Shown here: in pieces, positions 1-64,000 of the stretch | How the letters are laid out: each line of letters begins with the position of its first letter | Position numbering within the stretch: position 1 is the first letter of the stretch | NCBI GenBank assembly: GCA_024682375.1 | Contig: JAIKZI010000066.1 | Coordinates: forward strand, 102,624-166,623 | Direction: 5' to 3' | Length of the DNA: 64,000 nt | From: Lachnospiraceae bacterium | GTDB lineage: Bacteria > Bacillota > Clostridia > Lachnospirales > Lachnospiraceae | Program-made: the position numbers and the translations under genes | The notes under the pieces: generated by a model | The model's database searches: none | What the model saw: the letters and a program-made list of their open reading frames with translations, nothing else | Told to the model about the DNA's origin: nothing

Positions 1-2
1 AT

Positions 3-305
3 GCAAAAGTACCTACTGTTTCAAACGGGCTTGAGATTGGCAAAAAAACACTTACATCTATCTACACCGATCCATATTCCTTCGGATATTCCGCAGGAAA
101 ACAGACATACCGTATCCTTATCAAAGGTGAAAAGCCTGAGAACATGGATATCGAATCTGTTTCATCATCAGTAAGCGTTAAATTGTATTCAAAAGATATA
201 GCAACTTCTCTAGGAAGAAGCTTCCCTAAGTCTTTCCACGAATACCAAAGCTATATAAAAGAAACAGAACCTGGTGCTACAACTAAGAAAATCACAGATG
301 AATAA
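3..305 (+). CDS. ABC transporter substrate-binding protein (TrpX/ABC_sub_bind-like), C-terminal fragment, truncated by window edge
   Basis: Open frame from position 3 to TAA at 303-305 reads AKVPTVSNGLEIGKKTLTSIYTDPYSFGYSAGKQTYRILIKGEKPENMDIES...; resembles the C-terminal part of this family (YxxGYxxGKxxxxIL-KGEKP). Confidence 0.6.
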   Translation, partial: AKVPTVSNGLEIGKKTLTSIYTDPYSFGYSAGKQTYRILIKGEKPENMDIESVSSSVSVKLYSKDIATSLGRSFPKSFHEYQSYIKETEPGATTKKITDE

Positions 306-310
306 AAAAA

Positions 311-346
311 AAATCCAGCAAAGAAACTTCTTTGCTGGATTTTTTA
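311..346. terminator. Intrinsic terminator, probably bidirectional
   Basis: AATCCAGCAAAGAA-AC-TTCTTTGCTGGATT followed by TTTTT, A-run on the other side, between convergent genes. Confidence 0.85.
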
Positions 347-835
347 CATTTTTATTATATTAGCTTCATAACCTTCACTCTCAACGAACTTTAGCATATC
401 ATCTTTATGAATGAAAAAAGTCGCAGTATTAACATTCGGGAAAAAAGTAATAATCTCGTGTTCCTTCATCATATCTTCATCGATATAAATTGAAATCACA
501 TGATTCTTATCATTTAAGATTCCAAACAAAGAAACTCCGCCTGGAACTAAATCAATAGTCTCTTTCATAAAATCATAATCTGCAAAATGCAGATTCTTGA
601 TTCCAACTTTTTCCCCTAATTCTTTTAAATCAATTTCCTTATGTTCATCTAAAACAAACAGTGACGGATTCCTTTTCTTCTTTCCCACGAGGAAAAGTGT
701 CTTCGTTCTGCATCCCTCATGTCCTTCGATATATAAATCTGCCGTTTCAGTATCAAAAGTCTCAGGATGTTCAACAAATTTATACTCTATTCCAAGGCTT
801 TTTAGTTTCTCTTCAACCTGCGCTCTTCTATCCAT
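344..835 (-). CDS. YbaK/ProX-family aminoacyl-tRNA (prolyl-tRNA) editing deacylase
   Basis: 163 aa; CRTKTLFLVGKKKRNPSLFVLDEHKEIDLKEL and VPGGVSLFGILNDKNHVISIYIDEDM motifs typical of stand-alone YbaK-type deacylases. Confidence 0.85.
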   Translation of the reverse strand: MDRRAQVEEKLKSLGIEYKFVEHPETFDTETADLYIEGHEGCRTKTLFLVGKKKRNPSLFVLDEHKEIDLKELGEKVGIKNLHFADYDFMKETIDLVPGGVSLFGILNDKNHVISIYIDEDMMKEHEIITFFPNVNTATFFIHKDDMLKFVESEGYEANIIKM

Positions 836-847
836 ACTGCCCCCTTA

Positions 848-3121
848 CTATTCTTCACGAAGTGACTTAAGTTTCTCATTCCTTTCAATGATTCTGTCCT
901 TAAGTCCAGAATGTCTAACCCTCGTATCTACATTCTGAATCATCTCATTGAAAGTCTCTTTACTACCTACGATTATGACACATTTCTTTGCTCTTGTAAC
1001 CGCTGTATAAAGCAAATTACGATTCAAAAGCATCTTCGGTCCTCCAATTAGAGGAATTATAACCGCCGGGTATTCTGAACCCTGAGATTTATGAATTGTA
1101 ATAGCATAAGCAAGTTCGAGTTCATCCAGATTAGTATAACTATAATCCACAAGCCTACCCTCATCAAACATAACCGTGAGAGTTCTAAGTTTCTCATGAA
1201 TTTCTGTAATTACACCTATATCTCCATTAAAGACACCGGTTCCAGAATCTATAGCGATTCCATACTTTCCACGAGTCACCCATTCAGCCTTGTAATTATT
1301 TTTAGTCTGCATAACCTTATCGCCGACTCTAAAAATTCTTCCATCGCTAAATTCGTGCTCATCCTTATCTTTTTGAGGAGGATTGAGCGCAAGCTGTAAA
1401 TCCTCATTCAGTCTTATAGTTCCTAGCATTCCCTTCTTCATAGGCGCCATAACCTGAATCTCAGAAGGCTCACACGAAACATACTTAGGAATATTTTCAG
1501 CAACTAATTTCCACACAGTCGCCATAACATGTATAGCATCCGGTCTTTCTATAAGGAAAAAATCTTTGCTTTTATTCAAAACATCTATTATCTCGCCGTT
1601 ATTAATCCTATGTGCATTTAATACAATGTCACTTTCTTCAGCCTGTCTAAATACCTTTTCAAGTTTTACAACAGAAAAACAACCAGAGTTTATCACATCC
1701 TTTAAAACATTTCCCGGTCCTACAGATGGCAGCTGATTTACATCTCCAACAAGAATCAATCTTGCACCAGTGGGCATAGCCACTAGAAGAGATCTAAATA
1801 CACTTATATCTACCATAGACATCTCATCCACGATTACCACATCTGCCTCTAAAGGATTGTCCCTATTTCTATCGAAAATGCCTTCACTGGTTCTGACATC
1901 TTCCTCATCATCAGAAGTTGTTAATCCATGCACTTCCAGAAGTCTATGAATTGTCCTTGCTTCAAATCCGGTTGCCTCTGACATTCTTTTAGCTGCTCTT
2001 CCTGTAGGGGCTGCCAAAACGACCTCTAGGCCTTCAGATTCAAAATACTTAATAAGGCCCTTTATGGTAGTTGTCTTTCCTGTACCGGGTCCACCTGTAA
2101 GTACGAATACTCCATGAGTCGATGCTTCATAGATTGCACCCTTCTGAGTATCATCCAAATCTATTCCAAGGCTGTCCAAATTTTTGGACACGTCTTCTCT
2201 AGACTCATTATTATTAGCACCAGCTAAAACGGCATCTATATCGAGAAGCATTCCCGCGCATTCCGTCTCAGTTTTATAGTAATAATTAAGATATACCTCT
2301 TTCTCATCAATAATTCTAATCTTTCTTTCAAACAAAAGATTAGACATCATTGTTTCAAATACCTCTTCTTCCATATCCATATTCAAAAGATATTTTGTCT
2401 CTCGATACAAATCATCCTTCAACATATAGGTATTTCCATTTCCAGAAGCCAATGTAAGAGTATATATAATTCCACTTCTAATTCTGAATTCTGAATCGAC
2501 TGAGATTCCAACCTTAAATGCGATTTCATCTGCCGTCTTAAATCCAATACCTCTAACCTCATCAGCTAATCTATAAGGATTCTGACGAAGTACATCATAA
2601 ACTTCATTATGATAATGGTTAAAAATCTTCACGGCAAGATTTCCATTAATGCCATATTTAGCAAGAAAAATCATCGCATCTCTAAGATCCTTTTTTCCAA
2701 TAGTCTGCTCAGCGATGTCCCTTGCCTTCGCATCAGAAATACCTTTTATCTCTGATAGGCGTTCCGGTTCCTCTTCAAGAATTCTTCTGGTATCATCTCC
2801 AAATTTATTAACTATTCTATGTGCAAGTGACTTTCCAATCCCCTTTATAGCTCCACTTCCAAGATAACGCTCCATCGAAAGAGCATCTGATGGAATCGTA
2901 ACTTCAAAGGAGTCCGCCTTAAACTGTTCACCGTAATTTGGATGCTGAACCATCTTTCCCGTAAGGCGAAGATTTTCACCTACACTTACAGAAGGAAAGC
3001 TTCCAACAGAGACAACTAAATCGTCCTCTGTCGAAAGCTCCAGCACTGTATAGCCCGTTTCCGGACTTCTATATATTATATGTTCAACTATTCCTTCAAT
3101 CTGATTCTGTTCCATTGGCAT
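848..3121 (-). CDS. recD2: RecD2-type ATP-dependent DNA helicase
   Basis: 757 aa; N-terminal RecD2 region with HhH-like motifs, Walker A GGPGTGKTTTIKG, DEMSMVD, GDVNQLPSVGPGNVL, AYAITIHKSQGSEYP. Actual start may be the third residue (M3). Confidence 0.95.
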   Translation of the reverse strand: MPMEQNQIEGIVEHIIYRSPETGYTVLELSTEDDLVVSVGSFPSVSVGENLRLTGKMVQHPNYGEQFKADSFEVTIPSDALSMERYLGSGAIKGIGKSLAHRIVNKFGDDTRRILEEEPERLSEIKGISDAKARDIAEQTIGKKDLRDAMIFLAKYGINGNLAVKIFNHYHNEVYDVLRQNPYRLADEVRGIGFKTADEIAFKVGISVDSEFRIRSGIIYTLTLASGNGNTYMLKDDLYRETKYLLNMDMEEEVFETMMSNLLFERKIRIIDEKEVYLNYYYKTETECAGMLLDIDAVLAGANNNESREDVSKNLDSLGIDLDDTQKGAIYEASTHGVFVLTGGPGTGKTTTIKGLIKYFESEGLEVVLAAPTGRAAKRMSEATGFEARTIHRLLEVHGLTTSDDEEDVRTSEGIFDRNRDNPLEADVVIVDEMSMVDISVFRSLLVAMPTGARLILVGDVNQLPSVGPGNVLKDVINSGCFSVVKLEKVFRQAEESDIVLNAHRINNGEIIDVLNKSKDFFLIERPDAIHVMATVWKLVAENIPKYVSCEPSEIQVMAPMKKGMLGTIRLNEDLQLALNPPQKDKDEHEFSDGRIFRVGDKVMQTKNNYKAEWVTRGKYGIAIDSGTGVFNGDIGVITEIHEKLRTLTVMFDEGRLVDYSYTNLDELELAYAITIHKSQGSEYPAVIIPLIGGPKMLLNRNLLYTAVTRAKKCVIIVGSKETFNEMIQNVDTRVRHSGLKDRIIERNEKLKSLREE

Positions 3122-3482
3122 CGTCTTTTATTCCATAGGTCCTCTTCATCTGATTCACCATAGTTTCAGTGAATCGTCCTCCGACCTTATCAACTAAAGT
3201 AGATGCCATCTGCTGATACATACCATCCATATGAATATCTTTCATCATAGACATACTACTATTATCATCTTTGTCATCAGATAACATTTTAGCAGATTCT
3301 TCCATTTCCTTCAGCACCTGCTCAACAAAATATGATTCAAAAGATTTTACAGCCTCTGTAAGTTCTTCTTCAGTAGACTGATTTGAAAGTTTTGAAACCT
3401 TGTTTGTCAGGTTTGAATTTCTTGCATTAGAAACGCTCTGATTGTATAAATTAGAATTTGCGATATTAGAAATATTATCCAT
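3096..3482 (-). CDS. flgJ: Rod-binding protein (FlgJ N-terminal domain type)
   Basis: SFESYFVEQVLKEMEESAK...MYQQMASTLVDKVGGRFTETMVNQMKRTYG; directly downstream of flgG. Confidence 0.85.
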   Translation of the reverse strand: MDNISNIANSNLYNQSVSNARNSNLTNKVSKLSNQSTEEELTEAVKSFESYFVEQVLKEMEESAKMLSDDKDDNSSMSMMKDIHMDGMYQQMASTLVDKVGGRFTETMVNQMKRTYGIKDDANGTESD

Positions 3483-3494
3483 ATCCTAAACTCC

Positions 3495-4313
3495 TTATCT
3501 CTTCAGCTGGTTAGCTTCTTCAAGCATTGTATCTGAAGTTGTAATTGCTTTTGAGTTCATCTGATAAGCTCTCTGTGCAATAATCAAATTTACCATTTCA
3601 TCAGCTACATTTACATTTGAACCTTCCAAAAATCCTTGAGCAACTGTACTACGAATTACTCCTGGAGTATTTGCTTCATTCATAGGAAGTCCTGATACAT
3701 TATTTGCAGCCAACAGATTATTTCCGACTTTTTCAAGTCCGACAGGATTTGCAAACTGGAATATTCCAACAGACTGTCCAGTAAGTTCTACAACTCCTTC
3801 TGCATTTCTATATGCCAGTTCTCCATACTGTCCAAACACAACTGAATTAGTACCAGCTTCATTTGGAAGAGTAATAGGATTTCCCTGCTGATCTAAAACC
3901 TGATGTCCCATAGAATCTGTAAGCACTCTCTGTCCCTGTGCATCTATGGCCCAGTTAAAATCACCATTTCTTGTATAATAAGCAGTTCCGTCTTCACCTC
4001 GTACAGAGAAAAAACCATCTCCGTTTACCATAATAGCTGTTTTACTATCGCTCGCAAACTGAGCGCCCTGTGTATAGATAGAATTAACTGCTGCAATCTT
4101 TGCACCTAATCCAACCTGTGCAGTAGTTGGCTTCAATTCTCCATTTGCAGTTGTAGTTCTCTCCTGCAATGTCTGATATAAAAGTGATTTAAACTCAGAC
4201 TTCTGAGTCTTATATCCAATAGTATTTACATTAGCCAGGTTATTTGCAATTGTATCTACGTTTGTCTGCTGCGCCTTCATTCCGGCTGCACCAGTCCATA
4301 ATGCTCTCATCAT
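3495..4313 (-). CDS. flgG: Flagellar basal-body rod protein FlgG
   Basis: MMRALWTGAAGMKAQQTNVDTIANNLANVNTIGYKTQKSEF... and C-terminal LIIAQRAYQMNSKAITTSDTMLEEANQLKR. Confidence 0.95.
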   Translation of the reverse strand: MMRALWTGAAGMKAQQTNVDTIANNLANVNTIGYKTQKSEFKSLLYQTLQERTTTANGELKPTTAQVGLGAKIAAVNSIYTQGAQFASDSKTAIMVNGDGFFSVRGEDGTAYYTRNGDFNWAIDAQGQRVLTDSMGHQVLDQQGNPITLPNEAGTNSVVFGQYGELAYRNAEGVVELTGQSVGIFQFANPVGLEKVGNNLLAANNVSGLPMNEANTPGVIRSTVAQGFLEGSNVNVADEMVNLIIAQRAYQMNSKAITTSDTMLEEANQLKR

Positions 4314-4336
4314 ATCGGCTACCTCCGCTTTTAGAA

Positions 4337-5137
4337 TTATACTCTGCCTACATTATTAGCTGCCTGCTCTAATGTAGAATCCTCTGTCTGAATCATCTTC
4401 TGTCCTGTCTCATAAGCTCTCTGAATAGTAATCATGTTTACCATTTCATCGATAACATTAACGTTTGATGCTTCAAGCATTCCTTGCTCGAATTCAGCTT
4501 CAGACGGAATTATAGTAGCTCCTTCTACCGGAATATATAAATTATCTGATGTCTTTGATAAGAAATCATAGTTCTCAAAATCGACAACTCCAATATTTCC
4601 AATCACAACATTATCCTGATAAATATCTCCATTAGTACTAATTGTATAATCACGAAGAGGATTAACTCTTACATAATTTCCTGGATTATTTGCAGAATTC
4701 ATGGCTCCCGCTCTGTTTAAAACATAGTCGCCATCACTAGTTCTCAAATATCCATTTACATCCACTGTAAAAGCGCCATCTCTTGTATATCTAATTGCTG
4801 TTGTTCCATCATTGTTTGCGTGGGAAACTGCAAAGAAGCCCTTACCCGCAAGGGCTACATCAGACTGTACATCAGTGACCTCAAAGCTTCCCTGTGAATA
4901 ATCAGTATATGTTTCACCGACTTTATCACCAAGACGAACATCACCGACTCCCATATTAACCATGTATGTGCCAGTATCCTTGATCTTGATAGCGAGCATA
5001 TTTCTGAAAGCCTGATTAACAGTACCTTCTTTTTTATATCCGACTGTATCGGAGTTTGCCAAATTGTTTGATAAGACATCCAGTCTCCGCTGCTCTTCCA
5101 CCATCCCTGTGTAAGCGGTATACAGGCCTTTAACCAT
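4337..5137 (-). CDS. flgF: Flagellar hook-basal body protein FlgF/FlhO family
   Basis: MVKGLYTAYTGMVEEQRRLDVLSNNLANSDTVGYKKEG...; C-terminal NMITIQRAYETGQKMIQTEDSTLEQAANNVGRV. Confidence 0.9.
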   Translation of the reverse strand: MVKGLYTAYTGMVEEQRRLDVLSNNLANSDTVGYKKEGTVNQAFRNMLAIKIKDTGTYMVNMGVGDVRLGDKVGETYTDYSQGSFEVTDVQSDVALAGKGFFAVSHANNDGTTAIRYTRDGAFTVDVNGYLRTSDGDYVLNRAGAMNSANNPGNYVRVNPLRDYTISTNGDIYQDNVVIGNIGVVDFENYDFLSKTSDNLYIPVEGATIIPSEAEFEQGMLEASNVNVIDEMVNMITIQRAYETGQKMIQTEDSTLEQAANNVGRV

Positions 5138-5197
5138 ACATTCCTCTTTTCTTTCGTGTAATAAAAAAGTACATGAAGATAATAGTCTCCATTTATT

Positions 5198-5224
5198 ATA
5201 TCGGAAAGATTTTAATTAAGTTTA
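5198..5224 (-). promoter_or_regulatory. Candidate sigma-D/sigma-28 (flagellar) promoter upstream of flgF-flgG-flgJ
   Basis: On the minus strand TAAA-N16-CCGATAT; matches the B. subtilis SigD consensus TAAA-N15-CCGATAT with +1 spacing, ~60 nt upstream of the flgF start. Confidence 0.65.
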
Positions 5225-5249
5225 GGGGAAAAAATAAATTTTTAAATTT

Positions 5250-6260
5250 CTATTTCAGTAAACATTGGTTGTAATTATATACTTTATTTATCGCCCATGC
5301 CGTAAATGAATATGACACCACAAATCCAATAATCGTAATTTTTCTAGATTTTGGGATTGGGCTATTCATCAAAAGCCTAAAATTAGAGCGAAGTGATTTC
5401 AAAAGTTCCTTCTTCTCTTTTGAATACTTAACCTTATCTAATTTATAATTTGCTGACTGTGCGAGATTCACAAGCAGTCCAAAATCAGCACGAGCGCGAT
5501 TCATCTTTGCCTTTGCGACTATTTCTGATGAGCACTCTTTATTCTCTGCGATTTTCACCACCAAATCCCATGCTTTAAGCAAGTCAAAATTACGATCTCC
5601 AAACTTTGATTCTGTCGTACCAGCTTCATTCACGTAATAATCGTAGACCACCTTTGTACTGTAGACCACTTTTTCAGTATCTACTGCAATAGAAAATATA
5701 GTTGGAACATCTTCATCCGTCATTCCTTCAGGGAAAGGATTATTCAAAATCAAATCTCTCTTAAACAGTTTCGCCCAAGGATACTGCATATTTACCTGTG
5801 TATTTATCTTGAAGAACATATCGAGAAATTCATCTCTGGTTAGAACTTTTTCCTCAAAGGCAGTGTCAGACGCCACATCGTTCACATTCAAAGGTCTGCA
5901 ATACTCAGCTGTAACGAAATCTGCCTCATTCTTCTTTAGAAGATTATACAAATATTCTACACAATCACTCTCAATCCAGTCATCCGAATCCACAAACATG
6001 ATATACTCACCGTTCGTCTTTGGCGCAGCATAGTTTCTGGCAGAAGACTGCCCACCGTTATCCTTATGATACACTGTTACACGATTGTCTTTTTTCGCCC
6101 ATTCATCAGCCATCTTTCCTGACAAATCCGGAGAGCCGTCATCCACGAGCACAACTTCCAGATTACGATATGTCTGATTCAAAACAGACTCCAAACATCT
6201 ATCCAGATATTCTTCTACTTTATAAACCGGAATTATCACACTGATAAGCGGCTGTTCCAT
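5250..6260 (-). CDS. Glycosyltransferase family 2
   Basis: MEQPLISVIIPVYKVEEYLDRCLESVLNQTYRNLEVVLVDDGSPDLSGKMADEW...FVDSDDWIE. Confidence 0.92.
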   Translation of the reverse strand: MEQPLISVIIPVYKVEEYLDRCLESVLNQTYRNLEVVLVDDGSPDLSGKMADEWAKKDNRVTVYHKDNGGQSSARNYAAPKTNGEYIMFVDSDDWIESDCVEYLYNLLKKNEADFVTAEYCRPLNVNDVASDTAFEEKVLTRDEFLDMFFKINTQVNMQYPWAKLFKRDLILNNPFPEGMTDEDVPTIFSIAVDTEKVVYSTKVVYDYYVNEAGTTESKFGDRNFDLLKAWDLVVKIAENKECSSEIVAKAKMNRARADFGLLVNLAQSANYKLDKVKYSKEKKELLKSLRSNFRLLMNSPIPKSRKITIIGFVVSYSFTAWAINKVYNYNQCLLK

Positions 6261-6283
6261 AAATCGTACTCCTTTATATGAAA

Positions 6284-6320
6284 AATGCGATGGTCTATCT
6301 CATGAGACCATCGCATAAAA
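6284..6320 (-). terminator. Intrinsic terminator downstream of mbl
   Basis: Minus strand ATGCGATGGTCT-CATGAGAT-AGACCATCGCAT followed by TTTTC. Confidence 0.8.
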
Positions 6321-6339
6321 AATTCAATCAAAATTAATA

Positions 6340-7335
6340 TTAAAAGTTTCCAAGATCTCCACCCAAAAACTCTACATACTTACCAGTTCCGATAGCAACA
6401 CAAGTCATAGCATCATCTGCTGTTGTAGTTGTAATACCAGTTCTCTCTTCCATGAGTTCTTCAAGACCTCTAAGAAGGGCGCCACCACCTGTAAGGATGA
6501 TTCCTCTTTCAGAAACATCAGCCGCAAGTTCTGGTGGAGTCTTTTCCAATACGCTGTGTACAGCTTCTACAATCTGAAGAGTTGTCTCACGAAGAGCTTC
6601 CTCTGTTTCTTCTGAAGAAACTTCAATTGTCTTAGGAAGACCTGTTACAAGGTTTCTACCTCTGACATCCATAGTCATAGGTTCTGGTAGTGGGTAACAT
6701 GTACCAACTTTTATCTTAATATCCTCAGCAGTTCTTTCACCGATTAGGATATTGTGTTTCTTTCTCATATAACGAACGATAGCTTCGTCGAAGTCATCAC
6801 CCGCAATCTTAATAGATGTGCTGACAACTGATCCGCCTAGAGAAATAACAGCGATATCCGCAGTACCACCACCAATATCTACGATCATATTTCCGTAAGG
6901 CTTTGAAATATCAATACCAGCACCGATAGCAGCTGCGATAGGTTCCTCAATAATAGCAACCTGTCTAGCTCCAGCTGAGTATGCTGCATCTTCTACCGCA
7001 CGTCTCTCAACTTCTGTAGCACCTGATGGAATACAAACACTAATCTTTGGCTTACGGTAGCTCTTTCTACCGAGAGCTTTCTGAACGAAGTATTTGATCA
7101 TCTTTTCTGTAACTGAATAGTCAGAAATAACACCCTGTCTAAGAGGACGAACAGCAACAATGTTACCTGGTGTTCTTCCGAGCATAAGACGGGCTTCTTC
7201 TCCAATTGCTTTAATTTTATTAGTATCACGATCAAAGGCTACTACTGAAGGTTCCTTCAATACTACGCCTTTTCCTTTAACATAAACCAAAATGCTGGCT
7301 GTACCTAAATCTATTCCAATATCTGTTGCAGGCAT
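6340..7335 (-). CDS. mbl: MreB/Mbl rod shape-determining actin homolog
   Basis: MPATDIGIDLGTASILVYVKGKGVVLKEPSVVAFD...; GGGTADIAVISLGG; LTGGGALLRGLEELM. Mbl rather than MreB is inferred from synteny with flgF/flgG. Confidence 0.93.
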   Translation of the reverse strand: MPATDIGIDLGTASILVYVKGKGVVLKEPSVVAFDRDTNKIKAIGEEARLMLGRTPGNIVAVRPLRQGVISDYSVTEKMIKYFVQKALGRKSYRKPKISVCIPSGATEVERRAVEDAAYSAGARQVAIIEEPIAAAIGAGIDISKPYGNMIVDIGGGTADIAVISLGGSVVSTSIKIAGDDFDEAIVRYMRKKHNILIGERTAEDIKIKVGTCYPLPEPMTMDVRGRNLVTGLPKTIEVSSEETEEALRETTLQIVEAVHSVLEKTPPELAADVSERGIILTGGGALLRGLEELMEERTGITTTTADDAMTCVAIGTGKYVEFLGGDLGNF

Positions 7336-7445
7336 TGTATCTCCTTTCAGCGTCTATAATTTCTTTAGACGCACCACATAGATATTATATCCATTTTGTC
7401 AATGTTTTCAATGGTTTTTAAATGATAACACAATTTTTTCAAAAA

Positions 7446-8273
7446 TTATTTTTCAAATAATTTAATTCTTAAAAGTCTCAAATTCATTAGGAAGGAAAAA
7501 ATAAATGCAAACTCTTTCTTCTCACCTTTCATAGAATACACTTTAGATCTAATCCATTTTGCATATCTTGAATTTGGATATCTTCCCAATACTTCACTTA
7601 ACTCTTCGTGTGATTTTATCATAATTTCTTTATTTAGTGAAAGATTTTCTCCTGTATACTTATGTATATACAGTGGATTCATGTTTACAAAGAAACGTCT
7701 TCTTCCTTCAAACATAAGAAGCCATAAAAGATAATCATCAGTACCATTGGCCTGCAAAATATTTTCTTTCCAAAATGCAGGAATTGCATCCCTTCTAATC
7801 AAACTCTGTCCAGGCGATATGATTCTACAGTCCAGAAAAATAAAGGCCATTGGAGATTTCGCATTCTTTCTCTCTAAATTGTTTCTGTAAAGAATACGTC
7901 TATTTCCATCAGAAAGTTCCATAACGCAATTTGATACAACCACATCCCTATCTGAAATATATTTTAGATTATCAAGGAAAAAATCTTCTGAGATTTCATC
8001 ATCCTGATCTAACATATGAATATATTTTGCCTCAGAGTTCATAATTCCCTTTACCCTAGAAGCCTGAATTCCCATATTCTTTTCATTATCGATAAGTCTT
8101 ACATTTATACTCGAGGCCGGAAGTGAAATCTTCTCCTTCGGATAATCATTTATAAATAATAGTTCAGCCTCATCAACAATATTTGCTTTTTTAAAAGCAG
8201 CTGAAATCATCTGTATTTTATTCTCAACAAATTTCTGACCACGGTAAAGCGGCACTATTACTGTAACTAGCAT
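7446..8273 (-). CDS. Glycosyltransferase family 2
   Basis: MLVTVIVPLYRGQKFVENKIQMISAAF...LFINDYPKE...IHMLDQDDEISEDFF. Confidence 0.85.
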   Translation of the reverse strand: MLVTVIVPLYRGQKFVENKIQMISAAFKKANIVDEAELLFINDYPKEKISLPASSINVRLIDNEKNMGIQASRVKGIMNSEAKYIHMLDQDDEISEDFFLDNLKYISDRDVVVSNCVMELSDGNRRILYRNNLERKNAKSPMAFIFLDCRIISPGQSLIRRDAIPAFWKENILQANGTDDYLLWLLMFEGRRRFFVNMNPLYIHKYTGENLSLNKEIMIKSHEELSEVLGRYPNSRYAKWIRSKVYSMKGEKKEFAFIFSFLMNLRLLRIKLFEK

Positions 8274-8454
8274 CTATTTCTTTCCTTCAAAATCAGATTT
8301 CTTTTAATAATTCATTTTAAAGTTCATACACAATTTTTAAATAAATCACATTTCCTTCACATTTTATAAGTATATTTAAAAGCGAACCAGCCGATAGGCA
8401 AAAGAATTATTCATAACTCAGTTCCGATTTATTTCGGAACACTCCCCTAAAGAT

Positions 8455-8492
8455 AGAACGAACACGATCCCCTTGGTGTTCGTTCTTTTTTT
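8455..8492 (+). terminator. Plus-strand intrinsic terminator
   Basis: AGAACGAACAC-gatccccttg-GTGTTCGTTCT followed by TTTTTTT on the plus strand. Confidence 0.75.
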
Positions 8493-8496
8493 GTCT

Positions 8497-11337
8497 TTAT
8501 TTATTCAAATATTTTTTCAAGTACTGTCCAGTATAACTCTTTTTATTAGCTGCCACCTCTTCAGGAGTTCCTGTAGCAACTATTGTTCCACCGCCAATTC
8601 CTCCATCAGGTCCCAAATCGATTATATAATCCGCTGTCTTTATAACATCCAAATTATGTTCGATTACAACAACTGTATTTCCGCCATCAGAAAGCTTACG
8701 TAAAATTTCTACCAGCTTTCTAACATCTTCAAAATGTAGTCCTGTAGTTGGCTCATCTAGAACATAAATAGTTTTGCCTGTACTTCTTTTTGAAAGCTCA
8801 GTCGCAAGTTTAATTCTCTGAGCCTCTCCACCAGAAAGCTGTGTAGAAGGCTGTCCGAGTTTCAAGTATCCAAGTCCTACATCATACAGAGTCTGTATCT
8901 TTCTTGCAACTGTTGGAACATTCTTAAAGAATGTGAGGGCTTCTTCAACTGTCATATCCAAGACATCATAAATCGACTTGCCCTTGTATTTGACTTCAAG
9001 AGTTTCTCTATTATATCTCTTCCCATGACAAACATCACATGGCACATATACATCGGGCAAAAAGTGCATCTCTATCTTTACGATTCCATCTCCAGAACAA
9101 GCTTCACATCGTCCGCCCTTTACGTTGAAGCTGAATCGTCCCTTATTATAGCCTCTTGCTTTTGCATCAGGTGTTCCTGCAAACAAATCTCTAATAATGT
9201 CAAACACACCCGTATATGTCGCAGGATTAGACCTAGGCGTTCTTCCGATAGGAGACTGATCGATATCGATAATCTTATCCAGTTTTTCTACTCCTTCGAT
9301 ACCATCACATTTTCCAGGTAAAGTATGTGCACGGTTCAATTTCTTCGCCAAAGTCTTGTAGAGAATTTCATTTATAAGGGAACTTTTTCCCGAACCTGAA
9401 ACTCCTGTCACAACAGTCATAATTCCAAGAGGAATATCTACATCTATTCCACGAAGATTATTTTCTCTGGCATTCTTAATCGTAAAGTGATCAGTTGCTT
9501 TTCTACGTTCTTTAGGAACAGGAATACATAGTTCACCCGATAGATATTTTCCAGTTATAGAATTCGGATTGTTTACGATATCCTCATATGTTCCTGTAGC
9601 AACAACTTCTCCACCATGAGAACCGGCTTTAGGACCGATATCCACAATATAGTCAGCTTCTCTCATAGTGTCTTCATCATGTTCTACGACTACGAGAGTA
9701 TTTCCTAAATCTCTAAGACCTTTTAGGGATGCTAAAAGTCTATCATTGTCCTTCTGATGTAGACCAATTGATGGCTCGTCTAAGATATAAGCGACGCCAA
9801 CAAGTCCTGATCCAATCTGAGTAGCAAGACGAATTCTCTGTGTTTCACCGCCCGATAGTGAAGCAGTAGCACGGGAAAGCGTCAAATACTCTAGTCCGAC
9901 ATCAACCAGGAATTTAACTCTTCCGCTTATCTCTTTTACAATGTCCTTGGAAATAACTCTCTGGTGCTCAGACATTTTTTCCGGAAGGCTATCCATATAA
10001 TCTTTCAAATCTTTTACCGGCATCTCTGTAACTTCATAGATATTTTTATCTCCTACAGTTACAGCCAATGATGTCGGCTTAAGTCTCTGTCCATGACACG
10101 CCTTACACTTAGAAGTAGTCATAAAGTCTTCATATGATGCTTTGGTAAGTTCAGACTTTGTTTCTCTGTACCTACGTTCCTCATCCCGGATCAATCCTTC
10201 AAAGCGAACCATATAAGTTCCTTCGCTTCGCTGTCCAATATAATGGACAGCCACTTCTCTATCAAAGCCATATAAAAACATAGTTCTGATATCTTCCGGA
10301 AGTTCTTCATACGGAGTATCCAGACTAAATCCATAGGCTTTTGAAAGAGCTTCTAGAGTTGCATGTGTAAAGCTCTTCTTATCCTTAGAAGACTGCCATC
10401 CAGGGCAGACAACACATCCTTCGTTGAAAGACAAACTCTTATCCGGAATCATAAGATCCTCATTAAATTCCATCTTGTAGCCAAGTCCTAAACAATCCGG
10501 ACAAGCTCCAAAAGGATTATTAAAAGAGAAACTTCTAGGTTCGATCTCATCTATACTGATTCCACAATCAGGGCACGCAAAACTGTCTGAGAAATTGAGA
10601 GTCTTTCCTCCCACTACCTCGACCTGAAGAAGTCCATCGGAAAGCTTAAGTGCATTTTCAATAGAATCTGTTAGTCTCTGCTCGATTCCTTCTTTTACAA
10701 TCACTCTATCAACTACAATTTCGATATTGTGTTTCTGATTCTTATTTAGTTCAATTTCATCGGAAAGCTCATACTGGTTACCATCTACAATTACACGGAC
10801 ATAGCCACTTCTCTTTGCCTTTTCTAAAAGCTTCTGATGCGTTCCTTTTCGACCTCTGACAACAGGTGAAAGAATCATAAGCTTACTTCTTTCCGGCAAA
10901 CCCATGATAGAATCTACCATCTCATCAACTGTCTGACGTCTGATTTCTTTACCACAATTTGGACAGTGTGGAATACCGACTCTTGCATATAACAATCTAA
11001 AATAATCGTAGATTTCTGTTACTGTTCCAACTGTAGATCTCGGGTTTCTATTTGTAGATTTCTGATCGATGGAAATAGCCGGCGGCATACCTTCTATTTT
11101 TTCCACACGAGGCTTCTCCATCTGGCCCAGGAACTGTCTTGCATATGATGAAAGCGATTCCATGTATCTTCTCTGTCCTTCAGCAAAAATTGTATCAAAT
11201 GCCAAGGATGATTTACCCGAGCCAGAAAGTCCTGTAATAACAGTAAACTGGTCTCTAGGAATCTCTACATCAATATTTTTAAGATTGTGCTCATTTGCAC
11301 CCTTAATAATTATCTTCTTAAAATTATTCTTTCCCAT
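8497..11337 (-). CDS. uvrA: Excinuclease ABC subunit A
   Basis: [40 protein letters not shown]..., zinc-finger CPDC/CEAC motifs, [35 protein letters not shown]. Start chosen at MGKNNFKK; the ORF track extends to 11376. Confidence 0.98.
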
Positions 11338-13348
11338 TCTTACCTTTTTTCTTCTCACTCTTAGAAATCTCAGCATCTCTAAGCTGATTCTTGATTTCTA
11401 TCAATCTATCTCGATACTCGGCTGCGACTTCAAAGTTTAGATCTGCTGCCGCCTCCTGCATCTTCTTTTTATACTTCTCACTCAATTTTTCAAGTTCGTC
11501 GAAGTCTAAGTCTTCTGCACCTCTTATGCTCTTAACGCTATCCTCTGCAAGCGCTTTTGAAACTGACATAACTTCTCTGACAGCTTTTTCAATAGTCTTA
11601 GGAGTAATGCCATGAGCTTCATTATACTCGTTCTGGATTGCACGTCTACGTTCTGTTTCATCTATCGCATTTCTCATAGAATCAGTAATAGAGTCCGCAT
11701 ACATAATAACATGCCCTTTATCATTTCTGGCAGCTCTACCTATAGTCTGAATCAAAGAAGTCTCAGAACGAAGGAACCCTTCTTTATCAGCATCCAAAAT
11801 AGCAACCAGAGTTATTTCAGGAATATCCATACCTTCTCGAAGCAGATTAATTCCTACCAACACATCAAAAACATCCAGTCGCAAATCTCTTATGATTTCA
11901 GCTCTTTCCAAAGTATCAATATCAGAATGAACATACTTTACACGTATTCCAAGTTCCTTCATGTAATCCGTTAAATCTTCCGCCATTCTCTTTGTAAGAG
12001 TAGTGATCATAACCTTATGCTTGTCTTTTATCTCCTTATTGATTTCACCGATCAAATCATCAATCTGATTTTCAGTCGGACGAACCTCAATAGATGGGTC
12101 CAAAAGTCCTGTAGGTCTGATAACCTGTTCTGCCCTGAGAAGTTCATGATCTTTTTCATAATCTCCAGGCGTTGCAGAAACAAAAAGCATCTGATCAATC
12201 TTATCTTCAAACTCCTCAAAATTCAAAGGTCTATTATCCATAGCAGATGGAAGTCTAAAGCCAAAGTCAATCAGAGTTTTCTTTCTAGAAAGGTTACCCG
12301 CATACATTCCTCGTACCTGAGGCAGGGTAACATGACTTTCATCAACGATTATAAGGAAATCATCACCGAAATAATCAATAAGGCACATAGGTGCTTCTCC
12401 CGGCTTCTGACTAGTCATATGTCTAGTATAGTTTTCAATTCCACTGCAAAAGCCAGTTTCCCTCAGCATCTCAATATCGAAATTAGTACGCTCTTCTATT
12501 CTCTGAGCCTCGATTAGTTTATCTTCTGACTTGAAATACTTAACCCGTTCTTCAAGTTCTTCCTCAATAGTTTTACAAGCCTTATTAATTCTATCCTGCG
12601 GAACAACATAATGAGACGCCGGGAAAATTGCCGCATGAGTAACCTCCGCTTTTATATTTCCAGTCAAAGGATCCATCTCTAGAATTCTATCAATCTCATC
12701 TCCAAAGAATTCAACTCTATATGCATATTCAGATGTTGTCGCCGGGAAGATATCCAAAGTATCTCCACGGACTCTAAAAGTACCGCGCTTAAAATCCATA
12801 TCATTTCTTAGATACTGCATATCAATAAGCGCCTTTATAACATCATCCCTGTCCCTTTCTTCGCCAGGGCGAAGGGATACCATCATATTCTCATAATCAT
12901 CCGGTGAACCAATTCCATAAATACATGAAACTGACGATACGATAATTACATCCTTCCTCTCCGCAAGAGAAGCTGTAGCTGATAGTCTCAACTTATCGAT
13001 TTCATCATTTATCGATGAGTCTTTTGCAATATAAGTATCCGTCGAAGGCACATATGCTTCCGGCTGGTAATAATCGTAATAGGACACAAAATATTCTACG
13101 GCGTTTTCAGGAAAAAATTCCTTCATCTCGCCATAAAGCTGTCCTGCCAAAGTTTTATTATGCGAAATAATTAAAGTAGGCTTATTTAGAGCTGCAATGA
13201 CATTGGCCATTGTAAATGTTTTTCCAGATCCTGTTACACCCAAAAGTGTCTCAAACTGATTTCCGTTTTTGAAACCATCCACCAACTCTTTTATAGCTTG
13301 TGGCTGATCACCTGTTGGCTGAAACTTGGAATGTAATTTAAAACTCAT
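11324..13348 (-). CDS. uvrB: Excinuclease ABC subunit B
   Basis: [48 protein letters not shown]-terminal UVR motif. Confidence 0.98.
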
Positions 13349-13404
13349 ATCAATTCAAACCTTCCAAAACAAAATTTTACGCAACCTTTTTTATTATAAC
13401 ATAT

Positions 13405-13443
13405 AAAAAAAAGAACCAACTCATTATCTGAATTGGTTCTTTA
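13405..13443 (-). terminator. Intrinsic terminator downstream of secA
   Basis: Minus strand AAAGAACCAA-TTCAGATAATGAG-TTGGTTCTTTTTTTT. Confidence 0.8.
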
Positions 13444-13457
13444 TAACATCTTATCAA

Positions 13458-16034
13458 TTAAGCATCAAGTCTTCCGTGACAATTTTTATACTTTTTTCCA
13501 CTTCCACATGGACATGGATCATTTGGATAAACTTTCTTCTGCTTTCTCTTCTTAGGTGTGTGAGTAGCTGTCTCATCTTTGTTTGTACCAGTTACCTTAG
13601 CGACTTCCTCACGTTCAACCTTCTTCTCAATTCTGATACGATATAGCATCTGAATAGTATCATTCTTGATAGCATCATTCATATCATCCATCATATCATA
13701 TGAAATCATCTTATACTCATCAACAGGATTCTTCTGAGCATAAGCCTGAAGACCGATACCCTGGCGAAGCTGATCCATATCATTGATTTCATCCATCCAC
13801 TTTCTGTCGATGACACGAAGCAGGATTACACGTTCTACTTCTCTGAAGTCCTCTGGTGTAGGGAATTCAGCTTCCTTATCGTTATAAAGCTTTTCAGCCG
13901 CTTCATATAATCTATCCTTTAAGTCTGAAACCTTTTTGATATCAGAAATGCTTTCTTCTGTAATAGGTTTTAATGGAATAACAGGAAGGAGGATTCTGTT
14001 TAATTCAGCCAGTCCCCATTCACTTCTTTCAATTTCATCTGAGAGAACCTGATCTACATAGAAGTCAATTCTATCTCTAACCATATCGAGAATCTGCTGT
14101 TTCATATCTTCACCAGCTAGAACTCTTCGTCTCTGAGAATAAATAAGCTCTCTCTGCTCATTCATAACCTGATCATATTCAAGAAGCTGTTTTCTTATTG
14201 CAAAGTTATTACTCTCAATCTTCTGCTGAGCTTTTTCAATTGCTGAAGACAACATCTTATGTTTGATCTGTTCACCTTCAGGGACTCCCAAAGATTCAAA
14301 AATTGAAATAAGTCTATCTGATCCGAATAATCTCATCAAATCATCTTCAAGAGAAATAAAGAACTGTGACTCACCGACATCTCCCTGTCGACCAGAACGT
14401 CCACGTAACTGGTTATCAATACGTCTGGATTCATGTCTTTCAGTACCGATGATTTTTAGACCACCAGCTTCTCTAGCTTCATCATCGAGCTTGATATCAG
14501 TTCCTCGGCCAGCCATGTTAGTAGCAATTGTTACTGCACCATGTTTTCCGGCTTCAGCTACGATTGCCGCTTCCTGTTCATGATATTTAGCATTCAATAC
14601 ATTGTGCTGAATACCTTCTCTTGTAAGAAGTTTACTTATAAGTTCTGATACTTCAATTGTAATAGTACCTACCAAAACTGGCTGACCTTTTGCATGAGCT
14701 GCCTTTACTTCTTCTACAACGGCCTTATATTTTTCTTTCTGAGTCTTATAAACAGCATCATCATGATCAATTCTCTGGATTGGTCTATTAGTAGGAATTG
14801 CTACTACGTCCATTCCATAGATATCTCTGAATTCCTGTTCTTCTGTCAAAGCAGTACCAGTCATACCTGATAGCTTGTCATATTTATTGAAGAAATTCTG
14901 GAAAGTGATGTTAGCAAGAGTCATACTCTCACGCTTTACTTCAACTTTTTCCTTTGCCTCAATAGCCTGATGTAATCCATCAGAATATCTACGGCCCGGC
15001 ATAATACGTCCAGTAAATCCATCTACAATTAATACTTCGCCATCTTTTACAACATAATCCTGATCTCTATGCATAAGGTTATGTGCGCGAAGAGAAAGAA
15101 TTACATTATGCTGTATTTCAAGGTTTTCAGGATCAGCAAGGTTATCGATATGGAAGAACTGCTCTACCTTCTTCACACCTTCCTGTGTAAGTGATACAAC
15201 CTTGTCCTTTTCATTTACGATAAAATCTCCAGTCTCTTCCTGCTCAATACCCATGATGGCATCAATCTTTGAAAACTCAGGTAAATCTTCACCACGAGTC
15301 ATCTGTCTAGCAAGAACATCACACATTTCATAAAGCTTTGTTGATTTAGAACTCTGTCCAGATATGATAAGAGGTGTTCTAGCCTCATCGATAAGAACAG
15401 AGTCAACCTCATCGATAATACAATAATGAAGTTCTCTCTGAACCAGATCATCTTCATAAACAACCATGTTATCACGTAGATAATCGAAACCTAATTCATT
15501 ATTTGTAATATATGTAATATCGCAGTTATATGCTGCCTTACGCTCTTCCTTTTCCATGTCGTTTAAAACAACGCCGACAGTCAATCCCAGGAATTCATGT
15601 ACTTTTCCCATCCATTCACTATCACGCTTTGCCAAATAGTCATTTACTGTTACGACATGAACGCCTCGTCCTTCCAAGGCATTTAGATATGCAGGTAGTG
15701 TACAAACAAGAGTCTTACCTTCACCAGTCTTCATTTCTGAAATACGTCCCTGATGCAAAATAACACCACCAATAAGCTGTACTTCAAACGGTTCCATTCC
15801 AAGTACACGCTTAGCAGCTTCTCTTACTACCGCAAAACTTTCCGGAAGAATATCATCTAGTGTTTCTCCATTTGAAAGTCTTTCTTTAAACTCAAAAGTC
15901 TTTGCACGAAGTTCTTCATTAGACAACTTCTGCATCTCTTCTCGATACGATTCAATTTTTTTAACGATTGGCATCACACGCTTTACCTCACGTTCACTGT
16001 GACTGCCAAACAGCTTTGTCATTACTCCCATCAA
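13458..16034 (-). CDS. secA: Preprotein translocase ATPase SecA, with C-terminal SEC-C zinc motif
   Basis: [32 protein letters not shown]-terminal [18 protein letters not shown]. Confidence 0.98.
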
Positions 16035-16217
16035 GTTCTCCCTTATGTCTTTTCTTGTAAAAAATTACACAGCCTTGATTTTAACACTAATCTAATGTAT
16101 AAACAATTACGAGCTAACTTATGCTTATATTTAATTTTCTAGTTTTCTGAATAATTAGTCCATTTCATACAATTAACAGTTTATTTTTATTTAATCTAAC
16201 TTTTTTCAGTTTTCTTA

Positions 16218-16246
16218 TTGACATATAAATCAATCCTTGGTATTAT
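16218..16246 (+). promoter_or_regulatory. Sigma-A promoter of the intergenic ncRNA
   Basis: TTGACA (16218-16223), 17-nt spacer, TATTAT (16241-16246). Confidence 0.85.
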
Positions 16247-16252
16247 ACACTC

Positions 16253-16626
16253 ACAAAGAAAATATATATATTTAAATATATATTTCTTTATAGATTCTAT
16301 TAATTTATTACAGGAGGGTAGTCCACCAGAAATTTAATTTGAAAACCAGAACCGATCTAACCGGGATATGTTAGAAGCCATGTTAATTGAAGCACATATA
16401 CCCCTTCAAGTAAGAGCTATTTAAGCTCACAATAGACCAAACGAAGGATGAGATTTATGTCAGGTGAATTTATTAAGAACATGGTAGAAGAAATGTAACT
16501 ATCAATTGAATTTCGAAACTACTAACCCAGAGAATAGGAGGGCAGTACCAATGGGATCTGAAGAACCAATCGGAAGATTATAGGACGGGAAACAAATGTA
16601 AAGAAATTTGTTTCCCGTCCTATTTT
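16253..16626 (+). ncRNA. Structured noncoding RNA with its own promoter and terminator; possibly raiA-motif class (not verified)
   Basis: No credible ORF. Nested long-range helices: GGGTAGT (16316-16322) with ACTA(a)CCC (16521-16528); GAAATTTAATTTGA (16329-16342) with TCAATTGAATTTC (16502-16514), ~13 bp; CCATGTT (16378-16384) with AACATGG (16478-16484). Local hairpins: CTAAC/GTTAG, TTGAAG/CTTCAA, GAGCT/AGCTC. Ends in a strong intrinsic terminator. Confidence 0.85.
16582..16626 (+). terminator. Intrinsic terminator of the ncRNA
   Basis: AGGACGGGAAACAAAT-gtaaag-AAATTTGTTTCCCGTCCT followed by ATTTTTATGCTTTT. Confidence 0.9.
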
Positions 16627-16633
16627 TATGCTT

Positions 16634-17509
16634 TTACCAAGAAATAACCTCGGCTCCATCTTCTGTTACTAATACCTGAATTTCCCACTGAGCAGAAAGC
16701 TTACCATCTGCAGTATAAACTTCCCAATCATTGTCCTTATCAACAAACACATCTGGTTTTCCACCATTTAGCATCGGTTCAATCGTAAACATAAGACCAG
16801 GAACCAGAAGCATATCTTCGCCTCTATTTGTAAGATATGAAACCCATGGATCCTCGTGGAAATCAATTCCAACACCGTGTCCACCAATTTCACGAACTAC
16901 AGAATATCCATTTTTTTCCGCATGCTCATGAACAGCCTGTCCCATATCGCCGAGGAATCCCCAAGGTTTTACTTCTTTAAGACCAAGTTCTACACACTCT
17001 CTTGTTACATCAACAATTCTCTGTGCTTCTTCTGAAACCTTTCCGATGCAGAACATTCTAGATGAATCTGAATAATAACCATCGAGAATAGTTGAGCAAT
17101 CGACATTGATAATATCGCCTTCCTGAAGAACTACATCTTCTGAAGGGAATCCATGGCAAACCTGATCATTTACAGAAGTACAAACGCTATAAGGGAAACC
17201 TTCATAGTTCAAAGGTGCTGGAATTCCGCCCATTTCAGTTGTAACCTTATAAACCAAATCATCGATTTCTTTTGTTGTCACTCCAGGACCAATCATCTTC
17301 TCTACCGCATCTAGACAAGCTACATTGATCTTTGCACTTTCTTTTATCTTCGCTACCTGTTCAGGAGTTTTTAGCATATCACGTCTCGGAACAATATGTC
17401 CCTCAAGCGCATGCTTATAAATCTTCTGATCTGTTGCCATATGACAACTCTTATACTTTTTTCCACTTCCGCACCAGCACGGATCGTTTCTTCCAATTTT
17501 CTTTTCCAT
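16634..17509 (-). CDS. map: Type I methionine aminopeptidase with N-terminal SEC-C motif
   Basis: N-terminal [80 protein letters not shown]. Confidence 0.97.
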   Translation of the reverse strand: MEKKIGRNDPCWCGSGKKYKSCHMATDQKIYKHALEGHIVPRRDMLKTPEQVAKIKESAKINVACLDAVEKMIGPGVTTKEIDDLVYKVTTEMGGIPAPLNYEGFPYSVCTSVNDQVCHGFPSEDVVLQEGDIINVDCSTILDGYYSDSSRMFCIGKVSEEAQRIVDVTRECVELGLKEVKPWGFLGDMGQAVHEHAEKNGYSVVREIGGHGVGIDFHEDPWVSYLTNRGEDMLLVPGLMFTIEPMLNGGKPDVFVDKDNDWEVYTADGKLSAQWEIQVLVTEDGAEVISW

Positions 17510-17547
17510 CTGTTTCTCTTTTCTAAATATTGATATTAAATTTAAAT

Positions 17548-18258
17548 CTATTGAACGTAGTTAACTCTATCGTGATCCAGTGTCACTTCGCCAACTCGTA
17601 CCCTTCTCCAGAAAGACTTGTCAACTTTGACTTTGTATTTCTTTAGAATCTTCTGATACTCTTCACCTTCGTAATTAAAACGAACGTCATTTACCTTGGC
17701 TTCTTTAGCTAACTTCATTTGATACTTAGCGACAATAGCAGCCTTTCTAATTTCCTCATTTATGACTTTTTTAGATACATAGCAATTCTCTTCCTGACCC
17801 TCATAGAGATCATCCCAAAAGTCACTTATTGTATTTTTTAAGGCCTTCTCATCCTTTTCATCCAAAGTCACTCCATCTTTAATAGCCAAATCGTACATAA
17901 TCTTATCATGCACGGCCATATCCAAAATCGTATTTCTAACTCTGATTGAAAGGATCTTTCCCTTGTCGCTGGTATTCCAATAATCTTTAGGGCTTCTAGG
18001 ATTATAAACCCTGGCCTGCTCTTCTGTCCGCTTTTCTTCAAACATAATTAGATATGCCACATCACCTAGTGTAATAGGCTCTTTATTCACATGGACAAAA
18101 GCATAATCGCGATCCGCCCTGTAGTCAAGGACACGCGATTTACGCCACCTATCATACCCTCCATATACTAAAAAAGCAAATACAAGAAGGCCAATTATTA
18201 AGGCCTTCAAGTATTTGCTCTTAAATATTCTGTTTACGAAGCTCTCGTGTCTTTTCAC
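17548..18258 (-). CDS. Membrane-anchored protein with weak SurA_N-like features
   Basis: 236 aa; single N-terminal TM (YLKALIIGLLVFAFLVYGGY) followed by VNKEPITLGDVAYLIMFEEK and helical region; no PPIase domain seen. Confidence 0.5.
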   Translation of the reverse strand: MKRHESFVNRIFKSKYLKALIIGLLVFAFLVYGGYDRWRKSRVLDYRADRDYAFVHVNKEPITLGDVAYLIMFEEKRTEEQARVYNPRSPKDYWNTSDKGKILSIRVRNTILDMAVHDKIMYDLAIKDGVTLDEKDEKALKNTISDFWDDLYEGQEENCYVSKKVINEEIRKAAIVAKYQMKLAKEAKVNDVRFNYEGEEYQKILKKYKVKVDKSFWRRVRVGEVTLDHDRVNYVQ

Positions 18259-18273
18259 TTCTCAAACTCCATA

Positions 18274-19437
18274 TTAATATCTAACAATACCGGTGATTGA
18301 ATGACAGTAAACCGATCTATTAGCTGTAATACCGGCTGAATAAGACTGAGCCTCAACTATTCGACCGCCACCAGCATAAATAGCTACATGTCCAGGATAT
18401 ACAACTACATCTCCCGGTCTGATACATTCGATACTAACTGGACTTCCTTCATTTAGGAAGGACTGTGAATATCTACATGTATTAATTCCAAAATGCTGAT
18501 ATACCAAATGAACGAATCCAGAACAGTCGCAACCATTTGTAAGACTGTTTCCACCCCATACATATGGTCCACCTACAAACTGAAGTGCATAGGCAACTAC
18601 AGCACTACCGTCAACTCTAGATCCAGGGTTCAGTCCCTGTCCTGATTTTTCACCTGCAGCTCCACTGTATGAAGCTCCGCCACCGCCTCCACTATGCGAT
18701 GACGATCCACCTCCGCCACTTGTATTACCATTCAAACGGTTCTGTTCTGCTCTCTGTCTAGCCTGTCTCTCTTCTTCAGCTTTCTTTGCAGCCTCTGCTT
18801 TTGCAGTTTCAAGCCGCTGAGAAATATCACCCTGCTGTGCCTGAAGATCACTTACTGTCTTCTGATATGTGGCCTGATTTGCCTTAAGTTCCTGCTTATT
18901 AGATTCAAGCTGGGCCTTCTCAGCCACAGCAACTCTCTTTGTCTCTTCAAGCTCCTTCTTTGAAGCATCGAAGTTCTTTAGCATTTCATTGTCGTATTTA
19001 TAAATAGTATTTGCATATTCAACCTTGTTTACAAAGTCTGCAATACTCTTTGATTCCAAAATAATTGTAAGAAGACTAGTGTCACTCTGATTTTCATATG
19101 TGTACTGCATTCTAAGCTTGATAGCATTATACTGCTTATCAATAGCCTGCTCAGCAGCCTTTATTTCCATATTCTTTTCCTGAATGAAAGCTTCCTTTTC
19201 TGAAATACTTGATGAAAGTGAATTCATCTTATAAATCAAATTTGCCAACTGATCGTTAGCATTTTTCAAATCCTTATCAATTGCATTCTTTTTATTCTGC
19301 AACTGATTGACAGATTCATTAGTAGTTGTTTTTCTAGTCGCGTATACTGTCGATGGATTTGAAACTACAAACCCAAGAGAAAGCACCGCCGTTAAGATTA
19401 AACTTAGCACTTTTCTTCTGTATGTAATTCTTTTCAA
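18274..19437 (-). CDS. Secreted coiled-coil NlpC/P60 peptidoglycan hydrolase (CwlO-like architecture)
   Basis: Signal peptide, long coiled coil, Gly/Ser linker, then FVGGPYVWGGNSLTNGCDCSGFVHLVYQHFGI...RPGDVVVYPGHVAIYAGGGRIVEAQ. Confidence 0.93.
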   Translation of the reverse strand: MKRITYRRKVLSLILTAVLSLGFVVSNPSTVYATRKTTTNESVNQLQNKKNAIDKDLKNANDQLANLIYKMNSLSSSISEKEAFIQEKNMEIKAAEQAIDKQYNAIKLRMQYTYENQSDTSLLTIILESKSIADFVNKVEYANTIYKYDNEMLKNFDASKKELEETKRVAVAEKAQLESNKQELKANQATYQKTVSDLQAQQGDISQRLETAKAEAAKKAEEERQARQRAEQNRLNGNTSGGGGSSSHSGGGGGASYSGAAGEKSGQGLNPGSRVDGSAVVAYALQFVGGPYVWGGNSLTNGCDCSGFVHLVYQHFGINTCRYSQSFLNEGSPVSIECIRPGDVVVYPGHVAIYAGGGRIVEAQSYSAGITANRSVYCHSITGIVRY

Positions 19438-19504
19438 CTCGCTTCCTCCTATGATTTGTAAAAAAATAACAACACAAACTCCCCATTAACCCTCGTTTAT
19501 ATTG

Positions 19505-19756
19505 TTAATCTGCTTCGCAAAGTCTCATTCTAATATCTTTAGTAATAATATCAGTATAACTAAAAGATAAAATCTGCTCTGCAGACTCATCGTCTGTATT
19601 TTCTAACTGAATAGTAAATACTGATGGATAAGCCTCTTTGATGATGCCCTTTTCGATGTCTACTTTGTTTCTACCACGGTCTAACTGGATCTCAACCAGG
19701 CTACCGCAATTGTCCTTCACTGATGCCCTGATCTTTTCTACGTCCTTACGTTCCAT
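19505..19756 (-). CDS. veg: Veg protein family
   Basis: 83 aa; VKDNCGSLVEIQLDRGRNKVDIEKGIIKEAYPSVFTIQL...LSFSYTDIITKDIRM. Confidence 0.9.
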   Translation of the reverse strand: MERKDVEKIRASVKDNCGSLVEIQLDRGRNKVDIEKGIIKEAYPSVFTIQLENTDDESAEQILSFSYTDIITKDIRMRLCEAD

Positions 19757-19934
19757 ATATGTAATTTCCTCCTGCCCGCGATTGTCATTTGAATATGACT
19801 TGCAAAGGCATTATATCACAAAATATAGATTTATAAAAGATTCCACCACAAAGGGTTGGTTTATGTAATTTTAATTTGTGTTATAATACCCCTTTGTAAA
19901 TAATATTATTATATGGAAAAAATAAGGAGAACCT

Positions 19935-20648
19935 ATGATTAGAGCATTATTGGCTGCACTTGAAGCCGTCCTTTTTTGCATAATCACAATACCAGTGATT
20001 ATCATATTATTTATTGTACGAAAAATAAACAGACCACTCGCAGATAAGATATCACGAGGTTTTATCGTTTTCATCTTCACACTAATCAGACTTACACTCA
20101 CAACCAGAGTACATGTCGATGGTCAGGAAAACATACCTGAGGAAAAAAGTGTCCTTTATATCGGTAACCACCTAAGTATCTTTGACATCGTAATGACATA
20201 CCCGCTTTTCAAAGGAGTAACAGGATTCGTTGCGAAAAAAGAATTGAAGAAAATCCCTCTTCTAAACTTTTGGATGGACCTGATTGAATGTGAATTCCTA
20301 GATAGAAGCAGCCTAAAGGCAGGCCTAAAGATGATCACAAATTCAATCGACAAAGTAAACGACGGAATATCAATGTGCATCTTTCCTGAAGGAACCAGAT
20401 CTAAAACTGGAGAAATAGGAGAATTCAAAGGCGGAAGCTTCAAGATAGCGACTAGAACAAAATGTCCTATCGTACCTGTTTCTATTCAGAACACACAAAA
20501 CATACTAAGAACACATATACCATTTGTAAAAACCACTGATGTATACATAACATTCGGAAAACCTATCTACCCGGATGAACTCAGCAGAGAAGAAATCAAG
20601 AGATTGGACACTGATGTGAAAGAGACAATCATCAGTTTAAGAAAGTAA
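19935..20648 (+). CDS. plsC: 1-acyl-sn-glycerol-3-phosphate acyltransferase
   Basis: IGNHLSIFDIVM (NHxxxxD-type), IFPEGTRSKTGEIGEFKGGSFKIA. Confidence 0.93.
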   Translation: MIRALLAALEAVLFCIITIPVIIILFIVRKINRPLADKISRGFIVFIFTLIRLTLTTRVHVDGQENIPEEKSVLYIGNHLSIFDIVMTYPLFKGVTGFVAKKELKKIPLLNFWMDLIECEFLDRSSLKAGLKMITNSIDKVNDGISMCIFPEGTRSKTGEIGEFKGGSFKIATRTKCPIVPVSIQNTQNILRTHIPFVKTTDVYITFGKPIYPDELSREEIKRLDTDVKETIISLRK

Positions 20649-20654
20649 TTTCAA

Positions 20655-20702
20655 TAAAAAAAGCCTCTGAAATTCGAAAAAAGAATTTCAGAGGTTTTTT
20701 AT
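20655..20702. terminator. Bidirectional intrinsic terminator
   Basis: AAAAAAAGCCTCTGAAATTC-gaaaaaa-GAATTTCAGAGGTTTTTT between convergent plsC and ddl. Confidence 0.9.
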
Positions 20703-20735
20703 TTCACGGTTTACTCACTAGAAAGTGAAAACCCT

Positions 20736-21947
20736 TTACGCCTTTGAACCTTTAGAACCTCCCAAGGAAGCATTCTTCAGGATATTTGTATCGAATGAAT
20801 AAGTAATTTCCTGTTCTTTGCGTTTTCTTTCCTCAGCGAGATCTATGATTCTATCAAGGAGTTCTTTATAAGGAATTCCGATAGGTTCGAAGAGGTAAAA
20901 TGCAAGCGAACCAGGGATTGTATTAATCTCATTGAAGTATAGTTCATTTGTATCAGCATCAATCATAAAGTCTATTCTTGAAACACCATTACATCCCATA
21001 ACCTGGAATGATCTAACAGCTAAATCTCTGATTCTATCACGAAGCTCAGCTGGTACATTTGCTGGGATCTGACGTGCAAGAGAAGCCATTCCCTTTGAAC
21101 CGCCATCTTTTGCACCGCTCTTTGAACCATTACCCATGTACTTATCTTCATAACTTAAAATTTCTTCTGTATGCATTGGTTCTTCAATCTCAGAAGCCAT
21201 AGCTTCAACTTCGTTTCCAAGAACAGCACAGTTAATTTCACGAAGGTTTGTAATTGCATGTTCGCAAAGAACTCTTCCAGCATAGAGGAAAGCATCATCC
21301 AAAGAATCTACTAGAGAAGCTCTATCCTTTGCAACACTAATACCTACACTTGAGCCTAAATCTACAGGCTTAATAATTACAGGATAACCGATTTTTTCCT
21401 CAATACGAGAAACCATATTATCGAGGTTTGCATAATCTCCAAGGTTAAATAGCATAGCAGGAAGTACTGGAATGTCGTTTTCCTTAAGAAGCGCCTTCTG
21501 TACATATTTATCCATTCCTACAGCTGATGCTGTTACATCACATCCAGCAAATGGAAGTCCAACTGTCTTTAAGTAACCCTGAAGAGCACCATCCTCTTCA
21601 TTAGTTCCATGAACAACTGGAAGGGCCAGATCCACTTCACGCTCTACCTTTTTTCCGAATAATCCCTTAGATTCAAGAGATGTAAATTTGCAAACACCAT
21701 TGTCGTTTACAAGGATTACTCTAGTTCCCTTTTCAAGAAGGCTGTCGATATCTGTAAAGTTTTTGATATCATCGAATCCTTCACCGATATAAAATTCATT
21801 TTTCTTTGTTATATATACTGGAAATACATTGTATTTTTCTGTGTCAATATTCTTAAAAGCCTGAAGTCCAGAAATAATAGAAACTTCATGCTCTACGCTC
21901 TTTCCACCAAAGAGAACTGCTACATTTAACTTCATGAATTCCTCCAA
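20736..21947 (-). CDS. ddl: D-alanine--D-alanine ligase
   Basis: LNVAVLFGGKSVEHEVSIISG; HGTNEEDGALQGYLKTVGLPFAGCDVTASAVGMDK; INTIPGSLAFYLFE. Confidence 0.96.
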   Translation of the reverse strand: MEEFMKLNVAVLFGGKSVEHEVSIISGLQAFKNIDTEKYNVFPVYITKKNEFYIGEGFDDIKNFTDIDSLLEKGTRVILVNDNGVCKFTSLESKGLFGKKVEREVDLALPVVHGTNEEDGALQGYLKTVGLPFAGCDVTASAVGMDKYVQKALLKENDIPVLPAMLFNLGDYANLDNMVSRIEEKIGYPVIIKPVDLGSSVGISVAKDRASLVDSLDDAFLYAGRVLCEHAITNLREINCAVLGNEVEAMASEIEEPMHTEEILSYEDKYMGNGSKSGAKDGGSKGMASLARQIPANVPAELRDRIRDLAVRSFQVMGCNGVSRIDFMIDADTNELYFNEINTIPGSLAFYLFEPIGIPYKELLDRIIDLAEERKRKEQEITYSFDTNILKNASLGGSKGSKA

Positions 21948-21948
21948 C

Positions 21949-23553
21949 TTAATAGTTATCTGTTAAATCATTTTCCAAAAGGATAAACTTACGTCCGTCA
22001 CAGCTTATTGTATTCGCAAAATTCATCGCTTCCTGAAGTGTCTCACCTACGAAGATATTCTTTTTAGAAAATCCTTCATCAATCAAACCTTCATAAATCG
22101 GACGCGTATGCTTCTCACCAACCAATGCCACAAAATCACAGTTTTTCGCAGCGTAGCCACCAAAGGCTCGGTTGTATTCGTCTTCCTTGTCTCCCAATTC
22201 TACCATACCTGGTGTGATTAGGATTCTGGTTCCTTTAAACATGCCGAGTGTTTCCACGGCTGCCTTTGAACCAACGGGATTTGAATTATAAGCATCATCT
22301 ATGATAGTCACGTTTCCACGTGGAATCATCTGCAATCTGTGTGGCGCAGGACGAAGTCTACGAACCTGTGTCACAAGCTTATTAAGCGGAATACCATACA
22401 TATGAGCAATCGCTATAGCTCCAACAACATTTATAACATTATGTTCACCTATAAGCTTCATCTTATAAGTCTGCTCTTCATTTTCTGGAGTAACTACAGT
22501 AAATTCAGTACCATTTTCATCAGCACTGATATCCTTTGCATAATAACCGACATTCTTCTTTACGCCATCGACTTCTTCAGAAGTGTTTTCTACATTAGTT
22601 CCATACAAAACTCTTGTATCATAATTCTTAGCATTGTCTCTTACATAGTCACAATCCATGTTCAAGAAAAGGTGTCTATTCGGTCTTATTGCATCACCAA
22701 GTTCATACTTTGTTGAAATAATATTTTCAATCGAACCAAATGTCTCCAAATGCTGTGGTCCAATCGATGCGATAATTCCATCATCAGGATGTACAATATC
22801 ACATAACTCTTTTATCTCGCCTACGCCTCTGGCGCCCATTTCACAAAGGAAAATCTCAGTATCATTCTTCAAATCTCCACGAATAGTCTTAACAACACCC
22901 ATAGGTGTATTAAAACTTGCTGGAGTTTTCACCACATTGAAGCCAGCCTTCAACAATGTATCAAGATAATACTTAACTGAAGTTTTTCCGTAACTTCCCG
23001 TGATACCAATAATCTTTAGATTTGGCATACTCTTAAGAATTTTCTTGGCATCGTTAATATAATATGTGCGCACCATTTTTTCCACAGGCGCATTAATAGT
23101 ATTTGAAAGAATGACAAAAAATGGAGTAAGCGCTACTAAAAACAAAAGATAAGCACCTAAGAGCATTTCATTCTGTTTAAATACGAATCTGGAAAAAAGA
23201 ATACCTAAAACTATAAGCACCGTATAAGTGTCTCTAAGTCTTTTCATTCTAGTTGTCCAATTCAAAGGCTTCTTCTGAGACAGGCCTTCCATCTTTATGA
23301 AATACCAAATATTCAAAATCATAAGAAGACAAACTAAAACCTTGAGTGGCCAAAAATTCAAAATAGATAGAACACCTACAATCACATTCAAAATAAGGAT
23401 TCTCTGTCTATCATTGTGTTTAATCAACCAAGTGATTTCTTCACTATTTATATATGAATTCTGCTGAAACATATGAAGGTTGTAGATTCCTGCGGATATC
23501 ATGGCCAAAAAGCCTAGAACAACCATCAAAATATTAATTATTAGATAAAACAT
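21949..23553 (-). CDS. murF: MurF-like Mur ligase with an N-terminal membrane domain
   Basis: ~150 aa of hydrophobic TM helices, then ITGSYGKTSVKYYLDTLL, NTPMGVVKTIRG, CEMGARGVGEIKELCDIVHPDDGIIASIGPQHLETFGS, LRPAPHRLQMIPRGNVTIIDDAYNSNPVGSKAAVETL. Confidence 0.9.
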   Translation of the reverse strand: MFYLIINILMVVLGFLAMISAGIYNLHMFQQNSYINSEEITWLIKHNDRQRILILNVIVGVLSILNFWPLKVLVCLLMILNIWYFIKMEGLSQKKPLNWTTRMKRLRDTYTVLIVLGILFSRFVFKQNEMLLGAYLLFLVALTPFFVILSNTINAPVEKMVRTYYINDAKKILKSMPNLKIIGITGSYGKTSVKYYLDTLLKAGFNVVKTPASFNTPMGVVKTIRGDLKNDTEIFLCEMGARGVGEIKELCDIVHPDDGIIASIGPQHLETFGSIENIISTKYELGDAIRPNRHLFLNMDCDYVRDNAKNYDTRVLYGTNVENTSEEVDGVKKNVGYYAKDISADENGTEFTVVTPENEEQTYKMKLIGEHNVINVVGAIAIAHMYGIPLNKLVTQVRRLRPAPHRLQMIPRGNVTIIDDAYNSNPVGSKAAVETLGMFKGTRILITPGMVELGDKEDEYNRAFGGYAAKNCDFVALVGEKHTRPIYEGLIDEGFSKKNIFVGETLQEAMNFANTISCDGRKFILLENDLTDNY

Positions 23554-23554
23554 C

Positions 23555-24331
23555 TTACTCCTCTGTAATCATAAAAGAACGAATAACGTTTCTAAACACA
23601 TCTGGTTTTTCCAAGAATGAATAATGACCAGTTCCTTCTAGAACAACCAATCCAGAATTGCGAATATTCTCTTCCATAATATGTGCATCACTTATAGGTG
23701 TTGCATCGTCTAAATCACCCCATACCAATAGAGTGTCATTTTCAATAGATTTCAAATGCATTGTCAAATCCTGGTTTACAGATTTAACCAGACATTTTTT
23801 CATCATAGGTGTAGCGTTTTTATAATCTTCTGAACCCTGATTATGCATCCAGTTATCAATCATATATGGGAAGAAGAAATATACAAGTGGAAAATGTAAT
23901 AATTTCTTCTTTATCTTATATAATTTAATTCTTCTCTTCTGCTTAGGAGTACGTCTAGGCATAATTCCTGCACTATCGATAAGAACAATCTTTCCAATTT
24001 TTAAATCATTCAAATGTGATGCAAGATAAATAATTATTCTTCCACCATATGAATGTCCTATCAAATCCGCCTCTTTAATTCCAATTTTAAACAAGAAATG
24101 AAGAACGAACTCAGAATACTCTTCTACTCCCCACGGTTCATTGGGCTCATCGCTTTGACCAAATCCCGGAAGATCTAGAGTTACTACTTTATATTCATCG
24201 CAAATATCTTTTACGACTGAATCATAAACTTCAATATTTGTGCCCCATCCCTCTAAGATGACTGCACACTTAGGTCCCTCACCCTCAACTTTATAGCGGA
24301 TATTCAGACCATCTACTTGTATTTCCATCAA
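23555..24331 (-). CDS. Alpha/beta hydrolase
   Basis: VTLDLPGFGQSDEP; LIGHSYGGRIIIYLAS nucleophile elbow; C-terminal GTGHYSFLEKPD histidine. Confidence 0.92.
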   Translation of the reverse strand: MMEIQVDGLNIRYKVEGEGPKCAVILEGWGTNIEVYDSVVKDICDEYKVVTLDLPGFGQSDEPNEPWGVEEYSEFVLHFLFKIGIKEADLIGHSYGGRIIIYLASHLNDLKIGKIVLIDSAGIMPRRTPKQKRRIKLYKIKKKLLHFPLVYFFFPYMIDNWMHNQGSEDYKNATPMMKKCLVKSVNQDLTMHLKSIENDTLLVWGDLDDATPISDAHIMEENIRNSGLVVLEGTGHYSFLEKPDVFRNVIRSFMITEE

Positions 24332-24409
24332 AAATCTCCTATTTTTTTACATAAAAAAACACTGTAAAATATACTCTTTTTGAATGGAATACGCAAGTAA
24401 CTAAAACAT

Positions 24410-24437
24410 AAAAAGGAGCGAGTACGCCCTCGCCCCC
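24410..24437 (-). terminator. Intrinsic terminator downstream of the XRE/TPR regulator
   Basis: Minus strand GGGGCGAGGGCGTACTCGCTCC followed by TTTTTATGTTTT. Confidence 0.7.
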
Positions 24438-24475
24438 ATTATAGTAAAATGTTCAATTTTAGGAATTAAACTTTC

Positions 24476-25420
24476 TCAGAAAATAAATAATAGTTTGTAT
24501 AGCATCTTTTCGCCATCTTCTGAGTCGCCTATATAAATCTTGTCAGTTAGGATGTCTAGAATCTTCTCATCCTTTTTTAAAACAGGTTTTGCCAGTCTTT
24601 CACATATTTCAAAATGGTTGGAAAAAATAGCCCTGTAAATATTTACACTTCCATCACGTCTAGCATAATACCAAGCCTTCTTTATGCTCTCTTCTGCCTC
24701 TTTATACTTTCCAAAATGAATATTCAAGTAAGCAAAATTATTGTACATGACAGCTAGTGACTTAAATTCCTTCCCCTGAAGGCAATCAGACTTTTCTACT
24801 GTTTCTAAAAGTTTCTCCATTGTAAAAACAGCTTTGATTCTTTCGCCATGAGCAAACATCACAATAAAATAGTTATTTAAAAGAAGTAACATCTCATGAT
24901 CTATCTCATTATCAAACAGCTTCTTAAAATTAAACCATTCATCTGATTTAAGCATAAGCATTTGCTCAAAATTTCGAACCAACTTATTTCCTTTAAATTT
25001 GCTGAAAAAACTACGTTCATTTTTCGAATATAAACTCATCGTCTCATATATGAATTTATAAATCGTAAATGTATTCTGGACTTTTAGATTATAGAATTCT
25101 CTACTTTCATATTCCCTAATCAATACTTCGGCTTCACACAGGTCATTTTCTACTAATGCGCTAAACAAATCATCTACGTTCTTAACGACATTTTCGCTAT
25201 CGCTCGAAGCCACCTTCAAACTTCCAAAATCCTTCTTTATAAAGTTTGAACAATCCTGATAGGCCTTTCCCCGGATACTACTAACAGCTCTTTCAACTCT
25301 TGAAAAACTGCTAAGTGAACATCCGATGAGTTCTGAGCATTTTTCCTGCGATAACCCTAAGCGTTTTCTCAGCGCTTTCAATTCTCGCGCTACAGCTAAC
25401 CTCTCGTCAGCTTGGACCAT
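24476..25420 (-). CDS. XRE-family HTH regulator with helical/TPR-like C-terminal domain (RRNPP-like)
   Basis: HTH: VARELKALRKRLGLSQEKCSELIGCSLSSFSRVERAVSS; C-terminal repeats such as LAVMYNNFAYLNIHFGKYKEAEESIKKAWYYARRDG. GGAGG RBS just upstream of the ATG at 25420. Confidence 0.75.
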   Translation of the reverse strand: MVQADERLAVARELKALRKRLGLSQEKCSELIGCSLSSFSRVERAVSSIRGKAYQDCSNFIKKDFGSLKVASSDSENVVKNVDDLFSALVENDLCEAEVLIREYESREFYNLKVQNTFTIYKFIYETMSLYSKNERSFFSKFKGNKLVRNFEQMLMLKSDEWFNFKKLFDNEIDHEMLLLLNNYFIVMFAHGERIKAVFTMEKLLETVEKSDCLQGKEFKSLAVMYNNFAYLNIHFGKYKEAEESIKKAWYYARRDGSVNIYRAIFSNHFEICERLAKPVLKKDEKILDILTDKIYIGDSEDGEKMLYKLLFIF

Positions 25421-25531
25421 CGTCCCTCCTTTCTCCCTAAAATCGAACACCCTACATATACTATTTTATATAATTTTTTTAAGAAAAATTTTTCGATTCG
25501 TGAAATTTTGATTTTTTTCCGTTGACAAAAG

Positions 25532-25564
25532 AAAAAACTGGTACATTTTCATGTACCAGTTTTA
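25532..25564 (-). terminator. Intrinsic terminator downstream of hpf
   Basis: AAAACTGGTACATTTTCATGTACCAGTTTT hairpin with T-run in minus orientation. Confidence 0.75.
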
Positions 25565-25587
25565 TAAATTCTATTCAATATTTAATT

Positions 25588-26115
25588 TTATGCTTCTGGT
25601 TCAATCAAACCATAAGTATTTCCACGTCTCTTATAAACCACATTTACTTCATCAGTTTCTGCGTTCTTAAATACGAAGAAATCGTGTCCTAGAAGTTCCA
25701 TTTCGATGCAGGCATCTTCTGTATACATAGGTTTCATATCAAATTTCTTAGAACGAACGATTTTAATTTCTGGTTCAAGAGCTTCCTCTTTTGCTGTAAC
25801 ATTTCTTAAATCATTAGCAGCATCGTGCTTCTTTGAAATAAGTTTATCTCTATATTTTCTGAACTGTCTTTCAATAGTCTCTTCCACAAGATCAATAGAG
25901 ATATACATATCATTGCTAACCTGCTCTGATCTAATAGTATGTCCCTTAGCAAAAATTGTTACTTCAGCTTTCTGACGTTCCTTCTCCACACTGAGAGTAA
26001 CCTTGCAATCAGTATCATCGCCAAAATACTTGTTTAATTTAGAAAGTCGTTCCTCCACTGCGGCTTTCAATCCTTCTGTCAATTCGATGTTTCTTCCTGT
26101 GATTGTTAGTCTCAT
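25588..26115 (-). CDS. hpf: Long-form ribosome hibernation promoting factor (HPF/RaiA family)
   Basis: MRLTITGRNIELTEGLKAAVEERLSKLNKYF; C-terminal IVRSKKFDMKPMYTEDACIEMELLGHDFFVFKNAETDEVNVVYKRRGNTYGLIEP. Confidence 0.97.
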   Translation of the reverse strand: MRLTITGRNIELTEGLKAAVEERLSKLNKYFGDDTDCKVTLSVEKERQKAEVTIFAKGHTIRSEQVSNDMYISIDLVEETIERQFRKYRDKLISKKHDAANDLRNVTAKEEALEPEIKIVRSKKFDMKPMYTEDACIEMELLGHDFFVFKNAETDEVNVVYKRRGNTYGLIEPEA

Positions 26116-26289
26116 ACCAATCAGCCCCTTTTCTTTAGATTCGATAAATAATTATCGTGGGTTTATTATATCATATTTGTCTGATAATTCACTTCGAAAT
26201 TATAAAAAAAATAAAAAATTTAGTCTTTAACAATCTCGTTGTTTAATGTATAATCTTTATACACATTTTGGGCGTAAAGGAGATGGGAC

Positions 26290-27036
26290 ATGGATAGTGC
26301 ATTTCACGCAAAATCAGCTTATATTTCTGGTGCATCCAGAGGAATCGGTAGAGCCATCGCAGAAGAACTTGCTTCATTAGGCTATAACCTTTCTCTTACA
26401 TGCAAAAATAATCCACAGATGCTCGAAGAGTTAAAAGAAGAACTTATCGAGAAATATCATGTAAATATTCTTACATTCACAGGCGATGTTTCAAATTTTG
26501 AATTTATGGAAATGGTATGTCAAAAAACAATGCATCATTTTCACACTATAGACGTAATTGTAAACAACGCCGGCATTTCCTATATTGGACTTCTAACTGA
26601 TATGAGTGTCTTAGATTGGGACAGAGTAATAAGTACTGACTTAAACAGCGCTTTCTATAGTTCAAAACTTTTCGTACCTCATATGATTAATCAGAAGTTC
26701 GGAAAGATTATTAATATTTCTTCTATGTGGGGAAGTGTTGGTGCTTCCATGGAGGTATGCTATTCAGCTGCAAAGGGAGGCTTGAATTCATTTACCAAGG
26801 CTCTTTCAAAGGAACTAGCACCTTCAAACATTTCTGTAAATGCAATTTCATGCGGAGTTATAGACACAGAAATGAATCATTGCTTTTCCGAAGAAGAAAT
26901 GGAGGCTTTAATAGAAGATATTCCTGCAGGTCGACTATGTAGACCAGACGAAGTTGCAAAATTGGTTTCTTCTATAATCAGCGCTCCAAGCTATATGACC
27001 GGACAGATTATAGGAATCGATGGGGGGTATATTTAA
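26290..27036 (+). CDS. Short-chain dehydrogenase/reductase (FabG-like)
   Basis: AYISGASRGIGRAIAEEL; VNNAGISYIG; YSAAKGGLNSFTKALSKELAPSNISVNAI; GQIIGIDGGYI. Upstream promoter TTTAAC-N17-TATAAT. Confidence 0.9.
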   Translation: MDSAFHAKSAYISGASRGIGRAIAEELASLGYNLSLTCKNNPQMLEELKEELIEKYHVNILTFTGDVSNFEFMEMVCQKTMHHFHTIDVIVNNAGISYIGLLTDMSVLDWDRVISTDLNSAFYSSKLFVPHMINQKFGKIINISSMWGSVGASMEVCYSAAKGGLNSFTKALSKELAPSNISVNAISCGVIDTEMNHCFSEEEMEALIEDIPAGRLCRPDEVAKLVSSIISAPSYMTGQIIGIDGGYI

Positions 27037-27059
27037 ATAACATAATAAAGGAGGGTAAT

Positions 27060-27356
27060 ATGGTTTATGACAGAGCTCTAAGGCTAATCAGAACAAACAA
27101 TATTAAAAAAGGAGCTTTAGCAGAATCAATTGGGGTTTCAAGAAGTACTCTAAGTAACTACTTACACGGTGTCAGAGAACCTGATACTATCGTGTTACTT
27201 CGAATGGCTGGTATTTTAGGAGTTTCAACTGACTATCTAGTCGGCACAACCGATATTCCTACGCCACCAGAAAATCAGATAGAATATCTACTAAAAAAGC
27301 ACAATTTTGATGTTCTATCTGCCAGGTTACAGTATAAAATTAAAATTGAATCGTAA
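27060..27356 (+). CDS. Small XRE-family HTH DNA-binding protein
   Basis: 98 aa; KKGALAESIGVSRSTLSNYLHGVREPDTIVLLRMAGILGVSTDYLVG. Confidence 0.85.
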   Translation: MVYDRALRLIRTNNIKKGALAESIGVSRSTLSNYLHGVREPDTIVLLRMAGILGVSTDYLVGTTDIPTPPENQIEYLLKKHNFDVLSARLQYKIKIES

Positions 27357-27367
27357 ACATTCATAAA

Positions 27368-27447
27368 TTATCACGTGTATTTTTGTGCATATCACCAAAA
27401 TTGTCTCTAAGGCTTTGATATACGCAAATACACGTGATAATATTTTT
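27368..27447. terminator. Long near-perfect inverted repeat / terminator
   Basis: TTATCACGTGTATTT (27368-27382) pairs perfectly with AAATACACGTGATAA (27426-27440), extended by ATATCA/TGATAT; followed by TATTTTTATAG. Confidence 0.75.
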
Positions 27448-27477
27448 ATAGAATTAAATATATACCGGGGAGAAAAT

Positions 27478-27534
27478 GAGCTAGGTACGAACAGACAGCT
27501 AAGGCTGTTTTATTTGTCTAGCTTATTTTTTTAT
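27478..27534 (+). promoter_or_regulatory. glp leader terminator/antiterminator (candidate GlpP target)
   Basis: AGCTAG (27479-27484) pairs with CTAGCT (27518-27523), followed by a T-rich run (TTATTTTTTTATG). Two mutually exclusive inner stems: ACAGC-TAAG-GCTGT and AACAG/CTGTT. Lies directly upstream of the RBS of the glp operon; glpP is nearby. Confidence 0.65.
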
Positions 27535-27556
27535 GTAAAAAAGGAGGAACTACAAA

Positions 27557-28990
27557 ATGTATGATGCTGCGATAATCGGAGCAGGCGTAATTGGATGTGC
27601 CATCGCAAGGGAGCTATCTCGTTACAATGTAAAAGCATGTGTAATCGAACGAGAAGAAGATGTTTGTTGCGGAACATCAAAGGCTAACAGCGCAATCATC
27701 CACGCAGGTTTCGATGCAAAACCTGGTTCATTAAAAGCAAAGATGAATGTCAGAGGAAGCCAAATGATGGAAGAGCTCTCAAGGGAGCTTGATTTCCCAT
27801 ATAGAAGAAACGGATCTCTCGTCGTATGTACAAAAGATCAGGATGATAAAAAACTCGATGCACTTTTAGAACAGGGTCTAAAAAATGGTGTTAAAGATTT
27901 AAGAATCTTAGAGCGCAATGAACTTATAAAAATGGAGCCTAATCTTTCAGACGATGTAGTGAAAGCGCTTTTTGCCCCTACAGGTGCTATTGTTTGTCCT
28001 TTTAACATGACAATAGCTTTCGCAGAAAATGCATGTGACAATGGAATTGAATTCTTTCTAAATACTAATGTGGAAAAAATAGAGAAGGATGGTGAAAACT
28101 TCCTCATATCCACAAACAGAAATACTATAGAAACAAAAACAATTATAAACGCAGCTGGTGTTTATGCTGATTCTATCAATAATATGATAAATACTCACAA
28201 ATACCATATCACTGCACGACGTGGTGAATATAACCTATTAGATAAAGTTGCCGGAAATCACGTAGACAAAACTATATTCCAGCTTCCTTCAAAAATGGGT
28301 AAAGGTGTTCTCGTAACTCCTACTGTTCACGGGAATCTTTTAGTCGGACCAACTGCTGAAGATATCGATAACAAAGAAGGAGTAAACACAACTCTAAATG
28401 GATTAGGTTCACTAAAGCAAACCTCTTCTCTTTCTGTAAAAGATGTGCCATTTAGAGAGGTAATAACTGCCTTTGCAGGGCTTAGAGCTCATGAAGATGG
28501 TGGCGATTTTGTACTTGGAGAATCAGATGAATGCAAAGGATTATTCAACGCACTAGGTATCGAATCCCCAGGTCTTTCAAGTGCACCTGCAATCGGAGAA
28601 TTTATTGCAAAAGAAGTTTCTAATAAGCTAAACCTAGAATTAGATCCTAGCTTTAACGGTACTAGAAAAGGAATCTTAAATCCAAACACTCTTTCTATCG
28701 AAGAGCGAAATGAACTCATAAAGAAACACCCAGAATATGGCACAATTATCTGCAGATGTGAATCAATTTCTGAAGGTGAAATTCTAGATAGTATCCACAG
28801 AACTTTAGGTGCCAGATCTCTCGATGCCATAAAAAGAAGAACCCGTGCCGGAATGGGAAGATGCCAATCAGGCTTCTGCTCTCCAAGAACTATGGAAATC
28901 TTAGAAAGAGAAATCCCTATGAGTGCATTTGATGTTACTAAATCCGGTCACGGATCAAAACTTATTTTTGGATACAACAAGAGAGTATGA
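27557..28990 (+). CDS. GlpA-like NAD(P)/FAD-dependent glycerol-3-phosphate dehydrogenase with C-terminal BFD-type [2Fe-2S] region
   Basis: MYDAAIIGAGVIGCAIARELSRYNVKACVIEREEDVCCGTSKANSAIIHAGFD; C-terminal IICRCESISEGEI...RTRAGMGRCQSGFCSPR. Confidence 0.88.
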   Translation: MYDAAIIGAGVIGCAIARELSRYNVKACVIEREEDVCCGTSKANSAIIHAGFDAKPGSLKAKMNVRGSQMMEELSRELDFPYRRNGSLVVCTKDQDDKKLDALLEQGLKNGVKDLRILERNELIKMEPNLSDDVVKALFAPTGAIVCPFNMTIAFAENACDNGIEFFLNTNVEKIEKDGENFLISTNRNTIETKTIINAAGVYADSINNMINTHKYHITARRGEYNLLDKVAGNHVDKTIFQLPSKMGKGVLVTPTVHGNLLVGPTAEDIDNKEGVNTTLNGLGSLKQTSSLSVKDVPFREVITAFAGLRAHEDGGDFVLGESDECKGLFNALGIESPGLSSAPAIGEFIAKEVSNKLNLELDPSFNGTRKGILNPNTLSIEERNELIKKHPEYGTIICRCESISEGEILDSIHRTLGARSLDAIKRRTRAGMGRCQSGFCSPRTMEILEREIPMSAFDVTKSGHGSKLIFGYNKRV

Positions 28991-30264
28991 GGAGGCCTAT
29001 TATGAAAAATTATGACTTAGTAATTATCGGAGGAGGCCCTGCAGGACTCGCAGCCGCAATCTCAGCAAAAGAATCCGGAATAGATAGCATCCTCATCCTA
29101 GAACGTGATAAAGAATTGGGTGGAATTCTAAACCAGTGTATTCACAACGGTTTTGGTCTCCACACTTTTAACGAAGAACTGACCGGTCCTGAATACGCTG
29201 CCCGATTCATCGATAGAGTTTTAGAACTTGGAATTGAATATAAACTTAATACTATGGTTATGGACATCACCAAGGATAAAAAAGTAACCGCTATGAATAG
29301 AGAGGACGGACTTTTTTCCATAGATGCAAAAAGCGTAATTCTTGCTATGGGATGTAGAGAACGTCCTAGAGGTGCTTTAAATATCCCTGGATATCGCCCT
29401 GCTGGAATCTATAGTGCAGGAACCGCTCAAAGACTTGTAAATATCGAAGGATATATGCCAGGAAGGAAAGTTGTAATCCTAGGTTCAGGCGATATCGGAC
29501 TTATTATGGCAAGACGTATGACATTAGAAGGTGCCGAGGTCAAAGTTGTAGCCGAGATTATGCCATATTCCGGTGGACTTAAAAGGAATATCGTCCAGTG
29601 TCTAGACGATTTCAACATACCTCTGAAACTCAGCCATACCGTCGTAGATATTGAAGGTAAAGACAGAGTTTCTGCTGTCACAATTGCAAAAGTAGATGAA
29701 CATATGAAGCCAATACCTGGAACCGAGGAAAGATATGAGTGTGATACGCTCCTACTCTCTGTCGGCCTACTTCCTGAAAACGAATTATCTCGCCAGTCGG
29801 GTGTAGAACTCTCTCCTATCCACAGAGGGCCTATCGTAAACGATAGTTTAGAAACCAGCGTTCCTGGAATCTTTGCCTGTGGCAATGTTCTTCACGTACA
29901 CGACCTTGTAGACTTTGTTTCAAAAGAAGCTTCTCAGGCGGGAAAAAGTGCTGCCCTCTATATTAAAAACGGTGAAAAGGAAAATTCCATTTCACTTCCA
30001 ATTAATGCAGTAGATGGGGTTAGATACACAGTACCTGAATTCATACGTCCAAATGACATGGAGGAATCAGTAACCGTTCGTTTTAGAGTCGGTGGTGTTT
30101 TCAAAAAATGTGCTATTGCAACTTATTTCGGCGACACATTAGTTTCAAAAAAGAAGAGACCTATTATGGCGCCCGGCGAAATGGAACAGGTCGTTATTAA
30201 GAAATCAGATCTTTTAAATGCGGGTGATATAAAAGACATCACTATAAAAATAGAGGAGGCGTAA
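28987..30264 (+). CDS. FAD-dependent pyridine nucleotide-disulphide oxidoreductase (GlpA-operon partner)
   Basis: YDLVIIGGGPAGLAAAISAKESGIDSILILERDKELGGILNQCIHNGFG; ATGA overlap with preceding gene. Confidence 0.88.
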   Translation: MRRPIMKNYDLVIIGGGPAGLAAAISAKESGIDSILILERDKELGGILNQCIHNGFGLHTFNEELTGPEYAARFIDRVLELGIEYKLNTMVMDITKDKKVTAMNREDGLFSIDAKSVILAMGCRERPRGALNIPGYRPAGIYSAGTAQRLVNIEGYMPGRKVVILGSGDIGLIMARRMTLEGAEVKVVAEIMPYSGGLKRNIVQCLDDFNIPLKLSHTVVDIEGKDRVSAVTIAKVDEHMKPIPGTEERYECDTLLLSVGLLPENELSRQSGVELSPIHRGPIVNDSLETSVPGIFACGNVLHVHDLVDFVSKEASQAGKSAALYIKNGEKENSISLPINAVDGVRYTVPEFIRPNDMEESVTVRFRVGGVFKKCAIATYFGDTLVSKKKRPIMAPGEMEQVVIKKSDLLNAGDIKDITIKIEEA

Positions 30265-30267
30265 ATT

Positions 30268-30633
30268 ATGGAAACAAAAAATTTAACATGCATAAATTGC
30301 CCTATGGGTTGCGCGCTCACAGTAACTCTAGATAACGGTGAGGTCACAAGCGTAACTGGAAACACTTGTAAAAGAGGCGATATCTATGCCCGAAAAGAAG
30401 TCACAAATCCTACTCGAATTGTTACATCTTCAGTCCGTGTAAAGGGTGGCGAAATTCCAATGGTATCATGTAAAACTAAAAATGATATTCCAAAAGGAAT
30501 GATTTTCGATATCACAAATGCACTTTGTAATGTCGAAGTTAGTGCTCCTGTAAAAATAGGAGATGTCATTATAGAAAATGTTTTAGACACTGGAGTCGAT
30601 ATAATAGCAACCAAAAATGTCGCTGCAATCTAA
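30268..30633 (+). CDS. DUF1667 small cysteine-containing protein
   Basis: NLTCINCPMGCALTVTLDNGEVTSVTGNTCKRGDIYARKEVTNPTRIVTSSVRVKGG. Confidence 0.88.
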   Translation: METKNLTCINCPMGCALTVTLDNGEVTSVTGNTCKRGDIYARKEVTNPTRIVTSSVRVKGGEIPMVSCKTKNDIPKGMIFDITNALCNVEVSAPVKIGDVIIENVLDTGVDIIATKNVAAI

Positions 30634-30699
30634 TCTTTCTTTCATTTGACATATATTTTTTCACTCACTAAAATGTATATGCTAGAAAGAAGGATAATA

Positions 30700-31479
30700 A
30701 TGAAATTTGATATAAATGCTCCTATTCTCGTCTTCGACTCTGGAGTCGGTGGAATTAGTGTACTAAAGGAACTTGTAAAAGTAATGCCACACGAGGATTT
30801 CATTTTTTTCGGAGATTCAAAGAACTCTCCATATGGAACGAAACCAACAGAGGTTGTAAAAAAGCTTACAATCGATAAGGTTTCAGAGTACTTACGTTTA
30901 GGGATAAAAGGATGCGCAATTGCATGTAATACTGCAACAAGCGCCGCAGTAGCTGATATGCGAGTTCTATTTCCAGAGCTTCCACTTGTAGGAATAGAAC
31001 CAGCTATAAAACCTGCAGCACTTAATCATCCGGGCGGAAGAATTCTTGTCATGGCAACGCCTATTACAATAGAAGGCCAGAAGCTACATAATCAGATAAA
31101 GCTTTACGAAGACATAGCTACAATAATTCCCCTTGCCTGTCCTGGACTTATGGAGTTTATCGAAGGTGGAAAAATAGATAGCCCGGAACTTATCGACTAT
31201 CTAAAAGAACATTTAAAAGAATATATAGAAAATCCGGTAGATGCATTTGTAACTGGATGTACACACTACCCATTCGTTGCTGATAAGATTTCCAGTGTTC
31301 TAGGATCTAATGTCAAACATTACGACGGAGCAAACGGTACAGCCAGAGAATTAAAAAGACGTCTAAATGAAGCTAAATTATTAAAAGACTCCGGAGAAGG
31401 GCATATCAAATTTATAAGCAGCGATCCTTCACCTGAAAAGATACAACAATGTAAAACATTATTTAATAGACCGTTATAA
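30700..31479 (+). CDS. murI: Glutamate racemase
   Basis: ILVFDSGVGGISVLKELVKVMPHEDFIFFGDSKNSPYGTKP; CAIACNTATSAA; FVTGCTHYPFV. Start set at the ATG at 30700 with AGAAAGAAGG upstream. Confidence 0.96.
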   Translation: MKFDINAPILVFDSGVGGISVLKELVKVMPHEDFIFFGDSKNSPYGTKPTEVVKKLTIDKVSEYLRLGIKGCAIACNTATSAAVADMRVLFPELPLVGIEPAIKPAALNHPGGRILVMATPITIEGQKLHNQIKLYEDIATIIPLACPGLMEFIEGGKIDSPELIDYLKEHLKEYIENPVDAFVTGCTHYPFVADKISSVLGSNVKHYDGANGTARELKRRLNEAKLLKDSGEGHIKFISSDPSPEKIQQCKTLFNRPL

Positions 31480-31482
31480 CAA

Positions 31483-31519
31483 AAGAAGCTTAAGAGAATT
31501 ACTCTTAAGCTTCTTTTTT
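31483..31519. terminator. Bidirectional intrinsic terminator
   Basis: AAGAAGCTTAAGAG-aatta-CTCTTAAGCTTCTTTTTT between convergent murI and glpP. Confidence 0.9.
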
Positions 31520-32084
31520 ATTCAAACCATACATCTCTATTTGTAGAGGAAATAGCTGTAGCTCCGGCATTCAAGACTGAATACACATCTTCTTTGTCGC
31601 TAACCAATCCTCCACCTATCACGGGACATTTAACCTTAGAAACAATTTTTGCTACAATCTTTGGCATCAAAGCCGGCATTACCTCAATCACATCAGGCTT
31701 TGCCTGCTTCATCTGCTTCTCTATATTTGATATAGCCATAGAATCAATAACAAAAAATCTCATAACCGTATATAAACCGAGCTCTTTTGCCCGAAGAATA
31801 ACCTGAGATTTTGTTGATATGATTCCCGATGCCCTTGTCTTTGTTTTTATAAAATCAACCGCAACTTCACAAGAGTACAGCCCTGATATCAAATCCACAT
31901 GGACAAAAGCCAGTTTATTCTTTTCATTGATTCTTTCAACTATCGATGGGATTGTAAGAATATCTCCATATAACACAAAAATAATTTTTGCATCACACAA
32001 AAGGCATCTTTCTAATCCTTCGTCATCTTTTATTGCAGCAATAATTGGTGAATCAAACAATGCGTCTTTAAATTGTTCGTTCAT
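31518..32084 (-). CDS. glpP: Glycerol-3-phosphate-responsive antiterminator GlpP
   Basis: SPIIAAIKDDEGLERCLLCDAKIIFVLYGDILTIPSIVERINEKNKLAFVHVDLISGL; VEVMPALMPKIVAKIVSKVKCPVIGGGLVSDKEDVYSVLNAGATAISST. Confidence 0.93.
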   Translation of the reverse strand: MNEQFKDALFDSPIIAAIKDDEGLERCLLCDAKIIFVLYGDILTIPSIVERINEKNKLAFVHVDLISGLYSCEVAVDFIKTKTRASGIISTKSQVILRAKELGLYTVMRFFVIDSMAISNIEKQMKQAKPDVIEVMPALMPKIVAKIVSKVKCPVIGGGLVSDKEDVYSVLNAGATAISSTNRDVWFE

Positions 32085-34789
32085 TTTGCTTCCTCTAACG
32101 CTCTACTCGTATGACAGGTAAAATAGATTATCTGTCTATTGGAAGAGACTCTGTCTAAAAGAGACAACCCCTCTTTTATCTTATCATCATCAAAACTAGT
32201 AAACGGATCATCTAAAAATACAACAGGCTGTTCCTTTTCATACATCGCATCAATAAGAGCAAATCTAACAGAAAGAGAAACCATATCCTTATATCCTTCA
32301 CTCAAATAATCAGTTCCGATTGCTCTGCCTCTGTATTTAAATCGAACTTTCAAATCCATATCCAATTCGAAATCCTTTGAAATTGCACTATTGTCTTTAT
32401 CAGGATACATCTGGTCCAAATAATAAACCATCTTCTTCTGAAGAGGTCCCATATATTCAGCCATAAACTTATCTCTAGCCATCTTCAGATAATCTTTTGC
32501 CGCATCGAGAATCTTTACCTTCTTCTCGTACTGTTTTCTGATCTCCTCCAGTCCGACAATTCTGTCCTTATCATCTTCAAGGCTAACAATCTGATCTGCA
32601 ATATCATTTAGAGTTTCCTGATCCTGATCATAATAATGAAGATTAGTTGCAATCATCTCATCAAGCTGAGCATCTCTCTCCTGTAGTTCCTCAATAGGAG
32701 CATTTAATGTGGAATCAGGCAATTCTTCCTTCAAAGCCAAAATTTCAGAAGTAAGACTCTCAACTTCCTCCTGAAGTGTCAAATATACATTCTGATTCTG
32801 TCTAATTGAAGAAATCTTATCCGTATAATTCCATTCATTAATGTCATCACCTTCTTCCAGAACAGCTTCATAATTATATCGATTTAAAAAGTTTTCAATA
32901 TCGTTTTTCTCTAAATCCACTCGATTCTTAAGAAGTGAAACATTACCTTTTTCCTTATCGTTATCTTTCTTCTTCTTTAAATCTTCCCTCAATTCCTTAA
33001 GAAGGGCAATCTCATTCATCTCATGGTACAAATCCATACCATAACTTTCGGCATAGTTATGAAGTGAAGTATAGAGTGAAAGCTGTTTGGCAGAAAGTTC
33101 CTCGATTGCACCAGAACTCTTTTCCATCATATCGTGGTCTAATTTTTCAAGATGCTCTAGTCTATCAAGTTTTCTCTGTACCTCGTTTACAGCCTCAGTA
33201 ATATCCTCATTTCTTTCAATATCAAATCTATCAAAGAAAGATTTTGAAACTGATTTCAGTTCATCAATTTCTCCACGGACCGCCTCTAATCTATCGACAA
33301 CTTCATTCATTTCTCTAGAAACTCTAGCTTCGCGAAGTTTTTGTGCATTCTTTAAATGAAGTTTTCTAAGTATAAATAAAAGAGCAAAAATTCCTGAAAG
33401 CACTCCAAAGATTATTGAAACAAGCTCTGTATCCCTACCGTCAAACATCAGCAAAAATACAAGCGCACCTACAGCTAAAACGACAGTCAAAATAGAATAC
33501 AAAGTCTCTCTTCCACCTGCATTTGACTTATGATTGTCAATAACATATCGTCTATCGTTTTCTACTTTATCCATATTCTCTAGGATAGCCTTTTCCTGTC
33601 CAGCCAAAGTAGAAATCTGACCTTCAAGCCTGAGCAGATTGGTAATCTCATCATGTTCAGGTCTACCCTTCTGGAAGAACTCGCGGAGCATCTTCATCTC
33701 TCTCTCATCTTCAGGGCCAAGAGTTGAAGAATCTCTCATCATTCGAAGCTCTTTAATTCTATCAGCATCTGCCTGCCAATTATCGATATCTGCTTCGCTA
33801 GGAAGATTTTCGGAAAAAAGATTATCTATCCTATTCTCTTCCTCTTCGGACAAAAGCTCCTTGGTCTTTGATTCAAGACTTCTATTATCAAGGGAATACT
33901 TCTGAATCAACTCATCATATTCATCTATATCTTCATCACTTGGACTGCCATTTACAAAGAACAAATCCAGCTTTGATAATCTCTCATTATCCGAATCTAG
34001 TCTCTCACTCTTTGCCTGAAGAACTCCAGACTTTTCTGCATTCTTCTCTCTTATAGAGATTTCCTTCTTCAGATTAGTCTTCTCCAAACGAAGATCTAAT
34101 ATAGTTGCTTCACGGTTTTTAAAAATCTCCTGCTGAGATCTATAAGCTTCATATAATGGAGGAATCTCTTCCGTCTTTATTTTCAAATCTCTGATTTCAT
34201 CTGAAATCACATCCAGCTTTCCAGGATTATTCTTTCTACGGGATTTTAGAGATTTTCTCGCTTCTTCGATTCTGGCTACTGCTGCCTCAAATTCATCCAA
34301 ATCATCTCTCGTCTGTGAAAGATTTCCCACCTTCGCATTGATTTTATCTGTAATAGAAGTAGAGATATCTGTCTGTCCGATAAAAATTGTTTTTTCAAAA
34401 GATTCCTGATCTACTCCGAAAATTTCTTCTCCCAAATTCTCCGTATATATATCAGTTTCTCTTCCTGTCTCTTCATCGTAAAGTTTAAAAGTATCCTCGC
34501 TACCTTTTTCCCCGAAATATCTTTCTACTCTAAATACACCTTTAGAAGTCTCAAATACCAAACTTCCACCGAAAACACCGCCATCCCACGGCAGGTAGTG
34601 TTTTCTCTCCGTGAGAGATTTAGAATTAGGAGAATATATAAGTCCGTAAAACATCGATTTTATAAATACAGAAAAGGTAGTCTTTCCCCACCCATTCTCT
34701 TCAAAAATCGTATTCAAGCCATCAGAAAATTTATACTCAAAATCTCTAAGTCTTCCGAAGCCTGTAATATAACAGCTCTTCAATATCAT
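32081..34789 (-). CDS. yhaN: YhaN/SbcC-like AAA (SMC-type) ATPase
   Basis: EENGWGKTTFSVFIKSMFYG Walker A; long coiled coils; LSEGYKDMVSLSVRFALIDAMYEKEQPVVFLDDPFTSFDDDKI. Confidence 0.88.
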   Translation of the reverse strand: MILKSCYITGFGRLRDFEYKFSDGLNTIFEENGWGKTTFSVFIKSMFYGLIYSPNSKSLTERKHYLPWDGGVFGGSLVFETSKGVFRVERYFGEKGSEDTFKLYDEETGRETDIYTENLGEEIFGVDQESFEKTIFIGQTDISTSITDKINAKVGNLSQTRDDLDEFEAAVARIEEARKSLKSRRKNNPGKLDVISDEIRDLKIKTEEIPPLYEAYRSQQEIFKNREATILDLRLEKTNLKKEISIREKNAEKSGVLQAKSERLDSDNERLSKLDLFFVNGSPSDEDIDEYDELIQKYSLDNRSLESKTKELLSEEEENRIDNLFSENLPSEADIDNWQADADRIKELRMMRDSSTLGPEDEREMKMLREFFQKGRPEHDEITNLLRLEGQISTLAGQEKAILENMDKVENDRRYVIDNHKSNAGGRETLYSILTVVLAVGALVFLLMFDGRDTELVSIIFGVLSGIFALLFILRKLHLKNAQKLREARVSREMNEVVDRLEAVRGEIDELKSVSKSFFDRFDIERNEDITEAVNEVQRKLDRLEHLEKLDHDMMEKSSGAIEELSAKQLSLYTSLHNYAESYGMDLYHEMNEIALLKELREDLKKKKDNDKEKGNVSLLKNRVDLEKNDIENFLNRYNYEAVLEEGDDINEWNYTDKISSIRQNQNVYLTLQEEVESLTSEILALKEELPDSTLNAPIEELQERDAQLDEMIATNLHYYDQDQETLNDIADQIVSLEDDKDRIVGLEEIRKQYEKKVKILDAAKDYLKMARDKFMAEYMGPLQKKMVYYLDQMYPDKDNSAISKDFELDMDLKVRFKYRGRAIGTDYLSEGYKDMVSLSVRFALIDAMYEKEQPVVFLDDPFTSFDDDKIKEGLSLLDRVSSNRQIIYFTCHTSRALEEAK

Positions 34790-35880
34790 TCTAGAATATC
34801 CTCTCCCAAAATAGCCTTAATTCCAGTCTCTACGATTTCACTCTTCTCTTCCTCATCCAACTCCTGATTCTGAAGAAGTCTTACAAATTCCCCTTTGAGC
34901 GATCTATCATTTTTAAAGCTATCATAATCAATAAACACAGATGTCTGATCTGATACTTTCGAAAAGTAAAATCTGCCATTGAAATTTCTCTTTGCTCTTC
35001 GAATATCGAGATCCATACCAGTCTTTCCTCGCATAACGAACTTCACCAAATCGTCAGCTGGTACATCACTAACTCCTTCTTCCATTGCACTGATAACATT
35101 TGCCATGCTCATTTCGGGAGTTATAGACACCTCGATTTCATGCATAGTACGACGGGCAAATGGAATGAAATTATGAGAAATCTCTCCTTCCGAGATATCA
35201 ATCAATACGAAACCTTTTCTTCCGCACTCATCGAAACCTCTTCCTTCGAGGCAACCGCAATAGCAATACACTCCTCGATCATCCAACTTTTCTTCTGTAA
35301 ATTTATGTATATGGCCAAGTGCCAAATAGTCTATATTTTTTCCTCTAAAATCATCAATACGGATAATCTCATCCTGTGATACATCGCCTGTTACTACCTG
35401 TCCATGTAACATTACGATATTTATACGCGCCGGATCCAAAACCAGGTTACTAGACATAATCGATGCATTCTTATCATTCAATTCACGGCCACAAATTGTT
35501 ACCTCGCCGTCTTCTGAATCATAATTGTACATCGTCCAGGAATCTTCGTTAAAATGCTTGAGATTAGAAGGAATATCCTCTTCCTTCATGTTAGATAGGA
35601 AATCAGCATTGTCATGATTTCCCTTTAGATACAAGAAATCTATATCATCATGATTTCTTATTTCTTCAAGAATTCTATTTCTAGCAGACTTTCTAGTCTG
35701 CGCTCTATCAAAAAGATCACCCGCTATCATGATAACCTTCACCCTGTTTTGCATCGCGTATTCGACCATGCGGGAAAAAGTATCCAAAAGTTCTTCTCTT
35801 CTTTCTCTCGCCTGCTCTCTAGTTAGATTGCTTTCCATTCGCGAATCTAGATGTAAGTCAGCACAGTGAATAATTTTCAA
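34786..35880 (-). CDS. yhaO: YhaO/SbcD-like metallophosphoesterase (DNA repair exonuclease)
   Basis: MKIIHCADLHLDSRM; VIMIAGDLFDR; YLKGNHDNADF; MLHGQV; YLALGHIHKF. Confidence 0.9.
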   Translation of the reverse strand: MKIIHCADLHLDSRMESNLTREQARERREELLDTFSRMVEYAMQNRVKVIMIAGDLFDRAQTRKSARNRILEEIRNHDDIDFLYLKGNHDNADFLSNMKEEDIPSNLKHFNEDSWTMYNYDSEDGEVTICGRELNDKNASIMSSNLVLDPARINIVMLHGQVVTGDVSQDEIIRIDDFRGKNIDYLALGHIHKFTEEKLDDRGVYCYCGCLEGRGFDECGRKGFVLIDISEGEISHNFIPFARRTMHEIEVSITPEMSMANVISAMEEGVSDVPADDLVKFVMRGKTGMDLDIRRAKRNFNGRFYFSKVSDQTSVFIDYDSFKNDRSLKGEFVRLLQNQELDEEEKSEIVETGIKAILGEDILE

Positions 35881-36035
35881 AAAATATCTCCTCCCATTTG
35901 ATTCTTAAATTATAAAAATCATATAAATTATACTATTATTTCCATGTTTAGTAAATTTAATATAAGCGTATTTCTCGTTTTGCTTCCTTGATTCTAGATG
36001 TTTTGGTAAAATAGGATTTGTATAAATTATAAAGA

Positions 36036-37481
36036 ATGGAGTTTATATACATGAATAACAAACCAGATTCAATTCTAAAAGAAGACGAAGCTGAAATAAG
36101 TTTAAAAGACTTACTTGCATATTGCTTCCTACATTGGAGAAGTGCAATTGTAATTTGTCTTGTAGTAGGCATTCTTTCAGGAGCCTATAAAGGTGCTACA
36201 ACATATATTTCATCTTCAACACCTAAGAGTACTAATACAAAAGAAATTTCTAAAACACCATCTGCTCTAGAGCGTTATGAATCAACAATCGCTTCATCAC
36301 AGGATTATATTGATAACTCAGATCTTATGAAGATTGATCCTTCAAAGGAAGCTGTTTCAACAGTTACAATGATTATCAATTCTGATGATAAAACTAACTC
36401 TACAATAGAGACGTTGAAAAGTTCATATATTGCTCAGTTAAAGCATGGTGATTATTTAATCAATCTTTCCAAAAAGCTTTCACTTAACTCTAAATACGTA
36501 AGTGAACTTGTTAACCTTTCATCAAATGACAACGATTCAACACTTTTGCTTTCTGGAGCAAATAATACAAGTATCGATATCTCTGGTATAAATAAGCCTA
36601 ATCTATTTGCTAGTTCAATCACTATAAAGACTATCGCTTCAAACAAAAAGACTTCCGAGGCATTACTAGATGGAGTTATTAATGAAGCTAATCTTATAAA
36701 TGAGAATCTAAAAAATGAGATTGGTTCTCATTCACTCAGTTTTGTTTCAAGAACTTACAATACTTCATATGATAGGGAAACAGCGAAAGCACAGTCTGCT
36801 TCCTTACAGAGTATTCTAGATTCCAAGGTTGCATATAACGATTACAAATCAAAACTTCAGCCCGAACTTGATAGTGCACCAAATGACACTACACTTGCTC
36901 CTGCACAGAGTAGACAGATAGCTATAAAGACCGGAACAAAATGGTTCGTAATCGGAGCAGTTTTAGCGTTCCTATGCTACGGATTCATCCTTTGTTTAGT
37001 ATATATCCTCAGCCAGACACCTATTACAAAAGAACAGTTCTTCTCAAGATATAACTTCTTCTCACTCGGAAGCTTTTCCGATGCGAAGAAAGAACTCTTT
37101 GACAAGAATCATAAATTCGATAAATGGCTGAGACGCATCATGGGAATTAGTGTTGCCCTCGATGTTGACGAAGTATATGAATTAATTGCTGCAAACCTAA
37201 ACGTATATCAGCCTGATAAGAAAAGCTTCCTCTGCATCGGTTCAGTAAACGATACGATGAAGGACGAGATTGTAGATGAGCTTTCTGCAAAGAAATCCGA
37301 TTGTACTTTTACCTACTGTGAAGATATAATCAACAATCCAAACGCGCGTATGGCGCTTACTAATTGCGATGCAATCATCTTTGTAGAAAAGTATGATGAA
37401 TCTAAATACGAAGACATCGATAAAGAACTAGAACTAGTTGCTAGAAGCAATAAAGAAATTGCAGGTATTATCCTGTATTAA
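36036..37481 (+). CDS. Wzz-type polysaccharide chain-length/BY-kinase-adaptor-like membrane protein with C-terminal degenerate P-loop-like domain
   Basis: ISLKDLLAYCFLHWRSAIVICLVVGILSGAYKG; second TM FVIGAVLAFLCYGFILCLVYIL; C-terminal SFLCIGSVNDTMKDEIVDEL...NCDAIIFVEKYDESKYEDIDKELELVARSNKEIAGIILY. Confidence 0.6.
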   Translation: MEFIYMNNKPDSILKEDEAEISLKDLLAYCFLHWRSAIVICLVVGILSGAYKGATTYISSSTPKSTNTKEISKTPSALERYESTIASSQDYIDNSDLMKIDPSKEAVSTVTMIINSDDKTNSTIETLKSSYIAQLKHGDYLINLSKKLSLNSKYVSELVNLSSNDNDSTLLLSGANNTSIDISGINKPNLFASSITIKTIASNKKTSEALLDGVINEANLINENLKNEIGSHSLSFVSRTYNTSYDRETAKAQSASLQSILDSKVAYNDYKSKLQPELDSAPNDTTLAPAQSRQIAIKTGTKWFVIGAVLAFLCYGFILCLVYILSQTPITKEQFFSRYNFFSLGSFSDAKKELFDKNHKFDKWLRRIMGISVALDVDEVYELIAANLNVYQPDKKSFLCIGSVNDTMKDEIVDELSAKKSDCTFTYCEDIINNPNARMALTNCDAIIFVEKYDESKYEDIDKELELVARSNKEIAGIILY

Positions 37482-37483
37482 AG

Positions 37484-37528
37484 AAAAAATCTGTGAGCAG
37501 AATATCTTCTGTTCACAGATTTTTTTAT
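37484..37528. terminator. Bidirectional intrinsic terminator
   Basis: AAAAAATCTGTGAGCAGAA-tatc-TTCTGTTCACAGATTTTTTT. Confidence 0.85.
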
Positions 37529-40008
37529 ATCTTCACTCTTTCAATTTCTAATTCAAACTCTCTGGAAGACATTCTAAGCGCACCAGATCCGAGTACCATT
37601 TTTTGGACCCATCCATCAGACGTTACAACAGTTACATTTTTCTTCTTCGCGCAAAGCCTGGTCACTTCTCTTTCAATATACTGATCTGCCTTCTCATCCT
37701 GTTTTGTAAAAGCGACCTCAATATTATTCATCTTCTGTCTAGAGCCTGTATACCCTTTCAAGCGATAAGCATCATATACAATTGTTATATGAAATCCTGT
37801 ATATCCTTGATAGTTTGAAACGATATCTTCAAGTTTTCCTCTAGCTCCATCCAAATTGATAGCAGCCAGTTCCTTTAAATCTTTCCAGGAATTTATAACA
37901 TTATATCCATCTATAAAAACATATCTCTCATGATCCACTTTTTCTTTCTTATCATACTTAGGATCAGATACTCCCTTCTCCTTTTCTGGCGTATAGATAA
38001 TTGGATCTCGATACCTCTTTATCTCACCATATGTCCTTACAAAGATTTCCTCAAGTTCTTTATCCAGCGCATACATACCCTTATATTCATTTTCATCGTA
38101 TGTACTAGTTTCAAAGCCTCTTACATTTCTATTTTCTATAACTGTATTTTCGTCCTCAGGCCTACCATGGACGTAAATAGATTCATATGGATTTCTAGGA
38201 TCAACCCTATAATCATAATTGCACTCTTCAATGATTGAATCCCCATTATGACAAATATCATAACCACCAGGCTCGACAGAAATCTGTCCCAGTCCACCAG
38301 TATAGGAACGAACTGTGGCATCATAGTCCATAAATTCGTTCACCGGTATCTTTCCATCAATGATACAAAATTCGTTATCCATTTTCTGTTCTAAGACCTG
38401 TCCATGCATCTTCTCTATATCTGTCATTGCACGACCAGTCTTATCAAGAGGCACCTTTATAATGACATCATAATAAGGCTCCATAATTGCACTTTCACCG
38501 TGAATAAGCGCATCTCTTACAGCAATCAGAGTTGCCTTGGAAAAATCTCCACCCTCTGTATGCTTCTTATGCGATTTTCCATCCGTGATAATAAAAATTA
38601 CATCTGTAAGCGGTTTATCTGCAAGAATACCATAAAGTCTAGATCTAAGTTTTCTCTCAATCTGATGCTGGTAATTTATCTCCAAAACATCAGTAGAAAC
38701 TTCTGATTTAACAGAAATTCCACTTCCTCTTTCACCCGGAATCATTTTTATCTTTACATCCGCATAATGTCTTAAAGGTTCAAAATGTCCATGACCATAT
38801 GTCTCCGAAATTATTGTTTCTTTATAGAGCACATCGCTCTGGGAAAAAACAGCCCTGATTTTATACTCTTCAAGAAGACGACTCTCTAAAACTTCTCTTT
38901 GTATGGCGCCCATAAGGCTAACCTTTATCTCATCTGTTCTGACCTCATAGTCAACCTCTAGAGAAGGTTCACTTTCCTCTATCTCTTTTAATGCCACAAG
39001 AAGTGTATGTGATGAGACATCATCTTTTGCTTCTACTTTGTATGAAATAACAGGTTTCAGGATAGGTTCCATTCCATCCTTTTCTTCTCCAAGTCCCATT
39101 CCAGGATAAGTTGTAGATAAACCTGTTACAGCTGCAACTTCACCGGCCTTTAAAGTTTTCACTGTCCCAAATTTTGGACCAGTGTATATTCTTATTTCAT
39201 CTATTTTTTCCCCGGGTAATACTTCATCTCTTACAGATAGTTCACCACCGGTAACCTTTAAAAAGCTAAGTCTCTTTCCGCTTTCATCTCGGCCGATTTT
39301 ATAAACCCTGGCACCGAATTCTTCACTATAAGCTCTGTGACCATAAAATGTCCCTACAAGGGAAAGCAGTCTATCTACGCCTTCTAGTTGGCGCGCGCTT
39401 CCAAAAACGACTGCAGCAGCTTTTCTCGCACGAATTAAAGACTCTATATCTTCTACATCATAGCTTTCAGTCTCTAGATATTTTTCAAGCATCTTATCAT
39501 CAAGTGATACAGCATTTTCCACCCAAGACTCATCATCTGTCATATCAAGAGGTTCGATTAAAAGATTCTTTTTTATATCATCTAAAATAAACTCCCTGGA
39601 ATTATTAGCGATATCCATCTTATTTATGAAGAAAAGAATCGGAACCTCATTTCTTTTTAAGAGTTCAATAATTGTTCTTGTATGACTCTGTACTCCATCT
39701 GTTCCGCTTATAACAACGATCGCTAAATCCAGTACAGAAATAGTTCTTTCAGTCTCACTTGAAAAATCAGTATGACCAGGTGTGTCTAGAATCGTAAGTT
39801 TTAAATCATCTGTTTCTAGATTTGCCTGGGAAGAGTAAATTGTTATTCCTCTTCTTTTTTCCGTCTCATCAAAATCTAAGACAGTATCTTTAGAATCGAC
39901 ACTGCCCAGATTTCTAATTGTATTGCTCTTATATAAAAGCGCTTCAGATAGTGTGGTCTTACCCGCATCTACGTGAGCTAAAATTCCTGTGGTAAGAATC
40001 TTCTTCAA
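37525..40008 (-). CDS. Tet(M)-like translational GTPase fused to a C-terminal YacP/Rae1-type NYN endoribonuclease domain
   Basis: N-terminal ILTTGILAHVDAGKTTLSEALLY, RGITIYSSQ, DTPGHTDFSSETERTISVLDLAIVVISGTDGVQSHTR, NKMD; C-terminal YVFIDGYNVINSWKDL...ITIVYDAYRLKG...FTKQDEKADQYIEREVTRL...VTVVTSDGWVQKMVLGSGALRMSSREFELEIE. Confidence 0.9.
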   Translation of the reverse strand: MKKILTTGILAHVDAGKTTLSEALLYKSNTIRNLGSVDSKDTVLDFDETEKRRGITIYSSQANLETDDLKLTILDTPGHTDFSSETERTISVLDLAIVVISGTDGVQSHTRTIIELLKRNEVPILFFINKMDIANNSREFILDDIKKNLLIEPLDMTDDESWVENAVSLDDKMLEKYLETESYDVEDIESLIRARKAAAVVFGSARQLEGVDRLLSLVGTFYGHRAYSEEFGARVYKIGRDESGKRLSFLKVTGGELSVRDEVLPGEKIDEIRIYTGPKFGTVKTLKAGEVAAVTGLSTTYPGMGLGEEKDGMEPILKPVISYKVEAKDDVSSHTLLVALKEIEESEPSLEVDYEVRTDEIKVSLMGAIQREVLESRLLEEYKIRAVFSQSDVLYKETIISETYGHGHFEPLRHYADVKIKMIPGERGSGISVKSEVSTDVLEINYQHQIERKLRSRLYGILADKPLTDVIFIITDGKSHKKHTEGGDFSKATLIAVRDALIHGESAIMEPYYDVIIKVPLDKTGRAMTDIEKMHGQVLEQKMDNEFCIIDGKIPVNEFMDYDATVRSYTGGLGQISVEPGGYDICHNGDSIIEECNYDYRVDPRNPYESIYVHGRPEDENTVIENRNVRGFETSTYDENEYKGMYALDKELEEIFVRTYGEIKRYRDPIIYTPEKEKGVSDPKYDKKEKVDHERYVFIDGYNVINSWKDLKELAAINLDGARGKLEDIVSNYQGYTGFHITIVYDAYRLKGYTGSRQKMNNIEVAFTKQDEKADQYIEREVTRLCAKKKNVTVVTSDGWVQKMVLGSGALRMSSREFELEIERVKI

Positions 40009-41102
40009 GCTTTCTTTCTCCTACTTCTATATACAAATTCATGCTGAATATAATAACTGATAAAGAACAATGTCACATCGACTATAACCTTCATCACTAC
40101 TTCTAAAGATTCAGCGGTCAAATACACAAGACCTGCTGTAGCTGTTGCACTGATAAACATCTGTATCGCGGCAAGTAGTGCATATTTTACCATTGCAAGT
40201 GTCCTTGACTCTTTGCTTCTAAATACAAAAATATAATTAATCAAAAAGTTATATGTTGCAGAAATCACTCTGGCTTCAATAGCGGAAATAAACACATCAT
40301 AGACGCCGCTGAACAGGCTTTCGTTCACCTGACAAAAAATTGCAAACAATAATATATCAATCACGCATGAAGATAATGATGAAACCAAAAACTTCAAAAA
40401 CATCGCTCCGAAAATTTTGTAGATTCTAATAGAATCCTTAAATGGATCGAAATGAGTTGTATGATTCTCGACTGAATCATATACAGTTTTTATTTCCACT
40501 TCTTCTATGTCGTATTTATCCTTTGTCTCTACAAGCATTTTTGTTTCGAACTCAAATCTATCCCCAGGAACAAAAAGTAATTCATTCATGAATTCTTTTG
40601 AAATTCCACGAAGACCTGTCTGAGTATCAGAAATCGATAAACCGGTAAAAAACTTAAATACTTTTACAGTAATCTTATTTCCTAACCTGCTATTTCTTGG
40701 TACGCTTTTATCATCAAAATCCCTAACTCCAAGAATCAAAGAATTTGGATTTTCTATTAGCGAATTTTTCACCTTCAAAATACAATCCGGAGTATGCTGT
40801 CCATCAGAATCCGCTGTGATAACTCCTATCATATCAGGATAGTTTTCTAGGCAATATGAAAAAGCAGTTTTAAGTGCTTTCCCTTTTCCTCTATTTATAT
40901 CATGTTTTAATATAACTCCGCCCTGGGAAGAAATGATATTTTTTGCTCTAACAAAATATTCATCATATTTTTCATCGCTTCCATCATTTACAATAATAAC
41001 TGGAGATATTTCTCTTTTTACCAAATCCTCTAGTAAATCAATCAGTCTTTCATCCGGCTCATAAGACGGAATAATAATTGGAATCAAATTATTCATAGTC
41101 AA
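40005..41102 (-). CDS. Family 2 glycosyltransferase fused to GtrA-like membrane domain
   Basis: IPIIIPSYEPDERLIDLLEDL...ITADSDGQHTPDCILKV...; C-terminal four-TM GtrA-like region ending YIQHEFVYRSRRKKA. Confidence 0.88.
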   Translation of the reverse strand: MTMNNLIPIIIPSYEPDERLIDLLEDLVKREISPVIIVNDGSDEKYDEYFVRAKNIISSQGGVILKHDINRGKGKALKTAFSYCLENYPDMIGVITADSDGQHTPDCILKVKNSLIENPNSLILGVRDFDDKSVPRNSRLGNKITVKVFKFFTGLSISDTQTGLRGISKEFMNELLFVPGDRFEFETKMLVETKDKYDIEEVEIKTVYDSVENHTTHFDPFKDSIRIYKIFGAMFLKFLVSSLSSCVIDILLFAIFCQVNESLFSGVYDVFISAIEARVISATYNFLINYIFVFRSKESRTLAMVKYALLAAIQMFISATATAGLVYLTAESLEVVMKVIVDVTLFFISYYIQHEFVYRSRRKKA

Positions 41103-41170
41103 TCTCCTCCTATCTATTTTTTTAGATAGTATATATATTCTACCTTAAACCAGCCTAAAATCATAATCTA

Positions 41171-41203
41171 AAAAAGAGTTTGGAACCAGTCCAAACTCTT
41201 AAC
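41171..41203 (-). terminator. Intrinsic terminator
   Basis: Minus strand AAGAGTTTGGACTGGTTCCAAACTCTTTTTTAG. Confidence 0.85.
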
Positions 41204-41205
41204 TA

Positions 41206-41865
41206 TTACTTCTTTACACTATATCCAAATTTTCCAAGAATAGAGCCTAAATCAAAATACTGTCCATGTGAATAAACTACTGGATTAGAATCCTCTAATC
41301 TAAATCTATTCTTATCATCCATATACTTTGAGGAAACATGAACTGATAAAACCTCAGCCACAAACATTGTATGTGATCCTAGTTCTAACTTTTCTTTTAC
41401 CCTGCACTCAATTGATACAGGTGATTCCGAAACATACGGAGCCTTTATATAATCTGACTTTCGTTTTGAGAGACCTGTTTTTTCCCACTTATCTACATCG
41501 CGGCCGGATACTACACCACAGTAGTCAAGCGCTTTTGTCATTTCCTTTGTAGACAAATTCACTGTAAATTCTCCGGATTCCTCTATAAATTTATAAGAGT
41601 ATCTGGATGGTCTTACAGAAATTGATAACATAGCAGGATTGGTACATACTGTTCCAGCCCAAGCAACCGTAAATAAATTAGACTCTTTTTCGATATCACC
41701 AACTCCAACCAAAACTGCAGGGAGTGGGTAAAGCATGTTGCCCGCCTTCCAGGTGATCTTTTCCTCATCACTTGATGACTTCGGCATATTCTTTACGTAA
41801 TTTATTTTATTTCTATTTGTCTTGGCAGATTTATTAGTTTTAATTTGCTTCTTCGTATTCTTCAA
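41206..41865 (-). CDS. Flavin reductase family protein (FMN-binding split barrel)
   Basis: GNMLYPLPAVLVGVGDIEKESNLFTVAWAGTVCTNPAMLSISVRPSRYSYKFIEESGEFTVNL. N-terminal start uncertain. Confidence 0.9.
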   Translation of the reverse strand: MKNTKKQIKTNKSAKTNRNKINYVKNMPKSSSDEEKITWKAGNMLYPLPAVLVGVGDIEKESNLFTVAWAGTVCTNPAMLSISVRPSRYSYKFIEESGEFTVNLSTKEMTKALDYCGVVSGRDVDKWEKTGLSKRKSDYIKAPYVSESPVSIECRVKEKLELGSHTMFVAEVLSVHVSSKYMDDKNRFRLEDSNPVVYSHGQYFDLGSILGKFGYSVKK

Positions 41866-43540
41866 AATTTATCACATACCTCTTTTTTAGTAAAAGGACA
41901 ACCCCTACAACCAAAAGGGCCATAATCGGTGTCACAATCATAGCCACCGGACTTTCTAAATTATAACCGATTATACCAGAAACTAAAAATCCTACTGCAG
42001 AAATTCCTGCTACCAGCATCGCATACGGTAACTGAGTACTTACATGATTTACATGTACACATCCCGCACCTGCCGATGACATAATAGTAGTATCTGAAAT
42101 TGGTGAACAGTGATCACCACAGATAGATCCAGACAAAACTGCTGCAATTGCGATAGCAAGCATTTCCTGATGACCATTAAATACATCACAGACTATAGGT
42201 ATCAATACTGTAAACGTACCCCAGCTGGATCCCGTAGCAAATGCTAAAAAAGCACTTACTACAAAAAGAATAAATGGTAAAAACATCTTTATCGCTGAAG
42301 CCTGATTGTATACCAGATCATGAATATAAATATTCGCTCCTAAAAGAGATGTCATAGAAGAAAGTGTCCAAGCTAAAATCAAAATCAGAATAGCTCCACA
42401 CATATTTTTAAATCCTTCTGGCAATCCATCCATAAATTCTTGGAATGAAATAACACCTCTTGAAATATAAAAGACAAAGATAAAAATAATCGAAATCATA
42501 GAAGCCATAACAAGTGACTTACCGGACTCGCATCCACTGAACGCCTCTACAACAGAAACTCCTCTAAAGAATCCGCCAGTATAAAGCATGAAGAAAATTG
42601 CAGATACAATCAAAAATACAATTGGGATTACTAAATCTCTAACCTTACCATTTTTTCCTTTTGCATCTTCCTTTGTCTTCTCATCCATAAATTTATTATC
42701 GGAAAAAAGATCACCCTTGAGCGCGTTTATTTCGTGCTTTCTCATTGCACTAAAATCAACCTTCATAGTGATAATCGATACCATATAAACCAAAGTGAGA
42801 ATCGCATAGAAATTATATGGAATAGTATGCAAAAACATCATAAACCCATTTATATCCGAATTTTCAGGGACTGAATTTGTCACTGCTGCCGCCCAGCTGG
42901 ACACTGGTGCAAGTATACAAATAGGTGCTGCTGTTGCATCGATTAGATACGATAGTTTTGCTCTAGAGATCTTGTATTCATCTGTAACCGGTCTCATAAC
43001 TGAGCCAACAGTTAAACAGTTAAAATAATCGTCAATAAAGATGAGAACTCCTAGTAACATAGTTGCTAAAGAAGCTCCGACACGAGATTTGATATGCTTT
43101 TTTGCAAATTCCCCAAATGCTCTCGCCCCGCCTGATTTATTAATAAGTGCGGTCACCCACGAAAGCATAACTACAAAGACAAGAATTGAAGCATTAGATG
43201 TCTTTGTAATAGTTGTAACTAAACCTCCATTCTTGCTATAAAGCAAGGTATTGTAAAATAGTTCCAAATTACCATTCGAGTATAACAATGCCCCAACTAC
43301 TACACCCGTAAATAACGAAGAATATACTTCTTTCGTTATAAGAGCCATTCCGATTGCGATAATCGGAGGCAGTAAAGAAAATCCAGTCGCATAAAATGTC
43401 GACTTATAATCTTCACTAAAAACATTCCCTGAGTTCACGGTGTTGATAATTAAAAGTGTGAAAACGATCGCTACCATAAAAAAAGAAGCTATAGTAGCGA
43501 TCTTTCGTCGTTCTATATTGCCCGCCGTGTTACCTTCCAT
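41840..43540 (-). CDS. NhaC-family Na+/H+ antiporter
   Basis: Many TM helices; LLGVLIFIDDYFNCLTVGSVMRPVTDEYKISRAKLSYLIDATAAPICILAPVSSWAAAV; GSICGDHCSPISDTTIMSSAGAGCVHVNHVSTQLPYA. Confidence 0.92.
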   Translation of the reverse strand: MEGNTAGNIERRKIATIASFFMVAIVFTLLIINTVNSGNVFSEDYKSTFYATGFSLLPPIIAIGMALITKEVYSSLFTGVVVGALLYSNGNLELFYNTLLYSKNGGLVTTITKTSNASILVFVVMLSWVTALINKSGGARAFGEFAKKHIKSRVGASLATMLLGVLIFIDDYFNCLTVGSVMRPVTDEYKISRAKLSYLIDATAAPICILAPVSSWAAAVTNSVPENSDINGFMMFLHTIPYNFYAILTLVYMVSIITMKVDFSAMRKHEINALKGDLFSDNKFMDEKTKEDAKGKNGKVRDLVIPIVFLIVSAIFFMLYTGGFFRGVSVVEAFSGCESGKSLVMASMISIIFIFVFYISRGVISFQEFMDGLPEGFKNMCGAILILILAWTLSSMTSLLGANIYIHDLVYNQASAIKMFLPFILFVVSAFLAFATGSSWGTFTVLIPIVCDVFNGHQEMLAIAIAAVLSGSICGDHCSPISDTTIMSSAGAGCVHVNHVSTQLPYAMLVAGISAVGFLVSGIIGYNLESPVAMIVTPIMALLVVGVVLLLKKRYVINFEEYEEAN

Positions 43541-43665
43541 AAAAATACTCTCCTTAATTTTCTGTTAATACACGTTTGTCTATATTATATCAAAAATCAA
43601 TTTTTGAAAAGGTTTTAATCGCTCAAGTCTACCTTTAAAATTTTTCATCTATTTTTATTAATGAA

Positions 43666-43698
43666 AAAAGAACGGTAGAAATCTACCGTTCTTTTTAA
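43666..43698. terminator. Intrinsic terminator
   Basis: AAAAAGAACGGTAGAAATCTACCGTTCTTTTT. Confidence 0.85.
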
Positions 43699-43725
43699 AA
43701 AGGAGTTTATATGAAAATTATTGTA

Positions 43726-45996
43726 TCAGCGAAGTTTCCAGATATCCTCATTATACTGAGCTATCGTTCTATCACTTGAGAAGAATCCTGCTTTTGCAAT
43801 ATTTACAAGAGCTTTTCTATTCCATTCTTTCTTGTTTTCATAGTCTTTAAAGACCTGTTCTTTCTTCTCAATATAATCTTCCAAATCTAAGAAAGTCATA
43901 AAATAATCCTTAGTGATTAACTCATGATGTAATCTCTTTAAGTTTTCTTCATTTCCACCAGCCTTCATGATTTCATCTCCAATTATGAAATCAACAAGCT
44001 TTTTAATAGCCGGTTTCTTTACATAAGCAGATGCATCATATGATGAATTCTGATATAGCTTAATTACCTTATCTTTCTTTTCACCAAAGATATAAATATT
44101 ATCTTCTCCAACCAGATCTCTGATCTCTACATTTGCGCCATCCTCTGTTCCAAGAGTGAGTGCACCATTTAGCATAAACTTCATATTTGAAGTTCCTGAT
44201 GCTTCTTTAGATGCAAGTGAAATCTGCTCTGAGACCTCTGCTGCCGGAATAATTTTTCCCGCATAAGTTACATTGTAGTTTTCAGCCATAACAACTCTGA
44301 AATATGGACTTACATCCGGATCATTCTTTGTAAGTTCTGATAGACAAAGTATGAGGTGAATGATGTCTTTTGCAATGATATAAGCCGGAGCTGCCTTTGC
44401 GCCAAAGATCATTGTAATAGGTGTCTTTGGCTTGTTTCCTGCTTTGATATCAAGATACTTATAAATTGCATAGAGACAATTCATCTGCTGTCTCTTATAC
44501 TCATGTAATCTTTTTACCTGAACATCAAAGATGGAGTCCGGGTTTAATTCCTCGCCCTGTACTTCCTTGAAATAATTTGCAAGCGCTACCTTATTTTCGT
44601 GTTTAATCTTGCCTAGTCGATTTAAAACTTCCTCATTATTTTCATATTTCATCAAATCTTCAAGCTTATCAGCATTCTTTAGGAAGTCATCACCGATTAA
44701 CTTTTTAATTTCAGCTGTAAGATATGGATTGCAATGAACCAACCATCTTCTAAAAGTAATTCCATTAGTCTTATTATTAAACTTCTCTGGATAAATCTTA
44801 TAGAAGTTATTAAGTTCTGTATCTTCAAGAATCTGAGTATGAAGAGCCGCAACACCATTTACAGAATGTCCATAATGAATATCCATATGGGCCATATGTA
44901 CTCTTAAATCATCATCTATGATTCTTACAGATTTATCCTCATATTTTTCCCTAACTCTATTATCTAGCTCACGAATAATTGGAATGAGATGAGGAACTAC
45001 TTCCTCCAAATAATCCATAGGCCACTTTTCAAGAGCTTCTGCGAGAATTGTATGGTTTGTATAAGCACAAGTCTTTGTAACTACGTCAATTGCTTCATCA
45101 AGTTTAAAACCTTCATTCTGCAGCAAACGAATTAGCTCTGGAATGACCATAGATGGATGAGTATCATTTATCTGAATAGCGACATGTTTATCAAGCTCAT
45201 GAAGGTTATATCCTTTTTCCTTCATCTCCTTTAAGATGAGCTGTGCACCATTTGAAACCATAAAGTACTGCTGATAAATACGAAGCAAAAGTCCTTCTCT
45301 ATCACTATCATCAGGATACAAAAACAGAGTCAAATTCTTCTCGATGTCCTTCTTGTCAAAAGAAATGGAATCCTCTCCAACTATTTTGTCATCGACACTT
45401 TCTAGATCAAATAGGTGAAGCTTATTGATTGTTCCAGCCTTATAACCAGGAATATCAATATCATACATAACAGATTTCACTGTTCCTCTTCTAAATGGAA
45501 CTTCGAAGGAAACGCCTTCTCTTTTTACCAGCCAATCGTCCTCGGTAATCCAAGGATTTTTAACTTCTTTCTGAAGATTTTTGGAAAAAATCTGTTTAAA
45601 TAATCCATAATGATAATTTAATCCGATTCCGTCTCCCGGAAGGTTAAGAGTAGCTATTGAGTCTAAGAAACAAGCAGCCAATCTTCCAAGCCCGCCATTA
45701 CCTAGTGATGGCTCAAGTTCGATTTCTTCGATGTCTTCGATATTTTTTCCGTTACGATTTAAAACTTCCTTAACATCGTCATACATATCGAGGTTAATAA
45801 GGTTATTTGAAAGAAGCTTTCCCATCAAGAATTCTGCTGAAATATAGTATAGTTTCTTCTTTCCAGGAACTGCTGGATGGCGCTCCATCTCGTCTTTTGT
45901 CATATGCATCAAAATATCGAATAATTCAATATTTGAACTTTCCTTGATGCCATGGCCATATTTTTTCTTTAATAGTCCCTCTATTCTCTGTTCCAT
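43726..45996 (-). CDS. glgP: Glycogen/starch/alpha-glucan phosphorylase
   Basis: [56 protein letters not shown]-site [28 protein letters not shown]. Confidence 0.97.
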
Positions 45997-45997
45997 T

Positions 45998-47518
45998 TTA
46001 TTTCCCCTTTTTAGATACTCGTGAATATGTCACTGTCAAATCTGCAATTCTAAGTGCAAGTCTTTCTGTAAGTGCATTTGGTTTCATTCTCCATCTCCAG
46101 TTTTCACCTAGGGTAGATGGAATATTTATTCTAGCTTTATCATCGAGATGTAAATAATCCTGCATTGGAATTACAGCCAAATTTGCCGGAGAAGCAATTA
46201 CTTCTCTAACCATTCCATCGACTACTTCATTTTTATCCTTTGGATTGGCATTTACAAATTTACATACGTAATTGTAGGTTTCCCGGTCTAAATCTTTTAA
46301 CCATCCCTTTACTGTAGAGTTATCATGTGTTCCGGTGTAAGCAATACAATTCTTTGAGTAATTAAATGGTAGGAAATCATTATGTCCTTCCGTATCATCT
46401 ACATCAAATGCAAACTCTAAAACTTTCATGTTTGGGAATCCCGTATCTTTTACAAGCTTTTTAACTGATTCAGTCATAAAGCCTAAATCTTCTGCTATGA
46501 TTCCTGTATTTGTCTTTTCCAGTTCCGGTTTTAGAGCTTTAAAGAGGTCTTTTCCCGGACCCTTTCTCCATTTACCGTTTACCGCATCTTCTGCTTTTGC
46601 ATCGATTGAATAGAAGGCATCGAATCCTCTGAAGTGGTCGATTCTGATTACATCATACCACTCTGCGCACTTTCTGATTCTTCTTTTCCACCAATCGTAA
46701 TTTGTCTTTTTGTGGTTAGGCCATGCATATAGTGGATTTCCCCAAAGCTGTCCCTTTACTGCAAATCCATCTGGAGGACATCCTGCTACATTTATCGCAT
46801 TTAAATCTTCATCTACTTCAAAGAGTTCCTTTTCTGCCCATACATCGGAGCTATCACCTGATACATAGATTGGAATATCTCCAACTATTTTCACTCCGTT
46901 TTTATTTGCATATTCCTTTAAGGCTTTCCACTGTTCATCAAATTTGAACTGAAGGTACATATAAAAGTCGACATCATCTTTTAGTCGATCTTTGTATTCC
47001 TTCATAGCCTTAGGTTCTCTTTTTCTTATATCTTCATCCCAATATGCCAGGCTCTGGTCCCCAAATGTCGCTTTTACAGCCATAAATAGCGCATAATCTT
47101 CAAGCCATGATGAATTCTCTTTGATGAATTTTTCAAAGAGGGGATTTTTATTTTTCTTAAAGTTTTCAAATGATATTCTCAGTACTTTGAATCTTTTCTC
47201 ATATAAATCTCCATATTTGATATCCGATTCACTGTCTAAAACATCATATTTTTCGCAATCTTCTTTTGTAAGTAATCCTTCTTCTACAAGTGTTTCCAAA
47301 TCAATAAAGTATGGATTACCTGCAAATGTCGAAAATGACTGATATGGTGAATCCCCATAACTAGTTGGTCCCAATGGTAATATCTGCCATAGGCTCTGTT
47401 TTGCTTCAACCAGGAAATCTACAAATTTATATGCTTCTTTTGAAAAGCATCCTATTCCATATTTTCCAGGTAAGCTGAATATTGGCATAAGAATGCCAGC
47501 TTCTCTCTTATTTCCCAT
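45998..47518 (-). CDS. malQ: 4-alpha-glucanotransferase
   Basis: [88 protein letters not shown]. Confidence 0.97.
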
Positions 47519-47583
47519 TTTCTAAAATCCTCTATATATCCACCTAATTCATTACCAATTTTTAAATTCAGTAATTTCAGCAT

Positions 47584-47597
47584 TGGTAACGTTTCCA
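47584..47597. promoter_or_regulatory. LacI/MalR-family operator-like palindrome upstream of malQ-glgP
   Basis: TGGTAACGTTTCCA, palindrome centred on CG with one mismatch; matching half-site TTACCAAT lies upstream at ~47552. Confidence 0.45.
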
Positions 47598-47731
47598 TTA
47601 ACTAGGTTTAGAATAGCATCATAAGAATGAGATTTCAATAACAAGTTTATGATTTAGTAAAATTGTCAAAAATAAGGTGGGGAGATTTAGTAAAAATAGA
47701 TAAGAGGGACTCATAAGGTATTGAGCCACGC

Positions 47732-47846
47732 ATTCATAGAATCGCTTCGCGATTCTATTTCACCATGGCTATCGCATGCCATCCAAAAGACTACGAGACA
47801 AGAATTCATAGAATTGCTTCGCAATTCTATTTCATCATGACTGTCG
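47732..47846. repeat. Two 43-bp direct repeats (72-bp period), each containing a 10-bp-stem hairpin
   Basis: ATTCATAGAATCGCTTCGCGATTCTATTTCACCATGGCTATCG (47732-47774) and ATTCATAGAATTGCTTCGCAATTCTATTTCATCATGACTGTCG (47804-47846); the two stem differences (C/T and G/A) compensate each other. Confidence 0.9.
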
Positions 47847-47937
47847 TCAAATTGCAAAGCAAAAAAGACTTCAGCGTCATGCGAGCATGACCTGAAGTCT
47901 TTTTTGCTTTGCTACTTGTCTCGTAGTCTTTTGGATG
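47780..47937. repeat. 23-bp perfect inverted repeat enclosing a second perfect hairpin, abutting tRNA-Leu
   Basis: CATCCAAAAGACTACGAGACAAG (47780-47802) versus CTTGTCTCGTAGTCTTTTGGATG (47915-47937); internal GCAAAGCAAAAAAGACTTCA / TGAAGTCTTTTTTGCTTTGC with inner TCATG/CATGA. Confidence 0.9.
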
Positions 47938-48019
47938 CTGGTGGCGGGGATCGAACCCGCATGGTGTCGCCACCACGGGATTTTAAGTCCCGCGCGTCTG
48001 CCTATTCCGCCACACCAGC
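47936..48019 (-). tRNA. tRNA-Leu (anticodon UAA)
   Basis: Minus strand GCTGGTGTGGCGGAATAGGCAGACGCGCGGGACTTAAAATCCCGTGGTGGCGACACCATGCGGGTTCGATCCCCGCCACCAGCA: acceptor GCTGGTG/CACCAGC, anticodon loop CTTAAAA, long variable arm, T-loop GGTTCGATCC; CCA not encoded. Confidence 0.97.
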
Positions 48020-48071
48020 ACGTTGTTTCCAACAGAATGGTATTATATCATTCCCTAAAGTTTATTTCAAG

Positions 48072-50150
48072 TTAATTATTTTCTTGATACCATCTATATA
48101 CAACTGCACTATTTGCGCTTAAGTCTATGTTTAGGTAACCATGGATTACATCCGAGTTTTTAGGCATGATAGAGTATCCTCTTTCGTTTGTCATTATGAT
48201 TCTTTTCATAACAGAACGCATCGGAACCCCAGCCTTCCATACTGGAATGTTGCATTCCATGTTGTTGCCTGCAGTGTTTACGATTACTACCATAGCTTCG
48301 TTCTCAAATATTCTTGCGTAGCTCACTAGATTGTTTTGACTTTTCAAGAAGATGAGAGATCCCATTTTTAGTACGTCATTTTTTTTATGAATAAATGTCA
48401 TATCACGATGGAAATCGATAAGATTACTATCTTCTCTCCCCCAAGGATATGTTCTTCTATTATCCGGGTCTGTAAATCCACAGAGTCCCGCTTCATCACC
48501 ATAATATAGTGTAGGAGCCCCAGGCCATGTCATAAGCATAACAACAGCCTGACGAAGAACTGCAGGGTTCACACCTTCTTCAGCCGCTTTAGAACCCAAA
48601 TCTGCCACTCTACCGACCACATGGTTAGTTCGTGTCAAAAATCTAGAATGATCATGATTTGAGAGCTGATTCATTGAACTATAGAGTGACTGAGGTAATA
48701 ATTCTGTCATTCTATATCTCATCGTCTCTTCAAACTGATACCCGTTGCCGAGTGCATCTTTATGAAACTCGTCACTATGCTTTTCCATTCCTGTCAGGAA
48801 AAAAGTAACCGGCTCCATAAATGCATCATAATTCATGATAGTATCCCACTCATCGCCCTGTAACCATGCCTTTGGGTCTCCGTAATGCTCTGCAAAAATT
48901 ACAGCTTCGGGATTAACACTTCTCACAGCCTTTCTAAACTCTTTCCAGAAAGTATGATTAAACTCTTCACTGTGTCCGAGGTCAGCTGCTACATCGAGCC
49001 TCCAGCCATCTACATTATATGGCTCTGAAACCCATTTTTTCCCGATGTCTAGAATCTTCTGCTGAAGCGCTTTTGAGTTCTCATAATTTAGTTTTGGCAG
49101 AGTATCGTATCCCCACCATCCATCATATGAACCATTATAAGGCCATGCTTTTTCATCATAAAAATGGAAATATTTATTATAAGGGCTATCTTTTGAAATA
49201 TATGCTCCATCTTCAAAGCCCTTCTTATTCTGATATATTTTTTCCCTATCAAGCCATTTATTAAAAGAGCCACAGTGGTTAAAAACGCCATCGATAATAA
49301 TCTTCAAGCCAGCCTCATGCGCTTCTCTTACAAAGTCAGCAAAGAACTGATTTGAAGCTTCAAGATTATCAATATCACATACTCTCTTTTGAAATTTAGT
49401 CGCATGCGTATTGTCATAATCATTATCCTTTAATACTTCACCACCGTCTTCTTTTATGACTGTAATATGAGGATCGATATGCTCATAATCCTGAGTATCA
49501 TATTTGTGATTAGATGGGGAAACGAAAATAGGGTTGAAGTAAATAACCTCAACACCTAAACTTTTTAAATAATTGAACTTCTGGCGAACGCCCTCTAAAT
49601 CTCCTCCATAAAAGTTACCAATATCGAGATTCTTTGGATATTCATACCAGTCTTCTATTCTTTGTACGAAATGACCTACGTAGGAATATTCATTTGTCAG
49701 AACATCATTATCATCTGATCCACTGTAAAATCTATCAACCATAATTTGATAAATAACAGCACCGACCATCCAGTTTGGAACATAGAAATCCGGTACTATT
49801 TTAAAATAGTACTGGCTTCGGATCTCTTTTGTAACGCCGACTCTATCATAATATACTGTTTCATCTCCACATGAAATTCTAAAACAGTATTCCAAATTTT
49901 CACCATTTAAACAGATAGTTGTTTTATAGTACACAAATTCACCACAAACCTTTTCCTTTCTCATAGGGAAGGTACCAGTCTGTGTCATTAGTTCGGGTAT
50001 GCAGTTATCTTTTGATGAAACACGAATTCCAATCTGAACCATGTCAAACGACTGAGGCTGCCAAGGACTTACGAACATCGGTGATCCATCACTAAAAATA
50101 GCTTCCGTATTCATGTAAATTATCCTTCTATTTGTACTTTTCTCCTTCAT
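48072..50150 (-). CDS. GH13 alpha-amylase family enzyme (neopullulanase/cyclomaltodextrinase-like)
   Basis: N-terminal Ig-like region; GLKIIIDGVFNHCG; GWRLDVAADLGH; IFAEHYG; NQLSNHDHSRFLTR; TLYYGDEAGL. Confidence 0.93.
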   Translation of the reverse strand: MKEKSTNRRIIYMNTEAIFSDGSPMFVSPWQPQSFDMVQIGIRVSSKDNCIPELMTQTGTFPMRKEKVCGEFVYYKTTICLNGENLEYCFRISCGDETVYYDRVGVTKEIRSQYYFKIVPDFYVPNWMVGAVIYQIMVDRFYSGSDDNDVLTNEYSYVGHFVQRIEDWYEYPKNLDIGNFYGGDLEGVRQKFNYLKSLGVEVIYFNPIFVSPSNHKYDTQDYEHIDPHITVIKEDGGEVLKDNDYDNTHATKFQKRVCDIDNLEASNQFFADFVREAHEAGLKIIIDGVFNHCGSFNKWLDREKIYQNKKGFEDGAYISKDSPYNKYFHFYDEKAWPYNGSYDGWWGYDTLPKLNYENSKALQQKILDIGKKWVSEPYNVDGWRLDVAADLGHSEEFNHTFWKEFRKAVRSVNPEAVIFAEHYGDPKAWLQGDEWDTIMNYDAFMEPVTFFLTGMEKHSDEFHKDALGNGYQFEETMRYRMTELLPQSLYSSMNQLSNHDHSRFLTRTNHVVGRVADLGSKAAEEGVNPAVLRQAVVMLMTWPGAPTLYYGDEAGLCGFTDPDNRRTYPWGREDSNLIDFHRDMTFIHKKNDVLKMGSLIFLKSQNNLVSYARIFENEAMVVIVNTAGNNMECNIPVWKAGVPMRSVMKRIIMTNERGYSIMPKNSDVIHGYLNIDLSANSAVVYRWYQENN

Positions 50151-50180
50151 TTTACACTTTAGTCTTTATATTTAAAAGAA

Positions 50181-50213
50181 TAAAAAAAAAGAACAGCCAA
50201 CGGTGGCTGTCCT
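50181..50213 (-). terminator. Intrinsic terminator/attenuator upstream of the GH13 gene
   Basis: Minus strand GGACAGCCACCGTTGGCTGTTCTTTTTTTTT. Confidence 0.85.
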
Positions 50214-50293
50214 TAGGAGAAGGTATTCTTACTATGGGGGTAGTAAAAATATATGTATTAGGGGTTTACAGCCATTATAATACCACCGCCCCT

Positions 50294-50345
50294 AAAAAAA
50301 GTCTGCACAAACATCCACAAGTTTACGCGGATTGTTTGTGCAGAT
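50294..50345 (-). terminator. Intrinsic terminator of the hup...ftsH block
   Basis: Minus strand TCTGCACAAACAATCC...GGATGTTTGTGCAGACTTTTTTT. Confidence 0.9.
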
Positions 50346-50357
50346 TTACCATGACAC

Positions 50358-52184
<1,827 letters not shown>

Positions 52185-52203
52185 TGCTGCCTCCTATCGA
52201 CGA

Positions 52204-52728
52204 TTAATCCAGCTCTACTACTCCGATATAAGGGAGATTTCTGTATTTCTGATCATAATCGAGTCCGTAGCCTACTACGAATTCGTCAGGAATTGAAAAT
52301 CCTGTATAATCAACATTTACATCTACTTCTCTTCTATCCGGCTTATCAAGCATAGTGCAAAGCTTAACTGAATTAGCTTTCTTCTCCTTGAAATACTCCT
52401 GTAGGAAGTTAAGTGTGTTTCCACTGTCGATGATATCTTCAACGATCAAAACATCTCTTCCTGCCGGATCCATATCAAGTTCTTTTGTAATCTTTACTTC
52501 ACCGCTACTAACTGTACCAGCTCCATAGCTTGATGTAGCCATAAAATCAATTACAACATCTGTTGTAATTCTCTTTGCAAGTTCCATTGCAAACACTGCA
52601 GCACCTTTTAGAATGCAAACCAGATAAACTGTTTTACCTTCATAATCTTTGCTGATCTTTGCTCCGAGTTCTCTTATCCTTTTATCCAATTCCTCTTCAG
52701 GAAGCATAACTCGAATTGTCTCACTCAT
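52204..52728 (-). CDS. hpt: Hypoxanthine phosphoribosyltransferase
   Basis: VYLVCILKGAAVFAMELAKRI; DVLIVEDIIDSGNTL; DEFVVGYGLDYDQKYRNLPYIG. Confidence 0.96.
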   Translation of the reverse strand: MSETIRVMLPEEELDKRIRELGAKISKDYEGKTVYLVCILKGAAVFAMELAKRITTDVVIDFMATSSYGAGTVSSGEVKITKELDMDPAGRDVLIVEDIIDSGNTLNFLQEYFKEKKANSVKLCTMLDKPDRREVDVNVDYTGFSIPDEFVVGYGLDYDQKYRNLPYIGVVELD

Positions 52729-54133
52729 TTTCTTTTCTCCTAGCACTTATTAATAAAATATTTTCTGTCTCATCTGTGACTCTAGAATCATAACCGACTC
52801 TATATCCAATCGCCCAATGGATTCTATTATCACTAGCCAGCAAAACGATAGAATTCCTGTCTTCACTAGGAATCTTTTCGTTTATCATGAAGCGACGCAA
52901 AAGCTGCGTTCTGTCTTCACTATCTATAACAAAATAGTCTCCCGTTCTGCGATTTCTCAGATGCAGATTGGAAACAATTTTATCATAATCAAACCATTTA
53001 GTATACTGAGATTCAGGGAATGCATCGGCCTCTTCTTTTCGCATTAAAGAAATTTCTATATGATATCCCAAAACATCAAACGACTTTTTCTCGCCGATTG
53101 TGAATCTTTCCAAAGAAATATCAAAGTTATCATTCTTGGTACTGATAACATCATTTTCAGTGGATATTACTATCTTACCATTTTTTCTTGTTGCAATTAA
53201 CCTTCCTGACAAATTTATCGATTTTTTATCCTCACCAAAACACAGTTTCTCAATTGCAACAATCTGTTTTGCTGAAACATCTTTCCCTCTGGTCTCTGTA
53301 TTTCTTAAGGCCTCGAGTATAACTTGTCTACGAAGCACTGAATCTAGTTCACAAATCTTTTCACAGTCAATAATATTATCTTTGCAATATTTTCCGGAAA
53401 AAAATCTCCCCTCCTCCGCGATATGCCTCTCCGCTTCCATTACAATAGAAGCCGAATGGAGGATATGATCCATAGCCTTATTATTCATATCTTTTAAAAT
53501 TGGAAGGATTTCATGCCTTATACGATTTCGCTGAATCTCATCGTCGAAATTAGTTTTATCTATTCTATAATTCTGGCCCAATCTATCCAAGTAGGCTATT
53601 AGCTCACTTTTTTCCAAATTAAGAAGCGGTCTTATAACATCATCCCTAACCGGACGAAGTCCCGTAAGCCCTTTCAAACCGGTTCCTCTTATAAGCTGAA
53701 GCAGGACTGTCTCAACACTGTCTTCCTTATGATGTGCGACTGCAATATATACATTTTTATTTTTCTTTAAAAGGCGATTCTTTACATCTCTAAACGCCTT
53801 ATATCGAAGAACTCTTGCAGCCTCTTCCTCAGACATGCCATTTTCTTTTGCATATTTAGGAACCTTCACATTGCATACATCTATATCCACATCATACTCT
53901 CCTACAAGTTCTGATGTAAAAGACGCATCATAAATGCTCTCTTCTCCTCTAATTCCATGTTCCACATGAACTACATGGAGATTTATGCCCAGTTCATCCT
54001 TGATAGCGTATAAGATACGAAATAGTGCCACAGAATCACTACCACCGGATACACCTACTATTACTGTATCTCCTTTTTTTAGTCCAATAGAACTTTTGAT
54101 GAAAGAAAGAACCTCTTCTTCAACTCTATCCAT
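52721..54133 (-). CDS. tilS: tRNA(Ile)-lysidine synthetase
   Basis: VIVGVSGGSDSVALFRIL PP-loop; VAHHKEDSVETVLLQLIRGTGLKGLTGLRP; RNRIRHEILPIL. Confidence 0.96.
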   Translation of the reverse strand: MDRVEEEVLSFIKSSIGLKKGDTVIVGVSGGSDSVALFRILYAIKDELGINLHVVHVEHGIRGEESIYDASFTSELVGEYDVDIDVCNVKVPKYAKENGMSEEEAARVLRYKAFRDVKNRLLKKNKNVYIAVAHHKEDSVETVLLQLIRGTGLKGLTGLRPVRDDVIRPLLNLEKSELIAYLDRLGQNYRIDKTNFDDEIQRNRIRHEILPILKDMNNKAMDHILHSASIVMEAERHIAEEGRFFSGKYCKDNIIDCEKICELDSVLRRQVILEALRNTETRGKDVSAKQIVAIEKLCFGEDKKSINLSGRLIATRKNGKIVISTENDVISTKNDNFDISLERFTIGEKKSFDVLGYHIEISLMRKEEADAFPESQYTKWFDYDKIVSNLHLRNRRTGDYFVIDSEDRTQLLRRFMINEKIPSEDRNSIVLLASDNRIHWAIGYRVGYDSRVTDETENILLISARRKENE

Positions 54134-54188
54134 CTAATTCCTCTTCAAAAAAAGCAAGAAAAGCCGAAGTGTAAAAAACACTTCAACT

Positions 54189-54491
54189 TTATCTCTTCTC
54201 TTTAAAAATTATCCAGTTTCCCTTAACCATGCCAAGTTTTTCCTCAGCTGTGATTTCAATATAATCATCGGTCTTTGTATATTGCTCGTATCTAATCAAT
54301 TCTTCCTGCTCTTTAAGAAGTCTGTCTCTCTTCTCAGTAAGATCAGCTTTCTTTGCCTTTCCATCGGCATACTTCGTATATGTATGTCCCATTTGGACCG
54401 CAAGAGCCGTAATAATAAACATAACAATTAGAGCAACATACAATTTCTGCTTTCCGTTATTCAGTTTCCTTTTAGACTTGTTTTTCTTCAT
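54189..54491 (-). CDS. divIC: Septum formation initiator (DivIC/FtsB family)
   Basis: Short protein, one TM plus coiled coil, ending IEITAEEKLGMVKGNWIIFKEK; canonical position upstream of tilS. Confidence 0.85.
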   Translation of the reverse strand: MKKNKSKRKLNNGKQKLYVALIVMFIITALAVQMGHTYTKYADGKAKKADLTEKRDRLLKEQEELIRYEQYTKTDDYIEITAEEKLGMVKGNWIIFKEKR

Positions 54492-54494
54492 TTC

Positions 54495-54734
54495 TTACAA
54501 ATAGCGGTACATCTTCTCCGTATCTTCCTTTTTTACAATCTCAGGAGTTGAAACAACTTCAGCGATAACTCGTTTATTTCCAAATTCAATTTCTATTATA
54601 TCACCAGGCTTTACATTTGCCGATGGTTTTGCAACTTTATCATTAACCTTAATTCTGCCAGCAGAACAAGCTTCATTTGCAACAGTACGTCTTTTAATAA
54701 TTCTTGATAACTTTAGGAATTTGTCTAAGCGCAT
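54495..54734 (-). CDS. rqcP: S4-domain RNA-binding protein RqcP (YabO/Hsp15 family)
   Basis: MRLDKFLKLSRIIKRRTVANEACSAGRIKVNDKVAKPSANVKPGDIIEIEFG. Confidence 0.9.
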   Translation of the reverse strand: MRLDKFLKLSRIIKRRTVANEACSAGRIKVNDKVAKPSANVKPGDIIEIEFGNKRVIAEVVSTPEIVKKEDTEKMYRYL

Positions 54735-54815
54735 AATATTCCTCTTTCTGTTAAAAAAGAGGTTCAAAACCTCGATAGTCTTGAACCTCTTTAAATATTC
54801 CAAGTTTGAAAAGGA

Positions 54816-55091
54816 TTATTTGTTTACGATATCCTTTAAAGCCTTACCAGCCTTGAACTTAGGAGCCTTAGAAGCAGGGATTGTGATCTCCTGTTTTGTC
54901 TGAGGGTTTCTACCAGTTCTTGCAGCTCTCTCTACAACTTCGAATGTTCCGAATCCAACGAGCTGGATCTTCTCACCCTTTACGAGCTCTTCTGCAACAA
55001 CATCTGTGAATGCCTTGAGTGCTGCTTCTGCGTCCTTCTTTGAAAGTTCTGCCTTTGCAGCGATTGCTGAAACTAAATCTGTCTTATTCAT
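54816..55091 (-). CDS. hup: HU family DNA-binding protein
   Basis: [36 protein letters not shown]...[42 protein letters not shown]. Confidence 0.98.
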
Positions 55092-55308
55092 TTTTCTTTC
55101 CTCCTCTGGAAATTTTATAATACCCCGAAAACCTCTATCTAATCCCATTTTTCGGGAACAATCTGTATTTACTTATAAAGGTTTTAAAATACTTTGTCAA
55201 GAAAAACGCCCAAAAATCAGCGTTTTCACGCGTTTTTGACAGTATCTCACAATTTTAGTGTCTTATTTTTGTTACTAATTATCCTTGATTTTTGGCCTTA
55301 ATTGGCTT

Positions 55309-56595
55309 TTAGTCAGTTTTAAGCAAGGAACTAAGCGCATCCTGCATTGTCTGAAGATAATCAGTATTTGTAGTATTTCGCACATTTGTCGAATTATTAT
55401 TCGATGTACCACCATAATTTGTGCCATTATTATTTGAATTCTGACTTGAAGAATTATGGTTTGTTGTCGAATTATTCGATGATTTATTAGACGAAGAATC
55501 CGAAGTACTCTCAGATTTTTTACTACTTGAACTACTATTGCTTGTCGAATTCGAATTCTCAGAAGTCTCATTCTCGTCAGATAAATCTAATGTAATATCA
55601 GCCTTTGGAGAATTTACATACAGGGTTTTCTGCCAAGTATTATATCCTTCAGCCTGAACCATAAGCACATGTTTACCATATGTAACCTTATGTGTTTCAT
55701 CCTTGTTCATCTCGTTTCCGTCGAGATAAATCTTCGCACCATCTACAGCCACGTGGAAAGTAATATCACATGACTTAGGGCCTTCACCCTTTAGTTCGTT
55801 CAAATCGACAATTGTAGTCTCTCCACGCTTGACGGAGACATCTTTTGATCCGCCATATCCATTGTTTGCCACAGTAAGCTTATAATCGCCCTCAGGCATC
55901 TCTATTTCCATGCCCTCACCGCTTATATTCGTAAACATGCCACTTCCAATAGCAACCATACTATCGTTGAACAAATCTGTATTCATAAGCTTTATCGTGC
56001 CATGTCCAGTGACAACTGAAACACTTATTACATTCTTATCTTTTCCAACAACCCTAAGAGTATCCTCAGATCCTATATCTGCGATCGATGCTATCTGATC
56101 ATTGGAAAAAACAGCAGTATTATCGCTAATCCTATACTTCGTACTTCCAACAGTAAGCATATTCTTATCGATATCGAGATTATATTTCTTTATATCTTCC
56201 TGCTCCCACACTTCGTCCGCTAGCTGCACACTACTAAGTGTCTTATCACGAAGTCTGTCTCCAATTTTTACAACCCTTCCCGGGAAAAAAGAATTCCAGC
56301 TTGTAGAGTCTCCATATTGATTCATAAATTTAGTAGCCAGTGAATATGGGTATCTCATAACCGCCTGATCATAGTCTAGAGCCTGAAGCGTAATCATCTC
56401 GTCAGCCATGTTCATTTCACGTACCATATAAAGATTTGAGCTCTTCTTCGCCTGTATTTCTTTCTTCGTCTCTTGAGGCGCTTTTTTCCCTACAGTTACA
56501 TTATTGGATTTCGAACATCCAGAAAATGTAATAATAAGAAATAGGACTAATATTCCACTTGTAAGTATTCTTCTAAAAAAGCTTCTATTAATCAT
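55309..56595 (-). CDS. PEGA-domain lipoprotein with Ser/Asn-rich C-terminal tail
   Basis: Lipobox LIITFSGCSK; MEIEMPEGDYKLTVANNGYGGSKDVSVKRGETTIVDL and AKIYLDGNEMNKDETHKVTYGKHVLMVQAEGYNTWQKTLYV; low-complexity S/N tail. Confidence 0.8.
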   Translation of the reverse strand: MINRSFFRRILTSGILVLFLIITFSGCSKSNNVTVGKKAPQETKKEIQAKKSSNLYMVREMNMADEMITLQALDYDQAVMRYPYSLATKFMNQYGDSTSWNSFFPGRVVKIGDRLRDKTLSSVQLADEVWEQEDIKKYNLDIDKNMLTVGSTKYRISDNTAVFSNDQIASIADIGSEDTLRVVGKDKNVISVSVVTGHGTIKLMNTDLFNDSMVAIGSGMFTNISGEGMEIEMPEGDYKLTVANNGYGGSKDVSVKRGETTIVDLNELKGEGPKSCDITFHVAVDGAKIYLDGNEMNKDETHKVTYGKHVLMVQAEGYNTWQKTLYVNSPKADITLDLSDENETSENSNSTSNSSSSSKKSESTSDSSSNKSSNNSTTNHNSSSQNSNNNGTNYGGTSNNNSTNVRNTTNTDYLQTMQDALSSLLKTD

Positions 56596-57947
56596 AGATT
56601 GCCCTCTTCACCAGATTCTATAATTTCTCTTGCAAGTTCTAACAATTTATCCCTAGTATTATCCTGTGGCTGGTCTATAACATGATTTAAAAGTTCTTTT
56701 AAAACAATTCCGATCTTCGGACCCGACTCCAATCCTAAATTCATCAAATCTTTTCCATTTATCTTCAAGTCTTTGATGCAGATTGCCTGATTTTTATTTA
56801 TAACACTTTCCAGATTATCTCTAAGATCCATCAAATTCTGGACTTTCTCTTCACGAAGATAATCACTCTGTGCAAGAATGTCTGCAGTTTTTAAAAGTAT
56901 TAGTTCCCCGGCGATATCGGATCCCATGCGATTTAGCAGCCTTCTCGCTGCTCTCTCGGTGTTTCCAGGTCTTTCATCATGAAATCTAACCAGTCTCTGC
57001 ACACGTTTTATGGTATTGTTATCAAACTTAAGACGACGCATGATTTTCCCAGTCATACCTGCGCCCACCTGCGGATGTCCATTGAAGTGGTCTCTGCCAT
57101 TTTCATCTGTAGTCTTACATTCAGGTTTACCAACATCATGGAAAAAAGCAGCCAATCTAAGTATTTTATATTTACTCTCAACTCCCTGAATAACCATTAC
57201 AGTATGATCAGCTACATTGTAGATATGGTGAGGCGAATTCTGTTCTGTTTCTTCCATAGCATCCCATTCAGGGATAAAAACCTTAGAAAGTCCTGTTTTA
57301 TATAATTCATATAACCTGTCCGGATTATCTGAACAGATAATCTTTACAAACTCCTCACGAATTCTTTCAGCACTTACCTTTGATAATGTAGGTGCCAATT
57401 CACAGATTGCATCATAAGTCTTATTTTCAATAGCAAAGCCAAATCTCGCTGCAAAACGAATAGCTCTAAGCATACGAAGAGCATCCTCTGAAAATCTCTC
57501 CTTTGGCTCACCAACGCATTTAATAACGCCTTTCTTTAAATCAGAAATCCCATCGAATTCATCCACAAGTCCGACATCGTCGTTATAAGCCATTGCATTT
57601 ATAGTAAAATCTCTACGTTTTAAATCTTCGGAAAGATTATTTGTAAATTCAACATTTTTAGGATGTCTGCCGTCTAAATATTCTCCATCAACTCTAAACG
57701 TTGTAACTTCGTATGCATTTTTTCCAAGCATAACTGTTACAGTTCCATGCTGAATGCCGGTATCAATGGTCTTTTTAAAAAGTGCTTTTACATCTTCTGG
57801 TTTTGCCGATGTTGTTATGTCCCAATCTTTCGGAATTTCTCCCAAAATCGAGTCACGGACACAGCCGCCTACAGCGTAGGCAGCGTGTCCGTTCTCTTCA
57901 AGCGTCTTAATTATATTTTTTACATCTAAAGGCAACTCAATTTTCAT
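56592..57947 (-). CDS. cca: CCA tRNA nucleotidyltransferase
   Basis: AYAVGGCVRDSILGEIPKDWDITTSAKPEDVKALF; KRRDFTINAMAYN; LRMLRAIRFAARFGFAIE; HD motif FHDVGKP. Confidence 0.95.
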   Translation of the reverse strand: MKIELPLDVKNIIKTLEENGHAAYAVGGCVRDSILGEIPKDWDITTSAKPEDVKALFKKTIDTGIQHGTVTVMLGKNAYEVTTFRVDGEYLDGRHPKNVEFTNNLSEDLKRRDFTINAMAYNDDVGLVDEFDGISDLKKGVIKCVGEPKERFSEDALRMLRAIRFAARFGFAIENKTYDAICELAPTLSKVSAERIREEFVKIICSDNPDRLYELYKTGLSKVFIPEWDAMEETEQNSPHHIYNVADHTVMVIQGVESKYKILRLAAFFHDVGKPECKTTDENGRDHFNGHPQVGAGMTGKIMRRLKFDNNTIKRVQRLVRFHDERPGNTERAARRLLNRMGSDIAGELILLKTADILAQSDYLREEKVQNLMDLRDNLESVINKNQAICIKDLKINGKDLMNLGLESGPKIGIVLKELLNHVIDQPQDNTRDKLLELAREIIESGEEGNL

Positions 57948-59386
57948 TAATATGCTTTACCCCAGAATACAAGCTTCTTTGCTGGTTTTCCACAGCAAAC
58001 ACATGTTGGAGCAATTTCCTCCTGTTCAAATGGCATACAACGGCTTGTAGCAGTTGTATCAGCCTTTATCTTCTCTTCACAAGCCACATCTCCGCACCAC
58101 ATAGCTCTTACGAATCCAGGCTTGTTTTCAATAGCATCCTTAAACTCTTCATAATTATGTGCATCTGAAATATGAGAAGCGAGATGATTTTTTGCTCTCT
58201 GAAGCATATCTGCCTGCATTGTCTCCATAACCTGATTAGCGCAAGATACGATATCAGATATGTTACATACAGTCTTTTCCCTAGTATCACGGCGTACAAT
58301 TACGCATGTACCTTTTTCCAAATCTCTAGGTCCAATTTCTACACGAAGAGGGATACCTCTGATTTCTGCCTCAGCGAATTTATATCCAGGGCTCTTATCA
58401 GTGTCATCCATCTTGGCTCTAATTCCAGCAGCCTTAAGTGTATCTCTAATTTCTGATGCTTTGTCTAAAATGCCATCCTTCTTCTGCTGAATAGGAACAA
58501 CCATAACCTGTGTAGGTGCAATTCTAGGTGGAAGTACCAATCCTGAATCATCACCATGAACCATAATAATAGCACCAAGTAGACGTGTCGAAATACCCCA
58601 TGATGTCTGATGAACATACTGGAGTTTATTATTCTTATCTGTATACTGAATGCCAAAAGCTTTTGCAAATCCATCACCGAAGTTGTGGCTGGTTCCTGAC
58701 TGAAGAGCCTTTCCATCATGCATAAGTGCTTCAATTGTATATGTAGCCTTTGCACCAGCAAACTTCTCTTTATCAGTCTTCTGTCCTTTTACCATAGGGA
58801 TTGCAAGATACTTTTCACAGAAGTCAGCGTAGATATTTAACATCTGAATAGTTCTCTCTTCAGCCTCTTCTTCTGTTGCATGTGCAGTATGTCCTTCCTG
58901 CCATAGGAATTCTGAAGAACGAAGGAATGGACGTGTTGTCTTCTCCCAACGAACTACTGAACACCACTGATTGTAAACCTTAGGAAGGTCTCTATATGAA
59001 TTTACAATATTTGAATATAAATCACAGAATAGTGTTTCTGATGTAGGTCTTACACAAAGTCTCTCAGAAAGTTCATTAAGACCACCCTGAGTAACCCATG
59101 CAACCTCTGGAGCGAATCCTTCTACATGATCCTTCTCCTTATCAAGAAGACTTTCGGGGATGAGCATCGGCATATATACATTTTCTACACCGTTCTCCTT
59201 AAAGATATCGTCCATAATCTTCTGAATGTTTTCCCAAATTGCGTATCCATTGGGTTTGAAGATCATGAAGCCCTTTACTGATGAATACTCCATCAGCTCA
59301 GCCTTTCTAACGACATCCGTATACCACTGAGCGAAATCCTCGTCCATTGGTGTGATCTGCTCTACCAATTTCTTGTCTTCTGCCAT
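57947..59386 (-). CDS. proS: Prolyl-tRNA synthetase (short, archaeal/eukaryotic-like form)
   Basis: [110 protein letters not shown]. Confidence 0.97.
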
Positions 59387-59413
59387 TTTTAATACTACTC
59401 CTTTTTATTTCTT

Positions 59414-60082
59414 TTATTCTTCTCTAAGCATAGAGAACTCCAGGAAGTCTTCTCCCTTAGGAGTTACCTCATATTCACAAGGCTCTTTTGTACTAGGATG
59501 AATGAATTCAATCCTATATGCACATAAGTCCAAAGGTCTTCCTGTGCTTTGTCCACCGTATTTTCGATCTCCAACTATAGGCATATTTCTGCCCGCAAGC
59601 TGACAACGAATCTGATGAAACCGTCCGGTTAACAGTTCTATATCAAGTAGCTTCATGTTGTCAAGTCTGTCACACACTTTGTAAGACAAAATTGCCTTCT
59701 TAGCTCTTGGATTATTCTCATCGACGATTCGTGCTCTGGATTCCCTGGTATCTTTTATCAGAAAATCTTCTAATCGATCCTCTTCAGGAACATTATCTCT
59801 TTCTACGACGGCATAATACGATTTTTGAATTTTATGATCAACCAATTCCCGGCTTAAAGTCTCTGCTGCTTTTTTAGTTTTAGCGCATAACATTATACCC
59901 TCAACAGGCTGGTCAAGTCTATTTATAATTCCTACATATGTACTTTCATTTCTTTCACTTCTCAGATTACGAAGAAAACTCACTACGTCCATTTCGAGTG
60001 AGTTCTTCGTCTCCACTGCCATACCTGCAGGTTTATAAATTACATACAAATCATCATCTTCAAACAAGATTTCAGGATTCAT
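59414..60082 (-). CDS. RluA-family pseudouridine synthase
   Basis: VIYKPAGMAVETK; IINRLDQPVEGIMLCAKTKKAAETLS; LLTGRFHQIRCQLAGRNMPIVGDRKYGG. Confidence 0.93.
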   Translation of the reverse strand: MNPEILFEDDDLYVIYKPAGMAVETKNSLEMDVVSFLRNLRSERNESTYVGIINRLDQPVEGIMLCAKTKKAAETLSRELVDHKIQKSYYAVVERDNVPEEDRLEDFLIKDTRESRARIVDENNPRAKKAILSYKVCDRLDNMKLLDIELLTGRFHQIRCQLAGRNMPIVGDRKYGGQSTGRPLDLCAYRIEFIHPSTKEPCEYEVTPKGEDFLEFSMLREE

Positions 60083-60130
60083 GTTAAGCCCCTCCCAACA
60101 ATACCTTCAAAAAAAATCTATCCAAAGAAA

Positions 60131-60820
60131 CTAAATTTTAAATCGATAACCTACGCCCCAAATAGTCTCGATATACTGTGGATTTGCTTTCTCCACCTCA
60201 ATTTTCTCTCTGATTTTCTTGATGTGTACAGTTACTGTTGCAATATCACCTATAGACTCCATATTCCAAATTTCTCTGAAAAGGTCTTCTTTGGAAAAAA
60301 CATGGTTAGGGTTTTCAGCCAGGAAGTGTAAAAGCTCAAACTCTTTTGTAGTAAGCTGCTTTTCTTCTCCATTTACCCATACACGTCTTGCAGTCTTGTC
60401 AATTCGAAGTCCGCGAATATTTAGAACTTCGTTATTGATACTAGGAGCATTTGTAAGTCTTTCAAATCTAGAAAGATGAGCCTTAACTCTGGCTACAAGC
60501 TCACTAGGTGAGAAAGGTTTTGTGATATAATCATCAGCTCCAAGTCCCAGTCCTCTAATTTTGTCGATATCTTCTTTCTTTGCCGAAACCATCAGAATAG
60601 GGTTATCTTTGATTTCTCTGATTCTTTCACAGATATCAAATCCATCAACACCAGGCAACATAAGATCGAGAATGAACATATCAAAATCCTCGTTCAATGC
60701 TGCATTCAAACCATCTGTACCATTAGATTCAACTTTTACCTCGAACCCGCTTAATTCCAGATAATCTTTCTCCAGGTTTGCGATTGCCTCTTCGTCCTCG
60801 ACTATCAAAATTCTTGACAT
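60131..60820 (-). CDS. OmpR/PhoB-family response regulator
   Basis: MSRILIVEDEEAIANLEKDYLELSGFEV; MFILDLMLPGVDGFDICERIR; GLGADDYITKPFSPSELVARVKAHL; C-terminal winged helix. GGAGGAG RBS just before the ATG at 60820. Confidence 0.95.
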   Translation of the reverse strand: MSRILIVEDEEAIANLEKDYLELSGFEVKVESNGTDGLNAALNEDFDMFILDLMLPGVDGFDICERIREIKDNPILMVSAKKEDIDKIRGLGLGADDYITKPFSPSELVARVKAHLSRFERLTNAPSINNEVLNIRGLRIDKTARRVWVNGEEKQLTTKEFELLHFLAENPNHVFSKEDLFREIWNMESIGDIATVTVHIKKIREKIEVEKANPQYIETIWGVGYRFKI

Positions 60821-62327
60821 TTTTCTCCTCCATTTTTTTCCTGAGCATGAAATACATCGCTGTACCTGCCCCCTCTGTACTAGTTGCCCAAATGTTTCCA
60901 CCATGGTCATCTATAATTTTCTTCACTATGGATAAGCCTATTCCAGAACCACCAGTTGAAGAATTTCTAGATGTATCCGCCCTAAATAATCTGTCAAAAA
61001 TATGCGGCAAATCATTTGAGGATATACCTATACCATTATCTCGAATTTCAACTTGGACTGAATCCCCGAGATCCAAAATCGTCATATCGATTCTTCCAGG
61101 ATCCTCTTCAGTTTTCTGTCCCATATATTTAACACTATTCGAAATAATGTTATGGATCACTCGTTCCAATTGCTGTCTATCAGCAATTACCTTGACTCCA
61201 TCTTCTACTTCAGATTTAAAGTTAAACCTTATCTTCTGATTAGCCAGATCCATCTCAATCTCATCCGCTGTCTCCCTAAAAAACTGATTAGCCGGAATCA
61301 TTGTGAAGTTGTATGGAATCCTATTGGTATCTATCTTTGTATATAAAGATAGTTCGTTAATAAGAGCATTCATGTCATTTGCCTTATGCACGATAGTCCG
61401 TAAATATGAATCTCTCTTTTCCGGAGTAGCTGCTACTCCATCCAGCACTCCTTCTGCATAGCCTTTTATAGCTGTGATAGGAGTTTTTAAATCATGAACT
61501 ATATTACTAATAAGCTGTCTCTGTTCTTCCTCATTTCGCATCTTCTCTTTAGAAGTTGCCAGAAGTCGCTTTCGCATTTCTTCAAAAGCTCTATATAGTT
61601 CAGTAATTTCATCATTACCTTCAGTATATATTTCATTATTGAGATTGCCTTTTCTGATTTCATTAGCTGCTTCACAAAGCATCTCAACACGAGGAACTAT
61701 TCCTCTATAGTTCCATAGTACCATAATAACGCCTGTCAACAATAGTACTACGAAAGCTGATATTACAAAATCAGCTGCGATTCTCTTCGTCTCCGGCTTT
61801 ATAGAATTAGCAGAAGTGACCAGATAAATCGTACCAGATTTATCTTTTCCATATTTAAAATTAAGTTTTTTCCAAAGAATCGGTTTTTCATCTTTAGTAT
61901 AAGTAATCAGTTCTACCCTCTGATCTGGATTACAGAACTTAGGCAGTTTCTTCTGACTCACCTCATCTTCGCCATCGACATCCCCATTGTATATAAGCTT
62001 ATTACCTTTTAGAACTATCAAATAGGAATAATTCTGTCTAAGAGTTAAATCAAATTTCTTAACTGTACTCTGATTAATCTTATCTGTGTCCGTATCTTTA
62101 AGCCATTTTTCAACCTTTATAAGGTTGTCATCCGAATATACATTTAACAAATTCAAAGAGTTGGTAAGATACTTTACTTCACTTTTTAAACTTACCCTCT
62201 CTGTTCCACCTGATAGCTTTTTCATGCCTGAAAAAGCAATAAACGCCAACACACACGGGACTATCATGATTATCAAAAAAGAAACCACTAGTCGTGTCTT
62301 CAGCTTCAAATCAATTAGCCTCCCCAA
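60729..62327 (-). CDS. HAMP-domain sensor histidine kinase
   Basis: Two TM regions, HAMP, LISNIVHDLKTPITAIKGYAEGVLDG H-box, HNIISNSVKYMG, IEIRDNGIGISSNDLPHIFDRLFRAD, GSGIGLSIVKKIIDDHGG. Confidence 0.95.
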   Translation of the reverse strand: MGRLIDLKLKTRLVVSFLIIMIVPCVLAFIAFSGMKKLSGGTERVSLKSEVKYLTNSLNLLNVYSDDNLIKVEKWLKDTDTDKINQSTVKKFDLTLRQNYSYLIVLKGNKLIYNGDVDGEDEVSQKKLPKFCNPDQRVELITYTKDEKPILWKKLNFKYGKDKSGTIYLVTSANSIKPETKRIAADFVISAFVVLLLTGVIMVLWNYRGIVPRVEMLCEAANEIRKGNLNNEIYTEGNDEITELYRAFEEMRKRLLATSKEKMRNEEEQRQLISNIVHDLKTPITAIKGYAEGVLDGVAATPEKRDSYLRTIVHKANDMNALINELSLYTKIDTNRIPYNFTMIPANQFFRETADEIEMDLANQKIRFNFKSEVEDGVKVIADRQQLERVIHNIISNSVKYMGQKTEEDPGRIDMTILDLGDSVQVEIRDNGIGISSNDLPHIFDRLFRADTSRNSSTGGSGIGLSIVKKIIDDHGGNIWATSTEGAGTAMYFMLRKKMEEKNVKNFDSRGRRGNRKPGERLSGIKRVRGKS

Positions 62328-62409
62328 TATATAAAAAATAAGACCGTATAATATACGGTCTTATTATACCACTTAATTATATCTTTTTAGAACACCCAAA
62401 AGTGCATAA

Positions 62410-63594
62410 TTACAAGTATTTTTTAAGCTTTTCTACTTTATCTAAAGCTTCCCAAGGAAGTGAAAGATCATTTCTTCCAAAGTGACCATAAGCTGCTGTA
62501 GGTCTGTAAATTGGTCTGCGAAGATCTAACATCTTGATAATTCCAGCAGGTCTTAAATCGAAGTTTTCTCTAACGATAGAAACAAGTTTCTCGTCAGAGA
62601 GCTTACCTGTGCCAAAAGTATCCACATTTATAGATGTTGGTTCCGCTACTCCGATAGCATAGCTCAACTGGATCTCACACTTTTCAGCCAATCCAGCAGC
62701 TACTAAATTCTTTGCCACATAACGAGCTGCATATGCTGCAGATCTATCAACCTTCGTGCAGTCTTTTCCAGAGAAAGCTCCGCCACCATGACGAGCCATT
62801 CCACCGTAAGTATCTACAATAATCTTTCTACCTGTAAGACCTGCATCACCATGAGGACCACCGATTACAAATCTGCCTGTTGGATTGATAAAGAATTTTG
62901 TCTTCTCATCAATAAGTTCCTTTGGAAGAACCGGATCAAAGACATGCTTCTTAATATCCTCATGAATCTGTTCCTGAGTCACATCTTCATCATGCTGAGT
63001 TGAAAGAACTACAGCTTCAAGTCTAGATGGTTTTCCTTCCTCATCATACTCTACGCTGACCTGAGTCTTACCATCCGGACGAAGATAAGAAAGTGTACCA
63101 TCTTTTCTCACGTCTGTAAGTCTCTTTGAAAGCTTATGAGCTAAATCGATTGGATAAGGCATGAAATCTTCTGTCTCATTTGTAGCATAGCCGAACATCA
63201 TACCCTGATCTCCAGCTCCAGTATCGAGTTCATCTTTCAAAGAACCTTCTCTTGCTTCAAGTGCCTTGTCAACACCCTGAGCAATATCCTGTGACTGCTG
63301 ATCCAAAGCTACCATAACTGCACATGTATTTCCGTCAAATCCAGTCTTTGCATCATCATATCCAATTTCATTTACTGTTTTACGTACAATTGCAGGAATA
63401 TCCAAAACTGCCTTTGTAGTAATCTCACCTGTTACTAGAATAAATCCAGTACAAGCTGTTGTCTCACAGGCAACACGACTCATAGGGTCCTGCTCCATGC
63501 AAGCATCCAAAATAGCATCGCTGACCGCATCACAAACTTTGTCAGGATGTCCTTCTGTAACTGACTCTGATGTAAAAAGTCTCTTTTCCATCAT
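62410..63594 (-). CDS. metK: S-adenosylmethionine synthetase
   Basis: [103 protein letters not shown] upstream of the ATG at 63594. Confidence 0.98.
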
Positions 63595-63612
63595 TCGACC
63601 TCCTATAAACAC

Positions 63613-63776
63613 GAAAAAATCCACCAGATATTACTCGGCGGATCAGAATTAAAAGATTAAGAATTCCCTTATTGTTCGATCACTCGCTTAAGGAAGGCAC
63701 CTTCCGCACAATTCGTCCGGAGGTTGTCGTGGTATCACTGATCCTCTTAGTCTCCACCACTCTTAATAAGAGAAAT
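63613..63776 (-). promoter_or_regulatory. SAM-I (S-box) riboswitch with downstream terminator controlling metK
   Basis: Minus strand TCTTATTAAGAGTGGTGGAGACTAAGAGGATCAGTGATACCACGACAACCTCC...GGAAGGTGCCTTCC...CGAACAATAAGGG: P1 CTTATT/AATAAG, P2 GTGGT/ACCAC, candidate pseudoknot GAGG/CCTC, AAGGTGC core; then terminator ATCCGCC...GGTGGATTTTTT. Confidence 0.92.
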
Positions 63777-63894
63777 TTTATGTATATGGAATTTTCAATC
63801 TTTGTTGTAACTTCCTTAAAGGATACAATCTCATATAGAATAAGTCAAGGGAAGTCTCTGTTTTGTAAGATATTATTTATCTTTTTTAGGAAAA

Positions 63895-63935
63895 AAGAAA
63901 GATCACGCTTCTTATGAAGCATGACCTTTTTATAA
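63895..63935. terminator. Bidirectional intrinsic terminator
   Basis: AAAGAAAGATCACGCTTC-ttat-GAAGCATGACCTTTTT. Confidence 0.75.
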
Positions 63936-64000
63936 AATCTATAAAACCTTTACGATTTTTCTATTCTTTTCTCTGGATAAATCGATGATGTTTCCATGTT

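Follow-up and report, generated by a model that had tools for sequence, protein, structure and literature searches.

The endoribonuclease Rae1 (YacP) of Bacillus subtilis is a stand-alone NYN-family protein of about 170 residues, which cuts mRNA in the ribosomal A site, as stated in two studies that cite Leroy 2017 (PMC6613710, PMC12320835). How it finds the right ribosomes is so far a matter of hypothesis in the literature covered, with stalling supposed to open the A site. A second ribosome-binding protein, Tet(M), contacts C1054 in the drug site through its Pro509 (PMC8161019), and some substitutions in loop III of Tet(M) retain activity (PMC4750697). The two kinds of domain were noted in a single chain by Atkinson 2015 (PMC4342817), where Tet proteins of ten Clostridiales species were reported to have a YacP-like NYN domain and a role in resistance was suggested; the original prediction had rightly guessed that this domain combination was already documented. 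We found no other earlier mention of this architecture, and no functional study of the fusion in the literature searched, with Leroy 2017 and Condon 2018 lying outside that scope. The protein analyzed here shares the architecture of the Atkinson 2015 proteins, but its GTPase, filed there as Tet, is placed by our analysis in a separate subfamily, and its replacement of stand-alone Rae1 is strongly supported. Four points are new here: the GTPase forms a subfamily of its own, the fusion arose once, it took the place of Rae1 and left relics of the old gene at its site, and the Rae1 tail has relaxed.

The fusion is encoded by a single unbroken minus-strand reading frame of 827 residues in the window, by which we mean the whole 64,000-nucleotide stretch of Lachnospiraceae DNA that was analyzed (Table 1). 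Its TTG codon, which overlaps the stop codon of the upstream glycosyltransferase gene, is taken as the start because AGGAG lies 9 nucleotides upstream and because its opening residues, MKKILTTGILAHVDAGKTTL, line up with the beginning of Tet(M). Five domains were recovered above the Pfam cut-offs (GTP_EFTU 2-218, EFG_III 318-388, EFG_IV 392-502, EFG_C 508-588 and NYN_YacP 697-826, the last with E 1e-44 and 152.7 bits against a cut-off of 24.6), with domain II scoring slightly under its cut-off. The G1-G4 motifs, the catalytic histidine and domains III-V are all present, as in the EF-G/EF2 superfamily. Against solved structures the GTPase half matched TetM (E 3e-69) and EF-G (E 2e-57), and the C-terminal 135 residues matched YacP (5mq8/5mq9, E 5e-23). 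An AlphaFold model built with 30 relatives (mean pLDDT 79.7) is confident for the GTPase and the NYN domain and disordered in the 610-692 linker; that of a typical relative, G350 (57 rows, mean 83.5), additionally shows a folded C-terminal extension past domain V, a short linker helix and a full NYN domain. Foldseek returned EF-G, EF-G2 and TetM, and a search of a viral fold library returned generic GTPases only. Reading frame, Pfam, solved structures and AlphaFold thus agree with the original prediction of one 827-residue protein combining a translational GTPase and an NYN domain.

Table 1. Features of the fusion gene and its product, in window coordinates
Feature	Position	Strand	Basis
Fusion gene, 827 aa; TTG start at 40008	37525..40008	-	ORF call and Pfam
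Likely Shine-Dalgarno AGGAG, within 3' end of upstream glycosyltransferase gene	40018..40022	-	sequence
G domain (residues 2-218); P-loop D14/K17, T56, DTPGH 75-79, NKMD 129-132 conserved	39355..40005	-	Pfam, alignment
Domain IV (residues 392-502)	38503..38835	-	Pfam EFG_IV
Domain IV tip loop I, GHGHFEPLRHYADV (residues 405-418); H408, E410, H414	38755..38796	-	alignment
Domain IV tip loop III, GKSHKKHTEGGDF (residues 477-489)	38542..38580	-	alignment
Domain V, EFG_C (residues 508-588)	38245..38487	-	Pfam
Linker (residues 604-692), largely disordered, with the short helix motif ELEEIFVRTYG at about 650-660	37933..38199	-	AlphaFold, alignment
NYN_YacP/Rae1 domain (residues 693-827); active-site D700, D746, D775, D798; Rae1 C-terminal tail absent	37525..37932	-	Pfam, alignment

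The GTPase half has the size and the EF-G-like domain order I-V of Tet(M)/Tet(O), with 28% identity over the aligned structure, but differs from them in score, clade and the tip of domain IV. Against the NCBIfam tet_protect model, which has a curated cut-off of 775 bits, true Tet proteins scored 853 and 892, versus 388 for the window protein, 450 for a typical fused protein, 442 for an unfused relative and 404 for an EF-G control. Whole genomes scored with a profile of the family itself fell into tiers, namely about 800-1127 bits for fused proteins (a few divergent or partial fused matches score lower), about 560-800 for unfused relatives, 340-450 for Tet(M)-like proteins and up to about 224 for EF-G. 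In the tree test, forcing the fused proteins together with Tet(M/O) was rejected (p-AU 4e-42). At the tip, loop I reads GxGH[FY]EPL[RK]H in the fused proteins, as against FWAS in Tet(M/O) and GGRGQYG in EF-G, and loop III reads HxKHTxGGDF, as against YYSPVSTPADF and YHEVDSSEMAF respectively; the window's own loop III, GKSHKKHTEGGDF, has neither the Tet pattern nor Pro509. Five tip residues (H408, E410, H414, H480 and H483) show no or almost no variation across about 115 fused proteins and 22/22 unfused members, and K482, at the position of Tet(M) Pro509, is Lys or Arg in nearly all fused members. The GTPase motifs, the domain order and one tip histidine (H480, which aligns with His573 of Thermus thermophilus EF-G) are shared with EF-G, but the domain IV loops are otherwise dissimilar, and the genomes also carry a canonical EF-G. 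The fusion GTPase further differs from Tet(M)/Tet(O) in having its own conserved C-terminal extension and in being chromosomal and widespread. From these comparisons we conclude that it is a separate EF-G-type subfamily, distinct from both Tet(M)/Tet(O) and EF-G, for which the domain IV tip is diagnostic. The label 'Tet(M)-like' in the original prediction accordingly holds for the EF-G-type fold and overall similarity; beyond these it is unsupported, because clade, cut-off and tip all set the GTPase apart. The tree also contains another clade of unfused EF-G/Tet-like GTPases of about 650-690 residues (L260-L264, L267-L269), sister to Tet(M/O), with the domain IV tip YTMPKPCWAV and HxxHTHPxDF.

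The NYN half belongs to the same family as B. subtilis Rae1 and preserves its active-site acids and the residues around them, but forms the C-terminal part of a protein of 827-1007 residues instead of standing alone. The motifs DGYN, VxDAY, ExADxYIE and TSD are conserved in the window protein, and the four acidic residues that had been predicted to be intact (D700, D746, D775 and D798) do not vary among 101 fused and 47 stand-alone sequences. The description of this domain as complete was slightly too strong, since the C-terminal ~35 residues of Rae1 are missing. Identity in the NYN core is higher in fused than in stand-alone copies (0.61 versus 0.50), whereas in the tail it is lower (0.13 versus 0.30). 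The tail motif LExhR[RKL], which we defined here from stand-alone copies and which is not a published defining feature, occurs in 39/39 stand-alone copies versus 25/100 fused ones (p 8e-18), and is absent from the window protein. In B. subtilis the tail change R166P was selected alongside frameshifts as loss of function (PMC6613710). The Rae1 tail may serve in ribosome docking, a role which the GTPase would since have taken over.

An assembly join or frameshift as the source of the fusion is ruled out, as the same architecture recurs in genomes of the same genus and in more than 100 others. In the window's own genome (1.9 Mb, 85 contigs) the fusion is the sole NYN_YacP protein. Among 28 genomes of the same family outside the genus, about 23 have a fusion-sized frame, four a short stand-alone frame and one none. 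Of 389 Clostridia genomes drawn evenly, 248 had NYN_YacP and 131 a clear fusion, a count that rises to about 135 on adding G178, G252, G387 and two fusions split over contigs. The range of the fusion extends to other classes of the phylum, and a scan of named organisms turned up at least 597 coding stretches with the domain IV signature, the best 80 of which include Hungatella hathewayi, Anaerostipes butyraticus, Desulfosporosinus acididurans and Clostridium punense; each of 7/7 named isolates has one NYN_YacP match over the cut-off, within the fusion. Apparent second NYN copies in G177, G230 and G262 are weak matches under the cut-off. No conserved operon partner or neighborhood was found past close relatives, and PADLOC returned no match of the fusion to known defense systems. 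Downstream of the fusion in the window (32081-35880, minus strand) lie genes for a calcineurin-like phosphoesterase and then a large AAA/SMC-like ATPase, an SbcD/SbcC-like pair that recurs close to the fusion at five loci, the window included.

The phylogeny indicates that the fusion arose once in Clostridia: in the GTPase tree the fused proteins form one clade (support 100/99) adjoining the unfused relatives, and the NYN-only tree, which does not tell whether fused or stand-alone copies branch first, does not reject a single fused clade (AU 0.89). The unfused relatives stop at about 650 residues, right past a C-terminal extension (SVFCxHGAGFxVxWDxVxxYMH) common to unfused and fused proteins, and it is at this point that linker and NYN domain were added; this extension has decayed in the window's genus. 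Domain V and the NYN domain are separated by a median of 111 residues (range 95-202), and the motif ELxxIFxxTY occurs in this region in 72/101 fused proteins. In the form ELxxIFxRTYG (residues ~649-661 and relatives) it is a predicted helix, conserved amid a variable linker, and may be a docking motif.

Several observations strongly support the replacement of stand-alone Rae1 by the fusion. In the 8 genomes (G335 among them) where stand-alone yacP is linked to rlmB, the gene sits in the rlmB-sigH interval, as a rule after mrnC, and intact yacP was found beside rlmB in 0/26 fused genomes checked; sigH is within reach in 19/26 of these, at an interval of 3 to about 750 nucleotides, and in the window's genome the rlmB-sigH place spans 21 nucleotides without yacP. 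At this same place four fused genomes retain relics of yacP, with several stops each in G082 and G154, one stop and a deletion in G421, and only the first 27 residues in G056. G335 has both the fusion and stand-alone yacP intact, the pattern expected of a genome in transition. The stand-alone yacP genes of G263 and G049 lie away from the rlmB-sigH place. The fusion occupies the genomic niche of Rae1, and we are highly confident that it carries the Rae1 activity of its host. The truncated G056 relic (L274, VEYLLVDGYNIIHAWPELKELAEDYLE) looks closer to the fused NYN domains than to other stand-alone copies, and is possibly near the donor of the fusion.

Judging from sequence, the most likely reading, at about an even chance, is that the fusion works as a chromosomal ribosome factor, in which a GTPase of its own subfamily was joined once to Rae1 and took over the role of the stand-alone A-site endoribonuclease. 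About equally balanced is our confidence that the GTPase delivers or gates the nuclease activity. We infer ribosome binding, delivery and cleavage by the fusion in the following order: the GTPase would bind the factor site of a stalled ribosome, where its His-rich domain IV tip would sense or clear the decoding center; GTP hydrolysis would lead to withdrawal of domain IV; and the flexibly tethered NYN domain would enter the vacated A site, or that of a neighboring collided ribosome, and cut the mRNA, the ribosome then being handed on to rescue and decay. Domain IV of EF-G-type factors occupies the same A-site space as Rae1. As a result one A site cannot hold both halves, and delivery would therefore need sequential action or two ribosomes; sequential action would be the simplest scheme, with action on the neighboring ribosome as the alternative. 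More tentatively, the fusion might be a bacterial equivalent, in a single protein, of ribosome surveillance driven by a GTPase; its tip, of a new kind with one Glu and four invariant His, would read or clear the decoding center, and the unfused relatives would act in trans with Rae1. A surveillance or mRNA-cleavage factor, as had been predicted in preference to a resistance protein, is the better reading of this GTPase-Rae1 fusion with its intact active-site residues. As a natural hint at a ribosome GTPase as the partner of Rae1, the fusion can be put to the test in B. subtilis and with purified parts.

Against delivery it can be argued that the two halves could be independent activities on one chain; the window NYN domain lacks the very tail in which R166P behaves as loss of function in B. 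subtilis (PMC6613710). Such a fusion of convenience, joining Rae1 to an unrelated ribosome GTPase, seems less likely to us. Unfused GTPases do occur both in genomes with stand-alone yacP and in six without any detectable NYN_YacP (G085, G088, G113, G126, G233, G339; L242, L244, L247-L250), so that the GTPase does not depend entirely on the nuclease, and the co-occurrence of the two genes is above expectation but moderate (17/23, odds ratio 4, p 0.0035, with kinship not corrected for). However, the NYN tail is relaxed solely in the fusion while the core stays tighter, and the fusion has persisted across dozens of families, the only apparent re-split in the sample (NYN loss in L138) being a draft-genome frameshift.

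That the fusion is instead a ribosomal protection protein with the RNase as part of resistance, along the lines of Atkinson 2015 (PMC4342817), we regard as improbable. The similarity to TetM is clear overall, RefSeq labels relatives as TetM/TetW/TetO/TetS family, and loop differences alone do not exclude resistance, because some Tet(M) loop III substitutions retain activity (PMC4750697). Nevertheless, the 388-450 bits are far from the 775 cut-off and no closer than EF-G, the joint clade with Tet(M/O) is rejected, the Pro509 position (PMC8161019) holds Lys, and the fusion is a widespread chromosomal gene in a neighborhood neither conserved nor mobile, which replaces a housekeeping gene; clade, cut-offs and neighborhood together rule out a mobile resistance gene. 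Equally doubtful is a nuclease for rRNA or ribosome maturation, taken by the GTPase to ribosomal particles and not to mRNA, since the activity known for Rae1 from experiment is A-site mRNA cleavage (PMC6613710, PMC12320835), even though stand-alone yacP adjoins rlmB and mrnC, mutations in yacO (rlmB) and rae1 fall into one pathway (PMC6613710), and NYN/YacP proteins were formerly proposed for rRNA/tRNA maturation (as cited in PMC4342817).

The fusion is thus a real, widespread and misnamed protein, which RefSeq calls either 'translation factor GTPase family protein' or a TetM/TetW/TetO/TetS family member. In Agathobacter rectalis and other gut commensals a housekeeping factor is in this way labelled a tetracycline-resistance protein, and resistome counts would therefore be inflated. 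Two members sit on large plasmids, a fused one in A. rectalis (L282, NZ_CP143948.1) and an unfused one on a Ligilactobacillus salivarius megaplasmid (L281, NZ_CP020859.1), the latter with loop I present and the standard loop III pattern absent; both carry the annotation TetM/TetW/TetO/TetS family tetracycline resistance and are probably misnamed. A full-length relative of the fusion is also encoded on each of two unannotated human-faeces contigs deposited as 'Bacteriophage sp.' (MT835563.1, 5421-7964; MT835514.1, 15294-17762), which are possibly bacterial DNA.
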